Positions 1 through 64,000 of a stretch of 64,000 nucleotides of DNA are shown piece by piece. Origin of the DNA: Mesohalobacter halotolerans (GTDB lineage Bacteria > Bacteroidota > Bacteroidia > Flavobacteriales > Flavobacteriaceae); NCBI RefSeq assembly GCF_006120725.1, contig NZ_SWMU01000003.1, forward strand, positions 186,001 through 250,000. Direction: 5' to 3'. Numbering within the stretch: the stretch's first letter is position 1; each line of letters starts with the position of its first letter. Below the pieces are notes generated by a model. The model did not search any database, was not told the origin of the DNA, and was given only the letters and a program-made list of their open reading frames with translations. The translations under genes were made by a program, and so were the position numbers.

Positions 1-1029
1 AATATTGCGTAAAACCGTGCTATCCGTTAAATCACGCTGCAATCGACTGATAGGAAGTTTAGCGGAAAGGTGTTCAAACACCGCGTTGGCAATTCCAAGA
101 TTACCCTCACTATTTTCAAAATCTATCGGGTTGACTTTATGTGGCATGGCAGATGACCCGACTTCACCTTTTTTGATTTTTTGTTTAAAATAACCCATTG
201 AAATATAAGACCAAACGTCTCTGTCTAAATCTATAATGATAGTATTGATGCGCTTCATCACATCAAACAAAGCGGCAAGATTATCGTAATGTTCGATTTG
301 AGTGGTTGGGAATGAATAGGATAATCCTAAATAATTTTCAGTAAAATTTTTACCAAATGCTTTCCAATCTTCTTTAGGAAAAGCTAAATGATGGGCATTA
401 AAATTTCCTGTAGCGCCACCAAATTTAGCAGAAAATGGCACTTGTAATAAATGCTTTTTTTGTTCGAGTAGTCTGACGGCAAATACCTTAATTTCTTTAC
501 CTAATCTTGTTGGCGATGCTGGTTGACCATGGGTCTTTGCTAGCATTGGCACGTCTTCCCATGTTTCTGATAATTCTAATAACTTAGTGATTATTTCATC
601 TAAAAATTTAAGATAAACCGAGTCGGTTGCTTCTTTAAGTGATAGTGGTATACTCGTGTTATTAATATCTTGAGAAGTGAGGCCAAAATGGATAAATTCT
701 TTAGAATTGGCTAAACCTAAGTGTTCAAATTTGTCTTTGAGAAAATATTCAACCGCTTTGACATCGTGATTTGTCGTCTTTTCTATGGTTTTGATAGATT
801 CAGCATGAGACATTTCAAAATTTTGATATATCTTTCTTAGTTCATCTTTCTGATTTTGATTTAATGGGTTTAAGCTACTTAAACCTAAATCTGAGAGTGC
901 GATAAAATACTCTACTTCTACTCTAACCCGATAGCGAATCAGCGCAAATTCACTAAAAAAGTCATTAAGTTCTGAGGTTTTAGATTGGTAGCGACCATCA
1001 ATTGGCGAAATGGCATTTAATGCACTCAT
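1..1029 (-). CDS. purB: Adenylosuccinate lyase, 3' end outside window
   Basis: The reverse strand is open from the ATG at 1029 to base 1 without a stop (343 codons), so the C-terminus lies outside the window. The start reads MSALNAISPIDGRYQSK, typical of the long PurB form. The family signature SSAMPHKVNPIDFEN lies at about residues 291-305, and the T-S-Q-D segment near residue 120 fits the active site. PurB cleaves SAICAR to AICAR and adenylosuccinate to AMP in cytosolic purine synthesis. It lies 11 bp downstream of the sirtuin stop on the same strand, so co-transcription is possible. Identity is close to certain. Confidence 0.95.
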   Translation of the reverse strand, partial: MSALNAISPIDGRYQSKTSELNDFFSEFALIRYRVRVEVEYFIALSDLGLSSLNPLNQNQKDELRKIYQNFEMSHAESIKTIEKTTNHDVKAVEYFLKDKFEHLGLANSKEFIHFGLTSQDINNTSIPLSLKEATDSVYLKFLDEIITKLLELSETWEDVPMLAKTHGQPASPTRLGKEIKVFAVRLLEQKKHLLQVPFSAKFGGATGNFNAHHLAFPKEDWKAFGKNFTENYLGLSYSFPTTQIEHYDNLAALFDVMKRINTIIIDLDRDVWSYISMGYFKQKIKKGEVGSSAMPHKVNPIDFENSEGNLGIANAVFEHLSAKLPISRLQRDLTDSTVLRNI

Positions 1030-1040
1030 AAGTAACAATA

Positions 1041-1733
1041 TTAATTTTTGAGTAAAATTGATTTTAATTTTTGCATGCCAGCCGTAGCTGATGTTGCAAA
1101 AATACGAAGATTTTCGCTTTCATTGATGCCAGGTTTTGGGTCAATGAGGTAAATAGGAATATCTTGATGTGCATAGTCCATCAAACCGGCAGCAGGATAA
1201 ACTTGTAATGATGTTCCAATCACGATGAGAACATCTGCAGTTTTAACAATTTCGATGGCGTTTTGCATCATTGGAACGGCTTCACCAAACCAAACCACAT
1301 GCGGCCTGAGTTGATTGCCTTTCTCATCAGTATCGCCCATTTGTAAATCGTCTTTCCATTCTATTAAATGATTGGGGTTATTGACTGGTCTGACTTTAAA
1401 CAACTCTCCATGAAGATGAGTTACTTTTGTGCTTCCTGCGCTTTCATGTAAATTATCTACATTTTGGGTCACAATTTCAATATCAAAATATGCTTCTAAA
1501 TCAGCTAAAATTTGATGGGCTGTATTGGGCTTTACCGTTTTGAGTTGGCGTCGTCTTTGGTTGTAAAAATCTAAAACCAAATGCGGATTTGCTTCAAAAG
1601 CTTGTGGCGTTGCCACTTCTGTTACATCATGACCTTCCCATAAACCGTCGGCGTCTCTAAAAGTTTTTAAACCACTTTCAGCACTGATTCCTGCACCAGA
1701 TAGCACAACAATTTTTGAAGGCTTTGAACTCAT
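1041..1733 (-). CDS. cobB: SIR2-family NAD-dependent protein deacylase without zinc cysteines
   Basis: This 230-residue sirtuin shows GAGISAESGLKTFRD (NAD binding), TQNVDNLH, the catalytic His in THLHGEL, RPHVVWFGE, and GTSLQVYPAAG. The YNQRRR stretch fits the Tyr-x-x-Arg pair of SIRT5/CobB-type enzymes that remove acidic acyl groups such as succinyl. The protein contains no cysteine at all, so the usual four-Cys zinc site between HGEL and RPHVVWFGE is missing. I chose the ATG at 1733 over an in-frame start 33 bp upstream because it overlaps the TGA of the preceding gene as ATGA, which also implies translational coupling. The symbol is by family; the acyl preference is inferred. Confidence 0.88.
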   Translation of the reverse strand: MSSKPSKIVVLSGAGISAESGLKTFRDADGLWEGHDVTEVATPQAFEANPHLVLDFYNQRRRQLKTVKPNTAHQILADLEAYFDIEIVTQNVDNLHESAGSTKVTHLHGELFKVRPVNNPNHLIEWKDDLQMGDTDEKGNQLRPHVVWFGEAVPMMQNAIEIVKTADVLIVIGTSLQVYPAAGLMDYAHQDIPIYLIDPKPGINESENLRIFATSATAGMQKLKSILLKN

Positions 1734-2497
1734 TCCGGATTTATCGCTTTGTAGTTTTCGTAGCAATTACTAATGGCATCTAGTAATTGTAGATCATTAG
1801 CATTTTTAATGTAATCTTGCGAATAGTTGCAACGCTTAAGTATTTTTTCAATATCTGAAACAGAAATTTGCAATACTGCAGATAAAGTTTCCCGATTATA
1901 CTTATCTACAAGTAGATCTCTAATGGATTTATCTTCTTTCATTTGCCTCAACTTTTTCATTTGTTGAGGCTTTTTGCCAAATACATTGTAGAGCAAATCA
2001 GTAGGGTTGAATATGGCGTCTAAAGTTTTTGAAAAAGAGCTTTTTTGATAATTACCACCTTCATACCCATAATCTAGTCCGGATATTTGATAGGTAAAAT
2101 TATCGTATACCGGAATATTTTTAGCATCAATCTCTAGATAACCCGTTAACTTTATATTTCTAACGGTAACCTCTTCTAAGGCAATAGCGACTTCCGTCAT
2201 TTTGACTTTAACCTCACCGTATTTTATCCAGTCTTCAGTGACTTTGACTTGCATAGATTTAAAACCAACGAAAGAGAAATACAAGGTATCGTTGATAGAA
2301 GCCTTGATGTTAAATTTACCTTCACGATTGGATACGGTGCCTTTAACGGTATTGATATTAATAACATTAGCATTGTAGAGCGGTTTATCATTTGCCGCGT
2401 TTAGAATTTGTCCTTTAATTTTATAGGACTCTTGATCTTGGGCAAAGACAAGACAACTTGTAAAGACTAAAAAAAATATATATGCCATTAATTTCAT
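1730..2497 (-). CDS. Exported CarboxypepD_reg-like domain protein
   Basis: A 255-residue protein with an N-terminal signal peptide (MKLMAYIFFLVFTSCLVFAQ, probable cleavage after Ala-Gln) followed by a CarboxypepD_reg-like beta-sandwich at about residues 26-105, recognised by IKGQILNAANDKPLYNANV, the GTVSNREGKF turn and YFSFVGFKS. Bacteroidota use this domain at the start of TonB-dependent receptors and in free-standing envelope proteins. No plug or barrel follows here. The remaining 150 residues are not recognisable to me. It is translationally coupled to the sirtuin downstream (ATGA overlap), an odd pairing of an envelope and a cytosolic protein. Envelope location is inferred from the signal peptide. 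Confidence 0.75.
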   Translation of the reverse strand: MKLMAYIFFLVFTSCLVFAQDQESYKIKGQILNAANDKPLYNANVININTVKGTVSNREGKFNIKASINDTLYFSFVGFKSMQVKVTEDWIKYGEVKVKMTEVAIALEEVTVRNIKLTGYLEIDAKNIPVYDNFTYQISGLDYGYEGGNYQKSSFSKTLDAIFNPTDLLYNVFGKKPQQMKKLRQMKEDKSIRDLLVDKYNRETLSAVLQISVSDIEKILKRCNYSQDYIKNANDLQLLDAISNCYENYKAINPE

Positions 2498-2565
2498 CCG
2501 TCTAAAATAATTAAATAGAAGTGATATTGAAATTTATCTTATAGACTTAAAGCAAAATTAACAGA

Positions 2566-4290
2566 TTAACGATTTCGACGTCGCTCTATTGATTTATTTC
2601 GGTTGTTGCTTCTACCTTTTCTATGTGTCTTAGATTTTGAGTTATTTTTGCGTTTAAAATTGCCTTTTTTACGACTTTTCCCTTTATCCTTAGTGATTTC
2701 GACATTAACTGATCTCCCATTATGTTGAAAATTTTCAAACGTTTTAAAAACTTTATCCGTTTGAGACTTAGGCGTGTTAAAAAATGAGAACGTTCCTTTA
2801 ACGTCCACTTTTCCAACCTCATCGCGACCTAAGTTCAAGTTTTCTTTCAAGAAATCTTTGAGAGACATCCAGTTGAAACCATCTTTTTCCCCAAGATTAA
2901 TAAAATATCGGTTTTCATTACCAAAAGATTTACTGCCTTGAGATTTGTCTTTATGAGCTGTATTTTCTAATTGTTCTACACTTGGTGCGTTTTTATAATA
3001 ATTGTAAAAACGTGTAAATTCTACACTAAAGAATTTTTTAATTAATTCATTTTTATCTAAGTCTGCTAAGACTTCCTGAAGTTTTGGTAATATAAAATCT
3101 ATATCGTGATTAACTTCTGTATTTTTAATATTTTCTGCGAGATAAAACATTTGGCTTTCACAGATTTCTTCTGAGGTTGGCAATTTTTCTGCCTTGAAGC
3201 TTTGACCTATAATGCGTTCAATACTTTTAATTTTACGTTGCTCACTTTTGGTTATGATGACAAAAGATTTTCCGGTTTTACCGGCTCGCCCTGTTCTACC
3301 GCTTCGGTGCGTATAGATTTCGGTTTCATCAGGCAGTTGATAATTGATTACGTGTGTGATATCATCGACGTCTATACCTCTTGCAGCAACATCGGTTGCA
3401 ACAAGCATTTGTACTTGTTTGTTTCTAAAACTTTTCATCACCAAATCGCGTTGGTTTTGGCTCAAGTCCCCATGAAGTGCGGCGGCGTTATAGCCATCTT
3501 CAATGAGTTTTTCTGCGACTTTTTGGGTGTCTCGCTTAGTTCTACAAAATACTACTGCATATACATCTGGATTGGCATCAACTAGTCGTTTTAAGGCGTT
3601 GTAGCGGTCTCTAGCACTAACTGTAAAATAAGAATGGCTTACATTTTTTGTAGACATATTACGTTGACCAACGGTAATTTCTACAGGTTTGTTCATAAAT
3701 TTTTTAGCGATGCCTGAAACTTCTTTAGGCATTGTTGCGCTAAATAACCATGTGCTTTTTTCTTTTGGACTGTGAGATAAAATTTCAGTGATATCTTCAT
3801 AAAAGCCCATGTTGAGCATTTCGTCGGCTTCGTCTAATACGCAATATTCAATTTTTGAAATATCTATGATTTTTCTTTTAATCATGTCTTTCATCCGACC
3901 CGGTGTCGCGACAATGATTTGTGCACCACGATTAATTTGTTTGGCTTGATCTTGCAAGCTTGCCCCGCCGTAAATGGCAACAATATTGAGTTTGTCAATA
4001 TATTTGGCGTATTGTTCTAATTCGCTGGTGATCTGTAAACACAATTCTCGCGTTGGGGATAAAATTAAGCCTTGTGTAGTTTTTGTATTAGTATCTGTGT
4101 GTTGAAGCAAAGGAAAACCAAAAGCTGCCGTTTTACCTGTGCCTGTTTGGGCTAGCGCAACCAAGTCGGTTTTTTGCTCTAAAAGTATCGGAATACTCTT
4201 GATTTGTACATCACTTGGCGTTTCAAAACCTAAGTCGGTAATGGCTTTAAGAAGATTGTCTTGTAAGCCTAAAGAAGAAAAATTTGTCAT
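2566..4290 (-). CDS. deaD: DEAD-box ATP-dependent RNA helicase, DeaD/CsdA-like
   Basis: A 574-residue helicase with the Q motif region at the N-terminus, Walker A AQTGTGKT, PTREL, the DEAD box in VLDEADEML, SAT, and the C-terminal motifs VFCRTKRDT, ATDVAARGIDV and HRSGRTGRAGK. Residues about 455-535 form a DbpA-type RNA-binding domain (GEKDGFNWM, then FSFF). The last 35 residues are an Arg/Lys/Asn-rich basic tail that probably binds RNA. Such proteins unwind rRNA and mRNA structure during ribosome assembly and cold growth. The gene stands alone with a 153-bp divergent spacer before the dehydrogenase at 4444. Family is secure; deaD versus another DbpA-domain paralogue is less so. Confidence 0.85.
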   Translation of the reverse strand: MTNFSSLGLQDNLLKAITDLGFETPSDVQIKSIPILLEQKTDLVALAQTGTGKTAAFGFPLLQHTDTNTKTTQGLILSPTRELCLQITSELEQYAKYIDKLNIVAIYGGASLQDQAKQINRGAQIIVATPGRMKDMIKRKIIDISKIEYCVLDEADEMLNMGFYEDITEILSHSPKEKSTWLFSATMPKEVSGIAKKFMNKPVEITVGQRNMSTKNVSHSYFTVSARDRYNALKRLVDANPDVYAVVFCRTKRDTQKVAEKLIEDGYNAAALHGDLSQNQRDLVMKSFRNKQVQMLVATDVAARGIDVDDITHVINYQLPDETEIYTHRSGRTGRAGKTGKSFVIITKSEQRKIKSIERIIGQSFKAEKLPTSEEICESQMFYLAENIKNTEVNHDIDFILPKLQEVLADLDKNELIKKFFSVEFTRFYNYYKNAPSVEQLENTAHKDKSQGSKSFGNENRYFINLGEKDGFNWMSLKDFLKENLNLGRDEVGKVDVKGTFSFFNTPKSQTDKVFKTFENFQHNGRSVNVEITKDKGKSRKKGNFKRKNNSKSKTHRKGRSNNRNKSIERRRNR

Positions 4291-4443
4291 AAAAATAAAA
4301 TGAGTGCAAAGATAGCGGAATATAATTGTAAATCACTATGATTTAAGAACTTTCATTTTAAATATAGTTCTAATAATATTTTAAGCGTTCTGGTAAATAA
4401 GTTTTAAAGTCTTAGTATTGCACATTATATAATATTACTTATT

Positions 4444-5202
4444 ATGAAAACTGTTTTAATTACCGGTTCCACTAGTGGCATAGGTCTGGCAACAGCCCAA
4501 AAATTAGCCCACGAGGGTGACTTTAAGCTCATTGTATGCGGAAGGAGAAAAGAAAGACTTACAAAACTTACAAACCAATTAAAGTCTAATGTAAAAATTA
4601 CAAGTTTAAACTTTGATGTCAGAGACAAAAAAGCTGTCATAAAATCCTTAGAATCGCTACCTAATGACTTTAAAGCAATTGATGTTCTCATTAATAACGC
4701 TGGAAATGCACACGGCTTAGATTATATTCAGGATGGTAGCTTGGAAGATTGGGATGCTATGATTGATATCAATGTCAAAGGTTTGTTGTATGTTTCTAAA
4801 CCCATTATCAAATCTATGCTCAAAAAACAAAGTGGGCATATTATAAATATTGGCTCAACAGCTGGCAAAGAAGTATATCCAAAAGGCAATGTCTACTGTG
4901 CGAGTAAACACGCTGTAGACGCCCTTAATCAGGCCATGAGAATAGATTTGAACAAACACGGTATTCGAGTAGGAGCAATCAATCCCGGCTTGGTTGAAAC
5001 TGAGTTTAGTGAAGTTCGCTTTAAGGGTGATCGTCAAAGAGCATCATCAGTATATGAAGGCTAACAAGCATTAAAGCCTGAAGACATTGCAGATATTGTC
5101 TATTTTTGTATCACAAGACCATATCATGTTAATATTGCGGATTTAGTGGTATTTCCCTCAGCACAGGCAAGTAGTACAATTATAAATAAGCATCTTAAAT
5201 AA
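4444..5202 (+). pseudogene. SDR-family oxidoreductase (YdfG-like) interrupted by in-frame TAA
   Basis: The reading frame encodes a classical short-chain dehydrogenase: TGSTSGIG cofactor loop, NNAGNA, the Ser of INIGSTAG and the YCASK catalytic Tyr-x-x-x-Lys. A TAA at 5062-5064 ends the frame after 206 residues, but the same frame then runs on without further stops to 5202 and encodes QALKPEDIADIVYFCITRPY and VNIADLVVFPSAQ, the usual YdfG-type C-terminus. A Tyr codon is normally expected at the stop, so one base change (TAC/TAT to TAA) explains it. The lost 46 residues normally build part of the substrate pocket and the tetramer interface. It could be a real nonsense mutation, a young pseudogene or an assembly error. 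Confidence 0.85.
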
Positions 5203-5295
5203 ACGTAATTTAGAAATTATGTCGCTTCAAGTCTTTGAAAATCAAATTTTAACTATTTAGCTTTAAAATTTGTTTTGTAATTTTTGGGGGCAAAA

Positions 5296-6234
5296 TCAAA
5301 AGAAAAATAAACTTGCAAAAACCATAAGTGTTAAAATAAACAAAGCTGAAAATACATAGAAAAATGAACTTATAAAAGTCTTGAGTACAGTTTTGACAAC
5401 TCCTTGCTGGTAGAAACGTTTTTTGGCCACAATTAAGTAATAGATAAAGCCCAAGGAAAATATTCCTAAAAATTCGTAATCAATCAATACAACTACTAAT
5501 TCATAAACGATAAGAAGTATAAAAAAAACAGTGGACTGAATGTAGTTAAAAATCAAGTGTCCAGTATAGGTAAATGCACGTCGTAGATAAAGAAGTTTAG
5601 AAAAAACTGTAAAAACAGGTATGAAAAAAAAAGTAAAAAAAGGTAATTTTGGAAAGAGGTAATCAAAAAAGTCCTGTGGTTCATTTAAAAATTTATAAAA
5701 TGATTTTTCAATAATAAATTTTAATTTAGAATAGTAAGTATCATCTATCTGAAATTTTACTTGGGCTTCTTCAAACGTAATATCCTGATTTTTTTTAAGT
5801 AAATCTTTAAGACGTCCGGATTGGTTAATTTTTGTTGTATCAACTTCAACTTTATCTAATTCTTCGACATCATTAATATCCAAATTTTTTGACAAACCTT
5901 CGATATCATCTTTGACGAGGTAAGAGGATAAAATAAAGAACAAAATGGCCATACTGATAAAAAATCGAAAAGGATTGACATAGCTCACCCGTTTACCAGA
6001 AATATATTCCTGTGCTAACTTCCCGGGTGATACAAATATGAGTTTGATACTTTTAAAAAGCTTTGAATCATAAGAAAACAATCCAGCTAGATATTCTGCA
6101 AGCATTTGTTTTACAGTGAGTTCTTCCTTTGAGTTTAACTGACCACAATTTGAACAATATCGGTCTGAAACATCAAGTTGATGTCCACAATTTAAACAAA
6201 CTTCACCTCTATGGCTTCTTAATGATTTTGTCAT
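5296..6234 (-). CDS. DUF3667 membrane protein with N-terminal zinc ribbon
   Basis: A 312-residue protein opening with a zinc-ribbon pair CLNCGH and CSNCGQ, then the DUF3667 core (FSYDSKLFKSIKLIF, SPGKLAQEYISGKR, YVNPFRFFISMAILFF). A charged loop is followed by a hydrophobic C-terminal half with several membrane segments. DUF3667 is common in Bacteroidota and has no established function. The ATG at 6234 is preferred over an in-frame TTG at 6255. It is divergent from the TetR-led exporter operon across a very AT-rich 143-bp spacer, and its 3' end faces the broken dehydrogenase. Confidence 0.8.
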   Translation of the reverse strand: MTKSLRSHRGEVCLNCGHQLDVSDRYCSNCGQLNSKEELTVKQMLAEYLAGLFSYDSKLFKSIKLIFVSPGKLAQEYISGKRVSYVNPFRFFISMAILFFILSSYLVKDDIEGLSKNLDINDVEELDKVEVDTTKINQSGRLKDLLKKNQDITFEEAQVKFQIDDTYYSKLKFIIEKSFYKFLNEPQDFFDYLFPKLPFFTFFFIPVFTVFSKLLYLRRAFTYTGHLIFNYIQSTVFFILLIVYELVVVLIDYEFLGIFSLGFIYYLIVAKKRFYQQGVVKTVLKTFISSFFYVFSALFILTLMVFASLFFF

Positions 6235-6377
6235 TTTCAAAGCAAATTTAAACAATATGCTAAATTATCTCATAACTTATTTTAATATTATAAATAAATT
6301 TCATTAATATTAATTTATATTCTTATTAACATTAAATAATAGTAATACTTTTATATTAGCGATTTTATTTTTGCTAA

Positions 6378-7058
6378 ATGGAAAGTTTACTATCATCTTT
6401 AAAATTAAATATAAGCTCGTGTCTGTATTTAAAAGATCCTGAGAGCTCAGAATTAGGCCATAAGATACTCTCAAAAAGTATTGAAATGATACATGAATTA
6501 GGGATAGAAAGTTTTAATTTTAAAAAATTAGGACAACAAATAGATTCAAATGAAAGCTCTATCTACAGGTATTTTGAAAATAAGTACAGGTTACTTCAAT
6601 ACCTGTCAGCAATGTATTGGGGAATCATAGAATACAGGCTGGTAATCGAGACCAATGCGATTGAAGATTGTTCTAAAAAGCTTTTAATGGCTATAAAAAT
6701 CCTAACTTTAAAGCCAAAAGGTATAGACTCTTATTCAGATTTTGATCAACTTAAATTAAGAGACATCATTATTGAAGAGTTTACAAAATCTTATCATCAC
6801 AAAGACATCGATAGTGATAATGAAGACGGTAATTTTAAAATATATAAACGTTTAATTCTAAGAATAGTTGAAATGATTAATAATGTTGACCCTTCTTATA
6901 ATTTTCCAAAAGCTTTAGCTTGTCACATTGTAGAAGGTGCACTTCAACAGTATTACATTCAAAGACATTTTAAATCCTTGACTGATCGTAAAGCTGAAAC
7001 TCAGGTTTACAAATTTTATAAAGACATGATTTTAAAGGTTTTAAACCCTAAACATTAA
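6378..7058 (+). CDS. TetR/AcrR-family transcriptional regulator of the exporter operon
   Basis: A 226-residue regulator with a TetR helix-turn-helix at about residues 30-75: a first helix around IEMIHELG, FNFKKLGQQI as the scaffold and SSIYRYFENKYRLLQYL as the recognition helix and its follow-on. The C-terminal part is helical and has no recognisable ligand motif. It is the first gene of a tight run: its stop is 6 bp before the ATG of the ABC exporter. By family it most likely represses this operon and is released by a small ligand, but no operator palindrome is evident in the AT-rich upstream spacer. Confidence 0.85.
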   Translation: MESLLSSLKLNISSCLYLKDPESSELGHKILSKSIEMIHELGIESFNFKKLGQQIDSNESSIYRYFENKYRLLQYLSAMYWGIIEYRLVIETNAIEDCSKKLLMAIKILTLKPKGIDSYSDFDQLKLRDIIIEEFTKSYHHKDIDSDNEDGNFKIYKRLILRIVEMINNVDPSYNFPKALACHIVEGALQQYYIQRHFKSLTDRKAETQVYKFYKDMILKVLNPKH

Positions 7059-7064
7059 TTGATT

Positions 7065-8708
7065 ATGACACCTTGGACAAGATTATTAAATTTATTAAAG
7101 CTTGAACGCAAAGACATACTTAAAATTTTGCTTTACGCCGTTTTTGCTGGTCTAGTAGGATTATCTCTTCCTCTTGGGGTTCAAGCTACTATCAATCTTG
7201 TTGTTGGAGGGCAATTTAATGCATCAATAATAATTTTGATCAGTTTGGTTCTTCTCGGAGTAATTTTTCAAGGGATTTTAAGGTATATGCAGCTTAGAGT
7301 TGCTGAAGACTTACAACAACGCATCTACACTAGAGCTTCCTTTGAGTTTATCTACAGATTTCCTCGAATAAAGTCACAGGCTCTCGATGGGTATTACGCA
7401 CCAGAATTAGCAAATCGATTTTTTGATACCATGGTCATACAAAAAGGCTTACCAAAAATTCTGATTGATTTCTCGGCTTCATTGTTGCAGATTATTTTTG
7501 GTTTAATACTCTTATCCTTTTACCATCCCTTCTTTATTTTGTTCGGTTTTGTTCTCGTCATATTATTATATGTCGTTTTTAAGTACAGTGTCCCTTTGGG
7601 TGTTCAAACCAGTCTAGATGAATCGAGCTGTAAGTATAGAAATGCGCATTGGATTGAAGAAATTGCAAGAAGCTACGAAAGCTTTAAAGTTTCTGATAGT
7701 TTCTCATTATCGTCAAAAAAGAATGACGAATTAGCCATAGATTATCTCAACGCAAGAGAAAGTCACTTCTCCATTTTAAAGCTTCAGTTTTTTAAAATGA
7801 TTGGATTTAAAACCATTGTCACTGCTGGTTTACTGATAATTGGTGGTTTACTGGTTATCAATCAACAGATGAATATTGGGCAATTTGTAGCTGCCGAAAT
7901 TGTTATCCTATTGATGATAAACTCTGTTGAAAAGCTCATTTTAGGCCTTGAAAATGTTTATGATGTATTGACTTCAATCGAAAAAATTGGTAAAATCACA
8001 GATATGCCCTTGGAAGAAAAAGTTGTAAACCAACCTTTTAATAAAACTAAGGATTTAAGGTTAGAGCTTGTGAATTTGAATTTAGAATTCACAAGATCTA
8101 ATAAAAAAGTATTAACAGACATCAATCTCAATATCGAGCCCAAATCACATGTACTTATCACGGGGCAAAGTGGTTCGGGTAAAACCTCCTTACTTAAAAT
8201 TATTGCTGGGCTCATACCGCCAAGTGATGGACAATTGCTCATTAATGATATAAATATTAAAAATATAAACAATGAACATTATCGCTCATTTATAGGTCAT
8301 GTTTTTCCAAACAACCTTCCTTTTGATGGCAGTATTGAAGAAAACATTACATTTAACAACCCCGAGATTGAGGAGAAAAAAGTTAAAGAAGTTTGTTCGG
8401 TTTTAGGCTTAGATAATTTTATAAAAGCACAACCCAAAGGACTGCAAACCAATATTTCAACTGATGGTAAGCAATTATCCTATACCATGAGTAAAAAGAT
8501 AATTTTGGCCAGGGCGCTAGTATCTGAACCAAAATTATTAATCTTAAAAGATCCTTTAGATGAATTTGATGTCAAAGAAATCAAAACCATTATAAAATAT
8601 TTATTTGACCCTAAACAACCCTGGACAATATTGGTTGCCAGTAGAAATGCTATTTGGAAAGAGTATTGCGAACGTGTCATTTATTTAGAAAACGGTAAAA
8701 TAAAATAA
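7065..8708 (+). CDS. ABC exporter (fused membrane domain and ATPase) with degenerate nucleotide-binding domain
   Basis: A 547-residue half-transporter: an exporter-type membrane domain with about five or six hydrophobic segments (residues ~15-300), then an ATP-binding domain. Walker A is intact (GQSGSGKTS, residues 367-375). The other motifs are altered: Q-loop Gln is Pro415 (HVFPNNLPF), the LSGGQ signature is LSYTM (471-475), the Walker B Asp is Lys495 and the catalytic Glu is Asp496 (LLILKDPLDEFD), and the H-loop His is Ser526 (VASRN). No C39 peptidase domain precedes it. The ATG at 7065 is preferred to a TTG at 7059. It lies between its regulator and an HlyD adaptor, so a type I secretion-like pump is inferred; the substrate is unknown. 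Confidence 0.85.
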   Translation: MTPWTRLLNLLKLERKDILKILLYAVFAGLVGLSLPLGVQATINLVVGGQFNASIIILISLVLLGVIFQGILRYMQLRVAEDLQQRIYTRASFEFIYRFPRIKSQALDGYYAPELANRFFDTMVIQKGLPKILIDFSASLLQIIFGLILLSFYHPFFILFGFVLVILLYVVFKYSVPLGVQTSLDESSCKYRNAHWIEEIARSYESFKVSDSFSLSSKKNDELAIDYLNARESHFSILKLQFFKMIGFKTIVTAGLLIIGGLLVINQQMNIGQFVAAEIVILLMINSVEKLILGLENVYDVLTSIEKIGKITDMPLEEKVVNQPFNKTKDLRLELVNLNLEFTRSNKKVLTDINLNIEPKSHVLITGQSGSGKTSLLKIIAGLIPPSDGQLLINDINIKNINNEHYRSFIGHVFPNNLPFDGSIEENITFNNPEIEEKKVKEVCSVLGLDNFIKAQPKGLQTNISTDGKQLSYTMSKKIILARALVSEPKLLILKDPLDEFDVKEIKTIIKYLFDPKQPWTILVASRNAIWKEYCERVIYLENGKIK

Positions 8709-8711
8709 TTC

Positions 8712-10082
8712 ATGCTCAACATATCTAAATACAAACTCAATAAAGAAGAAGACCTTAGCAGGTATGATTCGATGAAATTTGTCAATTTCAAGAACAGGTA
8801 TATTACCTTTAATAAAATTATGACTACTATAGGAATTGTATTTCTTATTTTTATGTTTTTGCCTTGGACACAAAATGTTAGAGGCACAGGTTATGTCACA
8901 ACCCTAAACCCCAGTGAAAGGCCACAATCTATACAATCTGCCATACCGGGACGAATTGAAAAATGGTATGTTGGCGAAGGTGATGAAGTTGAAAAAGGCG
9001 ACACAATAGTATTTATTTCTGAAATTAAAAGTGAATACTTAAACCCACAACTTCTTGATCGAACCAAAGCTCAGATTACTTCAAAGATTTTTTCTCAAAG
9101 CTCATATACCGAAAAAGCAGAGCAACTTACTAGGCAAATTGTGGCTTTAAAACAAGAACGAGAACTAAAACTCGAACAAACCAAAAATAAATTGCAACAA
9201 GCCAAGCTGCAGGTAAAAAGTGATAGTATAGATTTAGAAGCCGCTAAAACCCAAATTAGTATTGCTCAGCGTCAGTATGATCGTATAAATCAATTGGAAG
9301 CAGAAGGTCTAAAATCTCGAACAGATTTAGAAAATAAAAAATTAAAACTCCAAGAAAGTCAGGCAAAACTGATATCTCAACAAAATAAACTTTTATCCAG
9401 TCGGAATAAAGTTTTAAATGCTCAAATAGAAATATCAACGATACAAACAAATTACGAAAACAAAATTTCTAAAGCCGAAAGCGATCGTCAATCTGCGCTT
9501 TCAGGTCAATATGATGCCCAAGCAGAAGTTAACAAGTTAGAAAACGAATTGTCAAATTACACTTTAAGAACAGACTTAAGATACATTAAAGCCCCTCAAG
9601 ATGGTTTTATCAATAGGGCTATTCAAAAAGGGATTGGTGAAACCTTTAAAGAAGGTGCAGAAATAGTAAGCATTATGCCAACTGAAATTGATTTGGCTGT
9701 AGAGACCTATGTAAGACCTATTGATTTGCCTCTTATGCATCCAGGCGAAGAAGTTAGAATTATATTTGATGGCTGGCCGGCAATATTCTTTTCGGGTTGG
9801 CCAAATCTTTCTTATGGAACTTATGGCGGCAAAATTGTTGCTGTAGAAAGAAGCATAGATCCAGCAAAAGGCAAATACAGAGTGTTAATAAAACCTGATG
9901 AAAATCAAACGAATTGGCCAGATGTGATCAGGGCAGGTTCTGGAGCTAAAACACTTGCACTGCTTAAAGATGTCCCAATTTGGTATGAAATATGGAGACA
10001 AATTAATGGTTTCCCACCAGATTATTATTTGCCAACAAAACAAAATACCAACTCGGATAAAAACCAAAACACCAAGAAGTAA
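8712..10082 (+). CDS. HlyD-family periplasmic adaptor
   Basis: A 456-residue membrane-fusion protein. A cytosolic N-terminal stretch of about 35 residues is followed by one membrane segment (TTIGIVFLIFMFLPWTQ), the first lipoyl half (IPGRIEKWYVGEGDEVEKGD), a long Gln/Lys/Glu-rich coiled-coil hairpin (about 115-290), the second lipoyl half (LRYIKAPQDGFINRAIQKG) and a beta-barrel C-terminal region. It starts 3 bp after the ABC stop and its TAA overlaps the TolC ATG as TAATG, so the three export parts are translated together. It would connect the inner-membrane ABC protein to the outer-membrane TolC protein. Confidence 0.9.
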   Translation: MLNISKYKLNKEEDLSRYDSMKFVNFKNRYITFNKIMTTIGIVFLIFMFLPWTQNVRGTGYVTTLNPSERPQSIQSAIPGRIEKWYVGEGDEVEKGDTIVFISEIKSEYLNPQLLDRTKAQITSKIFSQSSYTEKAEQLTRQIVALKQERELKLEQTKNKLQQAKLQVKSDSIDLEAAKTQISIAQRQYDRINQLEAEGLKSRTDLENKKLKLQESQAKLISQQNKLLSSRNKVLNAQIEISTIQTNYENKISKAESDRQSALSGQYDAQAEVNKLENELSNYTLRTDLRYIKAPQDGFINRAIQKGIGETFKEGAEIVSIMPTEIDLAVETYVRPIDLPLMHPGEEVRIIFDGWPAIFFSGWPNLSYGTYGGKIVAVERSIDPAKGKYRVLIKPDENQTNWPDVIRAGSGAKTLALLKDVPIWYEIWRQINGFPPDYYLPTKQNTNSDKNQNTKK

Positions 10083-11473
10083 TGCGTATCACCTTGCTTT
10101 GTTTATTGCTGGCTGTAAGTACTTACGGACAAACCCAAAGCGATTTAGGTATTCTAGGACTAGAAGAATATTTGGGTTGGGTAAAGCAGTACCATCCTGT
10201 TGCTAAGCAAGCTGATTTGAGAATCTCAGAAGCTCAAGCTCAGTTGCTGAGAGCTCGAGGGGCTTTTGATCCAAAAATAGAGATTGATTGGGATAACAAA
10301 GATTTTGACGAAAAAGAATACTACAACATTCTAAACTCAAGCTTTAAAATTCCGACTTGGTTTGGTATTGAACTAGCCGCTGGTTTTGAAAGAAACTCAG
10401 GCGTCTTACTTAACCCACAAAATAACGTCCCGGAAAATGGCTTGTATAAAGCGGGTATTTCAGTCCCACTAGGTCAAGGTCTGTTTATCAATAAGAGGAT
10501 GGCTGGTCTTCGACAGGCAAAAATACTTCAAAATCTCAATGAAGCAGAGCGCCAAATGGAAGTTAATAAAGTACTATACGAAGCTAGTTTAGCCTATTTT
10601 GAGTGGTATGTAGCCAACAAGGAAGTCCAACTCTTTGAAAATACGCTAGAACAAGCTGAGATAAGATTTAACGGCATTAGACAAAGTGCTTTAGCTGGAG
10701 ATTTACCTGCTATTGATACTTTAGAAGCTGGTATCATCAAAAAAAATAGAGCCTTAAGTTTAGAACGCGCTAATCTAAAATTAATTGAAAAGCGTTTAGA
10801 ACTTTCTAACTTTTTGTGGATAGACGATAATGTCCCGGTAGAATTAAATCCTGATATCTCACCTGAAGACCTCAACAATACAGATGTTGATGCAATTTTA
10901 CAAACCAACCTTATTGTTTTAGAAGATTATGATCTCAATTCTCATCCAAAACTTAGGGCCTTAAATTACAAATTAGATCAACTCAATATTGAGCGAAGAC
11001 TTAAAGCTGAAATGCTCAAACCCCAATTAGATATTGAATATAATTTTATCAATGAAAATATAAGTAATATTGACAACTATGATATTGGTGAGTATACTTT
11101 TGGGGTCTACTTTAAGCTACCTATTTTTTTGAGAAAAGAAAGAGGTGAGTTAAATCTTACAAAAGCCAAAGTTCAACAAACCGAATTTGAGTTAGACTTG
11201 GTAAATACTCAAATCACAAACAAAATCAGTCAAATAGAAAATCAAATATTGTCTTATCAGAGACAAGTCACTGCAAGCCAGGACATCGCAAATGACAATC
11301 AAGCCCTACTCGAAGGAGAAGAACGGAAGTTCAGCTTTGGAGAAAGTTCTGTATTTCTACTTAACCAAAGAGAAGTTAAATATATAGAAGCCCAACTCAA
11401 ATACATCGAAACACTAAACAAGTTACTTAACTCAAGAGCCAAGTTATTCAACATTTTAGCACTAGAGTTATAG
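10082..11473 (+). CDS. TolC-family outer-membrane efflux protein
   Basis: A 463-residue protein with a signal peptide (MRITLLCLLLAVSTYGQ) and two repeats of the TolC type: long helical stretches (residues about 150-220 and 360-460) separated by predicted beta segments such as FKIPTWFGIELAAGFE and YTFGVYFKLPIFLRKE. There is no lipobox. The start codon overlaps the HlyD stop (TAATG). Its stop codon overlaps the convergent DUF3179 gene by 6 bp, and no terminator hairpin lies between them. It forms the outer-membrane duct of the exporter encoded just upstream. Confidence 0.9.
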   Translation: MRITLLCLLLAVSTYGQTQSDLGILGLEEYLGWVKQYHPVAKQADLRISEAQAQLLRARGAFDPKIEIDWDNKDFDEKEYYNILNSSFKIPTWFGIELAAGFERNSGVLLNPQNNVPENGLYKAGISVPLGQGLFINKRMAGLRQAKILQNLNEAERQMEVNKVLYEASLAYFEWYVANKEVQLFENTLEQAEIRFNGIRQSALAGDLPAIDTLEAGIIKKNRALSLERANLKLIEKRLELSNFLWIDDNVPVELNPDISPEDLNNTDVDAILQTNLIVLEDYDLNSHPKLRALNYKLDQLNIERRLKAEMLKPQLDIEYNFINENISNIDNYDIGEYTFGVYFKLPIFLRKERGELNLTKAKVQQTEFELDLVNTQITNKISQIENQILSYQRQVTASQDIANDNQALLEGEERKFSFGESSVFLLNQREVKYIEAQLKYIETLNKLLNSRAKLFNILALEL

Positions 11474-12220
11474 GTCTTTTACATCAGATACATCTTGGTA
11501 TTGCGGCCATGATGATGGTCGCTCAAAATCCTGACCTGATATCAAAATTTTTGCACTTGGGTATTTTAATTTTATTTGCTTCCATGTCGTATCTTCCCAA
11601 TTAGTTTTATCATAAATGTGTAGTTTGGCACCTTTCATTTTGCCAGAAACCGCCTTACCAATTAAAGGCCACCACAAGCTTTCAGTTTCTCTATCCCAAA
11701 AAACAAACCCATCTTTACCATCCCAAATATCAGGATCATAGTACGTATAACCGCTTAACCCAAAAGTAAAAACTTTATCGCCATAATCTCGCTTATAAAT
11801 AGCGCCGAGGTCTGCCAGAACACAATAGGCTGCCATAATGGGCTTGCCATTCAATTTGTCGTTTACAATTTCGTGTCTTGTTAAATCCTGAATGCTGTAT
11901 GCTTTAACTTCATCACCAGATTTTGCAACTAAAAAACGATCACTATCATCCCAGTGTTTGTCTGCTTTTTGAATACTTGTAAATTTAGGTTTTAATAAGG
12001 CTGGAAAGGCTTCTCGTCCTAAGCCATAATGAAATTGATCTTCTTCCAAAGATAAATTAGAAACATTAAAATGCTGATTTTCTTTTTGGCCACCATAAAG
12101 CAGGCGTTTACCATCTTCGTTAAAAAATTTTCCCAACTCAACCGAAACGGGTCGCTGTCGATTTTGAGCAATTAAGGATGTACTCAAAAGAAGTATCAAA
12201 ATAGAACCAATAGTTTTCAT
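11468..12220 (-). CDS. DUF3179 domain protein, exported
   Basis: A 250-residue protein with a signal peptide ending near LIAQ, then a DUF3179 domain recognised by VKAYSIQDLTRHEIVND, KPIMAAYCVL, FGLSGYTYYDPDIWD and FWDRETESLWWPLIGKAVSG. Many family members carry a Cys-x-x-Cys in the segment after the conserved Tyr-Cys; here the segment reads YCVLADLG, so the second Cys is missing. The function of the family is not established. It is convergent with tolC (6-bp overlap) and divergent from the GNAT-like gene, so it appears to be a single-gene unit. Confidence 0.8.
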   Translation of the reverse strand: MKTIGSILILLLSTSLIAQNRQRPVSVELGKFFNEDGKRLLYGGQKENQHFNVSNLSLEEDQFHYGLGREAFPALLKPKFTSIQKADKHWDDSDRFLVAKSGDEVKAYSIQDLTRHEIVNDKLNGKPIMAAYCVLADLGAIYKRDYGDKVFTFGLSGYTYYDPDIWDGKDGFVFWDRETESLWWPLIGKAVSGKMKGAKLHIYDKTNWEDTTWKQIKLKYPSAKILISGQDFERPSSWPQYQDVSDVKDL

Positions 12221-12309
12221 AGCTTAATGTTTATGTATACTGTCGAATAATTAATGAATAAATTACTTTATTTTAAATAAACCTAAAATTTGAGTGAATA
12301 TAATTACTT

Positions 12310-12918
12310 TTGAAAAAAAACAAATTGGATAATATCAACATAAAAAAGGTAACTTCAAACATGGCAGACTTGTTAAAGCAAGTGCCGTCGTCTATGGAAA
12401 TCATCAAGGACGATAAATATAAAGATAAGCGATTCCGTTATTTAGCAGAACACATGATAAATAAAGCCATGGAGCGTGATGCTCTTATTGTCAGTGAAGA
12501 CTATAATGGGATTGCTATTCTATTTGAAGAAGGTGATAACAAAACATCGTTTTGGAATGAAATGGTCACAGATTTAAAACTGGCCATAAACGTTACCGGT
12601 ATAGCAAAAGGTTTGAAAGCTTTGAAAACTCAAGGTTACGTCAAAAAACAAAGGCCAAAACACAAAAAACACCTATACTGCTGGTTTTGGGGTATTATGC
12701 CTGAAGGACGTGATGTTGATGACAAGCGCATAGCCTACAAAATGAAAGATCAGATTATTGCAAAATCTCACGAAACCGGATTGCCTATCTATGCAGAAAC
12801 ACGAATAAAACGCGTTTATATTGTTTACAGACGCTACAAATTTGAATGTTTTCACAAATGGCAACACCCAAGCGGTGATACAATGTATTTTATGAAGTAC
12901 GAACCACCTCAATCATGA
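12310..12918 (+). CDS. Probable GNAT-family N-acetyltransferase
   Basis: A 202-residue frame beginning at TTG. A GNAT-like order is visible: an opening strand and helix, ALIVSEDYNGIAILFEE as central strands, CWFWGIMPEGRDVDD where the acetyl-CoA-binding region should be, then TGLPIYAET and VYIVYRRYKFECFHKWQHP, the typical closing strands of bacterial GNATs. The usual Q/R-x-x-G-x-G/A loop is not clear (GRDVDDKRIAYKM occupies it). An ATG at 12361 gives a 185-residue version, but the TTG start keeps the first strand. The TTG overlaps a TACTTTTG match to the -7 box, leaving the start ambiguous. The acceptor substrate is unknown. Confidence 0.6.
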   Translation: MKKNKLDNINIKKVTSNMADLLKQVPSSMEIIKDDKYKDKRFRYLAEHMINKAMERDALIVSEDYNGIAILFEEGDNKTSFWNEMVTDLKLAINVTGIAKGLKALKTQGYVKKQRPKHKKHLYCWFWGIMPEGRDVDDKRIAYKMKDQIIAKSHETGLPIYAETRIKRVYIVYRRYKFECFHKWQHPSGDTMYFMKYEPPQS

Positions 12919-14079
12919 CTTTTGACTAAATTGTTCTACATCTTTTACTGTAATAGTATCTCCTCCTAAAATTATTAGGCGTTCAATAACATTTCTCAAC
13001 TCTCTGATATTACCAGTCCATTGATATTCTTTTAATACTTCCAATGCTTTGCTTTCAATAGTTTTCGGAGTGACGCCTTGTTCATTTGCAATAGTTTTTA
13101 AAAAGTGGGCTACAAGTGATGGAATATCTTCAGGTCTTTCATTTAATGAGGGGACAGGAATCATAATTACAGCTAAGCGATGATAAAGATCTTCCCTGAA
13201 TTTCTTCTCTTTGATTTCTTGTTTTAAGTCCTTATTGGTAGCTGCGATGACACGGACGTCAACTTTGATATCCTTATCACTCCCAACACGTTGAATTTTA
13301 TTTTCCTGTAAGGCTCTAAGGACTTTTGCTTGAGCAGATAAACTCATATCTCCGACTTCATCAAGAAATAAAGTACCGCCATTGGCAGCTTCAAATTTTC
13401 CTGCTCTACTTTTATTCGCTGAGGTAAACGCACCTTTGAGATGCCCAAACAATTCACTTTCTATTAATTCAGAAGGTATAGCTGCACAATTGACCTCTAC
13501 CATTGGTGACTTAGAGCGTTCACTTTTTTGATGAATCCAATGTGCCACTAACTCTTTGCCAGTACCATTTTCACCTGTGATTAAAACCCTGGCATCGGTT
13601 GGCGCAACTTTATCAATCATAGATTTTATGCCTTTCATCGCATCAGATTCTCCTATCATTTCATATTTTTTACTGACTTTGCGCTTGAGAGATTTATTTT
13701 CTGTAGCTAATTTATTGTGGTCTAATGCAATTTTTACGGTTTGTAACAGGCGGTTTAAATCTGGTGGTTTAGAGATATAGTCAAAAGCACCTTTGCGCAT
13801 GGTTTCTACAGCAGTTTCAAGATCGCCATGACCTGAAATCATCACAATGGGTAATTCAGGATGTTCAGCTTTGGTTTTTTCTAAAACTTCAATCCCATCC
13901 ATTTTAGGCATCTTAATGTCGCATAATATTAAATCAAAATCTTGATTTTTAATTAATTCTATAGCTTCGACGCCATTAGAAGCCACTTCAATCTGGTATT
14001 TTGAATCGTCTTCTTTCAGGATTTTTACGAGTACGCGTCTTATGGCTTCTTCATCTTCTACAATAAGTAATTTTGACAT
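12913..14079 (-). CDS. NtrC-type sigma-54 response regulator without Fis DNA-binding domain
   Basis: A 388-residue protein with a receiver domain (LLIVEDEEA, phospho-Asp in [14 protein letters not shown], then MISGHGD) and a sigma-54 AAA+ domain (Walker A GENGTGKE, the sigma-54 contact loop [13 protein letters not shown], Walker [13 protein letters not shown]-fingers in [14 protein letters not shown]). It ends at [12 protein letters not shown], directly after the AAA+ lid ([15 protein letters not shown]), so the C-terminal Fis helix-turn-helix found in NtrC is absent. The ATG at 14079 ([11 protein letters not shown]) is preferred over an in-frame start 54 bp upstream. It starts 1 bp after the stop of the DUF6268 gene, indicating one operon. 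No histidine kinase is next to it. Confidence 0.9.
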
Positions 14080-14080
14080 T

Positions 14081-14965
14081 TTAGTAAACTTTAAATTTGA
14101 GTCCAAATCTGAAATATATACTATTTTTATCATTTATAGTAAAAATGTCGTCTGCATCTTCATCTCGTAATCTAATATCATTGATTAGTGTATAACCAGA
14201 GTATGCATAAAAACTAAAATTGTCTGTAAATTTATATTGATAACCTAACCCTGACAGCGCAACCAACATAGACAGTTCTGAAGCCTGCTCAGTGACATTA
14301 TTCCTCGTAATGGCAATATCTTTTTGAACATTGGCGTAAAACCCATCTAAGGTTACAAAAACTTGCATAATGTGTTTAGGAGTAAATAAATACTTGATAT
14401 TAGATTTGGGAACCCCTAAGGTATAAGTGAATTTTGAATTTACTTCTTTAAAATAATTGACAAATGGGAGTGGGAAAGGCGTTCCTGCATTGGTATTAAA
14501 CGTTAGGCCTAATATTAACCTAGCTTTCTTTTTGGTTTTGGTTTTTGGTCGAGATTTAATCACATATACAGAGCCATTAAATAGCACATCGTCTGAAGTT
14601 AGAGTCGATTGAAAATTTGATGTAGCGACGACGCCGGCTTCTACAGCATATCGCCAATTTTCTTTGAACTTTCTGAGGTAAGCTAAATTTAGCTTATAAT
14701 ACTGGAACCGATCAAGGTTTTGGGTATTAAAAGCGACTTCATCATTAAACTGAAATTCAACATTTTGATATTCTATACCAGGAATTAAATAATCTTCATG
14801 TTTAAGTTTAATGGGATAATTAAAAAAAGTTTTAAAGCGTCTGAATGAATTATCAGAATCACGTTGTGGGAACCAGGTATATTCAACTCTTGCGATATCA
14901 GAAGATTGAGCAAATATGAATGGCATAAATATTAGAAAACTTAAAGTGCTTAAGCAAAATCTCAT
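14081..14965 (-). CDS. DUF6268-type outer-membrane beta-barrel protein
   Basis: A 294-residue protein with a signal peptide (MRFCLSTLSFLIFMPFIFAQ) and alternating beta-strand patterns to a C-terminal aromatic strand (NSIYFRFGLKFKVY), as expected of an outer-membrane barrel. The segment around FFNYPIKLKHEDYLIPGIEY and the mid-protein AGTPFPLPFVNYF fit the DUF6268 family of Bacteroidota barrels. The ATG at 14965 is preferred to a TTG at 15001 because it begins the signal peptide. It is the first gene of a two-gene unit with the sigma-54 response regulator, which hints at an envelope-sensing link. Its function is not known. Confidence 0.7.
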   Translation of the reverse strand: MRFCLSTLSFLIFMPFIFAQSSDIARVEYTWFPQRDSDNSFRRFKTFFNYPIKLKHEDYLIPGIEYQNVEFQFNDEVAFNTQNLDRFQYYKLNLAYLRKFKENWRYAVEAGVVATSNFQSTLTSDDVLFNGSVYVIKSRPKTKTKKKARLILGLTFNTNAGTPFPLPFVNYFKEVNSKFTYTLGVPKSNIKYLFTPKHIMQVFVTLDGFYANVQKDIAITRNNVTEQASELSMLVALSGLGYQYKFTDNFSFYAYSGYTLINDIRLRDEDADDIFTINDKNSIYFRFGLKFKVY

Positions 14966-15023
14966 TACATAGCATTTTACATCGGATTGATTGAACTGCA
15001 ATTAATTTTCTTTTAAAACAAAA

Positions 15024-15053
15024 CCCATCCGAAAACAAACGTTTAAGGATGGG
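15024..15053 (-). terminator. Second hairpin after dnaJ
   Basis: Arms cccatcc (15024-15030) and ggatggg (15047-15053) can pair; on the minus strand the second arm is followed by TTTTGTTTT. It lies between the dnaJ stop and the DUF6268 start and would reinforce termination of grpE-dnaJ. Confidence 0.55.
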
Positions 15054-15069
15054 AAAAAATTGCTATGAA

Positions 15070-15103
15070 AAAGAAAAAACATCACTAATACACTTAGTGA
15101 TGT
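15070..15103 (-). terminator. Rho-independent terminator of grpE-dnaJ
   Basis: A perfect 10-bp inverted repeat, acatcactaa (15079-15088) and ttagtgatgt (15094-15103), with a 5-nt loop. Read on the minus strand it is followed by a T-rich run (TTTTTCTTTTTC). It lies 35 bp past the dnaJ stop. Confidence 0.8.
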
Positions 15104-15137
15104 TCAAATATAAATAAAAATATGTTAAATTTAACAT

Positions 15138-16262
15138 TTAAGAAAACATATCCTTGACCTTTTCAAAAAAGGATTTATCAGATGTATTGGGCTTAGGCTG
15201 AAAGTTTTCAGCATTTTGCTGACTTTCAAAAAATTGTTGTTGTTCGCGATTTAAATTTTGAGGTGTCCAAACGTTGACATGAACTAATAAGTCACCTGTT
15301 CTATATCTATTGAGGTTTGGAAGACCTTTAGATTTTAATCTGAGTATTTTTCCGCTTTGAACACCAGGTTCTATTTTGATGCGTACTTTACCAGACACCG
15401 TTTCTATTTCTTTAGACACGCCGAGTGCTGCTTCAGAAAAACTAATATAAAGATCGTAATGCAGATTTTCACCATCTCTTTTGAGTAAACTGTGCTCCTC
15501 TACTTCTATCAAAACAATAAGGTCTCCAGCTACACCACTTCCCGGCGCCTCATTTCCTTTTCCTGACACCTTGAGTTGCATCCCATCTTCAACACCAGCT
15601 GGAATTTTGATAGATACTAATTCTTCCTCTACTTTAAGACCATGAGCATCAGTACCAGCTCCTTTTTGATCAATAATTTGACCGCTACCTTGACAAGCAC
15701 TACAAGGCGAAGCCGTCTGCATTCTGCCCAGAATAGTGTTGGTCACTCGTGTAACTTGCCCTGAACCACCACAGGTTGGACAAGTTTTGTATGATGTATC
15801 AGCAGATTTCTTCTTTCTTTTAACTTTTATTTTTTTCTCAACGCCTTTAGCGACGTCTTGAAGTGATAACTTGACACGTATTCTCAGGTTGCTCCCTTTG
15901 GAACGTCCTTGACGGCCAAATCCTCCGAAGCCAGAAAATCCACCTCCACCTGAACCCCCAAAAGCTGAACCGAAAATATCACCAAATTGACTGAATATAT
16001 CATCCATATCCATGCCACCACCACTAAATCCACCGCTTCCGTCAAAAGCAGAGTGACCAAATTGGTCGTATTTCGCTTTTTTCTCAGGATTACTTAATAC
16101 CTCATAAGCCTCGGCAGCTTTTTTAAACATAGTCTCAGCCCCGGCATCATCTGGATTTTTATCGGGATGATATTTTATGGCTAGTTTTCTATATGCTTTT
16201 TTAATTTCAGCCGCAGATGCATTTTTATCTACACCTAAAATATCATAATAATCTTCTTTCAT
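15138..16262 (-). CDS. dnaJ: Chaperone DnaJ (Hsp40)
   Basis: A 374-residue DnaJ: J domain (residues 1-70, with the HPD triad in YHPDKNPDD), a Gly/Phe-rich linker ([11 protein letters not shown]), a Cys-rich region and the C-terminal substrate-binding domain. The Cys-rich region has only two CxxCxGxG units (CPTCGGSG and CSACQGSG) rather than four, hence probably one zinc. To my knowledge this is usual for flavobacterial DnaJ. It stimulates DnaK ATPase and delivers unfolded clients. It follows grpE by 40 bp on the same strand and is followed by a strong terminator. Confidence 0.96.
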
Positions 16263-16302
16263 CTAATTAGTTTTTTTGGTCTGTTCCAAATTAAAGTAAC
16301 AC

Positions 16303-16974
16303 CTATTTGCCAGTGACAACTTTAGGAAATCTTATTATTTTTTCACCTAAAGTGTAGCCTCTTTCTACAACATCTACAATTTTTCCTTTCATAGATTTGT
16401 CTGGTGCAGGTATTTGAGTTACGGCTTCATGGATGTCACCATCAAAGGTATCGCCTTCTTTGACATTCATAGGTTCTAAGCCTTTTGACCTAAGTGTTTC
16501 TCTCAATTTGTTATTAATGAGCTCAACTCCTTCAATAAGGTTTTTGTCTTTAGATTTATTGATTTCTTTTAATGCTCTGTCAAAATCATCCAAAACAGGC
16601 AACATAGCTTGCATGAGCTCTTGTGAAGCAGTTTTAAATAATTCTAAACGCTCTTTACTTGTTCTTCTTTTGTAATTCTCAAATTCAGCGAACAGTCTTA
16701 AGTATTTATCTTTTTGTTTTTCCACATCTAGCTGAAGTTGCTCTTCTTTTGTCAGAGATTCTTCTGCTTGATCATCTGCTGAGCTCTCCTGTGAAGTGTT
16801 TTTATCATCAACCTCATTTTGCGTCTTAGAATCAGCTTCATTTTTTGGGGTATCCTGTGATTTTGACGCTTTATTTTTAGCTTTTGAATTGTGTTCTTTA
16901 GACGAAGATTGTTTTGTGCTTTTTTTATCCTTGTCTAAAGCTTCATCTTTTATTGTTGTATTTTCTTTTTTCAT
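16303..16974 (-). CDS. grpE: Nucleotide exchange factor GrpE
   Basis: A 223-residue GrpE. The first 80 residues are a low-complexity Lys/Ser/Asp/Glu-rich tail, longer than in E. coli GrpE. Then follow the long dimerising helix (LRLFAEFENYKRRTSKERLE), PVLDDFDRAL, and the beta-wing signature (DTFDGDIHEAVTQIP, GYTLGEKIIRFPKVVTG). GrpE releases ADP from DnaK. It is the first gene of grpE-dnaJ. A 126-bp spacer with repeated TTGTCA-type elements separates it from the divergent YceI gene. Confidence 0.95.
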   Translation of the reverse strand: MKKENTTIKDEALDKDKKSTKQSSSKEHNSKAKNKASKSQDTPKNEADSKTQNEVDDKNTSQESSADDQAEESLTKEEQLQLDVEKQKDKYLRLFAEFENYKRRTSKERLELFKTASQELMQAMLPVLDDFDRALKEINKSKDKNLIEGVELINNKLRETLRSKGLEPMNVKEGDTFDGDIHEAVTQIPAPDKSMKGKIVDVVERGYTLGEKIIRFPKVVTGK

Positions 16975-17000
16975 ACTAATTAATTATATTATATTTTAAA

Positions 17001-17067
17001 TTGTCAAATCAATTGCCAAGACAACTTTTATGTCAAATTGTCATCATTTTAAAGATTCGCAAAATTA
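17001..17067 (-). promoter_or_regulatory. Candidate promoter and TGTCAAAT repeats upstream of grpE
   Basis: The 8-mer tgtcaaat occurs at 17002-17009 and 17031-17038, with further ttgtca at 17038-17043 and the mirrored ttgccaagacaa between them. On the minus strand a TAATTTTG match to the Bacteroidota -7 box lies at 17067-17060, which would place the repeats in the 5' leader of grpE-dnaJ. I see no good -33 box at normal spacing. A heat-shock operator is an inference. Confidence 0.4.
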
Positions 17068-17100
17068 AGTATTTTTACTTCAATTAAAATTTTAATTCAT

Positions 17101-17763
17101 ATGAAAAAGTCATTAAACTTTATCTGTCTATTAACCTTATTCAACGTTGCAATAGGGTGTAAAACTGATGAAAAAAAAGAAAAAATATCAAAACCAGAAC
17201 CTGCTTTAAATGTTTCAGGACAATTTGAAGTTGATGAAGATTCGTCTATAATTAATTGGGTGGGCTCAAAACCTACAGGAGAACACAATGGTTCTATGAA
17301 GGTTCAGTCTGGCGAAATGGAACTTAAAGAGGGTAAATTAGTTTCAGGTAAGTTTACCATTGCGATGAAAAGTATAGTAGTTGAAGATTTAAAAGGTCAA
17401 GACAAAATTGACTTAGAAAACCATTTAAAAGGTACTGTAGAAGGTAAGGAAGATCACTTTTTTAATATTAAAAAGTATCCTAAAGCGTACTTTAAAATCA
17501 AATCAGTAGAGCCTTATAAAAATAAATTCAAAATAAAAGGCGATTTAGAACTCAAAGGGGCGATAAATTCTGTTGAATTTGTTTCTGAGATTAAATTTGG
17601 AAATGATATGCAAGCTGTAAAAATCTTAAGTGAGCAATTTAAGATCGATAGAACCAAATGGGGCATCTCGTTTATGTCACAATCAGTTTTTGATGACTTG
17701 AAAGATAAATTTATCAGTGATGAGATTTTACTTCAAATATATATAAAGGCCTTTAAAGTATAA
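17101..17763 (+). CDS. YceI-family lipoprotein
   Basis: A 220-residue protein with a lipoprotein signal (MKKSLNFICLLTLFNVAIGC; Cys20 as lipidation site), a Lys/Glu-rich linker, and a YceI lipocalin-like domain seen in SIINWVGSKPTGEHNG, SGKFTIAMKSIVVEDL, LENHLKGTVEGKEDHFFN and YFKIKSVEPYK. YceI domains bind polyisoprenoid-type lipids in the few studied cases; the ligand here is unknown. It is convergent with the DUF3467-rpoCB block and divergent from grpE. Confidence 0.88.
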   Translation: MKKSLNFICLLTLFNVAIGCKTDEKKEKISKPEPALNVSGQFEVDEDSSIINWVGSKPTGEHNGSMKVQSGEMELKEGKLVSGKFTIAMKSIVVEDLKGQDKIDLENHLKGTVEGKEDHFFNIKKYPKAYFKIKSVEPYKNKFKIKGDLELKGAINSVEFVSEIKFGNDMQAVKILSEQFKIDRTKWGISFMSQSVFDDLKDKFISDEILLQIYIKAFKV

Positions 17764-17779
17764 ATTGTAGTAATCTCAA

Positions 17780-17848
17780 AAATAAAAAACTGTCTCAAAA
17801 CTTATTGCGTATGAAACAAGTTCAAATTGCAAAAAAGTTTTGAGACAG
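17780..17848 (-). terminator. Terminator of the ribosomal/rpoBC/DUF3467 transcript
   Basis: A perfect 14-bp inverted repeat, ctgtctcaaaactt (17790-17803) and aagttttgagacag (17835-17848), separated by 31 nt. On the minus strand it is followed at once by GTTTTTTATT. No T-run follows on the plus strand, so it serves the rpoC side rather than the YceI gene. Confidence 0.75.
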
Positions 17849-17859
17849 CTGAGTTGAAT

Positions 17860-18180
17860 TTAAGCTTCTCCTGTCGGACCAAAATTCATTGGTATATTGT
17901 GTTGTTGTTTTTGGTCCTCCTTTATCTCTCCATGCGAACTTTCGTAGCGCTTGATGTTTTCAGATAAAGCCCTCAGTAAACGCTTAGCATGTTGTGGAGC
18001 TAAAACCATTCTAGATTTAACTTTAGATTTTGGAACACCTGGCATAACGCTTACAAAATCAAGTACAAATTCTGTAGATGAGTGATTTATAATCACTAAG
18101 TTACTATAAGTCCCATTAGCGATATTTTCATCTAATTGAATATTGAGTTGATTTTTTTTGGCTTTCTCGTCTTTGCTCAT
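17860..18180 (-). CDS. DUF3467 domain protein
   Basis: A 106-residue protein matching DUF3467: LNIQLDENIANGTYSNLVII, HSSTEFVLDFVSVMPGVPK and MVLAPQHAKRLLRALSENI. The family is small, cytosolic and uncharacterised. It starts 7 bp after the rpoC stop and precedes the terminator, so it is the last gene of the rpoBC transcript. This link suggests a role connected to transcription, but nothing in the sequence proves it. Confidence 0.85.
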   Translation of the reverse strand: MSKDEKAKKNQLNIQLDENIANGTYSNLVIINHSSTEFVLDFVSVMPGVPKSKVKSRMVLAPQHAKRLLRALSENIKRYESSHGEIKEDQKQQHNIPMNFGPTGEA

Positions 18181-18187
18181 AGCGTTT

Positions 18188-21100
18188 TTAATTTAAGTTT
18201 ACACTAACATTTGGTTGCATGTCTTCAGGTTTTAGCATATTGTCGAGTTCTTCTTCAGAACCAACGATAATGTCGTCAAATTCTCTTAAGCCAGTACCTG
18301 CTGGTATTTTGTGGCCTACAATAACATTTTCTTTCAAGCCTTCAAGTTTATCTATTTTACCACTTACAGCCGCTTCGTTAAGCACTTTTGTCGTCTCTTG
18401 GAAAGATGCTGCAGAGATAAATGACTTGGTTTGTAGTGATGCCCTTGTAATACCTTGCAATACAGGCATAGCTGTTGCTGATTCAGCATCTCTAGCATCA
18501 ACTAGATTCTTGTCTTCACGTTTTAAGATAGAGTTTTCATCTCTTAATTCGCGTAATGTGACAATTTGACCAGCTTTTAGAGTTTCACTATCACCTGGAT
18601 CTTCAACAACTTTTTTGCCAAAGATATTATCGTTTTCCTCTATAAAATCAAGTTTATGTACCAATTGATTTTCTAGGAATGTCGTATCGCCAGAATCTTT
18701 GATTTTGACTTTTTGCATCATCTGTCTGACAACAACTTCAAAGTGCTTATCATTAATCTGAACACCTTGCAGTCTATAGACTTCTTGAACTTCATTTACT
18801 AAGTATTGCTGTACAGCACTTGGCCCTTTGATATTCAATATATCATTAGGTGTCACAGAACCATCTGAAAGCGGCATTCCAGCTCTCACATAATCATTTT
18901 CTTGTACTAAAATTTGATTGGATAGTTTAACCAAATATTTCTTTGTCTCTCCAAGTTTAGACTCAATGATGATTTCACGGTTTCCTCGTTTGATCTTACC
19001 GAAAGACACAACACCATCAATCTCGCTTACGACAGCTGGATTAGAAGGGTTACGTGCTTCAAACAATTCTGTCAATCTTGGTAAACCACCAGTGATATCA
19101 CCAGCTTTAGAAGAGCTTCTTGGTATTTTTACCAAAATTTTACCTTCTTTAATTTTCTCTTCATCATTCACGATCAAGTGAGCGCCAACCGGCAAATTGT
19201 AAGATCTTATATTTTCACCTTTTGTATTTAAAATATGAAGTGTTGGGATCTTGCGCTTGTTTTTAGATTCAGTAATTACCTTTTCTTGAAATCCTGTTTG
19301 TTCATCAGTTTCAATTTGATAGGTTAAACCTTGTTCGATGTTTTCAAACTTGACTTGACCTGCAAATTCTGATATGATAACACCATTGTATGGATCCCAT
19401 TTACAAATCACATCACCTTTTTTGACAGTATCGCCAGGTTTAATAAATAATTGAGAACCGTAAGGAATTACATTTGTAGATAAAACTATTCCAGCTTTTT
19501 TATCAACTATTTTGAGTTCTGAAGTTCTGGAAATGACAATTTTAATATCATTGCCTTCATTGTCTTTACTGTTGACAGTTTTTAAGTCTTCAATTTCGGC
19601 TTTTCCATCGAAATTAGCTTCAAGTTTATTATCTTCAGAAATGTTTCCTGCAATACCACCTACGTGGAATGTTCTAAGGGTTAACTGTGTACCAGGCTCA
19701 CCAATAGACTGGGCAGCTATAACACCAACAGCTTCACCTTTTTGAACAGTTTTTCCGGTAGATAAATTTCTACCATAACATTTCACACAAATTCCTTTTT
19801 TAGATTCGCATGACAGTGGTGATCTAACCTCAATACTGTTTAATGCAGAATTTTCTACCATTTCTGCTTTGTCTTCAGTAATTTCTTCACCGGCTTTTAA
19901 AATCTCTTCACCACTTATTGGATCAGCAACGTCATTCAGTGAAGTTCTACCTACAATTCTTTCACCTAATGTTTCTACAACTTCGTCATTTTTCTTCAGG
20001 GCAGAAACTTCAATACCTCTTAACGTACCACAGTCTTCTTCTCTGACGATTACGTCCTGAGATACATCAACTAGTCTTCTTGTTAAGTATCCTGCATCTG
20101 CGGTTTTTAATGCCGTATCGGCAAGTCCTTTTCGGGCACCGTGTGTGGAAATAAAGTATTCTAAAATTGATAGTCCTTCTTTAAAGTTAGATAAAATTGG
20201 GTTTTCAATTATTTCTCCACCTCCGGAAGTTGATTTTTTTGGCTTAGCCATCAAACCTCTCATACCGGTAAGTTGTCTAATTTGTTCTTTAGAACCACGG
20301 GCACCTGAATCGAGCATCATATATACAGAGTTGAAACCTTGCTTATCTTCAGATATACGTTTCATAGCGAGCTCGGTCAAATTGGCATTGGTAGCCGTCC
20401 AAATATCAATAACCTGATTATATCTTTCATTATTGGTGATAAGTCCCATGTTGTAATTTCCAACAATAGTATCAACTTGAGCGTTGGCTTCATCGATCAA
20501 TTGTTGTTTTTCTTCAGGAATAATGATATCACCTAAAGAAAAGGATAATCCACCTTTAAAAGCATAATTATAACCTAAGCTTTTAATTTTATCAAGGAAT
20601 TCAGCCGTTTCAGGAACGCTAGTCTTCTTAATTACTGCACCAATGACGTTTCTCAATGCCTTCTTGGTAAGAACCTCATTGACGTAACCAACTTGTTCTG
20701 GTAAGTGTTCATTAAAAATAACTCTTCCTACTGTGGTTTCTATAATCTTATGAGTTTTTTCAGATTCAGGATTATTGTCCTTAACTCTAACTTTAATTGA
20801 TGAATTAAGTTCAACTTTACCTTCATTTAAAGCTATATTAACCTCTTCAAAAGAATAAAATGTTAGTCCTTCACCTTTTACCTTATAATCTTTGTCTGAC
20901 TTACGTTCTTTTGTCATGTAATATAAACCAAGAACCATATCTTGAGAAGGTACGGTAATAGGAGATCCATTTGCTGGATTTAAAATATTATGAGAAGCCA
21001 GCATTAATAGTTGTGCTTCTAAAATTGCTTCAGGGCCTAATGGTAAGTGCACAGCCATTTGATCTCCATCAAAATCTGCATTAAATGCAGTACATGCTAA

Positions 21101-22504
21101 TGGGTGAAGCTGAATCGCCTTACCTTCTATTAGTTTAGGTTGAAATGCTTGTATACCTAATCTGTGTAATGTTGGAGCACGGTTAAGTAAAACAGGGTGA
21201 CCTTTTAGTACATTTTCTAAAATATCCCAGACGATAGGTTCTTTTTTGTCTATTATCTTTTTTGCAGATTTTACAGTTTTTACGACGCCTCTTTCTATCA
21301 ATTTTCTGATTATAAATGGCTTGTAAAGCTCTGCAGCCATATCTTTTGGTAAGCCACATTCATACATACTCAACTCCGGTCCAACGACAATAACTGAACG
21401 CGCAGAATAATCTACACGTTTACCTAATAAGTTTTGTCTAAAGCGACCTTGCTTTCCTTTTAATGAATCTGAAAGTGATTTTAATGGCCTGTTGGAGTCA
21501 GTTTTTACTGCAGACGATTTTCTGGTATTATCAAATAATGAGTCTACAGATTCCTGAAGCATACGCTTTTCATTTCTAAGAATGACTTCAGGCGCTTTTA
21601 TCTCCATTAAACGCTTTAAACGGTTGTTTCTGATAATAACTCGTCTGTACAAATCGTTAAGATCTGAAGTTGCAAAACGTCCGCCATCAAGTGGAACCAA
21701 AGGTCTTAGTTCTGGTGGAATAACAGGAATAACTTTCATAATCATCCATTCCGGATTATTATTTCGATTATTTTTAGAGTCTCTTAAAGCTTCAACAACT
21801 TGAAGTCTTTTTAGAGCTTCAGTCTTTCTCTGTTTAGAAGTTTCGTGATTGGCTTTATGTCGAAGGTCATAAGAAAGCTCATCAAGATCTATACGCTTAA
21901 GAATTTCAATCAAACACTCAGCGCCCATTTTGGCGATAAACTTGTTCGGGTCATCATCTTCTAAGTATTGATTTTCTTGAGGTAAGCTATCTAAAATGTT
22001 GAGGTATTCTTCTTCGGTGAGAAAATCCATTTTTTGTAATGATTCTCCATCTTCATTTTTTGCCTCACCTGGTTGAATCACCACATATCTTTCGTAATAG
22101 ATAATCATATCAAGCTTCTTCGATGGAATACCGAGAAGGTAACCTAACTTATTTGGTAAAGATCTAAAGTACCAAATGTGAGCTACAGGAACAACCAAAT
22201 TGATGTGTCCAACTCGATCTCTTCTGACTTTCTTCTCTGTAACTTCAACACCACATCTATCACAAACGATACCTTTATATCGTATTCTTTTATATTTACC
22301 ACAGGCGCATTCGTAATCTTTAACAGGGCCAAAGATGCGTTCACAGAACAAGCCATCTCTTTCCGGCTTGTGGGTTCTATAGTTTATGGTTTCTGGTTTT
22401 AAAACTTCACCTCTAGATTCACCAAGAATTTTTTCAGGTGAAGCTAAACCAATTGATATTTGATTAAATTTTGCTTGAGTATTCTTATCGTTATGTCTTG
22501 TCAT
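18188..22504 (-). CDS. rpoC: DNA-directed RNA polymerase subunit beta'
   Basis: A 1438-residue beta' subunit. The N-terminal zinc site is visible as CACGKYKRI and CDRCGVEV, the catalytic magnesium motif as NADFDGDQ, the bridge/trigger region around [10 protein letters not shown] and the second zinc site as C..C in [13 protein letters not shown]. It forms half of the polymerase active cleft. It starts 57 bp after rpoB and is followed by DUF3467. Length and domain order are normal for Bacteroidota. Confidence 0.99.
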
Positions 22505-22561
22505 TGTACAAGTTTAAAAGAATTAATTTTAAAATATTAGCCTGTTTATTTTACTAAACAT

Positions 22562-25500
22562 TTACTCTTCCAATTTAATATCTAATCCAAGGCCTTTGAG
22601 CTCGTGCATTAAAACATTAAATGATTCGGGTAAACCAGGTTCTGGCATTGGTTCACCTTTAACTATAGCTTCATAGGTTTTTGCTCTACCGATAACATCA
22701 TCAGACTTCACAGTTAAAATCTCGCGTAAAGTACTCGAAGCGCCATAAGCTTCAAGTGCCCAAACTTCCATTTCACCAAAACGCTGACCACCAAATTGAG
22801 CTTTACCGCCTAATGGTTGTTGTGTAATTAATGAATATGGTCCAATAGAACGCGAGTGCATTTTATCCTCAATCATGTGACCGAGTTTGAGCATGTATAT
22901 CACACCTACGGTTGCTGGTTGATCAAATTTCTCTCCGGTACCACCATCGTAAAGATAAGTATGACCGTATCTTGGAATACCAGCTTTGTCTGTCAATTCA
23001 TTAATTTGATCTATCGTTGCACCATCAAAAATTGGTGTAGCATATTTCTGACCAAGCTTTTGACCTGCCCAACCTAATACGGTTTCATAAATTTGACCAA
23101 TATTCATACGAGAAGGTACACCAAGTGGATTTAATACGATGTCTACTGGTGTTCCATCTTCAAGGAAAGGCATGTCTTCCTCTCTAACAATTTTGGCAAC
23201 AATACCTTTATTACCATGTCGTCCAGCCATCTTATCTCCAACTTTCAATTTACGCTTTTTGGCGACATAAATTTTAGCCAGTTTTAAAATACCAGAAGGT
23301 AATTCATCGCCTACAGAAATAGTAAACTTTTCACGTCTTAAATTTCCTTGAAGATCGTTTTTCTTAATTTTATAATTGTGAAGCAAATCAGCAATTAAAC
23401 TATTAAGGTGTTTATCAGTCGTCCATGTCCCTTTAGTAAGATGTGTAAAATCTTCAACTGAATTTAGCATCTTTTGGGTGAACTTTTTGCCTTTCGGTAA
23501 AACATCTTCCCCTAAATCATTTTGAACGCCTTGAGCTGTTTTGCCATTAACAAGAGCAAATAATTTATCGATTAAAATATTTCTAAGCTCTTCAAATTTT
23601 ACATGATATTTAGCTTCAAGTTTATTGATCTGCTCTTTATCTTTTGCACGTTTTCTTTTGTCTTTAATTGCACGTGCAAACAGTTTCTTATCAATGACAA
23701 CACCTCTTAATGAGGGTGAAGCTTTTAATGATGCATCTTTTACATCTCCGGCTTTATCTCCAAAAATTGCTCGTAATAATTTTTCCTCAGGTGTTGGATC
23801 GCTTTCTCCTTTGGGTGTAATTTTACCAATGAGGATATCTCCTGGTTTAATTTCAGCACCTACTCTGATCATACCATTTTCATCGAGATCTTTGGTCGCA
23901 TCTTCAGAAACATTAGGAATATCTGCTGTAAGCTCTTCATTTCCTAATTTTGTATCTCTAACCTCTAATGAATATTCATCAATGTGAATTGAGGTTAAAA
24001 TATCGTCTCGTACTACTTTTTCAGAAATCACAATGGCATCCTCAAAGTTGTATCCTTTCCAGGGCATGAAAGCAACTTTCATGTTTCTACCTAAAGCCAA
24101 TTCTCCAGCTTCAGTAGCATAACCTTGACATAAAACCTGACCTTTGGTTACTCTTTCTCCAACACTAACTATAGGCTTCAGGTTGATAGAAGTTCCTTGG
24201 TTAGTTTTTCTAAATTTTATAAGATTGTATGTTTTAGAATCAGAGTCAAAGCTTACTTGTCTTTCTTCCTCAGTACGATCATATTTTATCGTGATTTTTT
24301 GAGCGTCTACATATTCGACAACACCTTCACCTTCTGCATTGATTAATACTCTTGAATCTTTAGCCACTTGTCTTTCAAGACCAGTACCAACAATTGGCGA
24401 ATCTACTCTTAATAATGGGACAGCTTGGCGCATCATATTAGATCCCATTAATGCACGGTTTGCATCATCGTGTTCCAAGAAAGGGATTAAAGATGCAGAA
24501 ATTGATGAGATCTGGTTTGGTGCCACATCAATATAATCAACCTCTTTTGGGTCTACAACTGGGAAGTCACCTTCTTTTCTTGCAATTACTTTTTCAGAGA
24601 GTATTTTGCCTTTATCATTTGTAGGAATGTTGGCTTGTGCAATCAATTTCTCTTCTTCTTCTTCTGCAGAAAGATAAAGTGGTTCATTTTTGAAATCAAT
24701 GACACCATTCTCAACTTTTCTATAAGGTGTTTCAATAAATCCTAGAGCGTTTATTTTTCCAAACACAGACATAGAAGAAATTAAACCAATATTTGGTCCT
24801 TCCGGTGTTTCAATTGGACATAACCTTCCGTAATGTGTAAAGTGAACATCGCGAACTTCAAAGCCAGCACGTTCTCTGGACAAACCACCAGGTCCTAGTG
24901 CGGACATTCGCCGTTTATTTGTAAGCTCTGCAATTGGGTTGGTTTGATCCATAAATTGAGACAACTGATTGGTCCCAAAAAACGAATTAATTACAGAAGA
25001 TAACGTTTTGGCATTAATCAAGTCGATTGGTGTAAATACTTCGTTATCTCTAACGTTCATACGCTCTCTTATGGTTCTAGCCATTCTAGCTAGACCAACT
25101 CCGAACTGTTGAGACAATTGTTCGCCAACCGTTCTTACGCGTCTATTAGAAAGGTGGTCGATATCATCTACCTCGGCTTTAGAATTAACAAGCTCAATAA
25201 GGTATTTGATAATTGTAATTATATCATCTTTGGTTAAGACTTTTTTATCTTCCGGGATATCAAGACCTAATTTTTTGTTCATTCTATAGCGACCTACTTC
25301 GCCTAAGTTGTATCGTTGATCACTAAAAAACAACTTGTCAATAATGCCTCTTGCGGTTTCTTCATCAGGCGGTTCAGCATTACGCAATTGCCTGTAAATA
25401 TGTTCAACAGCTTCTTTCTCTGAGTTGGTTGGATCTTTTTGTAAGGTATTATAAATGATAGCATAATCACTGTTACTACTATCTTCTTTATGAAGTAAAA

Positions 25501-26374
25501 TGGTTTTAGAACCTGTTTCCAATATTTTTTCTATGTGATCTTTTTCTAGTTCGCTATCACGATCAAGAACAATTTCATTTCTTTCAATAGAAACAACTTC
25601 ACCTGTATCTTCATCTACAAAATCTTCATACCAAGTATTTAGGACACGTGCAGCAAGTTTACGACCTAGAACTTTTTTAAGTCCTGTCTTTGAAACCTTA
25701 ACTTCTTCAGCGAGGTCGAATATTTCCAGGATATCCTTATCGCGTTCAAAACCAATAGCTCTAAATAATGTGGTTACTGGTAATTTTTTCTTTCGATCGA
25801 TATAAGCATACATCACTGAATTGATATCGGTTGCAAATTCGATCCATGAACCTTTAAATGGAATAACTCGAGCTGAGTACAACTTAGTACCATTGGCGTG
25901 GAAAGATTGTCCAAAAAACACACCAGGAGAGCGGTGTAACTGTGAGACCACAACACGCTCAGCACCATTTACGATAAATGTCCCACTTGGTGTCATGTAG
26001 GGTATAGTACCTAAATATACATCTTGGACAATGGTTTCAAAATCTTCGTGTTCAGGGTCTGTGCAATAAAGTTTTAGTCTCGCTTTTAGAGGAACACAGT
26101 ATGTAAGGCCACGTTCTATACATTCTTGAATTGAATATCTTGGTGGGTCTATAAAATAATCAAGGAATTCAAGAACAAACTGATTTCTGGTATCGGTTAT
26201 GGGAAAATTTTCCATAAACGTATTAAAAAGACCTTCATCAGAGCGTTCTTCTGGTTTGGTTTCTAATTGAAAAAAATCTTTAAAAGATTTTACCTGAATA
26301 TCTAAAAAATCAGGATAATCTGGTTTATTGGTTACTGAAGAAAAACTGATACGTTCATTTTGATTTACTGACAT
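22562..26374 (-). CDS. rpoB: DNA-directed RNA polymerase subunit beta
   Basis: A 1270-residue beta subunit. Diagnostic stretches include the rifampicin-site region ([16 protein letters not shown], then [13 protein letters not shown]), [16 protein letters not shown], and the C-terminal [21 protein letters not shown]. The rifampicin-contact residues look like wild type (Gln, Asp, His/Asn position is Asn in TNKRR). It is preceded by a 143-bp spacer after rplL that contains a strong hairpin. Confidence 0.99.
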
Positions 26375-26436
26375 CTACGAAAGAATTTAATGCTTATTAG
26401 CAAAATTGAAATAAAAATTTTGTGTAAACTACACTT

Positions 26437-26495
26437 GCATTATTAAATGCAAAATGGTTTAGACCTTCAGAACAATTGGTTCTGAGGCCTAAACC
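26437..26495 (-). terminator. Hairpin between rplL and rpoB, possible attenuator
   Basis: Arms ggtttagaccttcagaac (26456-26473) and gttctgaggcctaaacc (26479-26495) pair over nearly their full length around a short loop. A smaller tgcatt/aatgca hairpin lies beside it at 26436-26451. On the minus strand the main hairpin is followed only by a weak ATTTTGC, so partial termination or RNA processing is more likely than full termination. In E. coli the same gap holds an attenuator. Confidence 0.55.
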
Positions 26496-26517
26496 TTTAA
26501 ATATCAAATAGTTGAAA

Positions 26518-26895
26518 TTATTTAAGTTCAACCTCAGCGCCTGCTTCTTCTAATTGAGATTTTAGAGATTCAGCTTCGTCTTTAGCAACGCCTTCCTTAA
26601 TTGGAGATGGTGCGTTGTCAACAAGAGCTTTTGCATCTTTAAGACCTTGACCGGTTAACTCTTTGACAAGTTTAACCACTGCCAATTTAGAACCACCTGG
26701 CGCAGTAAGAACAACATCAAATTCTGTTTGCTCTTCTGCTTCTTCACCACCACCAGCGGCGCCACCACCTGCAACAGCTACAGCTGCAGCAGCAGGTTCA
26801 ATACCGTATTCTTCTTTAAGAATATCGGCTAATTCATTAACCTCTTTTACTGTTAAGTTAACTAATTGTTCTGCGAAATCTTTTAATTCTGCCAT
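26518..26895 (-). CDS. rplL: 50S ribosomal protein L7/L12
   Basis: A 125-residue L7/L12: the N-terminal dimerisation part ([19 protein letters not shown]), an Ala/Gly-rich hinge ([17 protein letters not shown]) and the C-terminal factor-binding domain ([20 protein letters not shown], then AEVELK at the end). It forms the ribosomal stalk with L10 and recruits EF-Tu and EF-G. It follows rplJ by 48 bp. Confidence 0.98.
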
Positions 26896-26943
26896 TTTCT
26901 ATCGTTTTTAATTGTATTTAAATTTATTTATTAGTGCTTAATT

Positions 26944-27465
26944 TTAACTTTCTTTTTCTGAAAGGGTTTTTACTATTCCTGCAAGTTTTCCTCCACTTGA
27001 TTGAAGTGCAGAAACAACATTTTTAGCAGGTGATTGAAGCAATGTTACAATATCTCCAATGACTTCCTCTTTAGACTTGATATTAACAAGTGTTTCTAAA
27101 TATTCATCACCGAGGTATATAGCTTGATCAACGAAAGCTCCTTTTAACAAGGGTTTTTCGTTCTTTTTTCTAAAGTCTTTAATAACTTTAGCCGGAGCAT
27201 TACCAGTTTCAGAAAACATGATTGATGTGTTTCCTTTAAGTGTTTGGTCTAATTCGCCAAAATCTTTATCAGTACTACTCATGGCTTTAGCCATTAAAGT
27301 ATTTTTTACGACGAGTAATTTGATATTAGCCTTAAAACAAGCTCTTCTTAATTTATTGGTATTTTGAGCATCTAAGCCAGAAATATCAGTAAAATAAATA
27401 CTTGAAGTTTCAGCTAACTTATCGGTTAACTCTTTAATTATATTTGATTTTTCTTCTCTTGTCAT
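26944..27465 (-). CDS. rplJ: 50S ribosomal protein L10
   Basis: A 173-residue L10 with the family opening MTREEKSNIIKELTDKL, YFTDISGLDA, and VKNTLMAKAM, and a C-terminal helix (NVVSALQSSGGKLAGIVKTL) that anchors L7/L12 dimers. It is only 8 bp after rplA, so the long L10 leader known from E. coli autoregulation is absent at this position. Confidence 0.97.
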   Translation of the reverse strand: MTREEKSNIIKELTDKLAETSSIYFTDISGLDAQNTNKLRRACFKANIKLLVVKNTLMAKAMSSTDKDFGELDQTLKGNTSIMFSETGNAPAKVIKDFRKKNEKPLLKGAFVDQAIYLGDEYLETLVNIKSKEEVIGDIVTLLQSPAKNVVSALQSSGGKLAGIVKTLSEKES

Positions 27466-27473
27466 AATTAAAG

Positions 27474-28172
27474 TTATTGATCTGTGAAACGTTTAGTGTC
27501 AATTGCAACGCTTGGTGACATTGTAGAGGACATATAGATACTTTTAATATAAATTCCCTTTATCGTATTAGGTTTTAATTTTACTATAGTACCTAAAAGC
27601 TCTCTAGCGTTACCTGCAATTTTATCAGCATCAAAAGATGTTTTACCTATCAAGGCGTGAACGATTCCTGTTTTATCAACTTTAAAATCGATTTTTCCAC
27701 CTTTAACGTCTGATACAGCTTTTGCAACATCCATAGTTACAGTACCTGTTTTGGGGTTTGGCATTAAACCTCTCGGTCCTAGTATTCTACCTAAGGGTCC
27801 AAGTTTACCCATGACGCTTGGCATAGTAACAATAACGTCTACATCTGTCCAGCCACCCTTGATTTTTTCAATATACTCATCAAGACCTACGTAATCAGCA
27901 CCAGCTTCTTTAGCTTCATCCGCTTTATCCGGAGTAACTAAAGCTAATACAGTAGTTTGTTTCCCTGTTCCATTAGGAAGAGAAACAACACCTCGTACCA
28001 TTTGGTTAGCTTTACGAGGGTCTACATTAAGTCTTATTGCTAAATCTACTGATTCATCAAAGTTAGCATTAGATATATCTTTTACAAGTTTTGAAGCTTC
28101 TGCCACAGTGTAGAGATTATCTCTATCAACTTTAGCTTTAGCCTCTTTTTGTTTTTTTGTGATTTGTCCCAT
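27474..28172 (-). CDS. rplA: 50S ribosomal protein L1
   Basis: A 232-residue L1 with [32 protein letters not shown], and the signature [21 protein letters not shown] chose the ATG at 28172 ([15 protein letters not shown]) over one 18 bp upstream, because it matches the family start and leaves an 18-nt gap after rplK. L1 binds 23S rRNA at the E-site stalk. Confidence 0.97.
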
Positions 28173-28190
28173 TGAATTTAATTTAATCAT

Positions 28191-28628
28191 TTAAAAAGGT
28201 GCATTACCTTTTACATTAACACCCATAGAACGTGCTGTTCCAGCAACCATTTTCATGGCAGACTCTACAGTAAAAGCGTTGAGGTCTTGCATTTTATCCT
28301 CTGCAATAGCTTTTATTTGGTCCCAAGTTATAGTCGCTACTTTTTTTCTATTAGGTTCACCAGAACCTTTTTTTGTTTTGGTAGCTTCTAATATTTGTAC
28401 TGCAGCCGGTGGAGTTTTGATGATAAAATCAAAAGATTTATCAGCATATACTGTGATTTCAACAGGAAGTACTTTTCCAGGTTTGTCTTGAGTTCTACCA
28501 TTAAATTGCTTACAAAACTCCATGATATTGACACCTGCAGCACCAAGTGCTGGTCCTACCGGAGGTGATGGGTTTGCTGCACCACCTCTTACTTGGAGTT
28601 TAACAATTTTACTTACTTCTTTTGCCAT
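28191..28628 (-). CDS. rplK: 50S ribosomal protein L11
   Basis: A 145-residue L11 ([20 protein letters not shown], then [20 protein letters not shown]; the C-terminal domain ends [16 protein letters not shown]). It builds the GTPase-associated centre. It follows nusG by 66 bp and is close-packed with rplA. Confidence 0.98.
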
Positions 28629-28694
28629 TTTATTTTTGTTTTTAATGGGATTGTTTCAGTGGGAAGCAATAAAACAATCTATATCTTGTAACAT

Positions 28695-29246
28695 TTATAT
28701 TTTTTCAACTTGCATAAAGCTAAGTTCAACTGGTGTTTTACGACCAAAAATTTTAACCATGACTTGTAGCTTTCGTTTTTCTTCATTTACATTTTCGATA
28801 GTCCCATTAAAGCTGTTGAAAGGACCATCTATTACTTTGATATTTTCACCAATTGAATATGGAATATTAACTTGTTCTTTACTTGTACTTAGTTCATCTA
28901 CTTTACCTAATAATCTATTGACTTCAGATTTTCTTAAAGGTACTGGATCACCGCCTTTTGTCTCACCTAAAAAACCGATTACCCCATTCACATTTTTGAT
29001 GATGTGTGTAAGCTCACCTTCTAGATTTGCATTAATAACAATGTAGCCTGGTAGGTAAACTTTATCTTTTTGTATTTTCTTACCGTTTCTTATCTGAACA
29101 ACCTTTTCAGTTGGAACTAAAATTTCATCTACATAATCTTCTAGACCTTCATGAGCAATTTCTTTCTCAATGTAGTCTTTAATTTTGTTTTCAGACCCAC
29201 TAATAGATCTCACAACGTACCATTTTTTTAGAGATGTTTCGGCCAT
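28695..29246 (-). CDS. nusG: Transcription elongation/antitermination factor NusG
   Basis: A 183-residue NusG: NGN domain (KKWYVVRSISGSENKIKDYI, KVYLPGYIVINANL, GVIGFLGETKG) and a C-terminal KOW domain (IDGPFNSFNGTIENVNEEK, LQVMVKIFGRKTPVELSF). The ATG at 29246 (MAETSLKKWYV) lies 2 bp after the secE stop and is preferred to one 18 bp upstream that would overlap secE. It links RNA polymerase with Rho or the ribosome. Confidence 0.97.
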   Translation of the reverse strand: MAETSLKKWYVVRSISGSENKIKDYIEKEIAHEGLEDYVDEILVPTEKVVQIRNGKKIQKDKVYLPGYIVINANLEGELTHIIKNVNGVIGFLGETKGGDPVPLRKSEVNRLLGKVDELSTSKEQVNIPYSIGENIKVIDGPFNSFNGTIENVNEEKRKLQVMVKIFGRKTPVELSFMQVEKI

Positions 29247-29248
29247 AA

Positions 29249-29446
29249 TTATGATTTTACCCATTTAAAGTATTGCTCAATAACACCACTGAACAATTGA
29301 TCTACACCGTAAACAGCCAATGCTAGTAAGACAGAAAAAACAGCAACAATAACCATCAATCTTTGTGCATCTGCATAAGAAGGCCAAGTTACATGATTTC
29401 TTAACTCATGGTATGACTCGTTTATGTAATTAATTAAACCTGACAT
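29249..29446 (-). CDS. secE: Preprotein translocase subunit SecE
   Basis: A 65-residue single-span SecE: amphipathic helix SGLINYINESYHELRNHVTW, PSYADAQRLM, then one membrane segment (VIVAVFSVLLALAVYGVDQL). The ATG at 29446 gives the normal short flavobacterial length; a start 51 bp upstream would add an unlikely extension. It stabilises SecY in the inner membrane. It is co-transcribed with nusG. Confidence 0.95.
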   Translation of the reverse strand: MSGLINYINESYHELRNHVTWPSYADAQRLMVIVAVFSVLLALAVYGVDQLFSGVIEQYFKWVKS

Positions 29447-29626
29447 TTTATCCCAATTAGTTGTTAACAATATTTTTAAACTGAGCATTAAATCCACATT
29501 GCATAAGATCTCACTGCATTCAGTTATGAGGTAAACCTAAATCAAAATAATACTTTTCACTTCTTACTTTTTTTAAGGTTGAAAAGCTTACCTATATATT
29601 TCAAATTATCCCTAAAATCAGGGATT

Positions 29627-29727
29627 GCCTCGTTTCATTCGTACAGATTGAGAGGCTCCCTTCGTCAAGCTCAGGATATCCCGAAACCTCGTTACTCGCC
29701 TCGCACTTTGCACGGGTTGAGAGGCTC
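29627..29727. repeat. Imperfect duplication around the tRNA-Trp 3' end with inverted repeats
   Basis: The pattern gcctcg, about 15-18 variable bases, then ttgagaggctc occurs twice: 29627-29658 and 29698-29727. The second copy is the 3' part of tRNA-Trp (T arm and acceptor). Each copy holds a gcctc/gaggc inverted repeat. The spacer between contains ttcgtcaagctcagg, a word I associate with repetitive extragenic elements of Bacteroidota. The rest of the 264-bp secE-tRNA-Trp gap also holds a hairpin, atccct/agggat at 29608-29625, and no gene. Confidence 0.5.
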
Positions 29728-29783
29728 GAACTCCCGACACCTGGTTTTGGAGACCAGTGCTCTACCAACTGAGCTAAACCCGT
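29711..29783 (-). tRNA. tRNA-Trp (CCA anticodon)
   Basis: On the minus strand a 7-bp acceptor (ACGGGTT with AACCCGT), D arm GCTC/GAGC, anticodon stem CTGGT/ACCAG with loop CTCCAAA (anticodon CCA) and T arm GGGAG/CTCTC fold cleanly in 73 nt. The terminal CCA is not encoded. It lies between tuf and secE, its usual place in flavobacteria. Confidence 0.95.
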
Positions 29784-29796
29784 TTACTAAAAAGTC

Positions 29797-29828
29797 GAGG
29801 TAATAGCAACTATTTATGCATTTACCTC
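29797..29828 (-). terminator. Hairpin between tuf and tRNA-Trp
   Basis: Arms gaggtaa (29797-29803) and ttacctc (29822-29828) flank an 18-nt loop; on the minus strand it is followed by GACTTTTTAG. This could terminate part of the tuf transcript or mark a processing point before the tRNA. Confidence 0.5.
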
Positions 29829-29848
29829 AACTTATATACTGATAAAAG

Positions 29849-31036
29849 TTAGTCTAAAATTTCAGTAACTTGACCAGCACCTACGGTTCTACCACCTTCT
29901 CTTATTGCAAATTGTAAACCAACATTCATAGCAATTGGCTGTAGCAATTCAACAGTAATAGTTAAGTTATCTCCAGGCATTACCATTTCAACACCATCAG
30001 GTAAAGAAATAGTACCAGTAACGTCTGTTGTTCTTACATAAAACTGAGGTCTGTAATTATTATGGAATGGCGTGTGACGACCACCTTCTTCTTTTTTCAA
30101 TACATAGACTTCAGCCTTAAATTTAGCGTGAGGTGTAACAGTACCAGGTTTAGTAATAACCATACCTCTTGTAATTTGGTCTTTTTCAATACCTCTTAAT
30201 AAGATACCGACGTTATCACCTGCTTCACCTCTATCTAATATTTTACGGAACATTTCAACACCAGTAATTGTTGACTTTAATTTTTCTGCTCCCATACCAA
30301 TTAATTCAACTGGATCTCCAGTATTTGCAACACCAGTCTCAATTCTACCAGTTGCAACTGTTCCACGACCAGTAATAGAGAAAACATCTTCAATCGGCAT
30401 TAAGAAATCTTTATCAACCTCTCTTTCAGGTAATTGGATATAATCATCAACAGCTTGCATTAACTCAACAACTTTTTCGGCCCACTTTTCATCACCGTCT
30501 AGTGCACCTAAAGCTGAACCTGCAATAACTGGAGCATTATCGCCGTCGTAATCGTAGAAACTCAATAGGTCTCTAACCTCCATTTCAACTAATTCTAGTA
30601 ATTCTTCATCGTCAACTAAATCAACTTTGTTCAAGAAAGCAACAATACGAGGTACACCAACTTGACGACCTAATAAGATGTGCTCACGAGTCTGCGGCAT
30701 AGGACCATCAGTTGCAGCAACAACAAGAATTGCACCGTCCATTTGAGCAGCACCAGTTACCATGTTTTTAACATAGTCTGCGTGACCTGGACAGTCGACG
30801 TGTGCATAGTGTCTATTTTCAGTTTGATACTCAACGTGAGAAGAGTTAATTGTGATACCACGCTCTTTTTCCTCAGGAGCGTTGTCAATTTGATCAAAAG
30901 CTGAAGCTTCTGAAAAGCCTTTATCAGCCATCACTTTAGTGATTGCTGCAGTTAATGTAGTTTTACCGTGATCGACATGCCCAAGTGTACCTATATTAAG
31001 GTGCGGTTTGGATCGATCAAAATTTTCCTTTGCCAT
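29849..31036 (-). CDS. tuf: Elongation factor Tu
   Basis: A 395-residue EF-Tu. G motifs are GHVDHGKTT (G1), the switch I stretch [22 protein letters not shown] (G3), NKVDLVDD (G4) and SAL (G5); domains 2 and 3 follow with [13 protein letters not shown] and the closing [15 protein letters not shown]. It delivers aminoacyl-tRNA to the ribosome. It stands between four upstream tRNA genes and tRNA-Trp, and probably belongs to one long transcript with them. Confidence 0.99.
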
Positions 31037-31096
31037 AAGTAAAGTATTTAATCTTAGTTATATATTAGTGTTAACTTTTTTATCTATTTAATCTAG

Positions 31097-31168
31097 AGCC
31101 AACGACGAGAATTGAACTCGTGACCTTTTCCTTACCAAGGAAACGCTCTACCCCTGAGCTACGTCGGC
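31097..31168 (-). tRNA. tRNA-Thr (GGT anticodon)
   Basis: Minus-strand fold with acceptor GCCGACG/CGTTGGC, D arm GCTC/GAGC, anticodon stem TTTCC/GGAAA around TTGGTAA (anticodon GGT) and T arm ACGAG/CTCGT, 72 nt, CCA not encoded. It lies directly upstream of tuf in transcription order. Confidence 0.94.
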
Positions 31169-31256
31169 CTAAAGTATTTCAAATACCCAATCATTACTCT
31201 ATTCAAATCTGGTATCTACACAGAGAACACCAAATTTTTTTGAAGTAAAAAATTAG

Positions 31257-31329
31257 AGCGGAAGACCGGGTTCGAACCGGCGACATTCAGCTTGGAAGGC
31301 TGACGCTCTACCAACTGAGCTACTTCCGC
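31257..31329 (-). tRNA. tRNA-Gly (TCC anticodon)
   Basis: Minus-strand acceptor GCGGAAG/CTTCCGC, anticodon stem TCAGC/GCTGA around CTTCCAA (anticodon TCC) and T arm CCGGG around TTCGAAC; 73 nt, CCA not encoded. Confidence 0.95.
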
Positions 31330-31386
31330 TTTTATCTTAAACTTATTGATATCTTTTAAATATTAAAGAACATGGCAGATTAACTG

Positions 31387-31454
31387 CACTTGTGGGGAGA
31401 GCAGCCCCGACGCTTCGGGGGAACCTGAGGGTTCCTCCAAAGCTTTTGCTCTTG

Positions 31455-31466
<12 letters not shown>
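31387..31466. repeat. Direct repeat of the tRNA-Tyr 3' end flanking a double-hairpin insert
   Basis: The 18-mer gcNcttgtggggagagca occurs at 31387-31404 and again at 31449-31466, where it is the 3' end of tRNA-Tyr and its flank. Between the copies lie two tandem hairpins: ccccga/tcgggg with loop cgct (31405-31420) and ggaacc/ggttcc with loop tgag (31420-31435). The 125-bp gap between tRNA-Gly and tRNA-Tyr holds nothing else that I recognise. Confidence 0.65.
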
Positions 31467-31536
<70 letters not shown>

Positions 31537-31586
31537 AAAATTACACTAAAACACACGGGTTTTAGCATTTCAATATTTCAAAATCG

Positions 31587-31660
31587 AGCCGATGGAGGGA
31601 CTCGAACCCACGACCTGCTGATTACAAATCAGCTGCTCTAGCCAGCTGAGCTACATCGGC
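31587..31660 (-). tRNA. tRNA-Thr (TGT anticodon)
   Basis: Minus-strand acceptor GCCGATG/CATCGGC, anticodon stem CTGAT/ATCAG around TTGTA (anticodon TGT) and T arm GTGGG/CCCTC with TTCGAGT; 74 nt, CCA not encoded. It is the first tRNA of the Thr-Tyr-Gly-Thr cluster before tuf. Confidence 0.94.
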
Positions 31661-31767
31661 TTTTATTAACTTTTTACCGCATTTTTTGCGGAATGCAAAT
31701 ATATAGAGTTTAATTTTCATAGAAAAAATAATTTTTACTTTTTTTTACATATTTTTCAAAGTAAAAA

Positions 31768-32652
31768 CTAATTTGATTCTCTGGGGTGATTTTTATAATA
31801 AGACTGTTTGAGTTGCTCTATGCTATTGTGCGTGTAAACTTCTGTAGATGAGAGACTTTCATGACCTAAGAGTTCTTTTATTGCATTTAAATCTGACCCT
31901 TGATTTAATAGATGTGTTGCAAAGGTGTGACGTAAAATATGAGGGCTAGTTTTGGATTTACTTGAAAATTTTTTAAAAACATCGTTTACGACATTGTAAA
32001 CTAAACTTGGATATAAAGGTTTATCTTGTGCTGTAACCAATAAACTTGAATGTCTAAACCCCTCTTTTTGCTTAAATTGCAAATAGACTTTTATTCGTTT
32101 ACAAATTTTATCATACAGCGGTACGATTCGTTGTTTATTTCTTTTACCTGTTACTTTGAGTTGCTGTTTAGTTAAATTAACATCTCGGGTTTGCAATGAA
32201 ATCAATTCAGCTCGCCGCATACCTGTAGCATATAGTAACTCTATTATTAATGATTGTCTAGATGTTAAAAAGTCTTTTGACTCTAGACTATTAATTACAT
32301 TTTCAACTTCTTGAATGGAAAAAGGTGTACTTAAAGATTGAGGTGTTTTTAAGCTTTTTAATTTTTGCATTGGTGAAGCTTTGACCTGACCTGTTTTGAG
32401 TAAAAACTTATAAAAAGTCTTGAGCGAACTCAACTTTCTGTTAATACTTTTGTGTTTCAAATCTTGTTGAGATAATTCAGCAATCCAGGCTCTCACCTGA
32501 AAATAATCAACATCGATTAATGTGACTTTATTAAAATTGGTATTTAAAAAATGGTCAAATTCTTTTAAATCGTTTTGATAGGCAGAAATAGTATGATTTG
32601 AATACTGTTTTTCGTTTTCAAGATAGGAGAGAAAATTAATAATACCTGACAT
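31768..32652 (-). CDS. xerC: Tyrosine recombinase XerC/XerD type
   Basis: A 294-residue Xer recombinase: SAM-like core-binding N-terminus (residues 1-95) and catalytic domain with Arg146 (ATGMRRAEL), Lys170 (VTGKRNKQR), His238 and Arg241 (HILRHTFATHLL), His264 (LGHESL) and Tyr273 (TEVYTH). Size and motifs fit the chromosome-dimer resolvases, not phage integrases. In many flavobacteria this gene is near the tRNA-tuf block, so its closeness to tRNAs is conserved synteny and not a sign of an island. Which Xer subunit it is cannot be settled here. Confidence 0.85.
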   Translation of the reverse strand: MSGIINFLSYLENEKQYSNHTISAYQNDLKEFDHFLNTNFNKVTLIDVDYFQVRAWIAELSQQDLKHKSINRKLSSLKTFYKFLLKTGQVKASPMQKLKSLKTPQSLSTPFSIQEVENVINSLESKDFLTSRQSLIIELLYATGMRRAELISLQTRDVNLTKQQLKVTGKRNKQRIVPLYDKICKRIKVYLQFKQKEGFRHSSLLVTAQDKPLYPSLVYNVVNDVFKKFSSKSKTSPHILRHTFATHLLNQGSDLNAIKELLGHESLSSTEVYTHNSIEQLKQSYYKNHPRESN

Positions 32653-32726
32653 GTCGCAAATATAAATATTTTAAAATATACTATCATTTGTATCAATTTT
32701 ACTGAAAAACATTTCTCTATAAATCT

Positions 32727-33899
32727 CTATTTTGTAGCTGGTTTATAATCTTTTTCATCGATAATCATCTTTGCTAAAATTTCTTTTAATATTTCAGAAG
32801 TTCCACCTCCAATTGGACCTAATCTAGAATCTCTGAGCATTCTGGCGAGCGGATATTCTTCTATATAGCCATAACCACCTAGTAGTTGTAAACAATCGTA
32901 AATAACTTCATCTGCAATTTTTGTAGATTCCAATTTAGACATGCTAGCTTCTTTGACGACATATTCACCTTTGTCCAATCTTGAAGCTACGGCATAGTTA
33001 AAATGCTTACACATCTCCACTCTCGTGGACATTTCAGCAATTTTATGTCGCAATGCTTGAAATTCAGTGAGTTTTTTACCAAAAGCCTCACGGTCTTTCA
33101 TGTAGCTTAAAGCGTATTTAATAGCATATTCTGCTCTAGCGTGAGCATTAATTCCCATAATTAAACGTTCAGAAGCAAAGTGTTGCATGATATAGTTAAA
33201 CCCTTTGTTTTCTTCACCCATAAGATTTGATGCTGGAATCCTAACATCATCAAAAGCGAGTTCTGCAGTATCAGATGCTCTCCAGCCGAGTTTATCTAAT
33301 TTTGTTGCTGATATACCATCTGTTTTTTCTCTATCAACAAGGAAAATACTCATGCCTTTAGATTTCAACTCAGGATTGGTTTTAGCCGCAACTATTAGAT
33401 AGTCAGCATAAACACCATTCGTGATAAAAGTTTTTGAACCGTTGATAACGTATTCATCCCGTTTTTTTACTGCTGTGGTTTTCATTCCAGCAACATCAGA
33501 ACCTCCGAAGGGTTCAGTAATACAAAGGCAACCTACTTTTTCGCCAGTAATACTTTTGGTAAGGTATTTTTCTTTTAATTTCTCAGAACCTTCAGCATTG
33601 AGATGTGTCATCGCCAAGTATGCATGAGCCCACATGGCAGCTGCGAATCCACCTGAATTAACACGTTGTAATTCCTCAAGTAAAATCGTTGTATAAAAAA
33701 AATCTAAATTCATACCACCGTATTGCTCTGGATAAGCCAAACCAAAATAGCCCATCTCGCCCATTTTTGTCCAGATACTTGGGTCTATTTTTCCTTTTTT
33801 TTCCCACTGATCTACATTTGGCGAGACTTCTTTTTGGAGAAACTCTCTTAAAGTTGTTCTAAACAATTTGTGGTCTTCTGAAAAGTAAGCTGTATTCAT
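32727..33899 (-). CDS. Acyl-CoA dehydrogenase
   Basis: A 390-residue FAD enzyme with the three-domain order of the family: helical N-terminus, the substrate/FAD middle part CLCITEPFGGSD and FITNGVYADY, and the C-terminal helical bundle with AFGKKLTEFQALRHK, QLLGGYGYIEEYPLARMLRD and GGTSEILKEILAKMI. It oxidises acyl-CoA to trans-2-enoyl-CoA. Chain-length preference cannot be read from the sequence. It is followed by the Xer gene (74-bp gap) and preceded by the helix-hairpin-helix gene (39-bp gap). Confidence 0.92.
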   Translation of the reverse strand: MNTAYFSEDHKLFRTTLREFLQKEVSPNVDQWEKKGKIDPSIWTKMGEMGYFGLAYPEQYGGMNLDFFYTTILLEELQRVNSGGFAAAMWAHAYLAMTHLNAEGSEKLKEKYLTKSITGEKVGCLCITEPFGGSDVAGMKTTAVKKRDEYVINGSKTFITNGVYADYLIVAAKTNPELKSKGMSIFLVDREKTDGISATKLDKLGWRASDTAELAFDDVRIPASNLMGEENKGFNYIMQHFASERLIMGINAHARAEYAIKYALSYMKDREAFGKKLTEFQALRHKIAEMSTRVEMCKHFNYAVASRLDKGEYVVKEASMSKLESTKIADEVIYDCLQLLGGYGYIEEYPLARMLRDSRLGPIGGGTSEILKEILAKMIIDEKDYKPATK

Positions 33900-33938
33900 A
33901 GTTAATATTTCCTTAATTATTTTAACAAAAAATAAGAA

Positions 33939-34823
33939 TTACTTATTTATTGTCAAATATAATTTAATTCTATCAATTTTAGAGGTAGGAAATTGTTGTA
34001 ATTTTGATAATTCTTTAAAAGATTTAATCCCTTGTTTCACTTTTATCAGTTGAAATATTTCTCTAGCCAGTTCATAATCAAAGTACGGGATTTCAGACAA
34101 CTCGATTAACGATGCTTGATTAATATCAATCTTTGGTTGCTGGTAATTAGACTTTACAGTCATTTTTGCAGTAATTTTATCGATGACATCATGCTTAAGT
34201 CCCCAAACATCTTTAAGCTGAATATCGGATCTAAATTTTCCGATTTTGTTTCGATAAGCGATAATACGTTTTGATAGCACCTTACCAACACCACTTATTT
34301 TTTCTAAATCTTCTGCTGTTACTGAATTTAAATCTTTCTTCTGCTCATAGCTTAAAACAGTTTTAGGTTTTTCTCGTGTTTTTGCTTGTTGTTGTGCTAC
34401 AACCCAATCTGGGAATTTAAAATAGGGTGAAATCTTGTTTAGAACCTCATCAGAAACTTTAGTCACCTCTTGAAAATCTTCAGCCGAATTTATCCATTGT
34501 CCTTTGGCACGAAAAGCCATCAACCTATCATGTTCTTCGGCAGATAAACCCAATCGATAAGCTTTACCTTCTTTTAAAAAATTAGGGTTAAATGGATATA
34601 TTTTATATTGATAAGATTTAGCTTGTTTAGCCTTTAATAATTTTAAAGAATCAATTTTTAGCTGGGTTGTACTATCAATATAAATTAGGTTTTGATTGTA
34701 TTTAGGGTGTTTATAATTGTAATAAGCAAACCCTAAAAGACAAACAACTATGACTCCAACTAACAAAAAAACCCCATTCTGTTGAGACTTTGTCAAAACC
34801 GAATGGGTTTTTTTTGAAAACAT
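33939..34823 (-). CDS. Membrane-anchored helix-hairpin-helix (ComEA-like) protein
   Basis: A 294-residue protein: a short cytosolic start, one membrane segment at about residues 17-35 (NGVFLLVGVIVVCLLGFAYY), a linker, then repeated helix-hairpin-helix units (NSVTAEDLEKISGVGKVLSKR, and DINQASLIELSEIPYFDYE) with the IAYRNKIGKF type of follow-on seen in ComEA-like DNA-binding proteins. Single-span anchoring with external HhH motifs suggests DNA binding at the outer face of the inner membrane. A terminator-like hairpin from the upstream symporter gene overlaps codons 3-20. Function is inferred from domains only. Confidence 0.8.
   Translation of the reverse strand: MFSKKTHSVLTKSQQNGVFLLVGVIVVCLLGFAYYNYKHPKYNQNLIYIDSTTQLKIDSLKLLKAKQAKSYQYKIYPFNPNFLKEGKAYRLGLSAEEHDRLMAFRAKGQWINSAEDFQEVTKVSDEVLNKISPYFKFPDWVVAQQQAKTREKPKTVLSYEQKKDLNSVTAEDLEKISGVGKVLSKRIIAYRNKIGKFRSDIQLKDVWGLKHDVIDKITAKMTVKSNYQQPKIDINQASLIELSEIPYFDYELAREIFQLIKVKQGIKSFKELSKLQQFPTSKIDRIKLYLTINK
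34765..34815 (-). terminator. Terminator of the AGCS gene inside the 5' end of the HhH gene
   Basis: Minus-strand order: AAAAAAAACCCATTC, 21-nt loop, GAATGGGGTTTTTTT. The arms (34801-34815 and 34765-34779) pair over A-T, 3 G-C and ATTC/GAAT with one bulged base, and a T-run completes an intrinsic terminator. It lies 20 bp past the symporter stop at 34835 but within codons 3-20 of the following gene. Confidence 0.65.
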
Positions 34824-34834
34824 ATGTTATAAAC

Positions 34835-36898
34835 TTATTTCTGGCGTGTAAATAATTCGCCTTTTTTGAGTTTAGACATGTATTCTCTTAAATCTTTTCT
34901 AACTTCACCAGACAAGATTAGTAGTCCTATGATATTAGGGAAAGACATCGCAAGAATCATCATATCTGAAAAGTCTAATACAGCACCTAAGCTGATAGAA
35001 GCGCCGACAACTACAAAAATTAAGAAAAAGACTTTATAAATTAACTCGTTTGTTTTGCTTCTCCCAAAAATATAAGACCAAGCCCTCATGCCGTAATAAG
35101 ACCAAGAAATCATAGTAGAGAAAGCAAACAAAAATACAGCTATTGCCAAGACATAAGGAAACCATGAGACTACACTTCCAAATGCGTCTGTGGTCAACTG
35201 TACACCAGATAAGCCGTCAACTTCGTGCATACCAGTAAAAATTAAAACTAAAGCTGTCAGTGTACATACCACTACAGTATCAATAAATGGTTCAAGAAGA
35301 GCTACAAAACCTTCAGAAGGCGGATGGTTAGTTTTGGCCGCAGAGTGAGCAATAGCAGCTGAACCGACACCGGCCTCGTTAGAAAATGCGGCTCGTTGAA
35401 AGCCTACAATTAATACACCTATGAAACCGCCCTTGAGTGCACTGGGTGAAAAAGCACCGTTAATAATAGCTGAGAAAGCTGCTCCCAAATTGTCAATATT
35501 TACGCCAATCACAATAAATGCACCGATAACATAAGTTGCAGCCATAAATGGTACGACTTTATCAGTAACTCTTGCTATACTACTGATACCACCAATGATA
35601 ACTACACCAACAAGAATTGCTAGAATAAGACCAAAAATAAAACCATTCCCTTCAAGCATAGGAATTTGCCCAGCTAATACATTAAAGGATTGGTTGGCTT
35701 GGAACATATTACCGCCTCCAAATGAAGCACCAATGGCCAAAACTGCAAAAATTACAGCTAAGGTTTTACCTAGACCTTTTAAATTTCTTTTTTCTAATCC
35801 ATATCTCAAATAGTTCATGGGTCCACCAAAAATACGTCCTTCTTTATTAATAAATCTATACTTGACACCAAGCGTACATTCCACAAATTTGGATGACATA
35901 CCGAGTAAACCAGCTAAAATCATCCAAAAAGTTGCCCCAGCTCCACCAAGTGAAATTGCGATCGCCACACCGGCTATATTACCTAAGCCAACGGTTGCAG
36001 ACACCGCTGTTGTCAAAGCTTGAAAATGGGTAATTCGACCTGGAGCATCCGGATCGTCATATTTACCTCTTGCGAGTTGAAGCGAATGCTTAAATCCTCT
36101 AATATTAATGAATCCCATTCTAAATGTAAAAAAAGCGGCACCAGCAATCAACCAAACGACAATAAATGGAATACCTTTGGTTTTCTTATCGCCATTTGGT
36201 AAAGTTAGAGCCACGGGATTCTCATATTTAATCTCACCAAATACATGAGCATTTGGCTGAATCACATCCTCTTTATTATTGGGGTCATAAATAACTTCTC
36301 CTTCTTTGACCTTGTGTTTAATTTTACCGTTTTCTTGAGCTTTAACTTCTATATCTCCGGTGTTAGATAAATTTACAACAGCAATAGCATCACCCTTTTT
36401 TACAGAAGTATTGGAGTTGACTAGCCATTTTTTTAATGTAAATACTTCTTGAGTCTCCGCATCCCACTCAGGCGCAAAAATGAGGTCTTTATTAGTATAC
36501 ACAACAGGATCATAAATACCAATGGCAGCAAATGGATCCCAAAACAACACACTGCCCATCGCACCAACAACTGGTGTAAAAAAGCCATTAAAATGTTCTG
36601 TTATCGATTCTGCTTTTATGGTAATGTCTTTCTCTGCTGTAAGACCATTAGCATCTGTAACTTTGATGTGATAAGCAATACCTTCTGTTAGGCCGACAGA
36701 TTTATTAGAAGACAATGGCGTGCTTTGATTAGACCATTTGTATTGATATGGTGGTGTTCCTCCATCTACTTCTACTTCAATTGAACCATTATTAATTTCA
36801 TCTGAAGGGTTGATGAGTTTTTCTTTAATCACTAAATCTTGACTAAATAGTGTAATTGAAAAAAACAAAACAACCAATGAAAATAAACTTCTTATCAT
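34835..36898 (-). CDS. AGCS-family sodium:amino acid symporter with exported SprB-like and lipoyl-like N-terminal domains
   Basis: A 687-residue protein. Order: signal peptide (MIRSLFSLVVLFFSITLFSQ), an Ig-like repeat of the SprB kind (GGTPPYQYKWSNQ, then YHIKVTDANGLTAEK), a hydrophobic stretch FFTPVVGAMGSVLFWDP, a lipoyl/HlyD-like barrel (VKKGDAIAVVNLS, QENGKIKHKVKEGEVI), then the AGCS transporter core from about residue 235 (GIPFIVVWLIAGAAFFTFRM, TAVSATVGLGNIAGVAIAI, NEAGVGSAAIAHSAAKTNHP, with about ten membrane spans). AGCS proteins import alanine or glycine with sodium and are normally 450-550 residues. The start at 36898 is chosen because it begins the signal peptide. The role of the extra domains is unknown. 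Confidence 0.85.
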   Translation of the reverse strand: MIRSLFSLVVLFFSITLFSQDLVIKEKLINPSDEINNGSIEVEVDGGTPPYQYKWSNQSTPLSSNKSVGLTEGIAYHIKVTDANGLTAEKDITIKAESITEHFNGFFTPVVGAMGSVLFWDPFAAIGIYDPVVYTNKDLIFAPEWDAETQEVFTLKKWLVNSNTSVKKGDAIAVVNLSNTGDIEVKAQENGKIKHKVKEGEVIYDPNNKEDVIQPNAHVFGEIKYENPVALTLPNGDKKTKGIPFIVVWLIAGAAFFTFRMGFINIRGFKHSLQLARGKYDDPDAPGRITHFQALTTAVSATVGLGNIAGVAIAISLGGAGATFWMILAGLLGMSSKFVECTLGVKYRFINKEGRIFGGPMNYLRYGLEKRNLKGLGKTLAVIFAVLAIGASFGGGNMFQANQSFNVLAGQIPMLEGNGFIFGLILAILVGVVIIGGISSIARVTDKVVPFMAATYVIGAFIVIGVNIDNLGAAFSAIINGAFSPSALKGGFIGVLIVGFQRAAFSNEAGVGSAAIAHSAAKTNHPPSEGFVALLEPFIDTVVVCTLTALVLIFTGMHEVDGLSGVQLTTDAFGSVVSWFPYVLAIAVFLFAFSTMISWSYYGMRAWSYIFGRSKTNELIYKVFFLIFVVVGASISLGAVLDFSDMMILAMSFPNIIGLLILSGEVRKDLREYMSKLKKGELFTRQK

Positions 36899-37058
36899 AA
36901 TTATAAATTTATAATTAATTAACCATTTAATAAACAAGCCGCAATATCTAAAAAAATATTAGTAATAAAAAACTATTTTAGAATTGTAAAGAATTGATTT
37001 AAGGCATTGTCAAAAATCTTTTTTTTGTTTTAAAAAAGGGAAACTTAAAGCTCATTTA

Positions 37059-39032
37059 TTAATGAATCAACTTAGAAAAAGTTTCAATATTTTCCTGCTT
37101 GCCTTGAACAAACAACACATCGCCTCTACAAATCTTTTCTGAGGGTTTGACAATATTGATAAAGTCCTCTTTTCTTTTTATACTTAAAATATTGATACCA
37201 TATTGATTTCTAATATCTAAGTCACCAATAGTTTTTCTGATAATTTTACTGGTATCCTTATTAACTTTAAGTGAAATAATATTAAAATCAGGTATCTCAG
37301 GTAAACGATAAGCCCTGGGAAAAGTCGCTTTTTTTTGAAATAAACTGTAATTATCAGATCGTAAGGAATTGATAAAGTTTTCGATATCCTCTTGAGGGAT
37401 TAAAAAATTATGCAAAACCCGTGTAAAAATTTCTATAGAAGTTTCAAATTCTTCCGGAATAACTTCATCTGCACCAAGAGCGTGAAGCTCCTCAATTTCT
37501 TTGACATATCTTGTCCTGACAATGGTGTAGATAGATTGAGACATGGTTCTCACATTTGATAAGATGGTTTTAGTGGCTTTTGGATCAGATATGGCGATAA
37601 CCAGAGCACGTGCTGTTGTCAAGTTCAGTGATTCTAAAATATGATCTTGCGTCGCATCTCCATACATGATGGGAATACCATTTTTTTTCTGTTCTCTTAC
37701 AGTTTCTGCATTCAATTCAACAACCAGATAAGGAATGTTCATGTATTGAGCGGCCTTAACCAAATTTGAGCCATTGATACCAAAACCTATGATGATTAAG
37801 TGGTTTTCAATCTCATCATCTATAACTTGTGTTTCAGGTTTTTTAGTTTCTAAAATTTTATCTAAGAATCTTATTTTTAAAATACCAAAAGCAATTTTTT
37901 CAGACAAAATAATGATGAAAGGTGTTAATAGCATTGATAATATAGACACCGAGAGGAACAGTTGATTCATTTCCGGCGATAATAAGTCATATTCTATACC
38001 AACCTTAGACAAAATAAAAGCAAATTCACCCACTTGAAATAAAGATACACCGGTGATGATAACTGTTCGTGCCGGATATTTTAATACGGCAACAGCCAGA
38101 CCTGCTATCATGGATTTGACCACAAAAACTGAGGCCACTAACAACAAAACGAAAAGAATATTATTGATGAAGTACGTTAAATTCAATAACATCCCGACGG
38201 AGATAAAAAACAAGCTGGTAAATAATTCTCTAAATGGCAAAATAGAACTCGTAGCTTGGTGACTGTATTCGGATTCTGATATAATCAAACCAGCTAGAAA
38301 CGCTCCAAGTGCTAAAGATAAACCGGCTTCTGAAGTTAAAAACGCAACCGCAAAACAAATCGCAAAAGTAGTGAGTAAGAAAAGTTCTTTGCTTTCGGTT
38401 TTGGCAATAATATGCATCAATTTTGGAACAAGGTATCTCGCACTCACAATTGTGATAACAATGACAATAGAGGTTTTTATAATCAGTTCTAGAATACTTC
38501 CTCCAATATCATCAGACTGCCCGGACATGATTGGTGCCAATAACATCATAGGCACAACAATAAGGTCTTGAAAGATTAATATAGCTAGCGCATTTTTACC
38601 ATGTGGTGTATTAATTTCATTGCGGTCTTGAAACAATTTTAATACTATAGCCGTACTCGAAAGCGAAAATAAAAAGCCTATAAAGATGGCTTCATTCAGT
38701 GGGAAATCTAAACTATATGCTATCGATGAAGCTACCAAAAGCGTAATACCAACTTGAAAAGAACCGCCTATAAATACAGTTTTCCTAATAGACATTAACT
38801 GTTTTATGGATAATTCCATACCGATAACAAACAGCAATAAAATCACACCGATTTCTGATATGATTTCCACTTGTTCAACCGCTTTGACTAGACTCAAAGC
38901 ATGCGGCCCTATCAAAACACCAGTAAATAAAAACCCTAAAATAGATGGAATTTTTAAGCGGTTGAGTAAAAAAACCACAACAATAGAAAATCCCATGATG
39001 ACTACCAAATCTTGGAGTAAAGGTAGATGCAT
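37059..39032 (-). CDS. CPA2-family cation:proton antiporter with RCK domains
   Basis: A 657-residue KefB-type transporter: about twelve membrane spans (residues 1-385, with GVILLLFVIGMELS, FLFSLSSTAIVLKL and LGAFLAGLIISESEY), a Rossmann RCK/TrkA-N domain (HLIIIGFGINGSNLVKAA) and a TrkA-C domain at the C-terminus (KVNKDTSKIIRKTIGDLDI). It exchanges K+ or Na+ for protons under nucleotide control. It is followed by nothing in its operon but lies 18 bp after the PspC-like gene on the same strand. Ion preference cannot be read. Confidence 0.9.
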   Translation of the reverse strand: MHLPLLQDLVVIMGFSIVVVFLLNRLKIPSILGFLFTGVLIGPHALSLVKAVEQVEIISEIGVILLLFVIGMELSIKQLMSIRKTVFIGGSFQVGITLLVASSIAYSLDFPLNEAIFIGFLFSLSSTAIVLKLFQDRNEINTPHGKNALAILIFQDLIVVPMMLLAPIMSGQSDDIGGSILELIIKTSIVIVITIVSARYLVPKLMHIIAKTESKELFLLTTFAICFAVAFLTSEAGLSLALGAFLAGLIISESEYSHQATSSILPFRELFTSLFFISVGMLLNLTYFINNILFVLLLVASVFVVKSMIAGLAVAVLKYPARTVIITGVSLFQVGEFAFILSKVGIEYDLLSPEMNQLFLSVSILSMLLTPFIIILSEKIAFGILKIRFLDKILETKKPETQVIDDEIENHLIIIGFGINGSNLVKAAQYMNIPYLVVELNAETVREQKKNGIPIMYGDATQDHILESLNLTTARALVIAISDPKATKTILSNVRTMSQSIYTIVRTRYVKEIEELHALGADEVIPEEFETSIEIFTRVLHNFLIPQEDIENFINSLRSDNYSLFQKKATFPRAYRLPEIPDFNIISLKVNKDTSKIIRKTIGDLDIRNQYGINILSIKRKEDFINIVKPSEKICRGDVLFVQGKQENIETFSKLIH

Positions 39033-39050
39033 AGATGATTTAATTTTGAA

Positions 39051-39287
39051 TTATAAGTCAAACACTGAACTTCTTTTGGTATAAACTAAATCTTTGAGTT
39101 TAAACCAAAAAGCCAAGGTCAAATATACCACAAATCCAAAACCAAATGTGGCAAATGAAGCATAAATAAAAAATAACCTGACCGACTTGGCTTTCATCCC
39201 CAAGCGATCAGCCAGTCTTGAGCTGACATAAAACCCACGTCGCTCTAAAAAAAATCTAAGGCGGTGAATAAGAGATGGTTTATTCAT
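39051..39287 (-). CDS. Small PspC-like membrane protein
   Basis: A 78-residue protein with a basic start (LIHRLRFFLERRGFYVSSRLADRLG) and one or two membrane segments (SVRLFFIYASFATFGFGFVVYLTLAFWFKL), ending in KRSSVFDL. The SSRLADRLGMKAKSVRLFF stretch fits the PspC domain of flavobacterial stand-alone proteins. Its start overlaps the upstream amidohydrolase gene by 8 bp. PspC proteins sense inner-membrane stress in enterobacteria, but no psp operon is present here. Confidence 0.7.
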   Translation of the reverse strand: MNKPSLIHRLRFFLERRGFYVSSRLADRLGMKAKSVRLFFIYASFATFGFGFVVYLTLAFWFKLKDLVYTKRSSVFDL

Positions 39288-40581
39288 CGATTTTGTGGTT
39301 ATATTTATTAGAATATCGTTTATAGAGTTCAGTTTGATGACTTTCTAAACTAATTTCTCCACCCTGAATAAAGGCATGTGTTAATCTGTTACCCTGCATA
39401 TCCAAAGCATCGCCTTCTGAAATAAATAATGTTGCATCCTTACCAATCTCTAAGCTTCCAGCAAAATCATCAATTCCTAATATTTTTGCTGTATTGAGCG
39501 TAATCATTTTAAGCGCTTCCTTTTTATCTAAACCGTAAGCAACTGCCGTTCCTGCATAAAATGGCAAATTTCGCGTGTTCATTCGTTCCATCTGGCCACT
39601 GGATTCTAAACCTACAAGAATCCCTTTATCGCTCAATAGTTTAGGTAATTTATACGGTAAGTCGTAATCATCACCTTCAAAATTTGGCGTAGAATGCACG
39701 CGTTGAAGCAATACTGGGACATTTGCAGCATTAATCTCGTTGGCTACACGATGTGCCTCTGCACCACCAACAATGACAACGTTTTCTAAATTGTATTCAG
39801 CTTTAAAAGCCAAAAGGTCAAGGACTTCCTTTTCGGCGTCAACATGCACAAAAAGAGTTTTTTCTCCATTGAATAAGCCTTTCATAGCTTCGTAAACTGT
39901 ATTTCTGTTGAAATCATCAGACTGATAATAAGCTTTAGATTTATCAAAAAAAGTATGTAATTCGTCTAATTGTTTGGTGTAATTTTTATTAATTTCGTAA
40001 CGTCTATCGGTGTCATACCAATTGCCCGATCGGCTAAAACTTCTAGGCCAGTTCATATGAATACCATCATCGGCTTTTACGATGGCGTCTTCCCAATTCC
40101 ACGCATCAAATTGCACAATGCTTGATGTTCCTGAAATTCTACCACCTCGCGGTGTGATTTGTCCCATCAACACCCCATTTGGTCGCATACTTTCTACAAT
40201 TTTACTTTCAGCATTATAAGCAATAACACTTCTGATATGGGGTAAAAATGTGCCAATTTCATCTTCATCTCTTGTGGCTCTCACCGCGTCGATTTCTGCT
40301 AATCCCAATGTTGAATTAGGGGCAATAAAACCAGGATAAACGTGTTTTCCTTCGGCTTGAATGACTTTTCCTTTAGGTTGGGCTTTATTGACATCACTAA
40401 CTTGAGTAATTTTTCCGTTTTCAAAAACAATAATAGCGTTTTCTACAACCTCACCATTACCTATATGAGCTGTTACACCAACAATAGAAATGGGTTGGCT
40501 TTGCTCAGGTGCTGGTGTTTGTTGTGCACAAAGGTTAAATATGGTAAAAGTGATAAGTAAACTAAATAAATATTTCATCAT
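39280..40581 (-). CDS. Exported amidohydrolase-fold protein without metal ligands
   Basis: A 433-residue protein with a signal peptide (MKYLFSLLITFTIFNLCAQ) and the amidohydrolase beta-sandwich opening (GKVIQAEGKHVYPGFIAPN) and closing (LGIDDFAGSLEIGKDATLFI). The metal-binding His-x-His that should follow PGFI is replaced by APNST, and the region of the late conserved Asp reads LESSGQMERM. It therefore looks catalytically inactive. ATG at 40581 or 40578 both fit. It starts 8 bp after the stop of the 990-residue amidohydrolase and probably forms a complex with it. Confidence 0.8.
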   Translation of the reverse strand: MMKYLFSLLITFTIFNLCAQQTPAPEQSQPISIVGVTAHIGNGEVVENAIIVFENGKITQVSDVNKAQPKGKVIQAEGKHVYPGFIAPNSTLGLAEIDAVRATRDEDEIGTFLPHIRSVIAYNAESKIVESMRPNGVLMGQITPRGGRISGTSSIVQFDAWNWEDAIVKADDGIHMNWPRSFSRSGNWYDTDRRYEINKNYTKQLDELHTFFDKSKAYYQSDDFNRNTVYEAMKGLFNGEKTLFVHVDAEKEVLDLLAFKAEYNLENVVIVGGAEAHRVANEINAANVPVLLQRVHSTPNFEGDDYDLPYKLPKLLSDKGILVGLESSGQMERMNTRNLPFYAGTAVAYGLDKKEALKMITLNTAKILGIDDFAGSLEIGKDATLFISEGDALDMQGNRLTHAFIQGGEISLESHQTELYKRYSNKYNHKIDE

Positions 40582-40588
40582 CTGTGTT

Positions 40589-43561
40589 TTAATGTAATTC
40601 AATTTCACTGTCGCAGTGCAAAAATTCTTTATTTTCCTTTTTGATAGGTTGAGTTTTTAACCCTTTGTTTTTAGCTCTCAACATCATATTAATCAATTGA
40701 CTGCGTTCTTTTTTAATGTGTTGACGCAGCTCTTTATCTTTTTCAAGAGAAAAGTAAATTTTTCCTTCTATAATGGTATATTCTGGCTTGGCATAAACTG
40801 ATAATGGATGTGCATTCCACAACACCACATCGGCATCTTTGCCTTCTTTAATGCTCCCAACTCTATCATCGATATGTAAAAGTCTAGCAGGATTTAAGGT
40901 TACAAATTTCCAAGCTTCCTCAGGTGAAATATTGCCATATTTAACAGATTTGGCAGCTTCCTGATTAAGTCGTCGTATCATTTCGCCGTCGTCAGAGTTG
41001 ATGGCTACTGTGACGCCTTCGTTATGCATTATAGCAGCATTAAAAGGAATAGCATCATTGACTTCGTATTTATAAGCCCACCAATCGCTAAAGGTTGAAC
41101 CGCCAGCGCCGTGTTTAGCCATTTTATCGGCAACTTTATAACCTTCAAGAATGTGCGTAAAGGTATTAACTCTAAAGTCAAATTGTTCGGCAACTTTCAT
41201 CAGCATGTTGATTTCGCTTTGCACATAAGAATGGCAGGAGATAAATCGCTCGCTGTTGATGATTTCAAGTAGGGCTTCCATTTCGGCATCTTTACGGTAT
41301 GCTTCGCCAGAATTCTTTTTTTCACCATAAGCTTTAGCTCTAGAAAAATAGTCTATAAAAACTTGCTCAACACCCATGCGTGTTTGTGGAAATCTTGTGC
41401 GACTTCCCCAATTGGATTGCTTGACGTTTTCACCCAAAGCAAATTTGATAAACTTAGGCGAGTTGTCATAAATCATTTCATCTGCAGGCTGACCCCACTT
41501 GAGCTTTAAGATGGCAGAACGCCCACCAATTGGGTTAGCCGAACCGTGTAACAATTGTATGCTGGTCACACCACCGGCAAGACTTCTATAAATACTAATA
41601 TCATCTGGATTTACGGCATCTTCCATTGTCACTTCAGCAGAAGAATTGTGACCAGCTTCATTAACCGAAGTTGCCGCAATATGCGAGTGTTCATCTACAA
41701 TACCGGCAGTGAGAAATTTGCCGCTGCCATCGATGATTTTGGCTCTAGAGGATTTTAGGTTTTGACCAATCTTATTAATTTTACCATCTTTAAGTAAAAC
41801 ATCAGTATTTTCAAGTGTCCCATCAGATTCGCCTGTGATAACAGTCGCATTTTTAACGAGTATAGGTTTTGGCTCCGAAGAAATTTCAGAGAATCCGTAA
41901 GACATATTGGGATAAGTAACGGGCAACATCTCGTCTTTATCTTCTTTTTTATCAGAAGATTTATCATCTTTTTTATTTTCCTTACTGTCTTGATATTTAG
42001 CCACAAAATTTGAAGTGACTTCGTTATTTAAAAAGACTTTACCTTGAAAATCAGACTGGGGTTGATCTATTCTTGCAGCTAATCTATTGAACTCATTTTC
42101 AGAAGATTTATCGGTTACCGTCAAGTAAAACCAATGGTCTTTATAATTGAGTTTTGTGCCAAATTTTAAAGTATCTTTTGTCAACTCGGCACTGTACTTT
42201 CCTTTGCTTTGTTTGAGTTTTAAATCATAAGTCTGATTATTAAAACTCAATTGGTATTCGCCTGAAATATCGACGAGATTCATATCAGCCAATTCGTGTT
42301 TTTGACCCATGACCCAATTTTGGTAAATCGTCATATTGTCTTCAAAAATATCTTTCGATGTAATTAAAAAATTGGCATAAGCTCCAGGTTTTAAATGTCC
42401 AACTTGGTCTGACAATTTTAAAAATTCGGCAGGTTTTTGCGTTAGTGCGGCTAATGCTTTTTCTTTTGACAATCCTTTTTCAATCGCGGTTTTTAAATGG
42501 CTCAACAGTTTATCAGGCGATTTTAGTCCATTAGCTGTTATGGCAAAAGGAATTTGATATTTTTCAAAGCGTTTAAAAAGGTAAGGCGCGTGATGCCATT
42601 CTTTCATATCAGACAGCGATAAATATTGTGTGAGGTATGGATTTTCGACATCGTAAGCTTTTGGGAAATTTAAAGGTAAAATGAATTGGGCATTGGTTTG
42701 CTTAACTTCATTTATTCTCTTGTATTCGTCGCCGCTTCCGATAATTGTGTATTGCACGCCAAACTCATCACCCACTTTATCGGCTCTTAAAGCATCGAGA
42801 TAGTCATCAGTATGAAAAAATTGAGGTATATCTTGCTGTTGATTAAAAGCTTCAAGCGATAAATCTTTGTTTTTGGCATTTTCTGTTTGATACCATTCAG
42901 CATCATTATAAACTTGACGAATCAATGCCATTTTACCCATAATTGAAGTAGGATAGCTCTGACGAGTTTGATTACTGCGGTCAAAGCTAAACACTTGAGC
43001 GGTTTGTTCAGCAACCAAAGTTTTGGTAATGTCTTCACTTTCGCTCAAAGCAATAAGGCTACTAGTGCCGCGAATTATTCCGTCATCCACGTGAGTATTA
43101 ACAAGGCCATAACCGGCTTTTCGCAATTGTTTTGCTGTTTTCTCATCAAAATCAAAATAATTAGTCAAATTTTGTTCCGGTCTGATATGGTCATTCCAGT
43201 AATATCCGTCTCTTGATGGTCCATATTGCGGTTGACCATTAGATGAAGGTCTTTTAAAATCTTTAATTCCAAAATCAGAAAATAGTTCTACAAATGATGG
43301 ATAAATGTATTTTCCTTCTAAATCTATGATTACGGCATCTTTGGGAATACTTATATTTTTGCCCACAGCTACAATTTTGTCTGCTTTAATCATCAATTGA
43401 CCAGAACGCATCATATTATCATATCCGTCAACTATCGTAGCATTAGTAAAAACATAAGTAATATCGGTTTGTTGTTTTACACCTTCATTATCAGGAAAAT
43501 ACTCTTGAGCGAAAAGGCTTAAATTGAATAAAAAGAATAAGAGGTAAATTAAATTTCGCAT
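40589..43561 (-). CDS. Exported double-domain amidohydrolase
   Basis: A 990-residue protein with a signal peptide (MRNLIYLLFFLFNLSLFAQ) and two amidohydrolase halves. The first half (about 25-430) has the sandwich strands and YIYPSFVELFSDFG where PGxIDxHxH is expected, so no metal ligands. An Asp/Lys/Glu-rich linker (about 530-560) follows. The second half (about 575-960) is intact: AGIVDEHSHIA with His625 and His627, THILEG, and the late Asp in NSDDGEM, close to imidazolonepropionase-like enzymes. Substrate is unknown. It forms a two-gene unit with the smaller, metal-less paralogue downstream. Confidence 0.85.
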   Translation of the reverse strand: MRNLIYLLFFLFNLSLFAQEYFPDNEGVKQQTDITYVFTNATIVDGYDNMMRSGQLMIKADKIVAVGKNISIPKDAVIIDLEGKYIYPSFVELFSDFGIKDFKRPSSNGQPQYGPSRDGYYWNDHIRPEQNLTNYFDFDEKTAKQLRKAGYGLVNTHVDDGIIRGTSSLIALSESEDITKTLVAEQTAQVFSFDRSNQTRQSYPTSIMGKMALIRQVYNDAEWYQTENAKNKDLSLEAFNQQQDIPQFFHTDDYLDALRADKVGDEFGVQYTIIGSGDEYKRINEVKQTNAQFILPLNFPKAYDVENPYLTQYLSLSDMKEWHHAPYLFKRFEKYQIPFAITANGLKSPDKLLSHLKTAIEKGLSKEKALAALTQKPAEFLKLSDQVGHLKPGAYANFLITSKDIFEDNMTIYQNWVMGQKHELADMNLVDISGEYQLSFNNQTYDLKLKQSKGKYSAELTKDTLKFGTKLNYKDHWFYLTVTDKSSENEFNRLAARIDQPQSDFQGKVFLNNEVTSNFVAKYQDSKENKKDDKSSDKKEDKDEMLPVTYPNMSYGFSEISSEPKPILVKNATVITGESDGTLENTDVLLKDGKINKIGQNLKSSRAKIIDGSGKFLTAGIVDEHSHIAATSVNEAGHNSSAEVTMEDAVNPDDISIYRSLAGGVTSIQLLHGSANPIGGRSAILKLKWGQPADEMIYDNSPKFIKFALGENVKQSNWGSRTRFPQTRMGVEQVFIDYFSRAKAYGEKKNSGEAYRKDAEMEALLEIINSERFISCHSYVQSEINMLMKVAEQFDFRVNTFTHILEGYKVADKMAKHGAGGSTFSDWWAYKYEVNDAIPFNAAIMHNEGVTVAINSDDGEMIRRLNQEAAKSVKYGNISPEEAWKFVTLNPARLLHIDDRVGSIKEGKDADVVLWNAHPLSVYAKPEYTIIEGKIYFSLEKDKELRQHIKKERSQLINMMLRAKNKGLKTQPIKKENKEFLHCDSEIELH

Positions 43562-43581
43562 ACTTAATTAATTTAATTGGA

Positions 43582-44700
43582 CTAAGGTAAAGAATTTTCT
43601 GTGAAATAATTGACTAGTAAAGCTACCACATAACTGTAACTTTTAATTCCTTGTGGTTGATTGTTAACTTTCAAAAAGTTGCCATATAGGTTTTTAAATA
43701 CTGGCTCAAGTGGGTTTTTATAGCTTTCCCAAAACAACTGTATTTCTTTATAATTCTTTAAAATACCGGGGTTGACTTTTGCTTTAAAACGTTCGAAATC
43801 TTCAGGTGAACGTCTATACACTTCATTTAGACAAAACTTTAAGGCATAAGTAAAACCGGCATAGCGCATTTTTTCATGCTTACTAAACATATTGACATAA
43901 CAAGATACAAAATTGGCTTCGTTTTCCTTAGCATAACCCAGTTGATGACCCATTTCGTGCGCAATCAAAGTGGGATACTTGTATTTTGGCACCCTGTCAT
44001 TATATTGTGCTTCGTGTGTAAAAGGATTGATGTAACCTCCAAAACCCATATAACTTAGTGGTAAACTGAGTAAGGAAGGTTTTATACTTTGACATTTGAC
44101 ATATTGATCTTTAAATTCTGTTTGCTTAAAATTATTGAACACTGTGTTTTCATATTCTTGTTCAGAGTGTTCAAATTTTACGGGTAATGAATCATTTGTG
44201 ACAAGTTTATGATGAATAGCGTTTGTTTTTTCAATCAATATATCAGTAAAGTTTAATAGCTCATCCGTTGTGTAGTCGTCCTTAACCTTGAGTTGTTTGT
44301 GTAAGGGTAAACGATAATAATTTAAACCCCAAGACAAATGAAACCAAAAATACAATACAGATACAAACGAAATAATGGTATAAAAATCAGATGATTTAAG
44401 TTTTAGTTTTCTTTTATAAATACTAATGAAATATTTTACTAAAAAAAATATTAAGATGATATAAAATATATCACCGAATGAAAACGGAAGTCGACTGAAT
44501 AATTTTTGAAAAAAACTAGCGATTGATTTATAATTTCCAGCTGAATAATATACTTCAACCTGTTCTGGGTATTGTCTTATAATGTAAATCAAAAAAAGTT
44601 GAATTGGAAAAAAAACCGTCCAAAGCAGTTTAGTATTTTTCCATATTGATGATTTCCAAAAGGTTTTGATACGCTGAAAAAGTTTAAGTCTAAAACCCAT
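43582..44700 (-). CDS. DUF3810 membrane protein with HExxH metallopeptidase motif
   Basis: A 372-residue protein: three N-terminal hydrophobic segments (FPIQLFLIYIIRQY, FGDIFYIILIFFLVKYF, ISFVSVLYFWFHL), then a soluble domain with HEMGHQLGYAKENEAN, i.e. HExxH followed by a Glu 7-8 residues on, as in zinc metallopeptidases. MGFGGYINPFTHEAQYN is typical of DUF3810. The family is common in Bacteroidota and has no proven substrate. It ends 20 bp before the amidohydrolase start on the same strand and is divergent from purL. Confidence 0.82.
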   Translation of the reverse strand: MGFRLKLFQRIKTFWKSSIWKNTKLLWTVFFPIQLFLIYIIRQYPEQVEVYYSAGNYKSIASFFQKLFSRLPFSFGDIFYIILIFFLVKYFISIYKRKLKLKSSDFYTIISFVSVLYFWFHLSWGLNYYRLPLHKQLKVKDDYTTDELLNFTDILIEKTNAIHHKLVTNDSLPVKFEHSEQEYENTVFNNFKQTEFKDQYVKCQSIKPSLLSLPLSYMGFGGYINPFTHEAQYNDRVPKYKYPTLIAHEMGHQLGYAKENEANFVSCYVNMFSKHEKMRYAGFTYALKFCLNEVYRRSPEDFERFKAKVNPGILKNYKEIQLFWESYKNPLEPVFKNLYGNFLKVNNQPQGIKSYSYVVALLVNYFTENSLP

Positions 44701-44714
44701 GAATTATTAAATAA

Positions 44715-44741
44715 TTTGCAAACAAATTTATTGTATTTTTG
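44715..44741 (+). promoter_or_regulatory. Candidate Bacteroidota promoter of purL
   Basis: TATTTTTG (44734-44741) matches the -7 consensus TAnnTTTG and lies 29 bp before the purL ATG; a TTTG at 44715-44718 may be the -33 box, though the 15-nt spacing is shorter than usual. Confidence 0.4.
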
Positions 44742-44769
44742 TGGCTTAAAGCCCTAAGCTGATTTTTTT

Positions 44770-47700
44770 ATGATTTCTTTTTTTTCAAATGATTCAAAAC
44801 TATTTTTTGCAGTCGTTCACCATAAAGCTTTTTCAACGCCAGATTTAAAAAAATTATATTGGTTATTAAACGATGCTCAGCAAATCGAAAAAATAAATAA
44901 GTCCAAAAAATTTATTGGTCCAAGAGCTAATATGATTTCGCCATGGTCAACCAATGCTGTAGAAATCACTAAAAATATGGGGTTAAATGGCATTGAACGT
45001 ATCGAAGAACTCACCGCGGTAGATCCTGATTATAATGAGTTTGACCCGATGCTATTTCAAAGCTATGATCAGTTAAGTCAAGATATGTTTGACGTAAACA
45101 TCGAACCGGAACCCATAAAAGACATCAAAGATATTGCAGCTTACAACAAATCTGAAGGCTTGGCGCTAAGTAAAGAAGAGGTTAGCTATTTAGAAAACCT
45201 CAGCAAAAAACTCAACAGACCACTTACAGATGCTGAGGTATTTGGGTTTTCACAAGTCAACTCTGAACATTGCCGTCATAAAATTTTTAATGGACAATTT
45301 ATTATTGACAATAAAAATAAGAGAGATTCGCTATTTGGTTTAATAAAAAAAACCTCAAAAGAATTTCCTAACGAAATTGTTTCTGCTTACAAAGACAATG
45401 TTGCATTTATCAAAGGACCTAAGATTAAGCAATTTGCCCCAAAGCAAGCTGATAGAGCTTCAATTTATCAAAACAGAAGTGTGCAATCTGTGATTTCACT
45501 CAAAGCCGAAACCCATAATTTCCCTACGACTGTAGAGCCTTTTAATGGCGCTGCAACAGGAAGTGGTGGCGAAATTAGAGACCGTATGGCAGGTGGTCGG
45601 GGTTCTATTCCGTTGGCTGGCACGGCAGTTTACATGACCTCATATTCGCGTGTTAGCAAAAACCGACCTTGGGAAAAGGCCTTTAAAGCCAGAAAATGGC
45701 TTTATCAAACCCCACTTGATATTTTGATTAAAGCCTCAAATGGAGCTTCAGATTTTGGTAACAAATTTGGGCAACCTTTGATTTGCGGGTCTTTATTAAC
45801 TTTTGAGCACGCTGAAAACGACAGACTTCTCGGCTATGATAAAGTCATTATGTTAGCTGGTGGCGTAGGTTACGGACTGCAAAAGCAAGCCCAAAAAGAT
45901 ATGCCTCAAAAAGGCGATAATATCATTATACTTGGCGGTGATAATTACAGAATTGGCATGGGTGGTGCCGCCGTATCTTCTGCCGATACTGGCCAACAAG
46001 ACAGCAGTATCGAACTCAACGCGGTGCAACGGGCCAATCCAGAAATGCAAAAGCGCGTCTCGAATGCCATTAGAGCTCTAGTTGAAAGTGCTAAAAACCC
46101 TATAATTTCTATTCACGACCATGGTGCTGGCGGACATTTAAATTGCTTAAGCGAACTCGTTGAAGAAACCGGTGGACATATTGATTTGGACAAATTGCCT
46201 ATTGGAGACAAAACGCTTTCCGCAAAAGAACTTATTGGTAATGAATCTCAAGAACGCATGGGGTTAATTCTATCAGAAAATGATACTAAAACCCTTGAAA
46301 CCATCGCAAAAAGAGAACGCGCTCCGTTTTACATCGTAGGTAAAATCACAGAAGATCATCAATTTATATTTAAAAGTGAAACAAGTGGCGAAACTCCAAT
46401 GAATCTTGGTTTAGAAGATTTGTTTGGCAACTCCCCTAAAACCATTATGAAGGATGAGACTGTCAAACAGGCTTATGAAAAAATTGAATATCAAATTGAT
46501 CAATTAAACACCTACCTCAAACAAGTTTTACAACTCGAAGCCGTGGCTTGTAAAGATTGGCTAACTAATAAAGTAGATCGATGTGTGACTGGTCGTGTGG
46601 CTAAACAACAAACCGTTGGCAAACTTCAACTCCCACTTAATAACTGTGGCGTGGTCGCTTTAGATTATGAAGGCCAAAATGGTATTGCAACGTCAATTGG
46701 CCACTCGCCTATTTCTGGATTAATCAATCCTAAAGCGGGTTCGCAAAACTCTTTTGCTGAAGCTTTAACCAATTTGATTTGGGCGCCACTCGACAAAGGT
46801 TTAAAATCTGTGAGTTTATCTGCCAATTGGATGTGGCCATGCAAAAACCCTGGTGAAGATGCCAGATTATATGAAGCTGTAAAAGCCGCTTCAAACTTTG
46901 CTATAGACTTGGGCATCAATATCCCAACCGGTAAAGATTCACTATCTATGAAGCAACAGTATAACAACAAAAATGTCTTGTCTCCCGGAACTGTAATTAT
47001 TTCTGCAGCTGGGCATTGTAACAATATTGCGCAAGTCGTCGAACCTGTTATGCAAGTCAATGGTGGCAGTTTGTATTATATCAATTTAAGTCAAGATAAT
47101 CTTAAACTTGGCGGTTCTTCATTAGGACAAGTTCTTAATAAAGTAGGACAAGAAACTCCTGAAATTAAAGATGCGGAATTTTTCAAAAAAAGCTTCAACG
47201 CAATTCAGCACCTTATCAAAAAAGACTTGATTTTAGCAGGACATGATATTTCTTCAGGTGGTCTAATTACTTGTCTTTTAGAAATGTGCTTTGCCGATAA
47301 AAATATTGGAGCAGAAATTGACTTATCACACTTTAGTTCTTCAGATATTATAAAAGTTTTATTTGCAGAAAATTCTGGAGTTATTTTCCAAGCTTTTGAT
47401 GACAAATTAGTTGAAAAATATTTAAAGAAGCAAAACATTAATGCTTATAAAATTGGACATTGTCAAAGACAGCGCTTTTTAAATATTAAACATCACCAAA
47501 TAGATTATCAATTTGATGTTGCTAAAATGAGAGATGTTTGGTTTAAAACTTCTTACGAGTTTGATAAAAACCAAACCCCTAAAGTTCTAGCAAAAGAACG
47601 TTTTAAGAATTACAAAACTCAAAGTTTGCAATATGTTTTCCCACAAAACTTTGTAGGTAAAATAAAAAAATCAACTAAAACCAAGCCGAAGGCGGCGATT

Positions 47701-48453
47701 TTAAGAGAAAAAGGCTCAAACTCTGAACGCGAAATGGCTAAAGCTTTAGATTTGGCTGGCTTTGAAGTGAAAGATATCCATATGACCGATTTGATAAGCG
47801 GTGCCGAAAATTTACAAGACATTCAATTTTTAGCGGCAGTTGGCGGATTTTCAAATTCAGATGTTCTCGGTAGTGCTAAAGGTTGGGCAGGCAGCTTTTT
47901 GTATAATAACAAGGCTAAAACAGCCTTATACAATTTTTTCGAGCGTGAAGACACTTTGTCAATTGGCGTTTGTAATGGCTGTCAACTCTTTATTGAGCTT
48001 GGATTATTACATCCTGATGATGACGAAAAGCCAAAAATGCTGCATAACGATTCACATAAATTTGAATGTCAGTTTACTTCGGTTGAAATACAAAATAACA
48101 ATTCTGTAATGTTGTCTAATCTCGCTGGGATGAAATTAGGGATTTGGGCAGCCCATGGTGAAGGCAAATTTAGTTTTCCCTATGACAAAGAAAACTACAA
48201 CATTGTTGGCAAATACGCCTACGATGCCTATCCAGCTAATCCCAATGGTTCGCAATACAACACGGCAATGCTCACAGATAAAACTGGCAGACATTTGGTG
48301 ATGATGCCACATATAGAACGGTCTATTTTTCCATGGAATTGGGCTTACTATCCCAAAGACAGAACTGAAGATAAAATTACACCTTGGCTTTTAGCTTTTG
48401 AAAATGCCGCGCTATGGTTGAAAGATGGTAATATTTCTAAATACGAAAAATAA
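44770..48453 (+). CDS. purL: Phosphoribosylformylglycinamidine synthase, single-chain
   Basis: A 1227-residue large PurL. The N-terminal part, the synthetase core (FSQVNSEHCRHKIFNG, KAETHNFPTTVEPFNGAATG, GGEIRDRMAGGRGS) and the C-terminal glutaminase domain (KAAILREKGSNSE at the start, nucleophile Cys in IGVCNGCQLF, then PHIERSIFPW) are all present. It converts FGAR and glutamine to FGAM in purine synthesis, the same pathway as purB at the window start. It is monocistronic or linked with rmuC 6 bp downstream. Length is slightly below the E. coli 1295 residues. Confidence 0.98.
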   Translation: MISFFSNDSKLFFAVVHHKAFSTPDLKKLYWLLNDAQQIEKINKSKKFIGPRANMISPWSTNAVEITKNMGLNGIERIEELTAVDPDYNEFDPMLFQSYDQLSQDMFDVNIEPEPIKDIKDIAAYNKSEGLALSKEEVSYLENLSKKLNRPLTDAEVFGFSQVNSEHCRHKIFNGQFIIDNKNKRDSLFGLIKKTSKEFPNEIVSAYKDNVAFIKGPKIKQFAPKQADRASIYQNRSVQSVISLKAETHNFPTTVEPFNGAATGSGGEIRDRMAGGRGSIPLAGTAVYMTSYSRVSKNRPWEKAFKARKWLYQTPLDILIKASNGASDFGNKFGQPLICGSLLTFEHAENDRLLGYDKVIMLAGGVGYGLQKQAQKDMPQKGDNIIILGGDNYRIGMGGAAVSSADTGQQDSSIELNAVQRANPEMQKRVSNAIRALVESAKNPIISIHDHGAGGHLNCLSELVEETGGHIDLDKLPIGDKTLSAKELIGNESQERMGLILSENDTKTLETIAKRERAPFYIVGKITEDHQFIFKSETSGETPMNLGLEDLFGNSPKTIMKDETVKQAYEKIEYQIDQLNTYLKQVLQLEAVACKDWLTNKVDRCVTGRVAKQQTVGKLQLPLNNCGVVALDYEGQNGIATSIGHSPISGLINPKAGSQNSFAEALTNLIWAPLDKGLKSVSLSANWMWPCKNPGEDARLYEAVKAASNFAIDLGINIPTGKDSLSMKQQYNNKNVLSPGTVIISAAGHCNNIAQVVEPVMQVNGGSLYYINLSQDNLKLGGSSLGQVLNKVGQETPEIKDAEFFKKSFNAIQHLIKKDLILAGHDISSGGLITCLLEMCFADKNIGAEIDLSHFSSSDIIKVLFAENSGVIFQAFDDKLVEKYLKKQNINAYKIGHCQRQRFLNIKHHQIDYQFDVAKMRDVWFKTSYEFDKNQTPKVLAKERFKNYKTQSLQYVFPQNFVGKIKKSTKTKPKAAILREKGSNSEREMAKALDLAGFEVKDIHMTDLISGAENLQDIQFLAAVGGFSNSDVLGSAKGWAGSFLYNNKAKTALYNFFEREDTLSIGVCNGCQLFIELGLLHPDDDEKPKMLHNDSHKFECQFTSVEIQNNNSVMLSNLAGMKLGIWAAHGEGKFSFPYDKENYNIVGKYAYDAYPANPNGSQYNTAMLTDKTGRHLVMMPHIERSIFPWNWAYYPKDRTEDKITPWLLAFENAALWLKDGNISKYEK

Positions 48454-48459
48454 ATTTTT

Positions 48460-49827
48460 ATGGAGGTTTGGATTCCGATTATAACAATTTTAATAGGTCT
48501 AGTTGTTGGCTTTTTTATTGGTAAAACTATATCAAAAGCCACAAAAAAAGCTGAACTTAACCAGCTTGAAGAACAAAATAATCAGTTGAACAATCAACTG
48601 GCTTATGTTGACAAACAAACTGAACATTTAAAAACTGAACATCAACAGGAGATTGATGAGTTAAAAACCGAACGCGAGCGCATTCGCCAAGCTAAAGATG
48701 AAGCTCAAAACCAACTCACAAAAACCGAAACAGAATACAAAAACCTCCAAGAAAAACTAGACACTCAAAAGCAAGAAGTTGAAAACTTACAAGAAAAATT
48801 TACCAAAGAATTTGAAAATCTAGCCAATAAAATTTTGGACCAAAAATCTCAAAAATTCACCACATCAAACAAAGAAAATATAGAGCAAATTCTCAATCCA
48901 TTAAAAGAGAAAATCAAAACTTTTGAAGAAAAAGTCCAAAAAAATCAAGATAATTTTAATGAAAAAAACACCCGCCTAGATGAAGTCATCAAACAATTAA
49001 ATCATGAAAATCGCAAGATGAGTGAAGAAGCTGAAAAACTCACCAGGGCATTAAAAGGCGAAAGTAAAACACAAGGCAATTGGGGTGAATTGATTTTAGA
49101 ACGGGTTTTAGAAAAATCTGGCTTAACCAAAGGCCGAGAATATGAAGTTCAGCAATCTTATCAAGATGAAAGCGGTCAACGTTATATGCCAGATGTTGTG
49201 ATTAATTTACCCAATGATAAGCAGATGGTCATCGACTCAAAAGTGAGCTTAACTGCCTACGAACGTTACGTTAACGCAGAAGATGAAAAAGAACAAACAC
49301 TTCATCTCAAAGCTCACCTCAACTCCTTAAAGAATCACATTAAACAACTTAGTGCAAAAAATTATCAGGATTTAGGTTATAAACAAACACCCGATTTTGT
49401 ATTGATGTTTATTCCTGTTGAACCAGCATTGTATTTGGCACAAAATGAAGACCAAAATTTTTATTATTCGGCCTTTAAAGATAATATTTTACTGGTTAGC
49501 CCAACTACTCTTCTGTCTACTTTACGCACTGTTGATATGATTTGGAGCAACGAAAAACAACAACAAAACGCCAACGAAATTGCCAATCACGCTAGTAATT
49601 TATACGATAAATTTAGCAACCTTCTTGATGAGTTAGAAACACTAGGCAACCGCATTAAATCTACTGATAAGGCATATACCTCAGCAATGAAAAAACTGAC
49701 AGGTAATCAAAATTTAGTCAAAGATGTCGTTAAACTTCAAAAACTAGGCATTAAAACGACTAAAGAAATCAGCCCAAAATGGATTAAAAAAGCGGAAGCC
49801 GATCAATTGGAAGAAGGAGAAAGTTGA
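48460..49827 (+). CDS. rmuC: DNA recombination protein RmuC
   Basis: A 455-residue RmuC: one N-terminal membrane segment (WIPIITILIGLVVGFFIG), a coiled coil (about 30-210) rich in Gln, Glu and Lys, and the nuclease-like RmuC domain (GNWGELILERVLEKSGL, QRYMPDVVINLPNDKQMVIDSKVSL, FVLMFIPVEPALYLA). RmuC limits inversion of short repeats and may be a nuclease. It begins 6 bp after purL. Confidence 0.95.
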   Translation: MEVWIPIITILIGLVVGFFIGKTISKATKKAELNQLEEQNNQLNNQLAYVDKQTEHLKTEHQQEIDELKTERERIRQAKDEAQNQLTKTETEYKNLQEKLDTQKQEVENLQEKFTKEFENLANKILDQKSQKFTTSNKENIEQILNPLKEKIKTFEEKVQKNQDNFNEKNTRLDEVIKQLNHENRKMSEEAEKLTRALKGESKTQGNWGELILERVLEKSGLTKGREYEVQQSYQDESGQRYMPDVVINLPNDKQMVIDSKVSLTAYERYVNAEDEKEQTLHLKAHLNSLKNHIKQLSAKNYQDLGYKQTPDFVLMFIPVEPALYLAQNEDQNFYYSAFKDNILLVSPTTLLSTLRTVDMIWSNEKQQQNANEIANHASNLYDKFSNLLDELETLGNRIKSTDKAYTSAMKKLTGNQNLVKDVVKLQKLGIKTTKEISPKWIKKAEADQLEEGES

Positions 49828-49870
49828 TGTGTTATCGTTTTGTATTTAGGATAAAAAAATATTTTTCTAA

Positions 49871-49899
49871 ACCTTACAAGTCTTAGAAACCTGTGAGGT
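49871..49899. terminator. Hairpin between convergent rmuC and tsaE
   Basis: Arms accttacaagt (49871-49881) and acctgtgaggt (49889-49899) pair at 10 of 11 positions if one G-U is allowed. The 91-bp gap between the two stop codons has nothing else. The word resembles the acctcacaggt repeats scattered in flavobacterial genomes, so it may be a repetitive element used as a bidirectional terminator. Confidence 0.45.
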
Positions 49900-49918
49900 C
49901 TTGACAATTTAGAAGCTT

Positions 49919-50332
49919 TCAAAAAACTTCACAAATTTCAATCTTACGCTTTTCATCATCTACCAGATTTAATTCAATTTTTACAAATTTCTCCGGCCAA
50001 AGAGGTTTTATCAATTCTGGCCATTCTATAATAATGTGAGCTTCTTGAGACAGGTACTCTTCAAAACCTATGTCATAAACTTCTTCAATAGAATTGATAC
50101 GATAGAAGTCAAAATGGTAAATGGGTTTGCCTTTAGACATATATTCATTGACCAATGAATAGGTTGGACTAGATACATTGTCTTCACTGCCTAATTGTTT
50201 AACTAAGGCTTTGATTAATGTGGTTTTACCAACACCCATTTCACCAAAGAATAAATAGGTTTTAAGCGATGAATGCTTAATGATATTTTGAGCTATTTCA
50301 TCTAACTTATTAAGACCATATTCAAGTGTCAT
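49919..50332 (-). CDS. tsaE: tRNA threonylcarbamoyladenosine synthesis ATPase TsaE
   Basis: A 137-residue P-loop protein: Walker A GEMGVGKTTLIKAL, SSPTYSLVNEY, and YHFDFYRINSIEEVYDIGFEEY are TsaE hallmarks, with IIEWPELI near the end. TsaE works with TsaB and TsaD to make t6A37 on ANN-decoding tRNAs, including the Thr tRNAs seen in this window. It starts 3 bp after the porX stop, so the two are co-transcribed. Confidence 0.96.
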   Translation of the reverse strand: MTLEYGLNKLDEIAQNIIKHSSLKTYLFFGEMGVGKTTLIKALVKQLGSEDNVSSPTYSLVNEYMSKGKPIYHFDFYRINSIEEVYDIGFEEYLSQEAHIIIEWPELIKPLWPEKFVKIELNLVDDEKRKIEICEVF

Positions 50333-50335
50333 ATT

Positions 50336-51892
50336 TTAATTTTTTGGCAAAAATACAGCAAAAGGAATAATCATTTCTTCCAAAGATATTCCACCGTGCT
50401 GAAAAGTATTTTTGTAGTATTTCACGTAATAGTTATAATTGTTAGGATAAGCTAAAAAATAATCGCCTTTGGCAAACACAAAAGAACTACTCATATTAAT
50501 ACTTGGTAGGCGAATATCTGAAGGGTTTTTAACAGCATAAACATCTTTTTCATTATATGTCAAGCTCTTACCTGTTTTATAACGCAAATTGGTGCTGGTA
50601 TTTTTATCACCAATCACTTTGGTTGGGTTTTTTACATTAATGGTGCCGTGATCGGTGGTTAAAATAAGTTTAAAGCCTAAACGTTGGGCTTTAATAATAA
50701 TGTCTAATAACGGTGAATTTTTAAACCAACTTGTGGTCAAGGAGCGATAAGATTTATCGTTTGAGGCAAGTTCTTTAATCACTTGCATTTCTGTCTTGGC
50801 GTGAGACAGCATATCCACAAAATTATATACAATGACGGTTAAATCTTGGCTTTTATATTGTGCAAAATTATCTGCGAGCGTTCGACCTTGATCTAAAGAT
50901 GTGATTTTGTGATAAGAATGGCTAATATGCATGCCCAGTCGCTTCAATTGATTGTCAAGAAATTCGGCTTCATGCATGTTTTTACCGCCTTCATCAGTGT
51001 CATTAAGCCACAACTTTGGGTAGAGTTTCTGCATATCTAAGGGCATCAACCCTGAAAATATGGCGTTTCTGGCGTATTGTGTAGCCGAAGGTAAAATACT
51101 ATAAAAAGCGTCTTCCTGTTCTTTTTTAAAATGGTTATTAATAATAGGCTCTATAGCTCGAAGTTGGTCGTATCTAAGGTTGTCTACCACGACCAGCAAT
51201 GTAGGTTGTTCATCTTTTAACTCAGGAACGACTTTAGTTTTAAATAATTGATGAGACAGCGTTGGTGCGTCATCAGCTTTGTGGTCAAACCAAGAGTGGT
51301 AATTTTTAGTTATAAACTTAAAAAATGCCGAATTGGCCTCTTGTTTTTGAGACTCTAAGATTTCGGTCATTGAGCTATCGTCAAGCTGGTCGAGCTCCAT
51401 TTCCCAATAGAGTAATTGTTTATAAAGATCAACCCATTCTTGGTGAGAATTGACTTGAGATAAGTCCATCGATAACTTTCTAAACGCTTGTTGATAATGC
51501 GAAGTTGTTCGTTCAGACACCAAACGACTGTGGTCTAAATTTTTCTTTAAACTCAATAAAATTTGGTTGGGATTAACAGGCTTGATCAAATAATCCGCAA
51601 TTTTTGAACCAATGGCTTCTTCCATGATATATTCTTCTTCGCTTTTGGTAATCATTACCACGGGTAAATTGTTTTGCTTGGTTTTGATTTCAGCTAGAGT
51701 GTCAATCCCAGAAAGTCCGGGCATATTTTCATCTAAAAATACGATGTCAAAACGTTCATTTTCAATAGTCTCAATAGCTTCCATACCACTTTGGCAAGTC
51801 GTGACGTCATAATCTTTTTTTGATAAAAACATGATGTGTGGTTTTAACAAATCAATTTCATCATCTACCCAAAGTATTTTTATCTTAGTCAT
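50336..51892 (-). CDS. porX: T9SS response regulator PorX (receiver plus PglZ phosphatase-like domain)
   Basis: A 518-residue protein: receiver domain (ILWVDDEIDLL, phospho-Asp in FDIVFLDENMPGLSG, Lys in YLIKPVNPNQ), a helical linker, then an alkaline-phosphatase-superfamily PglZ domain (LLVVVDNLRYDQL, MPLDMQKLYPKLW, IVYNFVDMLSHAK, LTTDHGTI). This is the PorX architecture; PorX with PorY controls type IX secretion and gliding, and has been reported to hydrolyse oligoadenylates. The ATG at 51892 (MTKIKILWVDDE) is preferred over a start 108 bp upstream that would overlap the HD gene. No PorY kinase is adjacent. Confidence 0.95.
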   Translation of the reverse strand: MTKIKILWVDDEIDLLKPHIMFLSKKDYDVTTCQSGMEAIETIENERFDIVFLDENMPGLSGIDTLAEIKTKQNNLPVVMITKSEEEYIMEEAIGSKIADYLIKPVNPNQILLSLKKNLDHSRLVSERTTSHYQQAFRKLSMDLSQVNSHQEWVDLYKQLLYWEMELDQLDDSSMTEILESQKQEANSAFFKFITKNYHSWFDHKADDAPTLSHQLFKTKVVPELKDEQPTLLVVVDNLRYDQLRAIEPIINNHFKKEQEDAFYSILPSATQYARNAIFSGLMPLDMQKLYPKLWLNDTDEGGKNMHEAEFLDNQLKRLGMHISHSYHKITSLDQGRTLADNFAQYKSQDLTVIVYNFVDMLSHAKTEMQVIKELASNDKSYRSLTTSWFKNSPLLDIIIKAQRLGFKLILTTDHGTINVKNPTKVIGDKNTSTNLRYKTGKSLTYNEKDVYAVKNPSDIRLPSINMSSSFVFAKGDYFLAYPNNYNYYVKYYKNTFQHGGISLEEMIIPFAVFLPKN

Positions 51893-51926
51893 ATCTTTAT
51901 ATTTGCTGAAATTAAGCGAATTTATT

Positions 51927-53156
51927 TTGAAAAAACAAAACAAGCTCAAGATTATAAACGACCCAATATATGGTTTTATTACCATTCCAAGCGAACTCAT
52001 TTTTGATTTAATTGAACACCCTTATTTTCAAAGGCTTAGGCGAATTACTCAAATGGGCTTATCGCATTTGGTTTATCCCGGTGCACAGCACACGCGTTTC
52101 CAACATGCTTTGGGTTGTTTATATTTAATGCAAAAGGCACTTCAAACATTGAAATTTAAAGGGATTGAAATCACCAAAGATGAAGAAGAAGCCACCCTTA
52201 TTGCTATTTTGCTTCACGATATAGGACACGGTCCATTTTCTCATGCCCTAGAAAACAGTTTAATTGAAGGTTTAAACCATGAAAATTTGTCGTTAGAGTT
52301 TATGGAAAATCTCAATAAAACATTTGAGGGAAAACTTACTTTGGCTATAAAAATTTTTAAAGGTGACTATAGCAAAATGTTTTTAACACAACTCATTGCT
52401 GGGCAGCTAGATATAGATCGATTAGATTACTTAAAACGCGATAGTTTTTATACGGGAGTTGCTGAAGGCAATATCAATTCTGATCGGTTAATCACGATGA
52501 TTAATGTAAGAGACAATCAATTGGTCATTGAAGAAAAAGGGATTTATTCGGTCGAAAAATTTTTACTCGCCAGACGTTTAATGTATTGGCAAGTGTATTT
52601 ACACAAGACCAGTCTTGGTGCGGAATTAATTTTAATTAAAATTCTTAAAAGAGCTAAAGAACTCATCCAACAAGGCCAAAAATTTGAATCTAATTCAGCC
52701 TTATCTTTTTTTCTGAACCACAATATTTCGTATGATAATTTTAATGTCCAAATTTTAGAATTCTATTCTCAACTCGATGATTATGATATTATTACGGCTA
52801 TTAAACAATGGCAAAGCCATCCCGACTATATTTTGAGTTCACTTTGTAAAATGCTTATCAATAGAAAATTGTTTAAGGTCAAATTAAAAAATAAAGCTTT
52901 TAAGACAAAAAAAACAGAAGTCATAAAACACAGCATTAAAAAGCAATTTAACATCACTTCCGCAGAAACCGATTATTTTTTCTTTGAGGGTACGACTTCA
53001 AATCAGGCATATAACTATGATTATCAGAAAATTATGATCCTTTTTAAAAATAACAAAACAAAAGAGGTATCTCAGGTTTCTGACCAATTGAATTTAAAAA
53101 CTTTAGCCCAACCAGTGGTCAAGTTTTATATCTGCTATCCTAAAGATTTAGTTTAA
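51927..53156 (+). CDS. SAMHD1-like HD-domain phosphohydrolase
   Basis: About 409 residues from a TTG at 51927; the open frame runs 96 bp further up but that part overlaps porX. The sequence follows the dNTPase/SAMHD1 type: KIINDPIYGFITIPSELIFDLI, FQRLRRITQMG, YPGAQHTRFQHALG (first His), LLHDIGHGPFSH (HD pair) and LDIDRLDYLKRDS (last Asp). Members hydrolyse dNTPs or related nucleotides. It is divergent from porX with 34 bp between the start codons and is followed by lpxD 23 bp downstream. Substrate is unproven. Start choice is moderately sure. Confidence 0.8.
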   Translation: MKKQNKLKIINDPIYGFITIPSELIFDLIEHPYFQRLRRITQMGLSHLVYPGAQHTRFQHALGCLYLMQKALQTLKFKGIEITKDEEEATLIAILLHDIGHGPFSHALENSLIEGLNHENLSLEFMENLNKTFEGKLTLAIKIFKGDYSKMFLTQLIAGQLDIDRLDYLKRDSFYTGVAEGNINSDRLITMINVRDNQLVIEEKGIYSVEKFLLARRLMYWQVYLHKTSLGAELILIKILKRAKELIQQGQKFESNSALSFFLNHNISYDNFNVQILEFYSQLDDYDIITAIKQWQSHPDYILSSLCKMLINRKLFKVKLKNKAFKTKKTEVIKHSIKKQFNITSAETDYFFFEGTTSNQAYNYDYQKIMILFKNNKTKEVSQVSDQLNLKTLAQPVVKFYICYPKDLV

Positions 53157-53179
53157 CTTTTTTTTCTATTTTTGTCAAA

Positions 53180-54220
53180 ATGAAATTCAAAGCAAGTCAA
53201 ATCGCAGAATTGCTCGACGGTAGTATTGTGGGAAATCAAGACGCCGAGGTCGATAAATTGTCTAAAATTGAAGAAGGCGAAGAAGGGTCATTGACCTTTT
53301 TGGCCAATCCGAAATACACATCATACATTTATACTACTCAAGCCAGTATTTGTATTGTAGCTAAAGATTTTGAACAAACGCAAGATATCAGTACCACATT
53401 AATTAAAGTAGAAAATCCTTACGATTCATTTTCTAAACTTTTAGAATATTACAATCAGGTTAAGCTGGATAAATCTGGTGTAGAAGAACCCAATCATATA
53501 TCAAAATCTGCAAGTATTGGAGATAAACCTTATATCGGTGCGTTTACTTATATTGGTAAAAATGTAAAGATTGGTGATAATGTCAAAATTTACCCTGATG
53601 TTTACATAGGTGATAATGTTGTCATCGGAAACGACGTAACCATTTTTGCCGGGTGCAAGATTTACTCAGAAACTGTTATTGGTAAAAATTGTGTCTTGCA
53701 CAGTAATGTTGTATTGGGTGCAGATGGGTTTGGGTTTTCACCAGATCAAATCGGTGTTTACAAAAAAGTACCTCAAATTGGTAATGTCATTATTGAAGAT
53801 CATGTTGATATCGGTGCGAGTACAACTATAGATCGGGCAACACTAGGTTCCACAATTATAAGAGAAGGTGTAAAATTAGACAATCAAATACAAATTGCTC
53901 ACAACGTAGAAATAGGTAAACATACAGCTATTGCTGCTCAAACTGGTGTAGCTGGCTCAACAAAAATTGGAGAAAACTGCCTTATAGGAGGCCAAGTCGG
54001 GATTGCAGGTCATATCACCATTGGTGATCGTGTAAAAGTTCAAGCCCAAACTGGAATTGGCAGAAATGTGAAAGACGAAGAAGTTATTCAAGGATCTCCA
54101 GCTCTGGGTTACGGCGACTTCAATAAATCTTACGTACATTTCAAAAACTTACCAAAGCTTGTTAAAAAAATAGAAATCCTTGAAAAAAAACTTCAAGCCC
54201 ATGAAAAACAATCCAACTAA
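53180..54220 (+). CDS. lpxD: UDP-3-O-(3-hydroxyacyl)glucosamine N-acyltransferase
   Basis: A 346-residue LpxD: uridine-binding N-terminal domain (FKASQIAELLDGSIVGN, GSLTFLANPKY), left-handed hexapeptide-repeat helix and C-terminal helix. The active-site pair is present: His in IQIAHNVEIG and His in GIAGHITIG. GADGFGF is the acyl-carrier contact segment. It adds the N-linked hydroxyacyl chain in lipid A synthesis. It leads the lpxD-lpxC/fabZ-lpxA group and its 3' end overlaps the next gene by 20 bp. Confidence 0.97.
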   Translation: MKFKASQIAELLDGSIVGNQDAEVDKLSKIEEGEEGSLTFLANPKYTSYIYTTQASICIVAKDFEQTQDISTTLIKVENPYDSFSKLLEYYNQVKLDKSGVEEPNHISKSASIGDKPYIGAFTYIGKNVKIGDNVKIYPDVYIGDNVVIGNDVTIFAGCKIYSETVIGKNCVLHSNVVLGADGFGFSPDQIGVYKKVPQIGNVIIEDHVDIGASTTIDRATLGSTIIREGVKLDNQIQIAHNVEIGKHTAIAAQTGVAGSTKIGENCLIGGQVGIAGHITIGDRVKVQAQTGIGRNVKDEEVIQGSPALGYGDFNKSYVHFKNLPKLVKKIEILEKKLQAHEKQSN

Positions 54221-55601
54221 ACAAACTACTATTCAAGAAGAAGTGAGTCTTGAAGGTGTAGGTTTACACACTGGAAAAAATGTGAAACTTACATTTAAGC
54301 CTGCAAAAGCAAATCATGGCTATGCTTTTCAGCGCATAGATTTGGAAGGTCACCCAATTATTCCCGCAGATGCCAACCTTGTAACAGATACAGAACGAGG
54401 AACAACCCTTGAAAAAAACGGTGTGAGTATTCAAACCACAGAGCACGTTTTAGCCGCCTGTGTGGGTTTAGATATAGATAATGTTCTCATAGAACTCAAT
54501 GCCTCTGAACCTCCAATTATGGACGGCTCATCAAAATTTTTTGTTGAAGCACTTGAAAAAGCAAGTAAGGTTGAGCTTGATGCTGAACGAGAAGAATTTG
54601 TAGTTAAAGATGTCATTTCTTTTGCTGATGAAGATGGGTCAGAGTTAATCTTAATGCCTGCAGATCATTATCAAGTGACTACAATGGTAGATTTTGGTAC
54701 AAAAGTCCTGGGCACTCAAAATGCATCGATAAAATCTGTTAAAGAGTTTAAAAGTGAAATTGCCGATGCCAGAACCTTTAGTTTTCTTCATGAAATTGAA
54801 ATGCTACTCGATAATGGTCTTATAAAAGGTGGTGATTTAAATAACGCTATTGTTTATGTCGATAAAGAATTAAATCCTGAGACTACAGAAAAACTCAAAG
54901 AAGCATTTGGCAAAGATGAAATTCATATCAAATCTAATGGTATTTTAGATAATTTAACTTTACATTATCCTAATGAAGCTGCAAGACATAAACTTCTTGA
55001 TGTGCTTGGAGATTTGGCCTTGACAGGCACTCGTATTCGGGGTAAAGTAATTGCCAATAAGCCTGGACATACGGTTAATACTCAATTTGCTAAGAAATTA
55101 GCAAAAATCATCAAAACTGAGAAGCGCAATAAAGTTCCAAAAATAGACCTCAATACAGAACCGCTTTTTGATGTCTCAGAAATTATGAATCGGTTACCTC
55201 ATCGCCCTCCGTTTCTGTTGGTCGATAAAATTTATGAATTGTCTGATAAACATGTTATAGGTGTCAAAAATGTTACGATGAATGAACCATTCTTTATCGG
55301 TCATTTCCCTGGAAAGCCAGTTATGCCTGGCGTGCTGCAAGTTGAAGCCATGGCACAAACAGGTGGCATCCTGGCTTTAAGCACTGTAGATGACCCGGAA
55401 AATTATTTGACGTTTTTCATGAAAATGGACAATGTCAAATTTAAACAAAAAGTAGAACCGGGTGATACATTAATATTTAAGTTAGAACTTATATCGCCCA
55501 TTAGACGTGGTATTTGCCATATGCAAGGTTATGCTTATGTCAATGGAAAGTTAGCCTCAGAAGCTGAGCTTATGGCCCAAATCGTCAAACAAAATAAATA
55601 A
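54201..55601 (+). CDS. lpxC: Bifunctional LpxC deacetylase / FabZ dehydratase
   Basis: A 466-residue fusion. Residues 1-300 are LpxC (EEVSLEGVGLHTGKNVKL, the zinc His in TTEHVLAACVG, later GKVIANKPGHTVN). Residues about 320-466 are FabZ (NRLPHRPPFLLVDKI, the catalytic His in FIGHFPGKPVMPGVLQVEAM with Glu). LpxC makes the committed lipid A step; FabZ dehydrates hydroxyacyl-ACP and competes for the same acyl pool. This fusion is standard in Bacteroidota. The ATG at 54201 (MKNNPTKQ) overlaps lpxD by 20 bp; an earlier ATG at 54180 would overlap more. Confidence 0.97.
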   Translation: MKNNPTKQTTIQEEVSLEGVGLHTGKNVKLTFKPAKANHGYAFQRIDLEGHPIIPADANLVTDTERGTTLEKNGVSIQTTEHVLAACVGLDIDNVLIELNASEPPIMDGSSKFFVEALEKASKVELDAEREEFVVKDVISFADEDGSELILMPADHYQVTTMVDFGTKVLGTQNASIKSVKEFKSEIADARTFSFLHEIEMLLDNGLIKGGDLNNAIVYVDKELNPETTEKLKEAFGKDEIHIKSNGILDNLTLHYPNEAARHKLLDVLGDLALTGTRIRGKVIANKPGHTVNTQFAKKLAKIIKTEKRNKVPKIDLNTEPLFDVSEIMNRLPHRPPFLLVDKIYELSDKHVIGVKNVTMNEPFFIGHFPGKPVMPGVLQVEAMAQTGGILALSTVDDPENYLTFFMKMDNVKFKQKVEPGDTLIFKLELISPIRRGICHMQGYAYVNGKLASEAELMAQIVKQNK

Positions 55602-55604
55602 TTT

Positions 55605-56387
55605 ATGAATCAACCTTTAGCATACGTTCATCCTGGTGCAAAAATAGCTAAAAATGTAGTTATTGAGCCTTTTACGACTATTCACAACAACGTCGTAATT
55701 GGTGAAGGATCTTGGATTGGATCAAACGTGACTATTATGGAAGGCGCACGGATTGGAAAGAATGTAAGCATATTTCCAGGTGCTGTAATTTCAGCTATTC
55801 CTCAAGATAAAAAATTCAACGAAGAAGAAACGATAACGGAGATTGGTGATGGCACAACGATTAGAGAATGCGTAACCATAAACCGTGGAACTTCTGATCG
55901 AAATAAAACCAAAATCGGTAAAGATTGTTGGATTATGGCTTATTGCCATGTCGCTCATGATTGTATCGTTGGTGATAATTGTGTATTTTCTAATAACAGT
56001 ACATTGGCTGGTCATATCACCGTTGGTGACCACGTCGTTTTAGCAGGAATGGCTGCCGTTCAGCAATTTTGTAGTATTGGTAAACACGCTTTTATCACAG
56101 GTGGATCCTTGGTAAGAAAAGATGTTCCGCCTTATGTTAAGGCTGCTAGAGAGCCTTTATCTTATGTTGGTATTAATTCTGTTGGTTTAAGACGACGGGG
56201 TTTTGACACTGAGAAAATACGAGAAATACAAAATATTTATAGAATACTATATCAACGAAACTATAATAATACCCAAGCCTTTTCAATCATCGAAGCTGAA
56301 ATGGAAGCTACTCCAGAACGTGATGAGATTCTTCAATTTATTAAGGATTCGCAACGTGGAATTATGAAAGGGTATTTTTCAAATTAA
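55605..56387 (+). CDS. lpxA: UDP-N-acetylglucosamine acyltransferase
   Basis: A 260-residue LpxA: hexapeptide repeats from the start (YVHPGAKIAKNVVIEPFTTI), the catalytic His in YCHVAHDCIVG, SNNSTLAGHITVGD, and the C-terminal helix region VGLRRRGFDTEKI. It transfers the first O-linked hydroxyacyl chain to UDP-GlcNAc. It starts 3 bp after lpxC-fabZ. Confidence 0.97.
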   Translation: MNQPLAYVHPGAKIAKNVVIEPFTTIHNNVVIGEGSWIGSNVTIMEGARIGKNVSIFPGAVISAIPQDKKFNEEETITEIGDGTTIRECVTINRGTSDRNKTKIGKDCWIMAYCHVAHDCIVGDNCVFSNNSTLAGHITVGDHVVLAGMAAVQQFCSIGKHAFITGGSLVRKDVPPYVKAAREPLSYVGINSVGLRRRGFDTEKIREIQNIYRILYQRNYNNTQAFSIIEAEMEATPERDEILQFIKDSQRGIMKGYFSN

Positions 56388-56411
56388 TTTAATTAAACTT
56401 TTAACTATAAA

Positions 56412-56978
56412 ATGGCAACAACAAGTGATATAAGAAACGGATTATGCATCAGATATAATCACGATATCTTTAAAATTGTAGAGTTTTTACATGTCAAACC
56501 TGGAAAAGGTCCAGCGTTTGTAAGAACAAAACTCAAAAGTGTTACTACTGGTAAAGTCATCGAAAACACGTTTTCTGCAGGTCACAAAATTGATGATGTG
56601 AGAGTGGAAACACATAAATTTCAATATTTATACAATGATGGTGAGTTTTACCACTTCATGAATCAAGAAGATTACACTCAAATCCGATTAACAGAAGCGG
56701 CACTCGATATGCCAGGCTTACTTAAAGAAGGTGATGTGGTAACAGTTCTTATAAACACCGAAGATAATGAACCGCTTTCTGTAGAGATGCCACCACACGT
56801 CGTTATGGAAGTTACCCAAACCGAGCCTGGTGTAAAAGGCAATACAGCGACAAACGCGACCAAACCAGCAACCGTTGAAACCGGACATGAGGTGAACGTT
56901 CCTTTGTTTATCAATGAAGGCGATAAGATAAAAATTGAAACCGAAAAAGGGACTTATAAAGAACGTATTAAAGACTAA
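56412..56978 (+). CDS. efp: Translation elongation factor P
   Basis: A 188-residue EF-P with the three-domain order: KOW-like domain I carrying the tip Lys in KPGKGPAFVRTKL, the OB domains with TFSAGHKIDDVRVE, and the closing GDKIKIETEKGTYKERIKD. It relieves stalling at poly-Pro codons. The tip residue is Lys, consistent with Lys modification, and no modification gene is nearby. It starts 24 bp after lpxA and is followed 3 bp later by the lpxD-like gene. Confidence 0.97.
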   Translation: MATTSDIRNGLCIRYNHDIFKIVEFLHVKPGKGPAFVRTKLKSVTTGKVIENTFSAGHKIDDVRVETHKFQYLYNDGEFYHFMNQEDYTQIRLTEAALDMPGLLKEGDVVTVLINTEDNEPLSVEMPPHVVMEVTQTEPGVKGNTATNATKPATVETGHEVNVPLFINEGDKIKIETEKGTYKERIKD

Positions 56979-56981
56979 ATT

Positions 56982-57920
56982 TTGCAATTTCCACAACCTT
57001 ACACACTTCAACAGATTGCGCAAATCTTAGATACAAAATTCGTTGGCAAGAGCGATTTTAAAATCACTGGCATGAATGAAATTCACGTCATTAATCCAGG
57101 GGAAATTGTTTTTGTTGACCATCCAAAATACTACGACAAGGCTCTTAACTCAAAAGCTAGTGTCATTTTAATAAACAAAGAAGTGGATTGCCCTGAAGGC
57201 AAAGCATTATTAATATCTGAAGATCCATTTAGAGATTTTAATAAACTCACAGATTATTTTAAGCGTTTTCAAAAAGCAGATCACAACATTAGTGATTCTG
57301 CTCAAATTGGTGATGATACTGTCATCCAACCTCAAGTATTTATTGGTCATCATGTCAAGATTGGTAAAAACTGTTTAATTCACCCTAATGTATGTATTTA
57401 TGATGGTGTTGAAATTGGAGATAACGTAATTATTCATGCTGGCGTTGTTATAGGAGCTGATGCCTTTTATTACAAAAATCGTCAAACCTACCATGACAAA
57501 CTCAAATCTGGAGGTAGTGTTGTTATAGAAGATGGCGTTGAGCTTGGTGCAAATACAACAATTGACAAAGGTGTTTCAGCAAATACTATCATCAAGAAAG
57601 GCACAAAGATTGACAACCAAGTCCAAATTGGCCATGACACTATTGTAGGAGAGCGATGTATTATTGCTGCCCAAGTCGGTATTGCCGGTTGCGTGGTTGT
57701 TGAGGATGAGGCTACCATTTGGGGACAGGTAGGTATTGCCAGTGGTTTAACTATTGGTAAAAAATCTACTATTCTTGCAACCTCTGGGATAAGCAAAGAT
57801 TGTGAGCCAGGTAAAACCTATTTTGGTTCGCCTGCCGCCGATGTCAGAAAAAAATACAGAGAATTGGCTTCTGTAAGCCGTTTACCCGAAGTGTTATCTA
57901 AACTCAAAAAATTAATTTAA
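56982..57920 (+). CDS. LpxD-like acyltransferase paralogue lacking the second active-site His
   Basis: A 312-residue LpxD paralogue starting at TTG. It has the uridine-binding-like N-terminal domain (YTLQQIAQILDTKFVGK, GEIVFVDHPKYYDK) and hexapeptide repeats. The first active-site His is kept (VQIGHDTIVG). Where LpxD at 53180 has GIAGHITIG this protein has GIASGLTIG, so the second His is Gly. The GADGFGF acyl-carrier segment is GADAFYY with a changed loop. It is 34 residues shorter than the true lpxD. It probably acylates a different sugar nucleotide or uses a different donor. It starts 3 bp after efp. Confidence 0.85.
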   Translation: MQFPQPYTLQQIAQILDTKFVGKSDFKITGMNEIHVINPGEIVFVDHPKYYDKALNSKASVILINKEVDCPEGKALLISEDPFRDFNKLTDYFKRFQKADHNISDSAQIGDDTVIQPQVFIGHHVKIGKNCLIHPNVCIYDGVEIGDNVIIHAGVVIGADAFYYKNRQTYHDKLKSGGSVVIEDGVELGANTTIDKGVSANTIIKKGTKIDNQVQIGHDTIVGERCIIAAQVGIAGCVVVEDEATIWGQVGIASGLTIGKKSTILATSGISKDCEPGKTYFGSPAADVRKKYRELASVSRLPEVLSKLKKLI

Positions 57921-57922
57921 AT

Positions 57923-58321
57923 ATGTCTTACAAAGACTTAGTGACTGATTTTTTATATTCAGAATATTACAAAGACAAATCTGTTTTTAAGGATTTTGTT
58001 CATCCAAAATTAGAATTGAATTGGAATAGTAGCGATGGATTTTTAAAACTCGATTTTGATGGTTTTTTCGAAATGGTTCAAAATATGGGGAAAACATTTG
58101 TTGCGCTAACTCCTGAATTTAGTCACATTTTTGCAGAAAACAATAAAGTTTGTGTGCGCTTCACTTACCATGTAGAAACTTTAGAACACGAAGAAAGTTT
58201 ACCGCTTGCTCACTTTATGAGCATATGGGAAGTTGAAGATGAAAAAATCAGAAAAGGCTTTTTAATGAGCCACGCCGCAGACGACAGTGTTGATAATATT
58301 TTTTCATATATCGAAAATTAA
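57923..58321 (+). CDS. NTF2/SnoaL-like domain protein
   Basis: A 132-residue single-domain protein with a cone-fold pattern: two N-terminal helices (YKDLVTDFLYSEYYKDKS), FVHPKLELNWNSSDG, FDGFFEMVQNMGK, then strands KVCVRFTYHVE and FMSIWEVEDEKI. This fits the NTF2-like superfamily, whose members are enzymes or ligand binders. No catalytic residues can be named. It starts 2 bp after the lpxD-like gene and ends the lipid A operon. Confidence 0.7.
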   Translation: MSYKDLVTDFLYSEYYKDKSVFKDFVHPKLELNWNSSDGFLKLDFDGFFEMVQNMGKTFVALTPEFSHIFAENNKVCVRFTYHVETLEHEESLPLAHFMSIWEVEDEKIRKGFLMSHAADDSVDNIFSYIEN

Positions 58322-58372
58322 ATTTGATTCCTAAAAGACACTTAATAACTTTAAGATATCGTCAAAAAAAAT

Positions 58373-58380
58373 TACTTTTG
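58373..58380 (+). promoter_or_regulatory. Candidate -7 box of sucD promoter
   Basis: TACTTTTG fits the Bacteroidota TAnnTTTG element and lies 20 bp before the sucD ATG, in the 79-bp gap after the NTF2-like gene. No clear TTTG -33 box is seen; a CTTTAA is about 20 bp upstream. Confidence 0.45.
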
Positions 58381-58400
58381 CCTAAATTCAAAATGAGATT

Positions 58401-59276
58401 ATGAGCGTTTTAGTTAACAAGAATTCAAATATTATAGTACAAGGATTTACAGGAAGTGAAGGGACATTCCACGCCGAACAAATGATTGAATACGGCAGCA
58501 ATGTTGTTGGTGGTGTCACACCGGGAAAAGGTGGTTCAACACATCTCGGTAAACCCGTATTCAACACTGTAAAAGAAGCAGTAAAAGAAGTTTCGGCTGA
58601 TACAACTATTATCTTTGTTCCACCTGCTTTTGCAGCTGATGCTATTATGGAAGCTGCCGATGCAGGTATAAAAGTGATTATAACCATTACAGAAGGTATT
58701 CCTGTTGCAGATATGATTAAAGCTTCAAACTACATCAAAAATAAAGATTGTAGATTGATTGGTCCTAATTGCCCGGGTGTCATTACGCCAGGTGAAGCCA
58801 AAGTTGGTATTATGCCTGGATTTGTATTTAAAAAAGGAAAAGTTGGTATCGTTTCAAAATCTGGTACGTTAACATACGAAGCAGCCGATCAAGTTGTCAA
58901 AGAAGGTTTAGGTATTACCACAGCCATCGGTATTGGTGGTGACCCTATCATTGGGACTACAACCAAAGAAGCTGTAGAACTTCTCGTTAACGATCCAGAA
59001 ACCGAATGTGTAGTCATGATAGGTGAAATTGGTGGACAATTAGAAACTGAAGCCGCGCAATGGTATAAAGACAGTGGTAGCAAAAAACCAGTTGTTGGAT
59101 TTATAGCCGGAGAAACAGCTCCTGCGGGAAGAACGATGGGTCACGCTGGCGCTATCGTTGGAGGTAGTGAAGATACTGCACAAGCTAAAAAGAAAATTTT
59201 AAAAGAAAGCGGCATTCATGTTGTAGATTCCCCAGCTGAAATCGGAAAAAAAGTAAAACAAGTTATGTCAGCATAA
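58401..59276 (+). CDS. sucD: Succinate-CoA ligase, alpha subunit
   Basis: A 291-residue alpha subunit with the CoA-binding Rossmann start ([29 protein letters not shown]), [27 protein letters not shown], and the active-site phospho-His in [13 protein letters not shown]. With SucC (not in this window) it makes ATP or GTP from succinyl-CoA in the TCA cycle. It stands alone between a promoter-like box and a strong terminator. Confidence 0.97.
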
Positions 59277-59294
59277 ATTCTATTCCATTTTAAG

Positions 59295-59332
59295 AAAAAA
59301 TCGCTTTTTATATTTAAGAGCGATTTTTTTTT
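59295..59332 (+). terminator. Rho-independent terminator of sucD
   Basis: Arms aaaaaatcgct (59295-59305) and agcgatttttt (59319-59329) form an 11-bp stem with a 13-nt loop and a T-run, 19 bp past the sucD stop. Confidence 0.85.
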
Positions 59333-59403
59333 GAATAGTATGGAACTCAATTCCAATATTAAAATATTTATATTTACATTTCGTTAATATTTGAAATATA
59401 CTT

Positions 59404-60099
59404 ATGTCCGAAACTATATTGAGTTTAAAAAATGTAGCCATTTACCAGAGAGAATCACTTATCCTTTCGCAAGTAAATGTTTCTATTGAAAAAGGTGAAT
59501 TTGTATATCTTATTGGAAAAACAGGCACAGGGAAGAGTAGTTTTATGAAAACTCTTTATGGTGATATTCCACTAAAAGATGGACAAGGTGAGATTGTTGG
59601 TGTTAATCTCAAGACTTTAAAAGACAAGCAAATCCCGGAATTAAGACGCAAACTCGGTGTAGTTTTTCAAGATTTCAAGTTGCTTAACGACAGAAATGTC
59701 AAAGAAAATTTATTGTTCGTCTTAAAGGCTACAGGTTGGAAAGATAAAAGTAAGATAGAAAAGAAAATAGACGAGGTTTTACGTAAAGTTGGAATGCAAA
59801 CAAAACATTTTAAATTTCCATATCAACTTTCAGGTGGTGAACAACAACGCGTAGCCATCGCCCGAGCATTACTCAATGACCCTGAACTTATTCTAGCCGA
59901 TGAACCAACAGGAAACCTTGACCCCCAAACATCTGTTGAAGTTATGGAAGTTTTGCAAGACATCAACAAAAATGGGAATACAATATTAATGGCTACTCAC
60001 GATTATGCGCTTTTACTCAAATTTCCATCAAAGACATTAAAATGTGATGGTCAAAAAGTATTTGAGGTAGTACAGAAAAATGCAAAGACAGAAATTTAA
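59404..60099 (+). CDS. ftsE: Cell-division ABC ATPase FtsE
   Basis: A 231-residue ATPase with canonical motifs: Walker [11 protein letters not shown]-loop [10 protein letters not shown], signature [15 protein letters not shown], Walker [13 protein letters not shown] and the H-loop His in [30 protein letters not shown] fits flavobacterial FtsE. With FtsX it activates peptidoglycan hydrolysis at division. ftsX is not adjacent, as is often so in Bacteroidota. A glycosyltransferase gene follows 47 bp later. Its intact motifs are a useful contrast to the ABC protein at 7065. Confidence 0.88.
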
Positions 60100-60146
60100 A
60101 TTTCTATTGGATGTGGTTTTTAAATCTTACTGTAAATTGAACTAAT

Positions 60147-61016
60147 GTGTTTAGCATACTTATTCCTTGTTATGATTATCCAACTTATGATTTAGTCAAT
60201 GTCTTATTCAATCAATGCAAAGATTTAAACATTGTTTTTGAAATTTTAGTCAGCGAAGATGGAGGCAAAACTCACCTTGAGGACAATAAAAAGATAAATA
60301 AACTTGACAATTGCCAATATTTAATCAATCAAACCAACTTAGGTAGAGCTGGAAATATAAATCGCTTATTAAAAGTTTCTAAATATCATTTAAAATTGAT
60401 AGTCGATTGTGATGTTTGGCCCAAAACTACCCAGTTTATTAGTTATTATCTAAACCTATCTTCAAAATTGGAAACAGCTATATGCTTTGGTGGTATTGCA
60501 TATAATAAATTAAATAAAACTAAAAACCTCCGCTACAATTACGGGATCAAAAGGGAGTCAAGGCCTGCAAATTACCGCCAAAAAAATCCAATAAAATCAT
60601 TATTGACCTCTAATTTACTTCTCAAAAATTGTTCTGAACAATTTGATGAGCGTATTAACACCTATGGATACGAAGATTTGGTCTTTGCTCAAAATATTTA
60701 TGAGAAGAATATTGATATTATTCACACTGACAACCCAGTATATCACAACAATTTAGAAACAAATGAAGTGTATTTATCAAAAACTCAAAATGCCCTTAAG
60801 AATTTAATCTCTCTTGAAAAAAACAAAATCATTAAACCCAATTTGACAAATATCTCTAGAATATATCATGCCTTTTCAAGACTTTATCTTAACGGCATTT
60901 TGAATTTGTCCTATAACATTATGTCTAGAGTCTTATATAAACATCTATTAGTCTATGGCAGACCTTTATGGCTGTTTGATATCTATAAATTATTATTTTT
61001 CTCTAAACACTATTAA
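60147..61016 (+). CDS. Glycosyltransferase, GT-A fold
   Basis: A 289-residue enzyme starting at GTG. FSILIPCYDYPTYDLVNVLF, EILVSEDGGK, NLGRAGNINRLL, the metal-binding DCD in IVDCDVWP, SNLLLKNC and TYGYEDLVFAQNIY are the GT-A/GT2 order. The late GYEDL gives the likely general base. There is no membrane segment, so it acts at the cytosolic face. It starts the surface-glycan group and is followed directly by a second glycosyltransferase. The acceptor sugar cannot be told. Confidence 0.85.
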   Translation: MFSILIPCYDYPTYDLVNVLFNQCKDLNIVFEILVSEDGGKTHLEDNKKINKLDNCQYLINQTNLGRAGNINRLLKVSKYHLKLIVDCDVWPKTTQFISYYLNLSSKLETAICFGGIAYNKLNKTKNLRYNYGIKRESRPANYRQKNPIKSLLTSNLLLKNCSEQFDERINTYGYEDLVFAQNIYEKNIDIIHTDNPVYHNNLETNEVYLSKTQNALKNLISLEKNKIIKPNLTNISRIYHAFSRLYLNGILNLSYNIMSRVLYKHLLVYGRPLWLFDIYKLLFFSKHY

Positions 61017-61955
61017 ATGCCTTTTTTTTCAGTCATCATACCTCTTTATAATAAAGCTGACTTTATTTTAAATACCTTAAACAGTGTTCAAAAACAAACA
61101 TTTAAAGATTTTGAAGTCATTATTGTAAACGACGGCTCAACTGACAATAGTTTTGAGGTAGCCAAAAACTTAAACGATGAGAGATTTCGAGTAGTAAGCC
61201 AAGAAAATCAAGGCGCTTCAAGCGCTAGAAACAGAGGAGTAAATCTTGCCAGCGCAAATTGGATTGCTTTACTTGATGCTGATGATATCTGGTATGAAAA
61301 TCATCTTGAACAGCTTTACGAAACAATTCAAAAATTAAAAAATGTTGATCTTGTTTCTAATGCTTATCATGTAAAACTAAGTCCAAATTATATAAAGACT
61401 CCAAAATATAGCAAAACACCATCAGAGGAGATTTCATTAATTAAAAACTACTTTGAATATAGCTATATAGACCCATTGTTTTGGACTTCTTCTATTGCCT
61501 TCAAAAAAACATGTTTTGATAACATAAATGGCTTTGATGAAAATTTAAAAACAGGGCAAGATTTAGATTTGATGATTCGATTTACCCTAGAAAATTATGT
61601 ATTGGGTTATAATCCCAAGGTAACTTTACTTTATCAAAGATTTACACAAGAAAATTTATCTTCGACAATCGATTTGACAGAAAAACAAAAGTACATCAAC
61701 AAACATATTTATAATGAAATCAAAAGTACAAGCTTAAAAAAATATCTTGACATTAATAGATATTCTCTCTGTTTACAAGCCAAAATGAATGGGCAAATGA
61801 AACTTTATAAAGCAATGAAAACCCAAATTGATATTAGTAATTTAAGTTTCAAACAGCAACTCATTTTAAAATTACCCTCTTATATTTTGGGCTTTTTAAA
61901 GTTAATACAAGCCAAACTTATTGCCATTAATATATACAAGTCGGCTTTCAACTAG
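61017..61955 (+). CDS. Glycosyltransferase family 2
   Basis: A 312-residue GT2: FFSVIIPLYNKADFILNTLNS, FEVIIVNDGSTDNS, QGASSARNRGVNLAS, the DxD in ALLDADDIWYENH, and NGFDENLKTGQDLDLMIRF with the late acidic pair. It begins on the base after the previous stop. Its C-terminal 60 residues are hydrophobic or basic and probably bind the membrane. The 3' end faces the convergent phosphoethanolamine-transferase-like gene with a 23-bp gap. Confidence 0.93.
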   Translation: MPFFSVIIPLYNKADFILNTLNSVQKQTFKDFEVIIVNDGSTDNSFEVAKNLNDERFRVVSQENQGASSARNRGVNLASANWIALLDADDIWYENHLEQLYETIQKLKNVDLVSNAYHVKLSPNYIKTPKYSKTPSEEISLIKNYFEYSYIDPLFWTSSIAFKKTCFDNINGFDENLKTGQDLDLMIRFTLENYVLGYNPKVTLLYQRFTQENLSSTIDLTEKQKYINKHIYNEIKSTSLKKYLDINRYSLCLQAKMNGQMKLYKAMKTQIDISNLSFKQQLILKLPSYILGFLKLIQAKLIAINIYKSAFN

Positions 61956-61978
61956 TTTGTGAGAATGACTTTGAAAAC

Positions 61979-63592
61979 TTAGGGCAAGTCTTCATAAAAT
62001 TTATTTTTAAAAGCTCGCCGTTTTAATGTGCTAGATTGTTTTGTAAAAATACTTTTTGTCAAATCTAAGCTGTCAAATTGTATGGCATTAAGCTCAGAAA
62101 ATGTGTGTATAAAGTTTTTTAGATTATAAGGATTTTTAGGTAAATATTGAGTAGAAAAATCTCTTTTAAACCTGTCATTCATCCAGATAAAAAAGGGAAT
62201 TTCAAGCATTGCCTTTGTAGGGTTTTCTTCAGCATGACCAGAAAAATCAATACTTTCATAAACTTCGTCTCCATGATCAGAAAAATACAGGATATAACTA
62301 GAGTGGTCAATTTTTGCTATTTCTTTAAATACTTGTTTAAGAAAGAAATCGTGATATAATACCGCGTTATCATAGGCATTTGAACGTTGGTGAGCTTGTG
62401 GATGGTCAAAATTTGATGGACTTTTCCCATCAAATGTATTAAACTTTTCAGGGTAACGGTCACTGTAAAGCAAATGGGTTCCAAGTGGATGCAAAACGAT
62501 AAACTTTTTAGCTGCGTTATGATTTAACGCCTTTTTAAATGCTGGTAACAAAACCTCATCATAAGGAGTAATCGTTCCATCTGAAGCTGTATTTTTTGTA
62601 ATGTATTTATCGCTACTTCTAGCAATGAGTGTAACTAGACTTTCGTATTGTCCTATTGGTCTTTGGTTTGATAACCAAAAGGTTTTGAAACCAGCTTGAT
62701 TCATCATTTGAATAATTGAAAAATCTTTGTCACCCGACAAACTGTTTAGGGTTAGAGCATCCTTTAAAGCGCCAATTGTATGGGCATGTGAACTAATAAC
62801 ATCTTCATAAAGCCATAAGTCTGATTTTAGACTATCTAAAAAAGGTGTGGTTTTACGTTTATAACCATAAACACTCATTCGCCGTCTTGTGGTAGATTCA
62901 CCTATAATTAAAACATAAGTCGCGGTATCAACAGATTGTTTGAGCTTAAAACCATCAATATCAGAGATTGGTTTATCGATATTGTATTGTTGCATTTTTT
63001 TTTGCTCTTCAACGTATTCAAAAACAGACGACACACTAAGGTATAGAAAATTGTATTGCTGAAAACCTCTGTAAATCATTAGACTGAGCGGAATCAATAT
63101 ACCTAGAAAGTACAATAAAGTCTGATATTTATGGAACTTCGGTAGGCTAAAAACAGGTCGTTTTAAAAAGTAGTACACAAACAAAATTAGATATGAAATA
63201 ATCATTAAGACAATAAAGGGGTTTAAGTAGAATTCAACGAATTCACGGGCCTCGGCAAGATTGGTTTCTAATAAAATAAAGATTGAAGACGCACTAATAT
63301 TTGCTTTAAATAAATAGTAATAAATACTTTCAAACAGATTATTAATCACAAATATGAAATAGCCAAAAAACTGAAATAAGTACTGCCATTTACCTTTAAA
63401 TATTAAACTAAAAGAGATGATGATAACTAGAATAGCTGAGTTTTCTACAAAATTTCTAGGTAAAATGCGATTTAAACCAAAACCATACGCCTGAAAAACA
63501 AAAGCCAAAAATAAAGGTAAAAGCCAAAATGTGATAGCTTCCTTATTTTGCCTTACTAAGCCTTTTATAGTCTTGAATAGCGTTGACGCCAT
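61979..63592 (-). CDS. Phosphoethanolamine transferase-like membrane enzyme (EptA family)
   Basis: A 537-residue protein with five N-terminal membrane segments (residues about 18-180) and a periplasmic sulfatase-fold domain: VLIIGESTTRRRMSVYGYKR with the nucleophilic Thr at 234-235, KTTPFLDSL, HPLGTHLLYSDRYP, and YFSDHGDEVYES with the metal Asp and His. EptA-type enzymes move phosphoethanolamine from lipid to lipid A or glycans. The start codon lies inside the 3' end of the upstream glycosyltransferase (50-bp overlap), and no later start is available. Acceptor is unknown. Confidence 0.88.
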   Translation of the reverse strand: MASTLFKTIKGLVRQNKEAITFWLLPLFLAFVFQAYGFGLNRILPRNFVENSAILVIIISFSLIFKGKWQYLFQFFGYFIFVINNLFESIYYYLFKANISASSIFILLETNLAEAREFVEFYLNPFIVLMIISYLILFVYYFLKRPVFSLPKFHKYQTLLYFLGILIPLSLMIYRGFQQYNFLYLSVSSVFEYVEEQKKMQQYNIDKPISDIDGFKLKQSVDTATYVLIIGESTTRRRMSVYGYKRKTTPFLDSLKSDLWLYEDVISSHAHTIGALKDALTLNSLSGDKDFSIIQMMNQAGFKTFWLSNQRPIGQYESLVTLIARSSDKYITKNTASDGTITPYDEVLLPAFKKALNHNAAKKFIVLHPLGTHLLYSDRYPEKFNTFDGKSPSNFDHPQAHQRSNAYDNAVLYHDFFLKQVFKEIAKIDHSSYILYFSDHGDEVYESIDFSGHAEENPTKAMLEIPFFIWMNDRFKRDFSTQYLPKNPYNLKNFIHTFSELNAIQFDSLDLTKSIFTKQSSTLKRRAFKNKFYEDLP

Positions 63593-64000
63593 ATTTCCAA
63601 AATTGTAATATTTGAGAACAACTGATAACTCTACGCTTTATCAATATCCAAATATAACGTATCAACCAAAGATAAATTAGATTTTTGTATTGTAAATATT
63701 TCTGCGCAGTTAGAGCTTGTGTATATGCTTTTGAATCTTCATTGGGAACAGATGTTTTGCCATAATGCTTTACAATAGGTTTTGGGACAAATGCTACTTT
63801 TAAACCCGCACGGATAACATCATCTCTAAACACAGCTTCTTCGAACCAATGAAATCGTTCACCAAAACTAAAAATCGTATTAAATCTTATTTCAGCTTTA
63901 TTAATTTTTTGAGAGTTAAATGTGATTTCCATCGATGTTAAAGATTGTTTATGAAGTAATTTATTTTGATAAGCAGCTTTTTCTTGATAAGTCTTATAAA
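63543..64000 (-). CDS. Glycosyltransferase family 2, C-terminal part, 5' end outside window
   Basis: On the minus strand the frame is open from the window edge to the stop at 63543, so the protein continues outside. The visible 151 residues include MEITFNSQKINKAEIRFNTIF, GERFHWFEEAVFRDDVIRAG and VPKPIVKHYGKTSVP, the C-terminal half of a GT2 enzyme (the F-E-E-A plays the role of the GEE/ED motif). The tail is hydrophobic and basic. It overlaps the EptA-like gene by 50 bp and so is in one operon with it. Confidence 0.8.
   Translation of the reverse strand, partial: YKTYQEKAAYQNKLLHKQSLTSMEITFNSQKINKAEIRFNTIFSFGERFHWFEEAVFRDDVIRAGLKVAFVPKPIVKHYGKTSVPNEDSKAYTQALTAQKYLQYKNLIYLWLIRYIWILIKRRVISCSQILQFWKYGVNAIQDYKRLSKAK

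Follow-up and report, generated by a model that had tools for sequence, protein, structure and literature searches.

The window, a stretch of 64,000 nucleotides from Mesohalobacter halotolerans (contig NZ_SWMU01000003.1), contains four consecutive genes that encode a TetR-type regulator, a protein with the fold of ABC exporters (hereafter the window protein), a HlyD-type periplasmic adaptor and a TolC-type outer-membrane factor (Table 1). The frame of the window protein begins with an ATG at 7065, ends with a stop codon at 8706-8708 and runs uninterrupted over 547 residues. The TetR stop (7058) lies 6 bases upstream of this ATG, the stop ending at 8708 is followed after 3 bases by the adaptor ATG at 8712, and the adaptor stop (10080-10082) overlaps the TolC ATG at 10082 by one base. 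The spacing of the four genes fits an operon, and both the complete frame and the tight arrangement of the downstream adaptor and TolC genes are as the original prediction had described them. The window protein, the adaptor and the outer-membrane factor correspond in kind to the gene set of type I secretion. Promoter-like and terminator-like sites showed no excess with respect to shuffled sequences (18 vs. 20.8 and 2 vs. 3.4, respectively). When the neighbourhoods of 88 loci were clustered, the ABC cluster was found at 87 of them, TolC at 86, HlyD at 85 and TetR at 44; one locus (L104) had no adaptor or TolC match to the window proteins, and another (L123) had no TolC match.

Table 1. Genes of the locus and features of the window protein; positions are those of the window.
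Feature	Position	Strand	Basis
TetR-type regulator, operon gene 1	6378..7058	+	PF00440 24.7 bits (cut-off 24); related TetR frame at 44/88 loci
ABC-exporter-fold inner-membrane protein with degenerate NBD, 547 aa	7065..8708	+	PF00664 32 bits (cut-off 28); PF00005 82.4 bits (cut-off 25)
Transmembrane domain TM1-TM6, residues 1-322, the part surviving in the NBD-less clade	7065..8030	+	Model helices; match range of NBD-less rows
First cytosolic loop PELxNRFFDxxxxQK, residues 110-129	7392..7451	+	Conserved even without NBD
Gln142, TM3	7488..7490	+	Gln in 121/126 degenerate or NBD-less rows, 0/11 outgroup rows
Second cytosolic loop, coupling helix 2 region, residues 205-219	7677..7721	+	Conservation relaxed in the NBD-less clade; pLDDT under 50 at 203-219
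Glu278, TM6	7896..7898	+	Near-invariant in every group
Walker A GQSGSGKTS, kept, residues 367-375	8163..8189	+	Sequence; G....GK[ST] in 106/117 NBD-bearing rows
Q-loop position, Pro415 for Gln	8307..8309	+	Locus comparison and family alignment
Signature position, LSYTM (471-475) for LSGGQ	8475..8489	+	Locus comparison and family alignment
Walker B Asp to Lys495, catalytic Glu to Asp496	8547..8552	+	Locus comparison and family alignment
H-loop Ser526-Arg527, Arg527 at the His position	8640..8645	+	Family alignment
HlyD-type periplasmic adaptor	8712..10082	+	PF13437 43.4 bits (cut-off 22.2); TIGR01843 98.4 bits, under the cut-off of 208.65
TolC-type outer-membrane factor	10082..11473	+	PF02321 111.7 bits; start overlaps adaptor stop

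The window protein scores above the cut-offs of both ABC_membrane and ABC_tran, and the model helices and the Foldseek matches agree with the assignment of its membrane domain. In the NBD, the Walker A motif is intact from residue 367, as claimed at the outset, and the A-loop aromatic is still present as Phe342. The catalytic set is lacking, since the Q-loop Gln, LSGGQ, the Walker B Asp, the catalytic Glu and the switch His are all replaced. P415, LSYTM, K495 and D496, proposed as the replacements of the first four, were read directly in the sequence. The switch His is indeed lost, but its replacement had been placed one residue too early: in the alignment ('VASRN' vs. 'xxSHD') Ser526 coincides with the Ser that precedes the His in the relatives that keep it, and the His column is occupied by Arg527. 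The FtsE of the same window (59404-60099), put forward as a canonical example, shows every motif when read in the same way. These readings strongly support the loss of catalytic residues from the window protein.

Homologues were detected at E <= 1e-60 in 38 of 60 genomes, counting the genome of the window itself. Within the genus, 23 of the 26 other genomes contained one at this threshold, and one of the three that lacked it is only 52% complete. At the order level 94 of 296 genomes gave a match at 1e-100, and at the phylum level 97 of 395 at 1e-50. In all 65 loci listed (that of the window is one of them, and eight are named duplicates), the Walker B Asp, the switch His and LSGGQ were gone and Walker A was recognisable; in some of these loci the second residue of the Walker B pair is still Glu. 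The original prediction asked whether the five changes are conserved in orthologues. The losses of the signature, of the Walker B Asp and of the His proved to be general among close relatives. The exact set of five changes did not, because different rows carry different replacements, and the Q-loop Gln or the catalytic Glu persists in some of them. Close relatives with canonical motifs, which had been named as the observation that would speak for simple decay, were looked for and not found.

The family alignment comprised 137 rows (the window and 136 loci), of which 117 have an NBD and 20 do not. LSGGQ occurs in none of the 117 NBD-bearing rows; the fourth residue of the signature is Gly in nine, two of which read LSTGQ. 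Asp-Glu at Walker B is found in 11 of the 117, the His in 10, and both together in eight, which have no Q-loop Gln. The remaining 109 rows are without the Asp-Glu and His set and retain very little else: of the five canonical features, 82 rows have none left, 23 have one and four have two. The column assigned to the Q-loop, whose placement depends on the alignment, shows Gln in 6 of the 117 rows. The eight Gln-less rows with Asp-Glu and His had suggested that the Q-loop was lost first; the idea was dropped, since the six rows showing Gln there are degenerate ones. With G....GK[ST] kept so widely (106 of 117), ATP binding may still matter, and the second Walker B residue is acidic in 95 of the 106 degenerate rows, so that slow hydrolysis would be possible; both observations count against the ion-powered reading proposed below.

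The two domains of these proteins are conserved to different extents. Of the 5849 pairs of degenerate rows, all but one (5848) showed a lower identity in the NBD than in the TMD (medians 0.319 and 0.514), while among the eight rows with Asp-Glu and His this was the case in 16 of 28 pairs (0.402 and 0.490). As a control, a canonical exporter of related genomes was compared over 381 pairs. In the 158 pairs with a TMD identity under 0.7, NBD and TMD identities were 0.663 and 0.515, respectively; over all 381 pairs the NBD was the lower in 225 (medians 0.697 for the NBD and 0.791 for the TMD), and the clear contrast is therefore limited to those 158 pairs. The dN/dS of the window NBD was 0.056 and 0.072 with respect to its two nearest relatives (L002 and L003), and 0.106 and 0.159 with respect to two others (L005 and L006), at dS values of 1.3-2.8 that are near saturation. 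A single value was obtained for the TMD (0.036, L003); none could be obtained for the NBD against L004 or L009, or for the other TMD pairs, and L008 is absent from the comparison. Judging from these substitution rates, the NBD of the window lineage is under selection despite its catalytic loss.

Degenerate NBDs were also found in named relatives, such as those of Persicobacter psychrovividus (pPP1) and Riemerella anatipestifer. In the Aureibacter tunicatorum protein (WP_309940528.1) Walker A is absent as well, and no ABC_tran match was obtained. The same motif is gone in all of seven genes from sphingomonad plasmids (e.g., Novosphingobium aromaticivorans WP_049759575.1); one of these scores 26.5 and one 24.8 against ABC_tran, whose cut-off is 25, and five give no match. 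TolC adjoins 7/7 of these sphingomonad genes, and the adaptor is annotated as HlyD family in six of the loci and as 'biotin/lipoyl-binding protein' in one. Nine relatives carry the annotation 'ABC transporter ATP-binding protein' (seven) or 'transmembrane domain-containing protein' (two). Labels that make these genes ATP-driven pumps are probably wrong.

The 20 rows without NBD, which come from three other families of the class, stop just past TM6 and match only residues 2-325, approximately, of the window protein. HlyD and TolC frames adjoin all 20 loci on the same strand, as detected by BLAST, and at one of them (L151) the adaptor is split across two frames. Three NBD-less proteins were analysed in Pfam and gave ABC_membrane as their sole match. 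When the NBD-less form was recognised by frame length (<=424 aa), it was found, among the genomes that gave a match, in 27/76 of family f24 (81 searched; 28 places), in 10/29 of family f17 (81 searched) and in 13/51 of family f23 (60 searched); these counts leave out a short frame at a contig edge (G788, f17) and a frame with an internal stop (G744, f24).

In the membrane-domain tree the NBD-less rows form one clade, requiring one change, with a support of 100. Two independent losses of the NBD, suspected from genus g281, were discarded on this ground. A second tree, in which 10 of the 20 NBD-less rows were used, recovered the clade with a support of 100/100 and placed it inside the degenerate-NBD rows (forks 100/97 and 97/88). 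Because of this nesting, the tree supports an order of events in which catalysis was lost first and the NBD afterwards. Some of the degenerate rows nearest to the clade keep single canonical residues (the Walker B Asp in L147, the His in L149). A root taken from four exporters of the window's own genome produced very long branches and was not relied on; depending on the root, the sphingomonads may have lost catalysis separately.

An AlphaFold model built with 11 sequences (mean pLDDT 74.2, pTM 0.48) places helices and loops as in an exporter, with helices, some of them split, at residues 15-47, 53-101, 119-153, 156-203, 221-265 and 271-312. The 50 Foldseek matches listed are all ABC exporters, among them the PCAT1 core (8vox, TMq 0.84) and HlyB (8dck_B, 0.81). 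The two cytosolic loops behave differently once the NBD is gone. In the first, E114, N117, Q126 and K127 are present in 106/106 degenerate and 20/20 NBD-less rows, and such near-invariance in proteins without an NBD would not be expected of a pure NBD contact. The first-loop NRFFD is kept in the NBD-less members, whereas SbmA has lost its coupling helices according to extracts of PMC13316013, a difference that counts against the ion-powered reading proposed below. In the second loop, residues 211-220 are the ten-residue stretch with the largest drop in conservation in NBD-less rows as compared to other degenerate rows (2.46 bits, vs. 0.95 for ten sister rows and 2.05 for samples of twenty others; domain-wide means, 0.99, 0.83 and 1.23, respectively). 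A relaxation of the second loop is as would be expected where there is no NBD to hold.

Conserved polar or charged residues within the transmembrane helices include Glu278, Gln142 and Glu289. Column 278 contains 104 Glu and 2 Asp in the 106 degenerate rows, and Glu in 20/20 NBD-less and 11/11 outgroup rows. Glu278 was considered as a marker of ion coupling and rejected as such, being equally conserved in the 11 outgroup rows, eight of which keep Asp-Glu and His. Gln142, whose distribution separates the groups, is also present in 10/10 named relatives. It is one of thirteen group-separating columns listed; in four of these (Gln142, Ser151, Leu256 and Glu306) all seven sphingomonad proteins carry the residue of the degenerate group. 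The association is not strict, since Gln142 is missing from three outgroup rows in which the His is gone (L104, L122 and L124), and it may reflect a single evolutionary event.

From the motif loss and its spread, the loss of the domain in one clade, the retention of the partner genes and the selection on the NBD, we infer that the window protein serves in the inner membrane as the pump subunit of a tripartite exporter under TetR control, in which ATP hydrolysis has been abandoned and transport by the membrane domain is powered by ions. We give this reading a probability of about one half. Since the NBD-less clade keeps the adaptor and channel genes, membrane domain, adaptor and channel must be capable there of working without ATP hydrolysis in cis. 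For the same reason 'another energy source', one of the options listed originally, is now the leading one, ions being the putative source. A homodimer of membrane domains would transport by alternating access, driven by an ion gradient, most likely of protons passing through the membrane domain, with Glu278 of TM6 and Gln142 of TM3 as candidate coupling residues; the substrate would be handed to the HlyD adaptor and then to TolC. The NBD of the window protein would probably still be docked. It may also bind ATP, by means of Walker A and the A-loop aromatic, and would then act not as a motor but as a clamp with a structural or regulatory role.

Ion coupling is the most economical energy source because there are precedents. 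In extracts of the respective papers, SbmA is described as a proton-driven, NBD-less protein derived from ABC transporters (PMC13316013), MsbA without its NBD as exporting ethidium by means of a pH gradient (PMC4979069), and LmrA as requiring E314 in TM6, a residue near amides of TM3 (PMC2704374; PMC6155054). By analogy, the pair formed by Glu278 and Gln142 would resemble this arrangement of LmrA. Two results from the same extracts count against the ion-powered reading: full-length MsbA is more efficient than NBD-less MsbA (PMC4979069), and in full-length LmrA the deletion of Walker A inhibits ion transport (PMC2704374).

The alternative that survives best, although we consider it unlikely, is that an ATPase encoded elsewhere acts in trans, so that the degenerate or NBD-less subunit pairs, or shares a complex, with a canonical NBD or exporter. 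There are known heterodimers in which one of the sites is degenerate (extracts of PMC7756269), some relatives of YddA have TMD and NBD on separate genes (extracts of PMC13316013), and the genome does encode MsbA-type exporters with canonical motifs. However, the window protein shares just 22-24% identity with the remaining exporter-type matches of the genome; neither a second full-length exporter of the same type above 24% identity nor a second adaptor match was found there, and the operon contains no canonical partner half-transporter. The NBD-less loci point in the same direction: within the stretches fetched, a frame with the motif pattern of an ABC ATPase lies near only one of the 20 (L086), and no lone ATPase recurs beside them. 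The pairing with a second ATPase of the same type, as first suggested, is not supported so far.

It is quite unlikely, in our opinion, that ATP is bound but not hydrolysed and in this way gates a path that is passive or driven by a ligand, as in a channel-like or facilitated exporter. CFTR and SUR are ABC proteins that do not pump, and in this family the wide retention of Walker A is accompanied by a Tyr or Phe at column 342 in 64 of the 106 degenerate rows. Gating of this kind is inapplicable, however, to the NBD-less clade and to the seven sphingomonad relatives and the Aureibacter protein, which have no Walker A and yet the same kind of partner genes.

The membrane domain might instead be a non-transporting scaffold that anchors the HlyD-TolC conduit in the inner membrane, a role in keeping with the conservation of the adaptor and channel genes and of the first-loop motif regardless of the NBD. 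We find this very unlikely: Glu278, Gln142 and Glu289, conserved within transmembrane helices, exceed the needs of a mere anchor, and control by TetR would rather suit inducible efflux. Residual hydrolysis by non-canonical residues, with an acidic residue at 496 or 495 substituting for the usual pair, appears highly improbable. In its favour, position 496 is occupied by Asp (84) or Glu (11) in most of the 106 degenerate rows and position 495 by Glu in 55 of them, and the corresponding Asp of TmrB has a role, though a regulatory one only, according to extracts of PMC8277102; but the signature and the H-loop, and mostly the Q-loop, are gone from the same proteins, their NBDs are less conserved than their TMDs in all pairs but one, and a clade exists that dispenses with the NBD. 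Finally, a decaying pseudogene or sequencing artefact, although it would explain why five catalytic features are gone together, is scarcely credible and is ruled out by the orthologues, considering that the matches listed at 1e-60 and 1e-100 have no internal stop (one match with stops, G401, is in the phylum-level list at 1e-50), that the losses recur in all the relatives among the 65 loci and that the dN/dS of the NBD is well below 1 where computable.

If the ion-powered exporter is taken as the working model, the family may tentatively be viewed as a natural conversion series, from an ATP-driven ABC exporter to a secondary transporter driven by ions, as part of a tripartite pump that spans the envelope. 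Its stages are found among living members: rows with Asp-Glu and His but without the Q-loop Gln, rows in which signature, Walker B and His are gone, rows in which Walker A is gone too, and rows in which the NBD is absent. ABC transporters are defined by their use of ATP, and a common family without the catalytic residues, and in one clade without the NBD, would show the conversion of a primary pump. It would also provide natural intermediates for asking whether ion coupling resides in the membrane domains of exporters themselves; in the literature examined, the case for this otherwise depends on SbmA, and on LmrA and MsbA together with their engineered truncations. No description of this family was found in the full-text literature searched, which contains few subscription papers and no bioRxiv preprints.

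Among known systems, the type I secretion and PCAT-like exporters (HlyB, PCAT1 and LssB type) are similar to the window protein in their fold and in the HlyD and TolC partner genes, and the best NCBIfam match, TIGR03375, belongs here. This match scores 198.1 bits, below the cut-off of 693.1; moreover, the window protein differs from these exporters in having no peptidase-like domain and no catalytic motifs, and some of its relatives in having no NBD. EmrAB-TolC joins an ion-driven inner-membrane pump to a HlyD-like adaptor and TolC. EmrB, however, is an MFS protein and does not have the ABC fold, and the window adaptor gives a weak EmrA/EmrK-type match (50.8 bits vs. a cut-off of 390.8). TmrAB, TM287/288, TAP and CFTR have likewise lost the catalytic Glu, the signature or the switch His, but in one site (extracts of PMC7756269), and they keep one canonical site; in the present case a canonical partner gene was not found, and a homodimer would have both sites degenerate. 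The extracts of this review and of a review of tripartite systems (PMC8277102) treat heterodimers with one degenerate site.

The membrane domains LmrA-MD and MsbA-MD can move drugs on their own with a proton gradient, and in LmrA a TM6 Glu (E314) lies near TM3 amides (extracts of PMC4979069, PMC2704374 and PMC6155054). They are laboratory truncations, whereas the NBD-less clade is natural and comes with adaptor and channel genes; the likeness to LmrA is an analogy. SbmA/BacA (SLiPT) proteins are alike in that the membrane domain of an ABC exporter, descended from an ancestral ABC TMD, acts without an NBD (extracts of PMC13316013). Proton coupling through a glutamate ladder is a feature of the SbmA/BacA proteins; in the present family, conserved acids were noted in the transmembrane helices. 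The window protein itself differs from them in having an NBD, while 20 of the 137 family rows do not, and the SbmA/BacA family was not among the Pfam matches of the window protein and of three NBD-less proteins. SbmA is not known to have HlyD or TolC partners. Moreover, SbmA is an importer with its coupling helices lost, whereas the proteins described here would be exporters with the first loop kept. If our reading is true, they would be a second natural case, beside SbmA, of an ABC fold that switched its energy source, and one with intermediates.

The Q-loop Gln was missing from all eight relatives, lying on the outgroup side, that have both the Walker B Asp-Glu pair and the switch His of the H-loop (loci L099-L103, L105, L123 and L125). 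By contrast, a Gln was present at the Q-loop column in six of the degenerate rows, in which the nucleotide-binding domain (NBD) is present and its catalytic residues are lost. In many relatives (L092-L096, L099-L103, L121-L124 and L147-L149) the frame is longer, about 700-840 aa, and about 145-255 residues precede the membrane domain; in the six long-frame proteins scanned, this extension gave no Pfam family.

Three copies were found in genome G736 (L151, L152 and L153), two of them NBD-less, that is ending after TM6, and one with a degenerate NBD. Each is accompanied by a separate HlyD and TolC, and the adaptor of L151 is split into two frames. About 1.3 kb past the TolC gene of another NBD-less locus, L086, lies a distinct, canonical-looking ABC ATPase frame (LSLGQ, LLMDEP); a search by motif pattern found no such frame in the stretches retrieved for the other 19 NBD-less loci.

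Within the window, the DUF3179 gene and the end of the operon's last gene overlap by six bases.

Positions of the genes and frames described in the text
Feature	Location	Strand	Remark
DUF3179 protein	window 11468-12220	-	convergent with the operon's last gene
ABC ATPase frame	L086:12507-13364		
Further exporter, L128	C5:538919-540394		encoded by the window genome

A sphingomonad homologue (L191), which carries no annotation, is located on a plasmid of Sphingopyxis sp. 113P3; its similarity ends at residue 432, where an annotated IS3 transposase adjoins. The signature of L128 reads LSSGQ instead of LSGGQ, and both the Walker B Asp-Glu pair and the switch His are retained.
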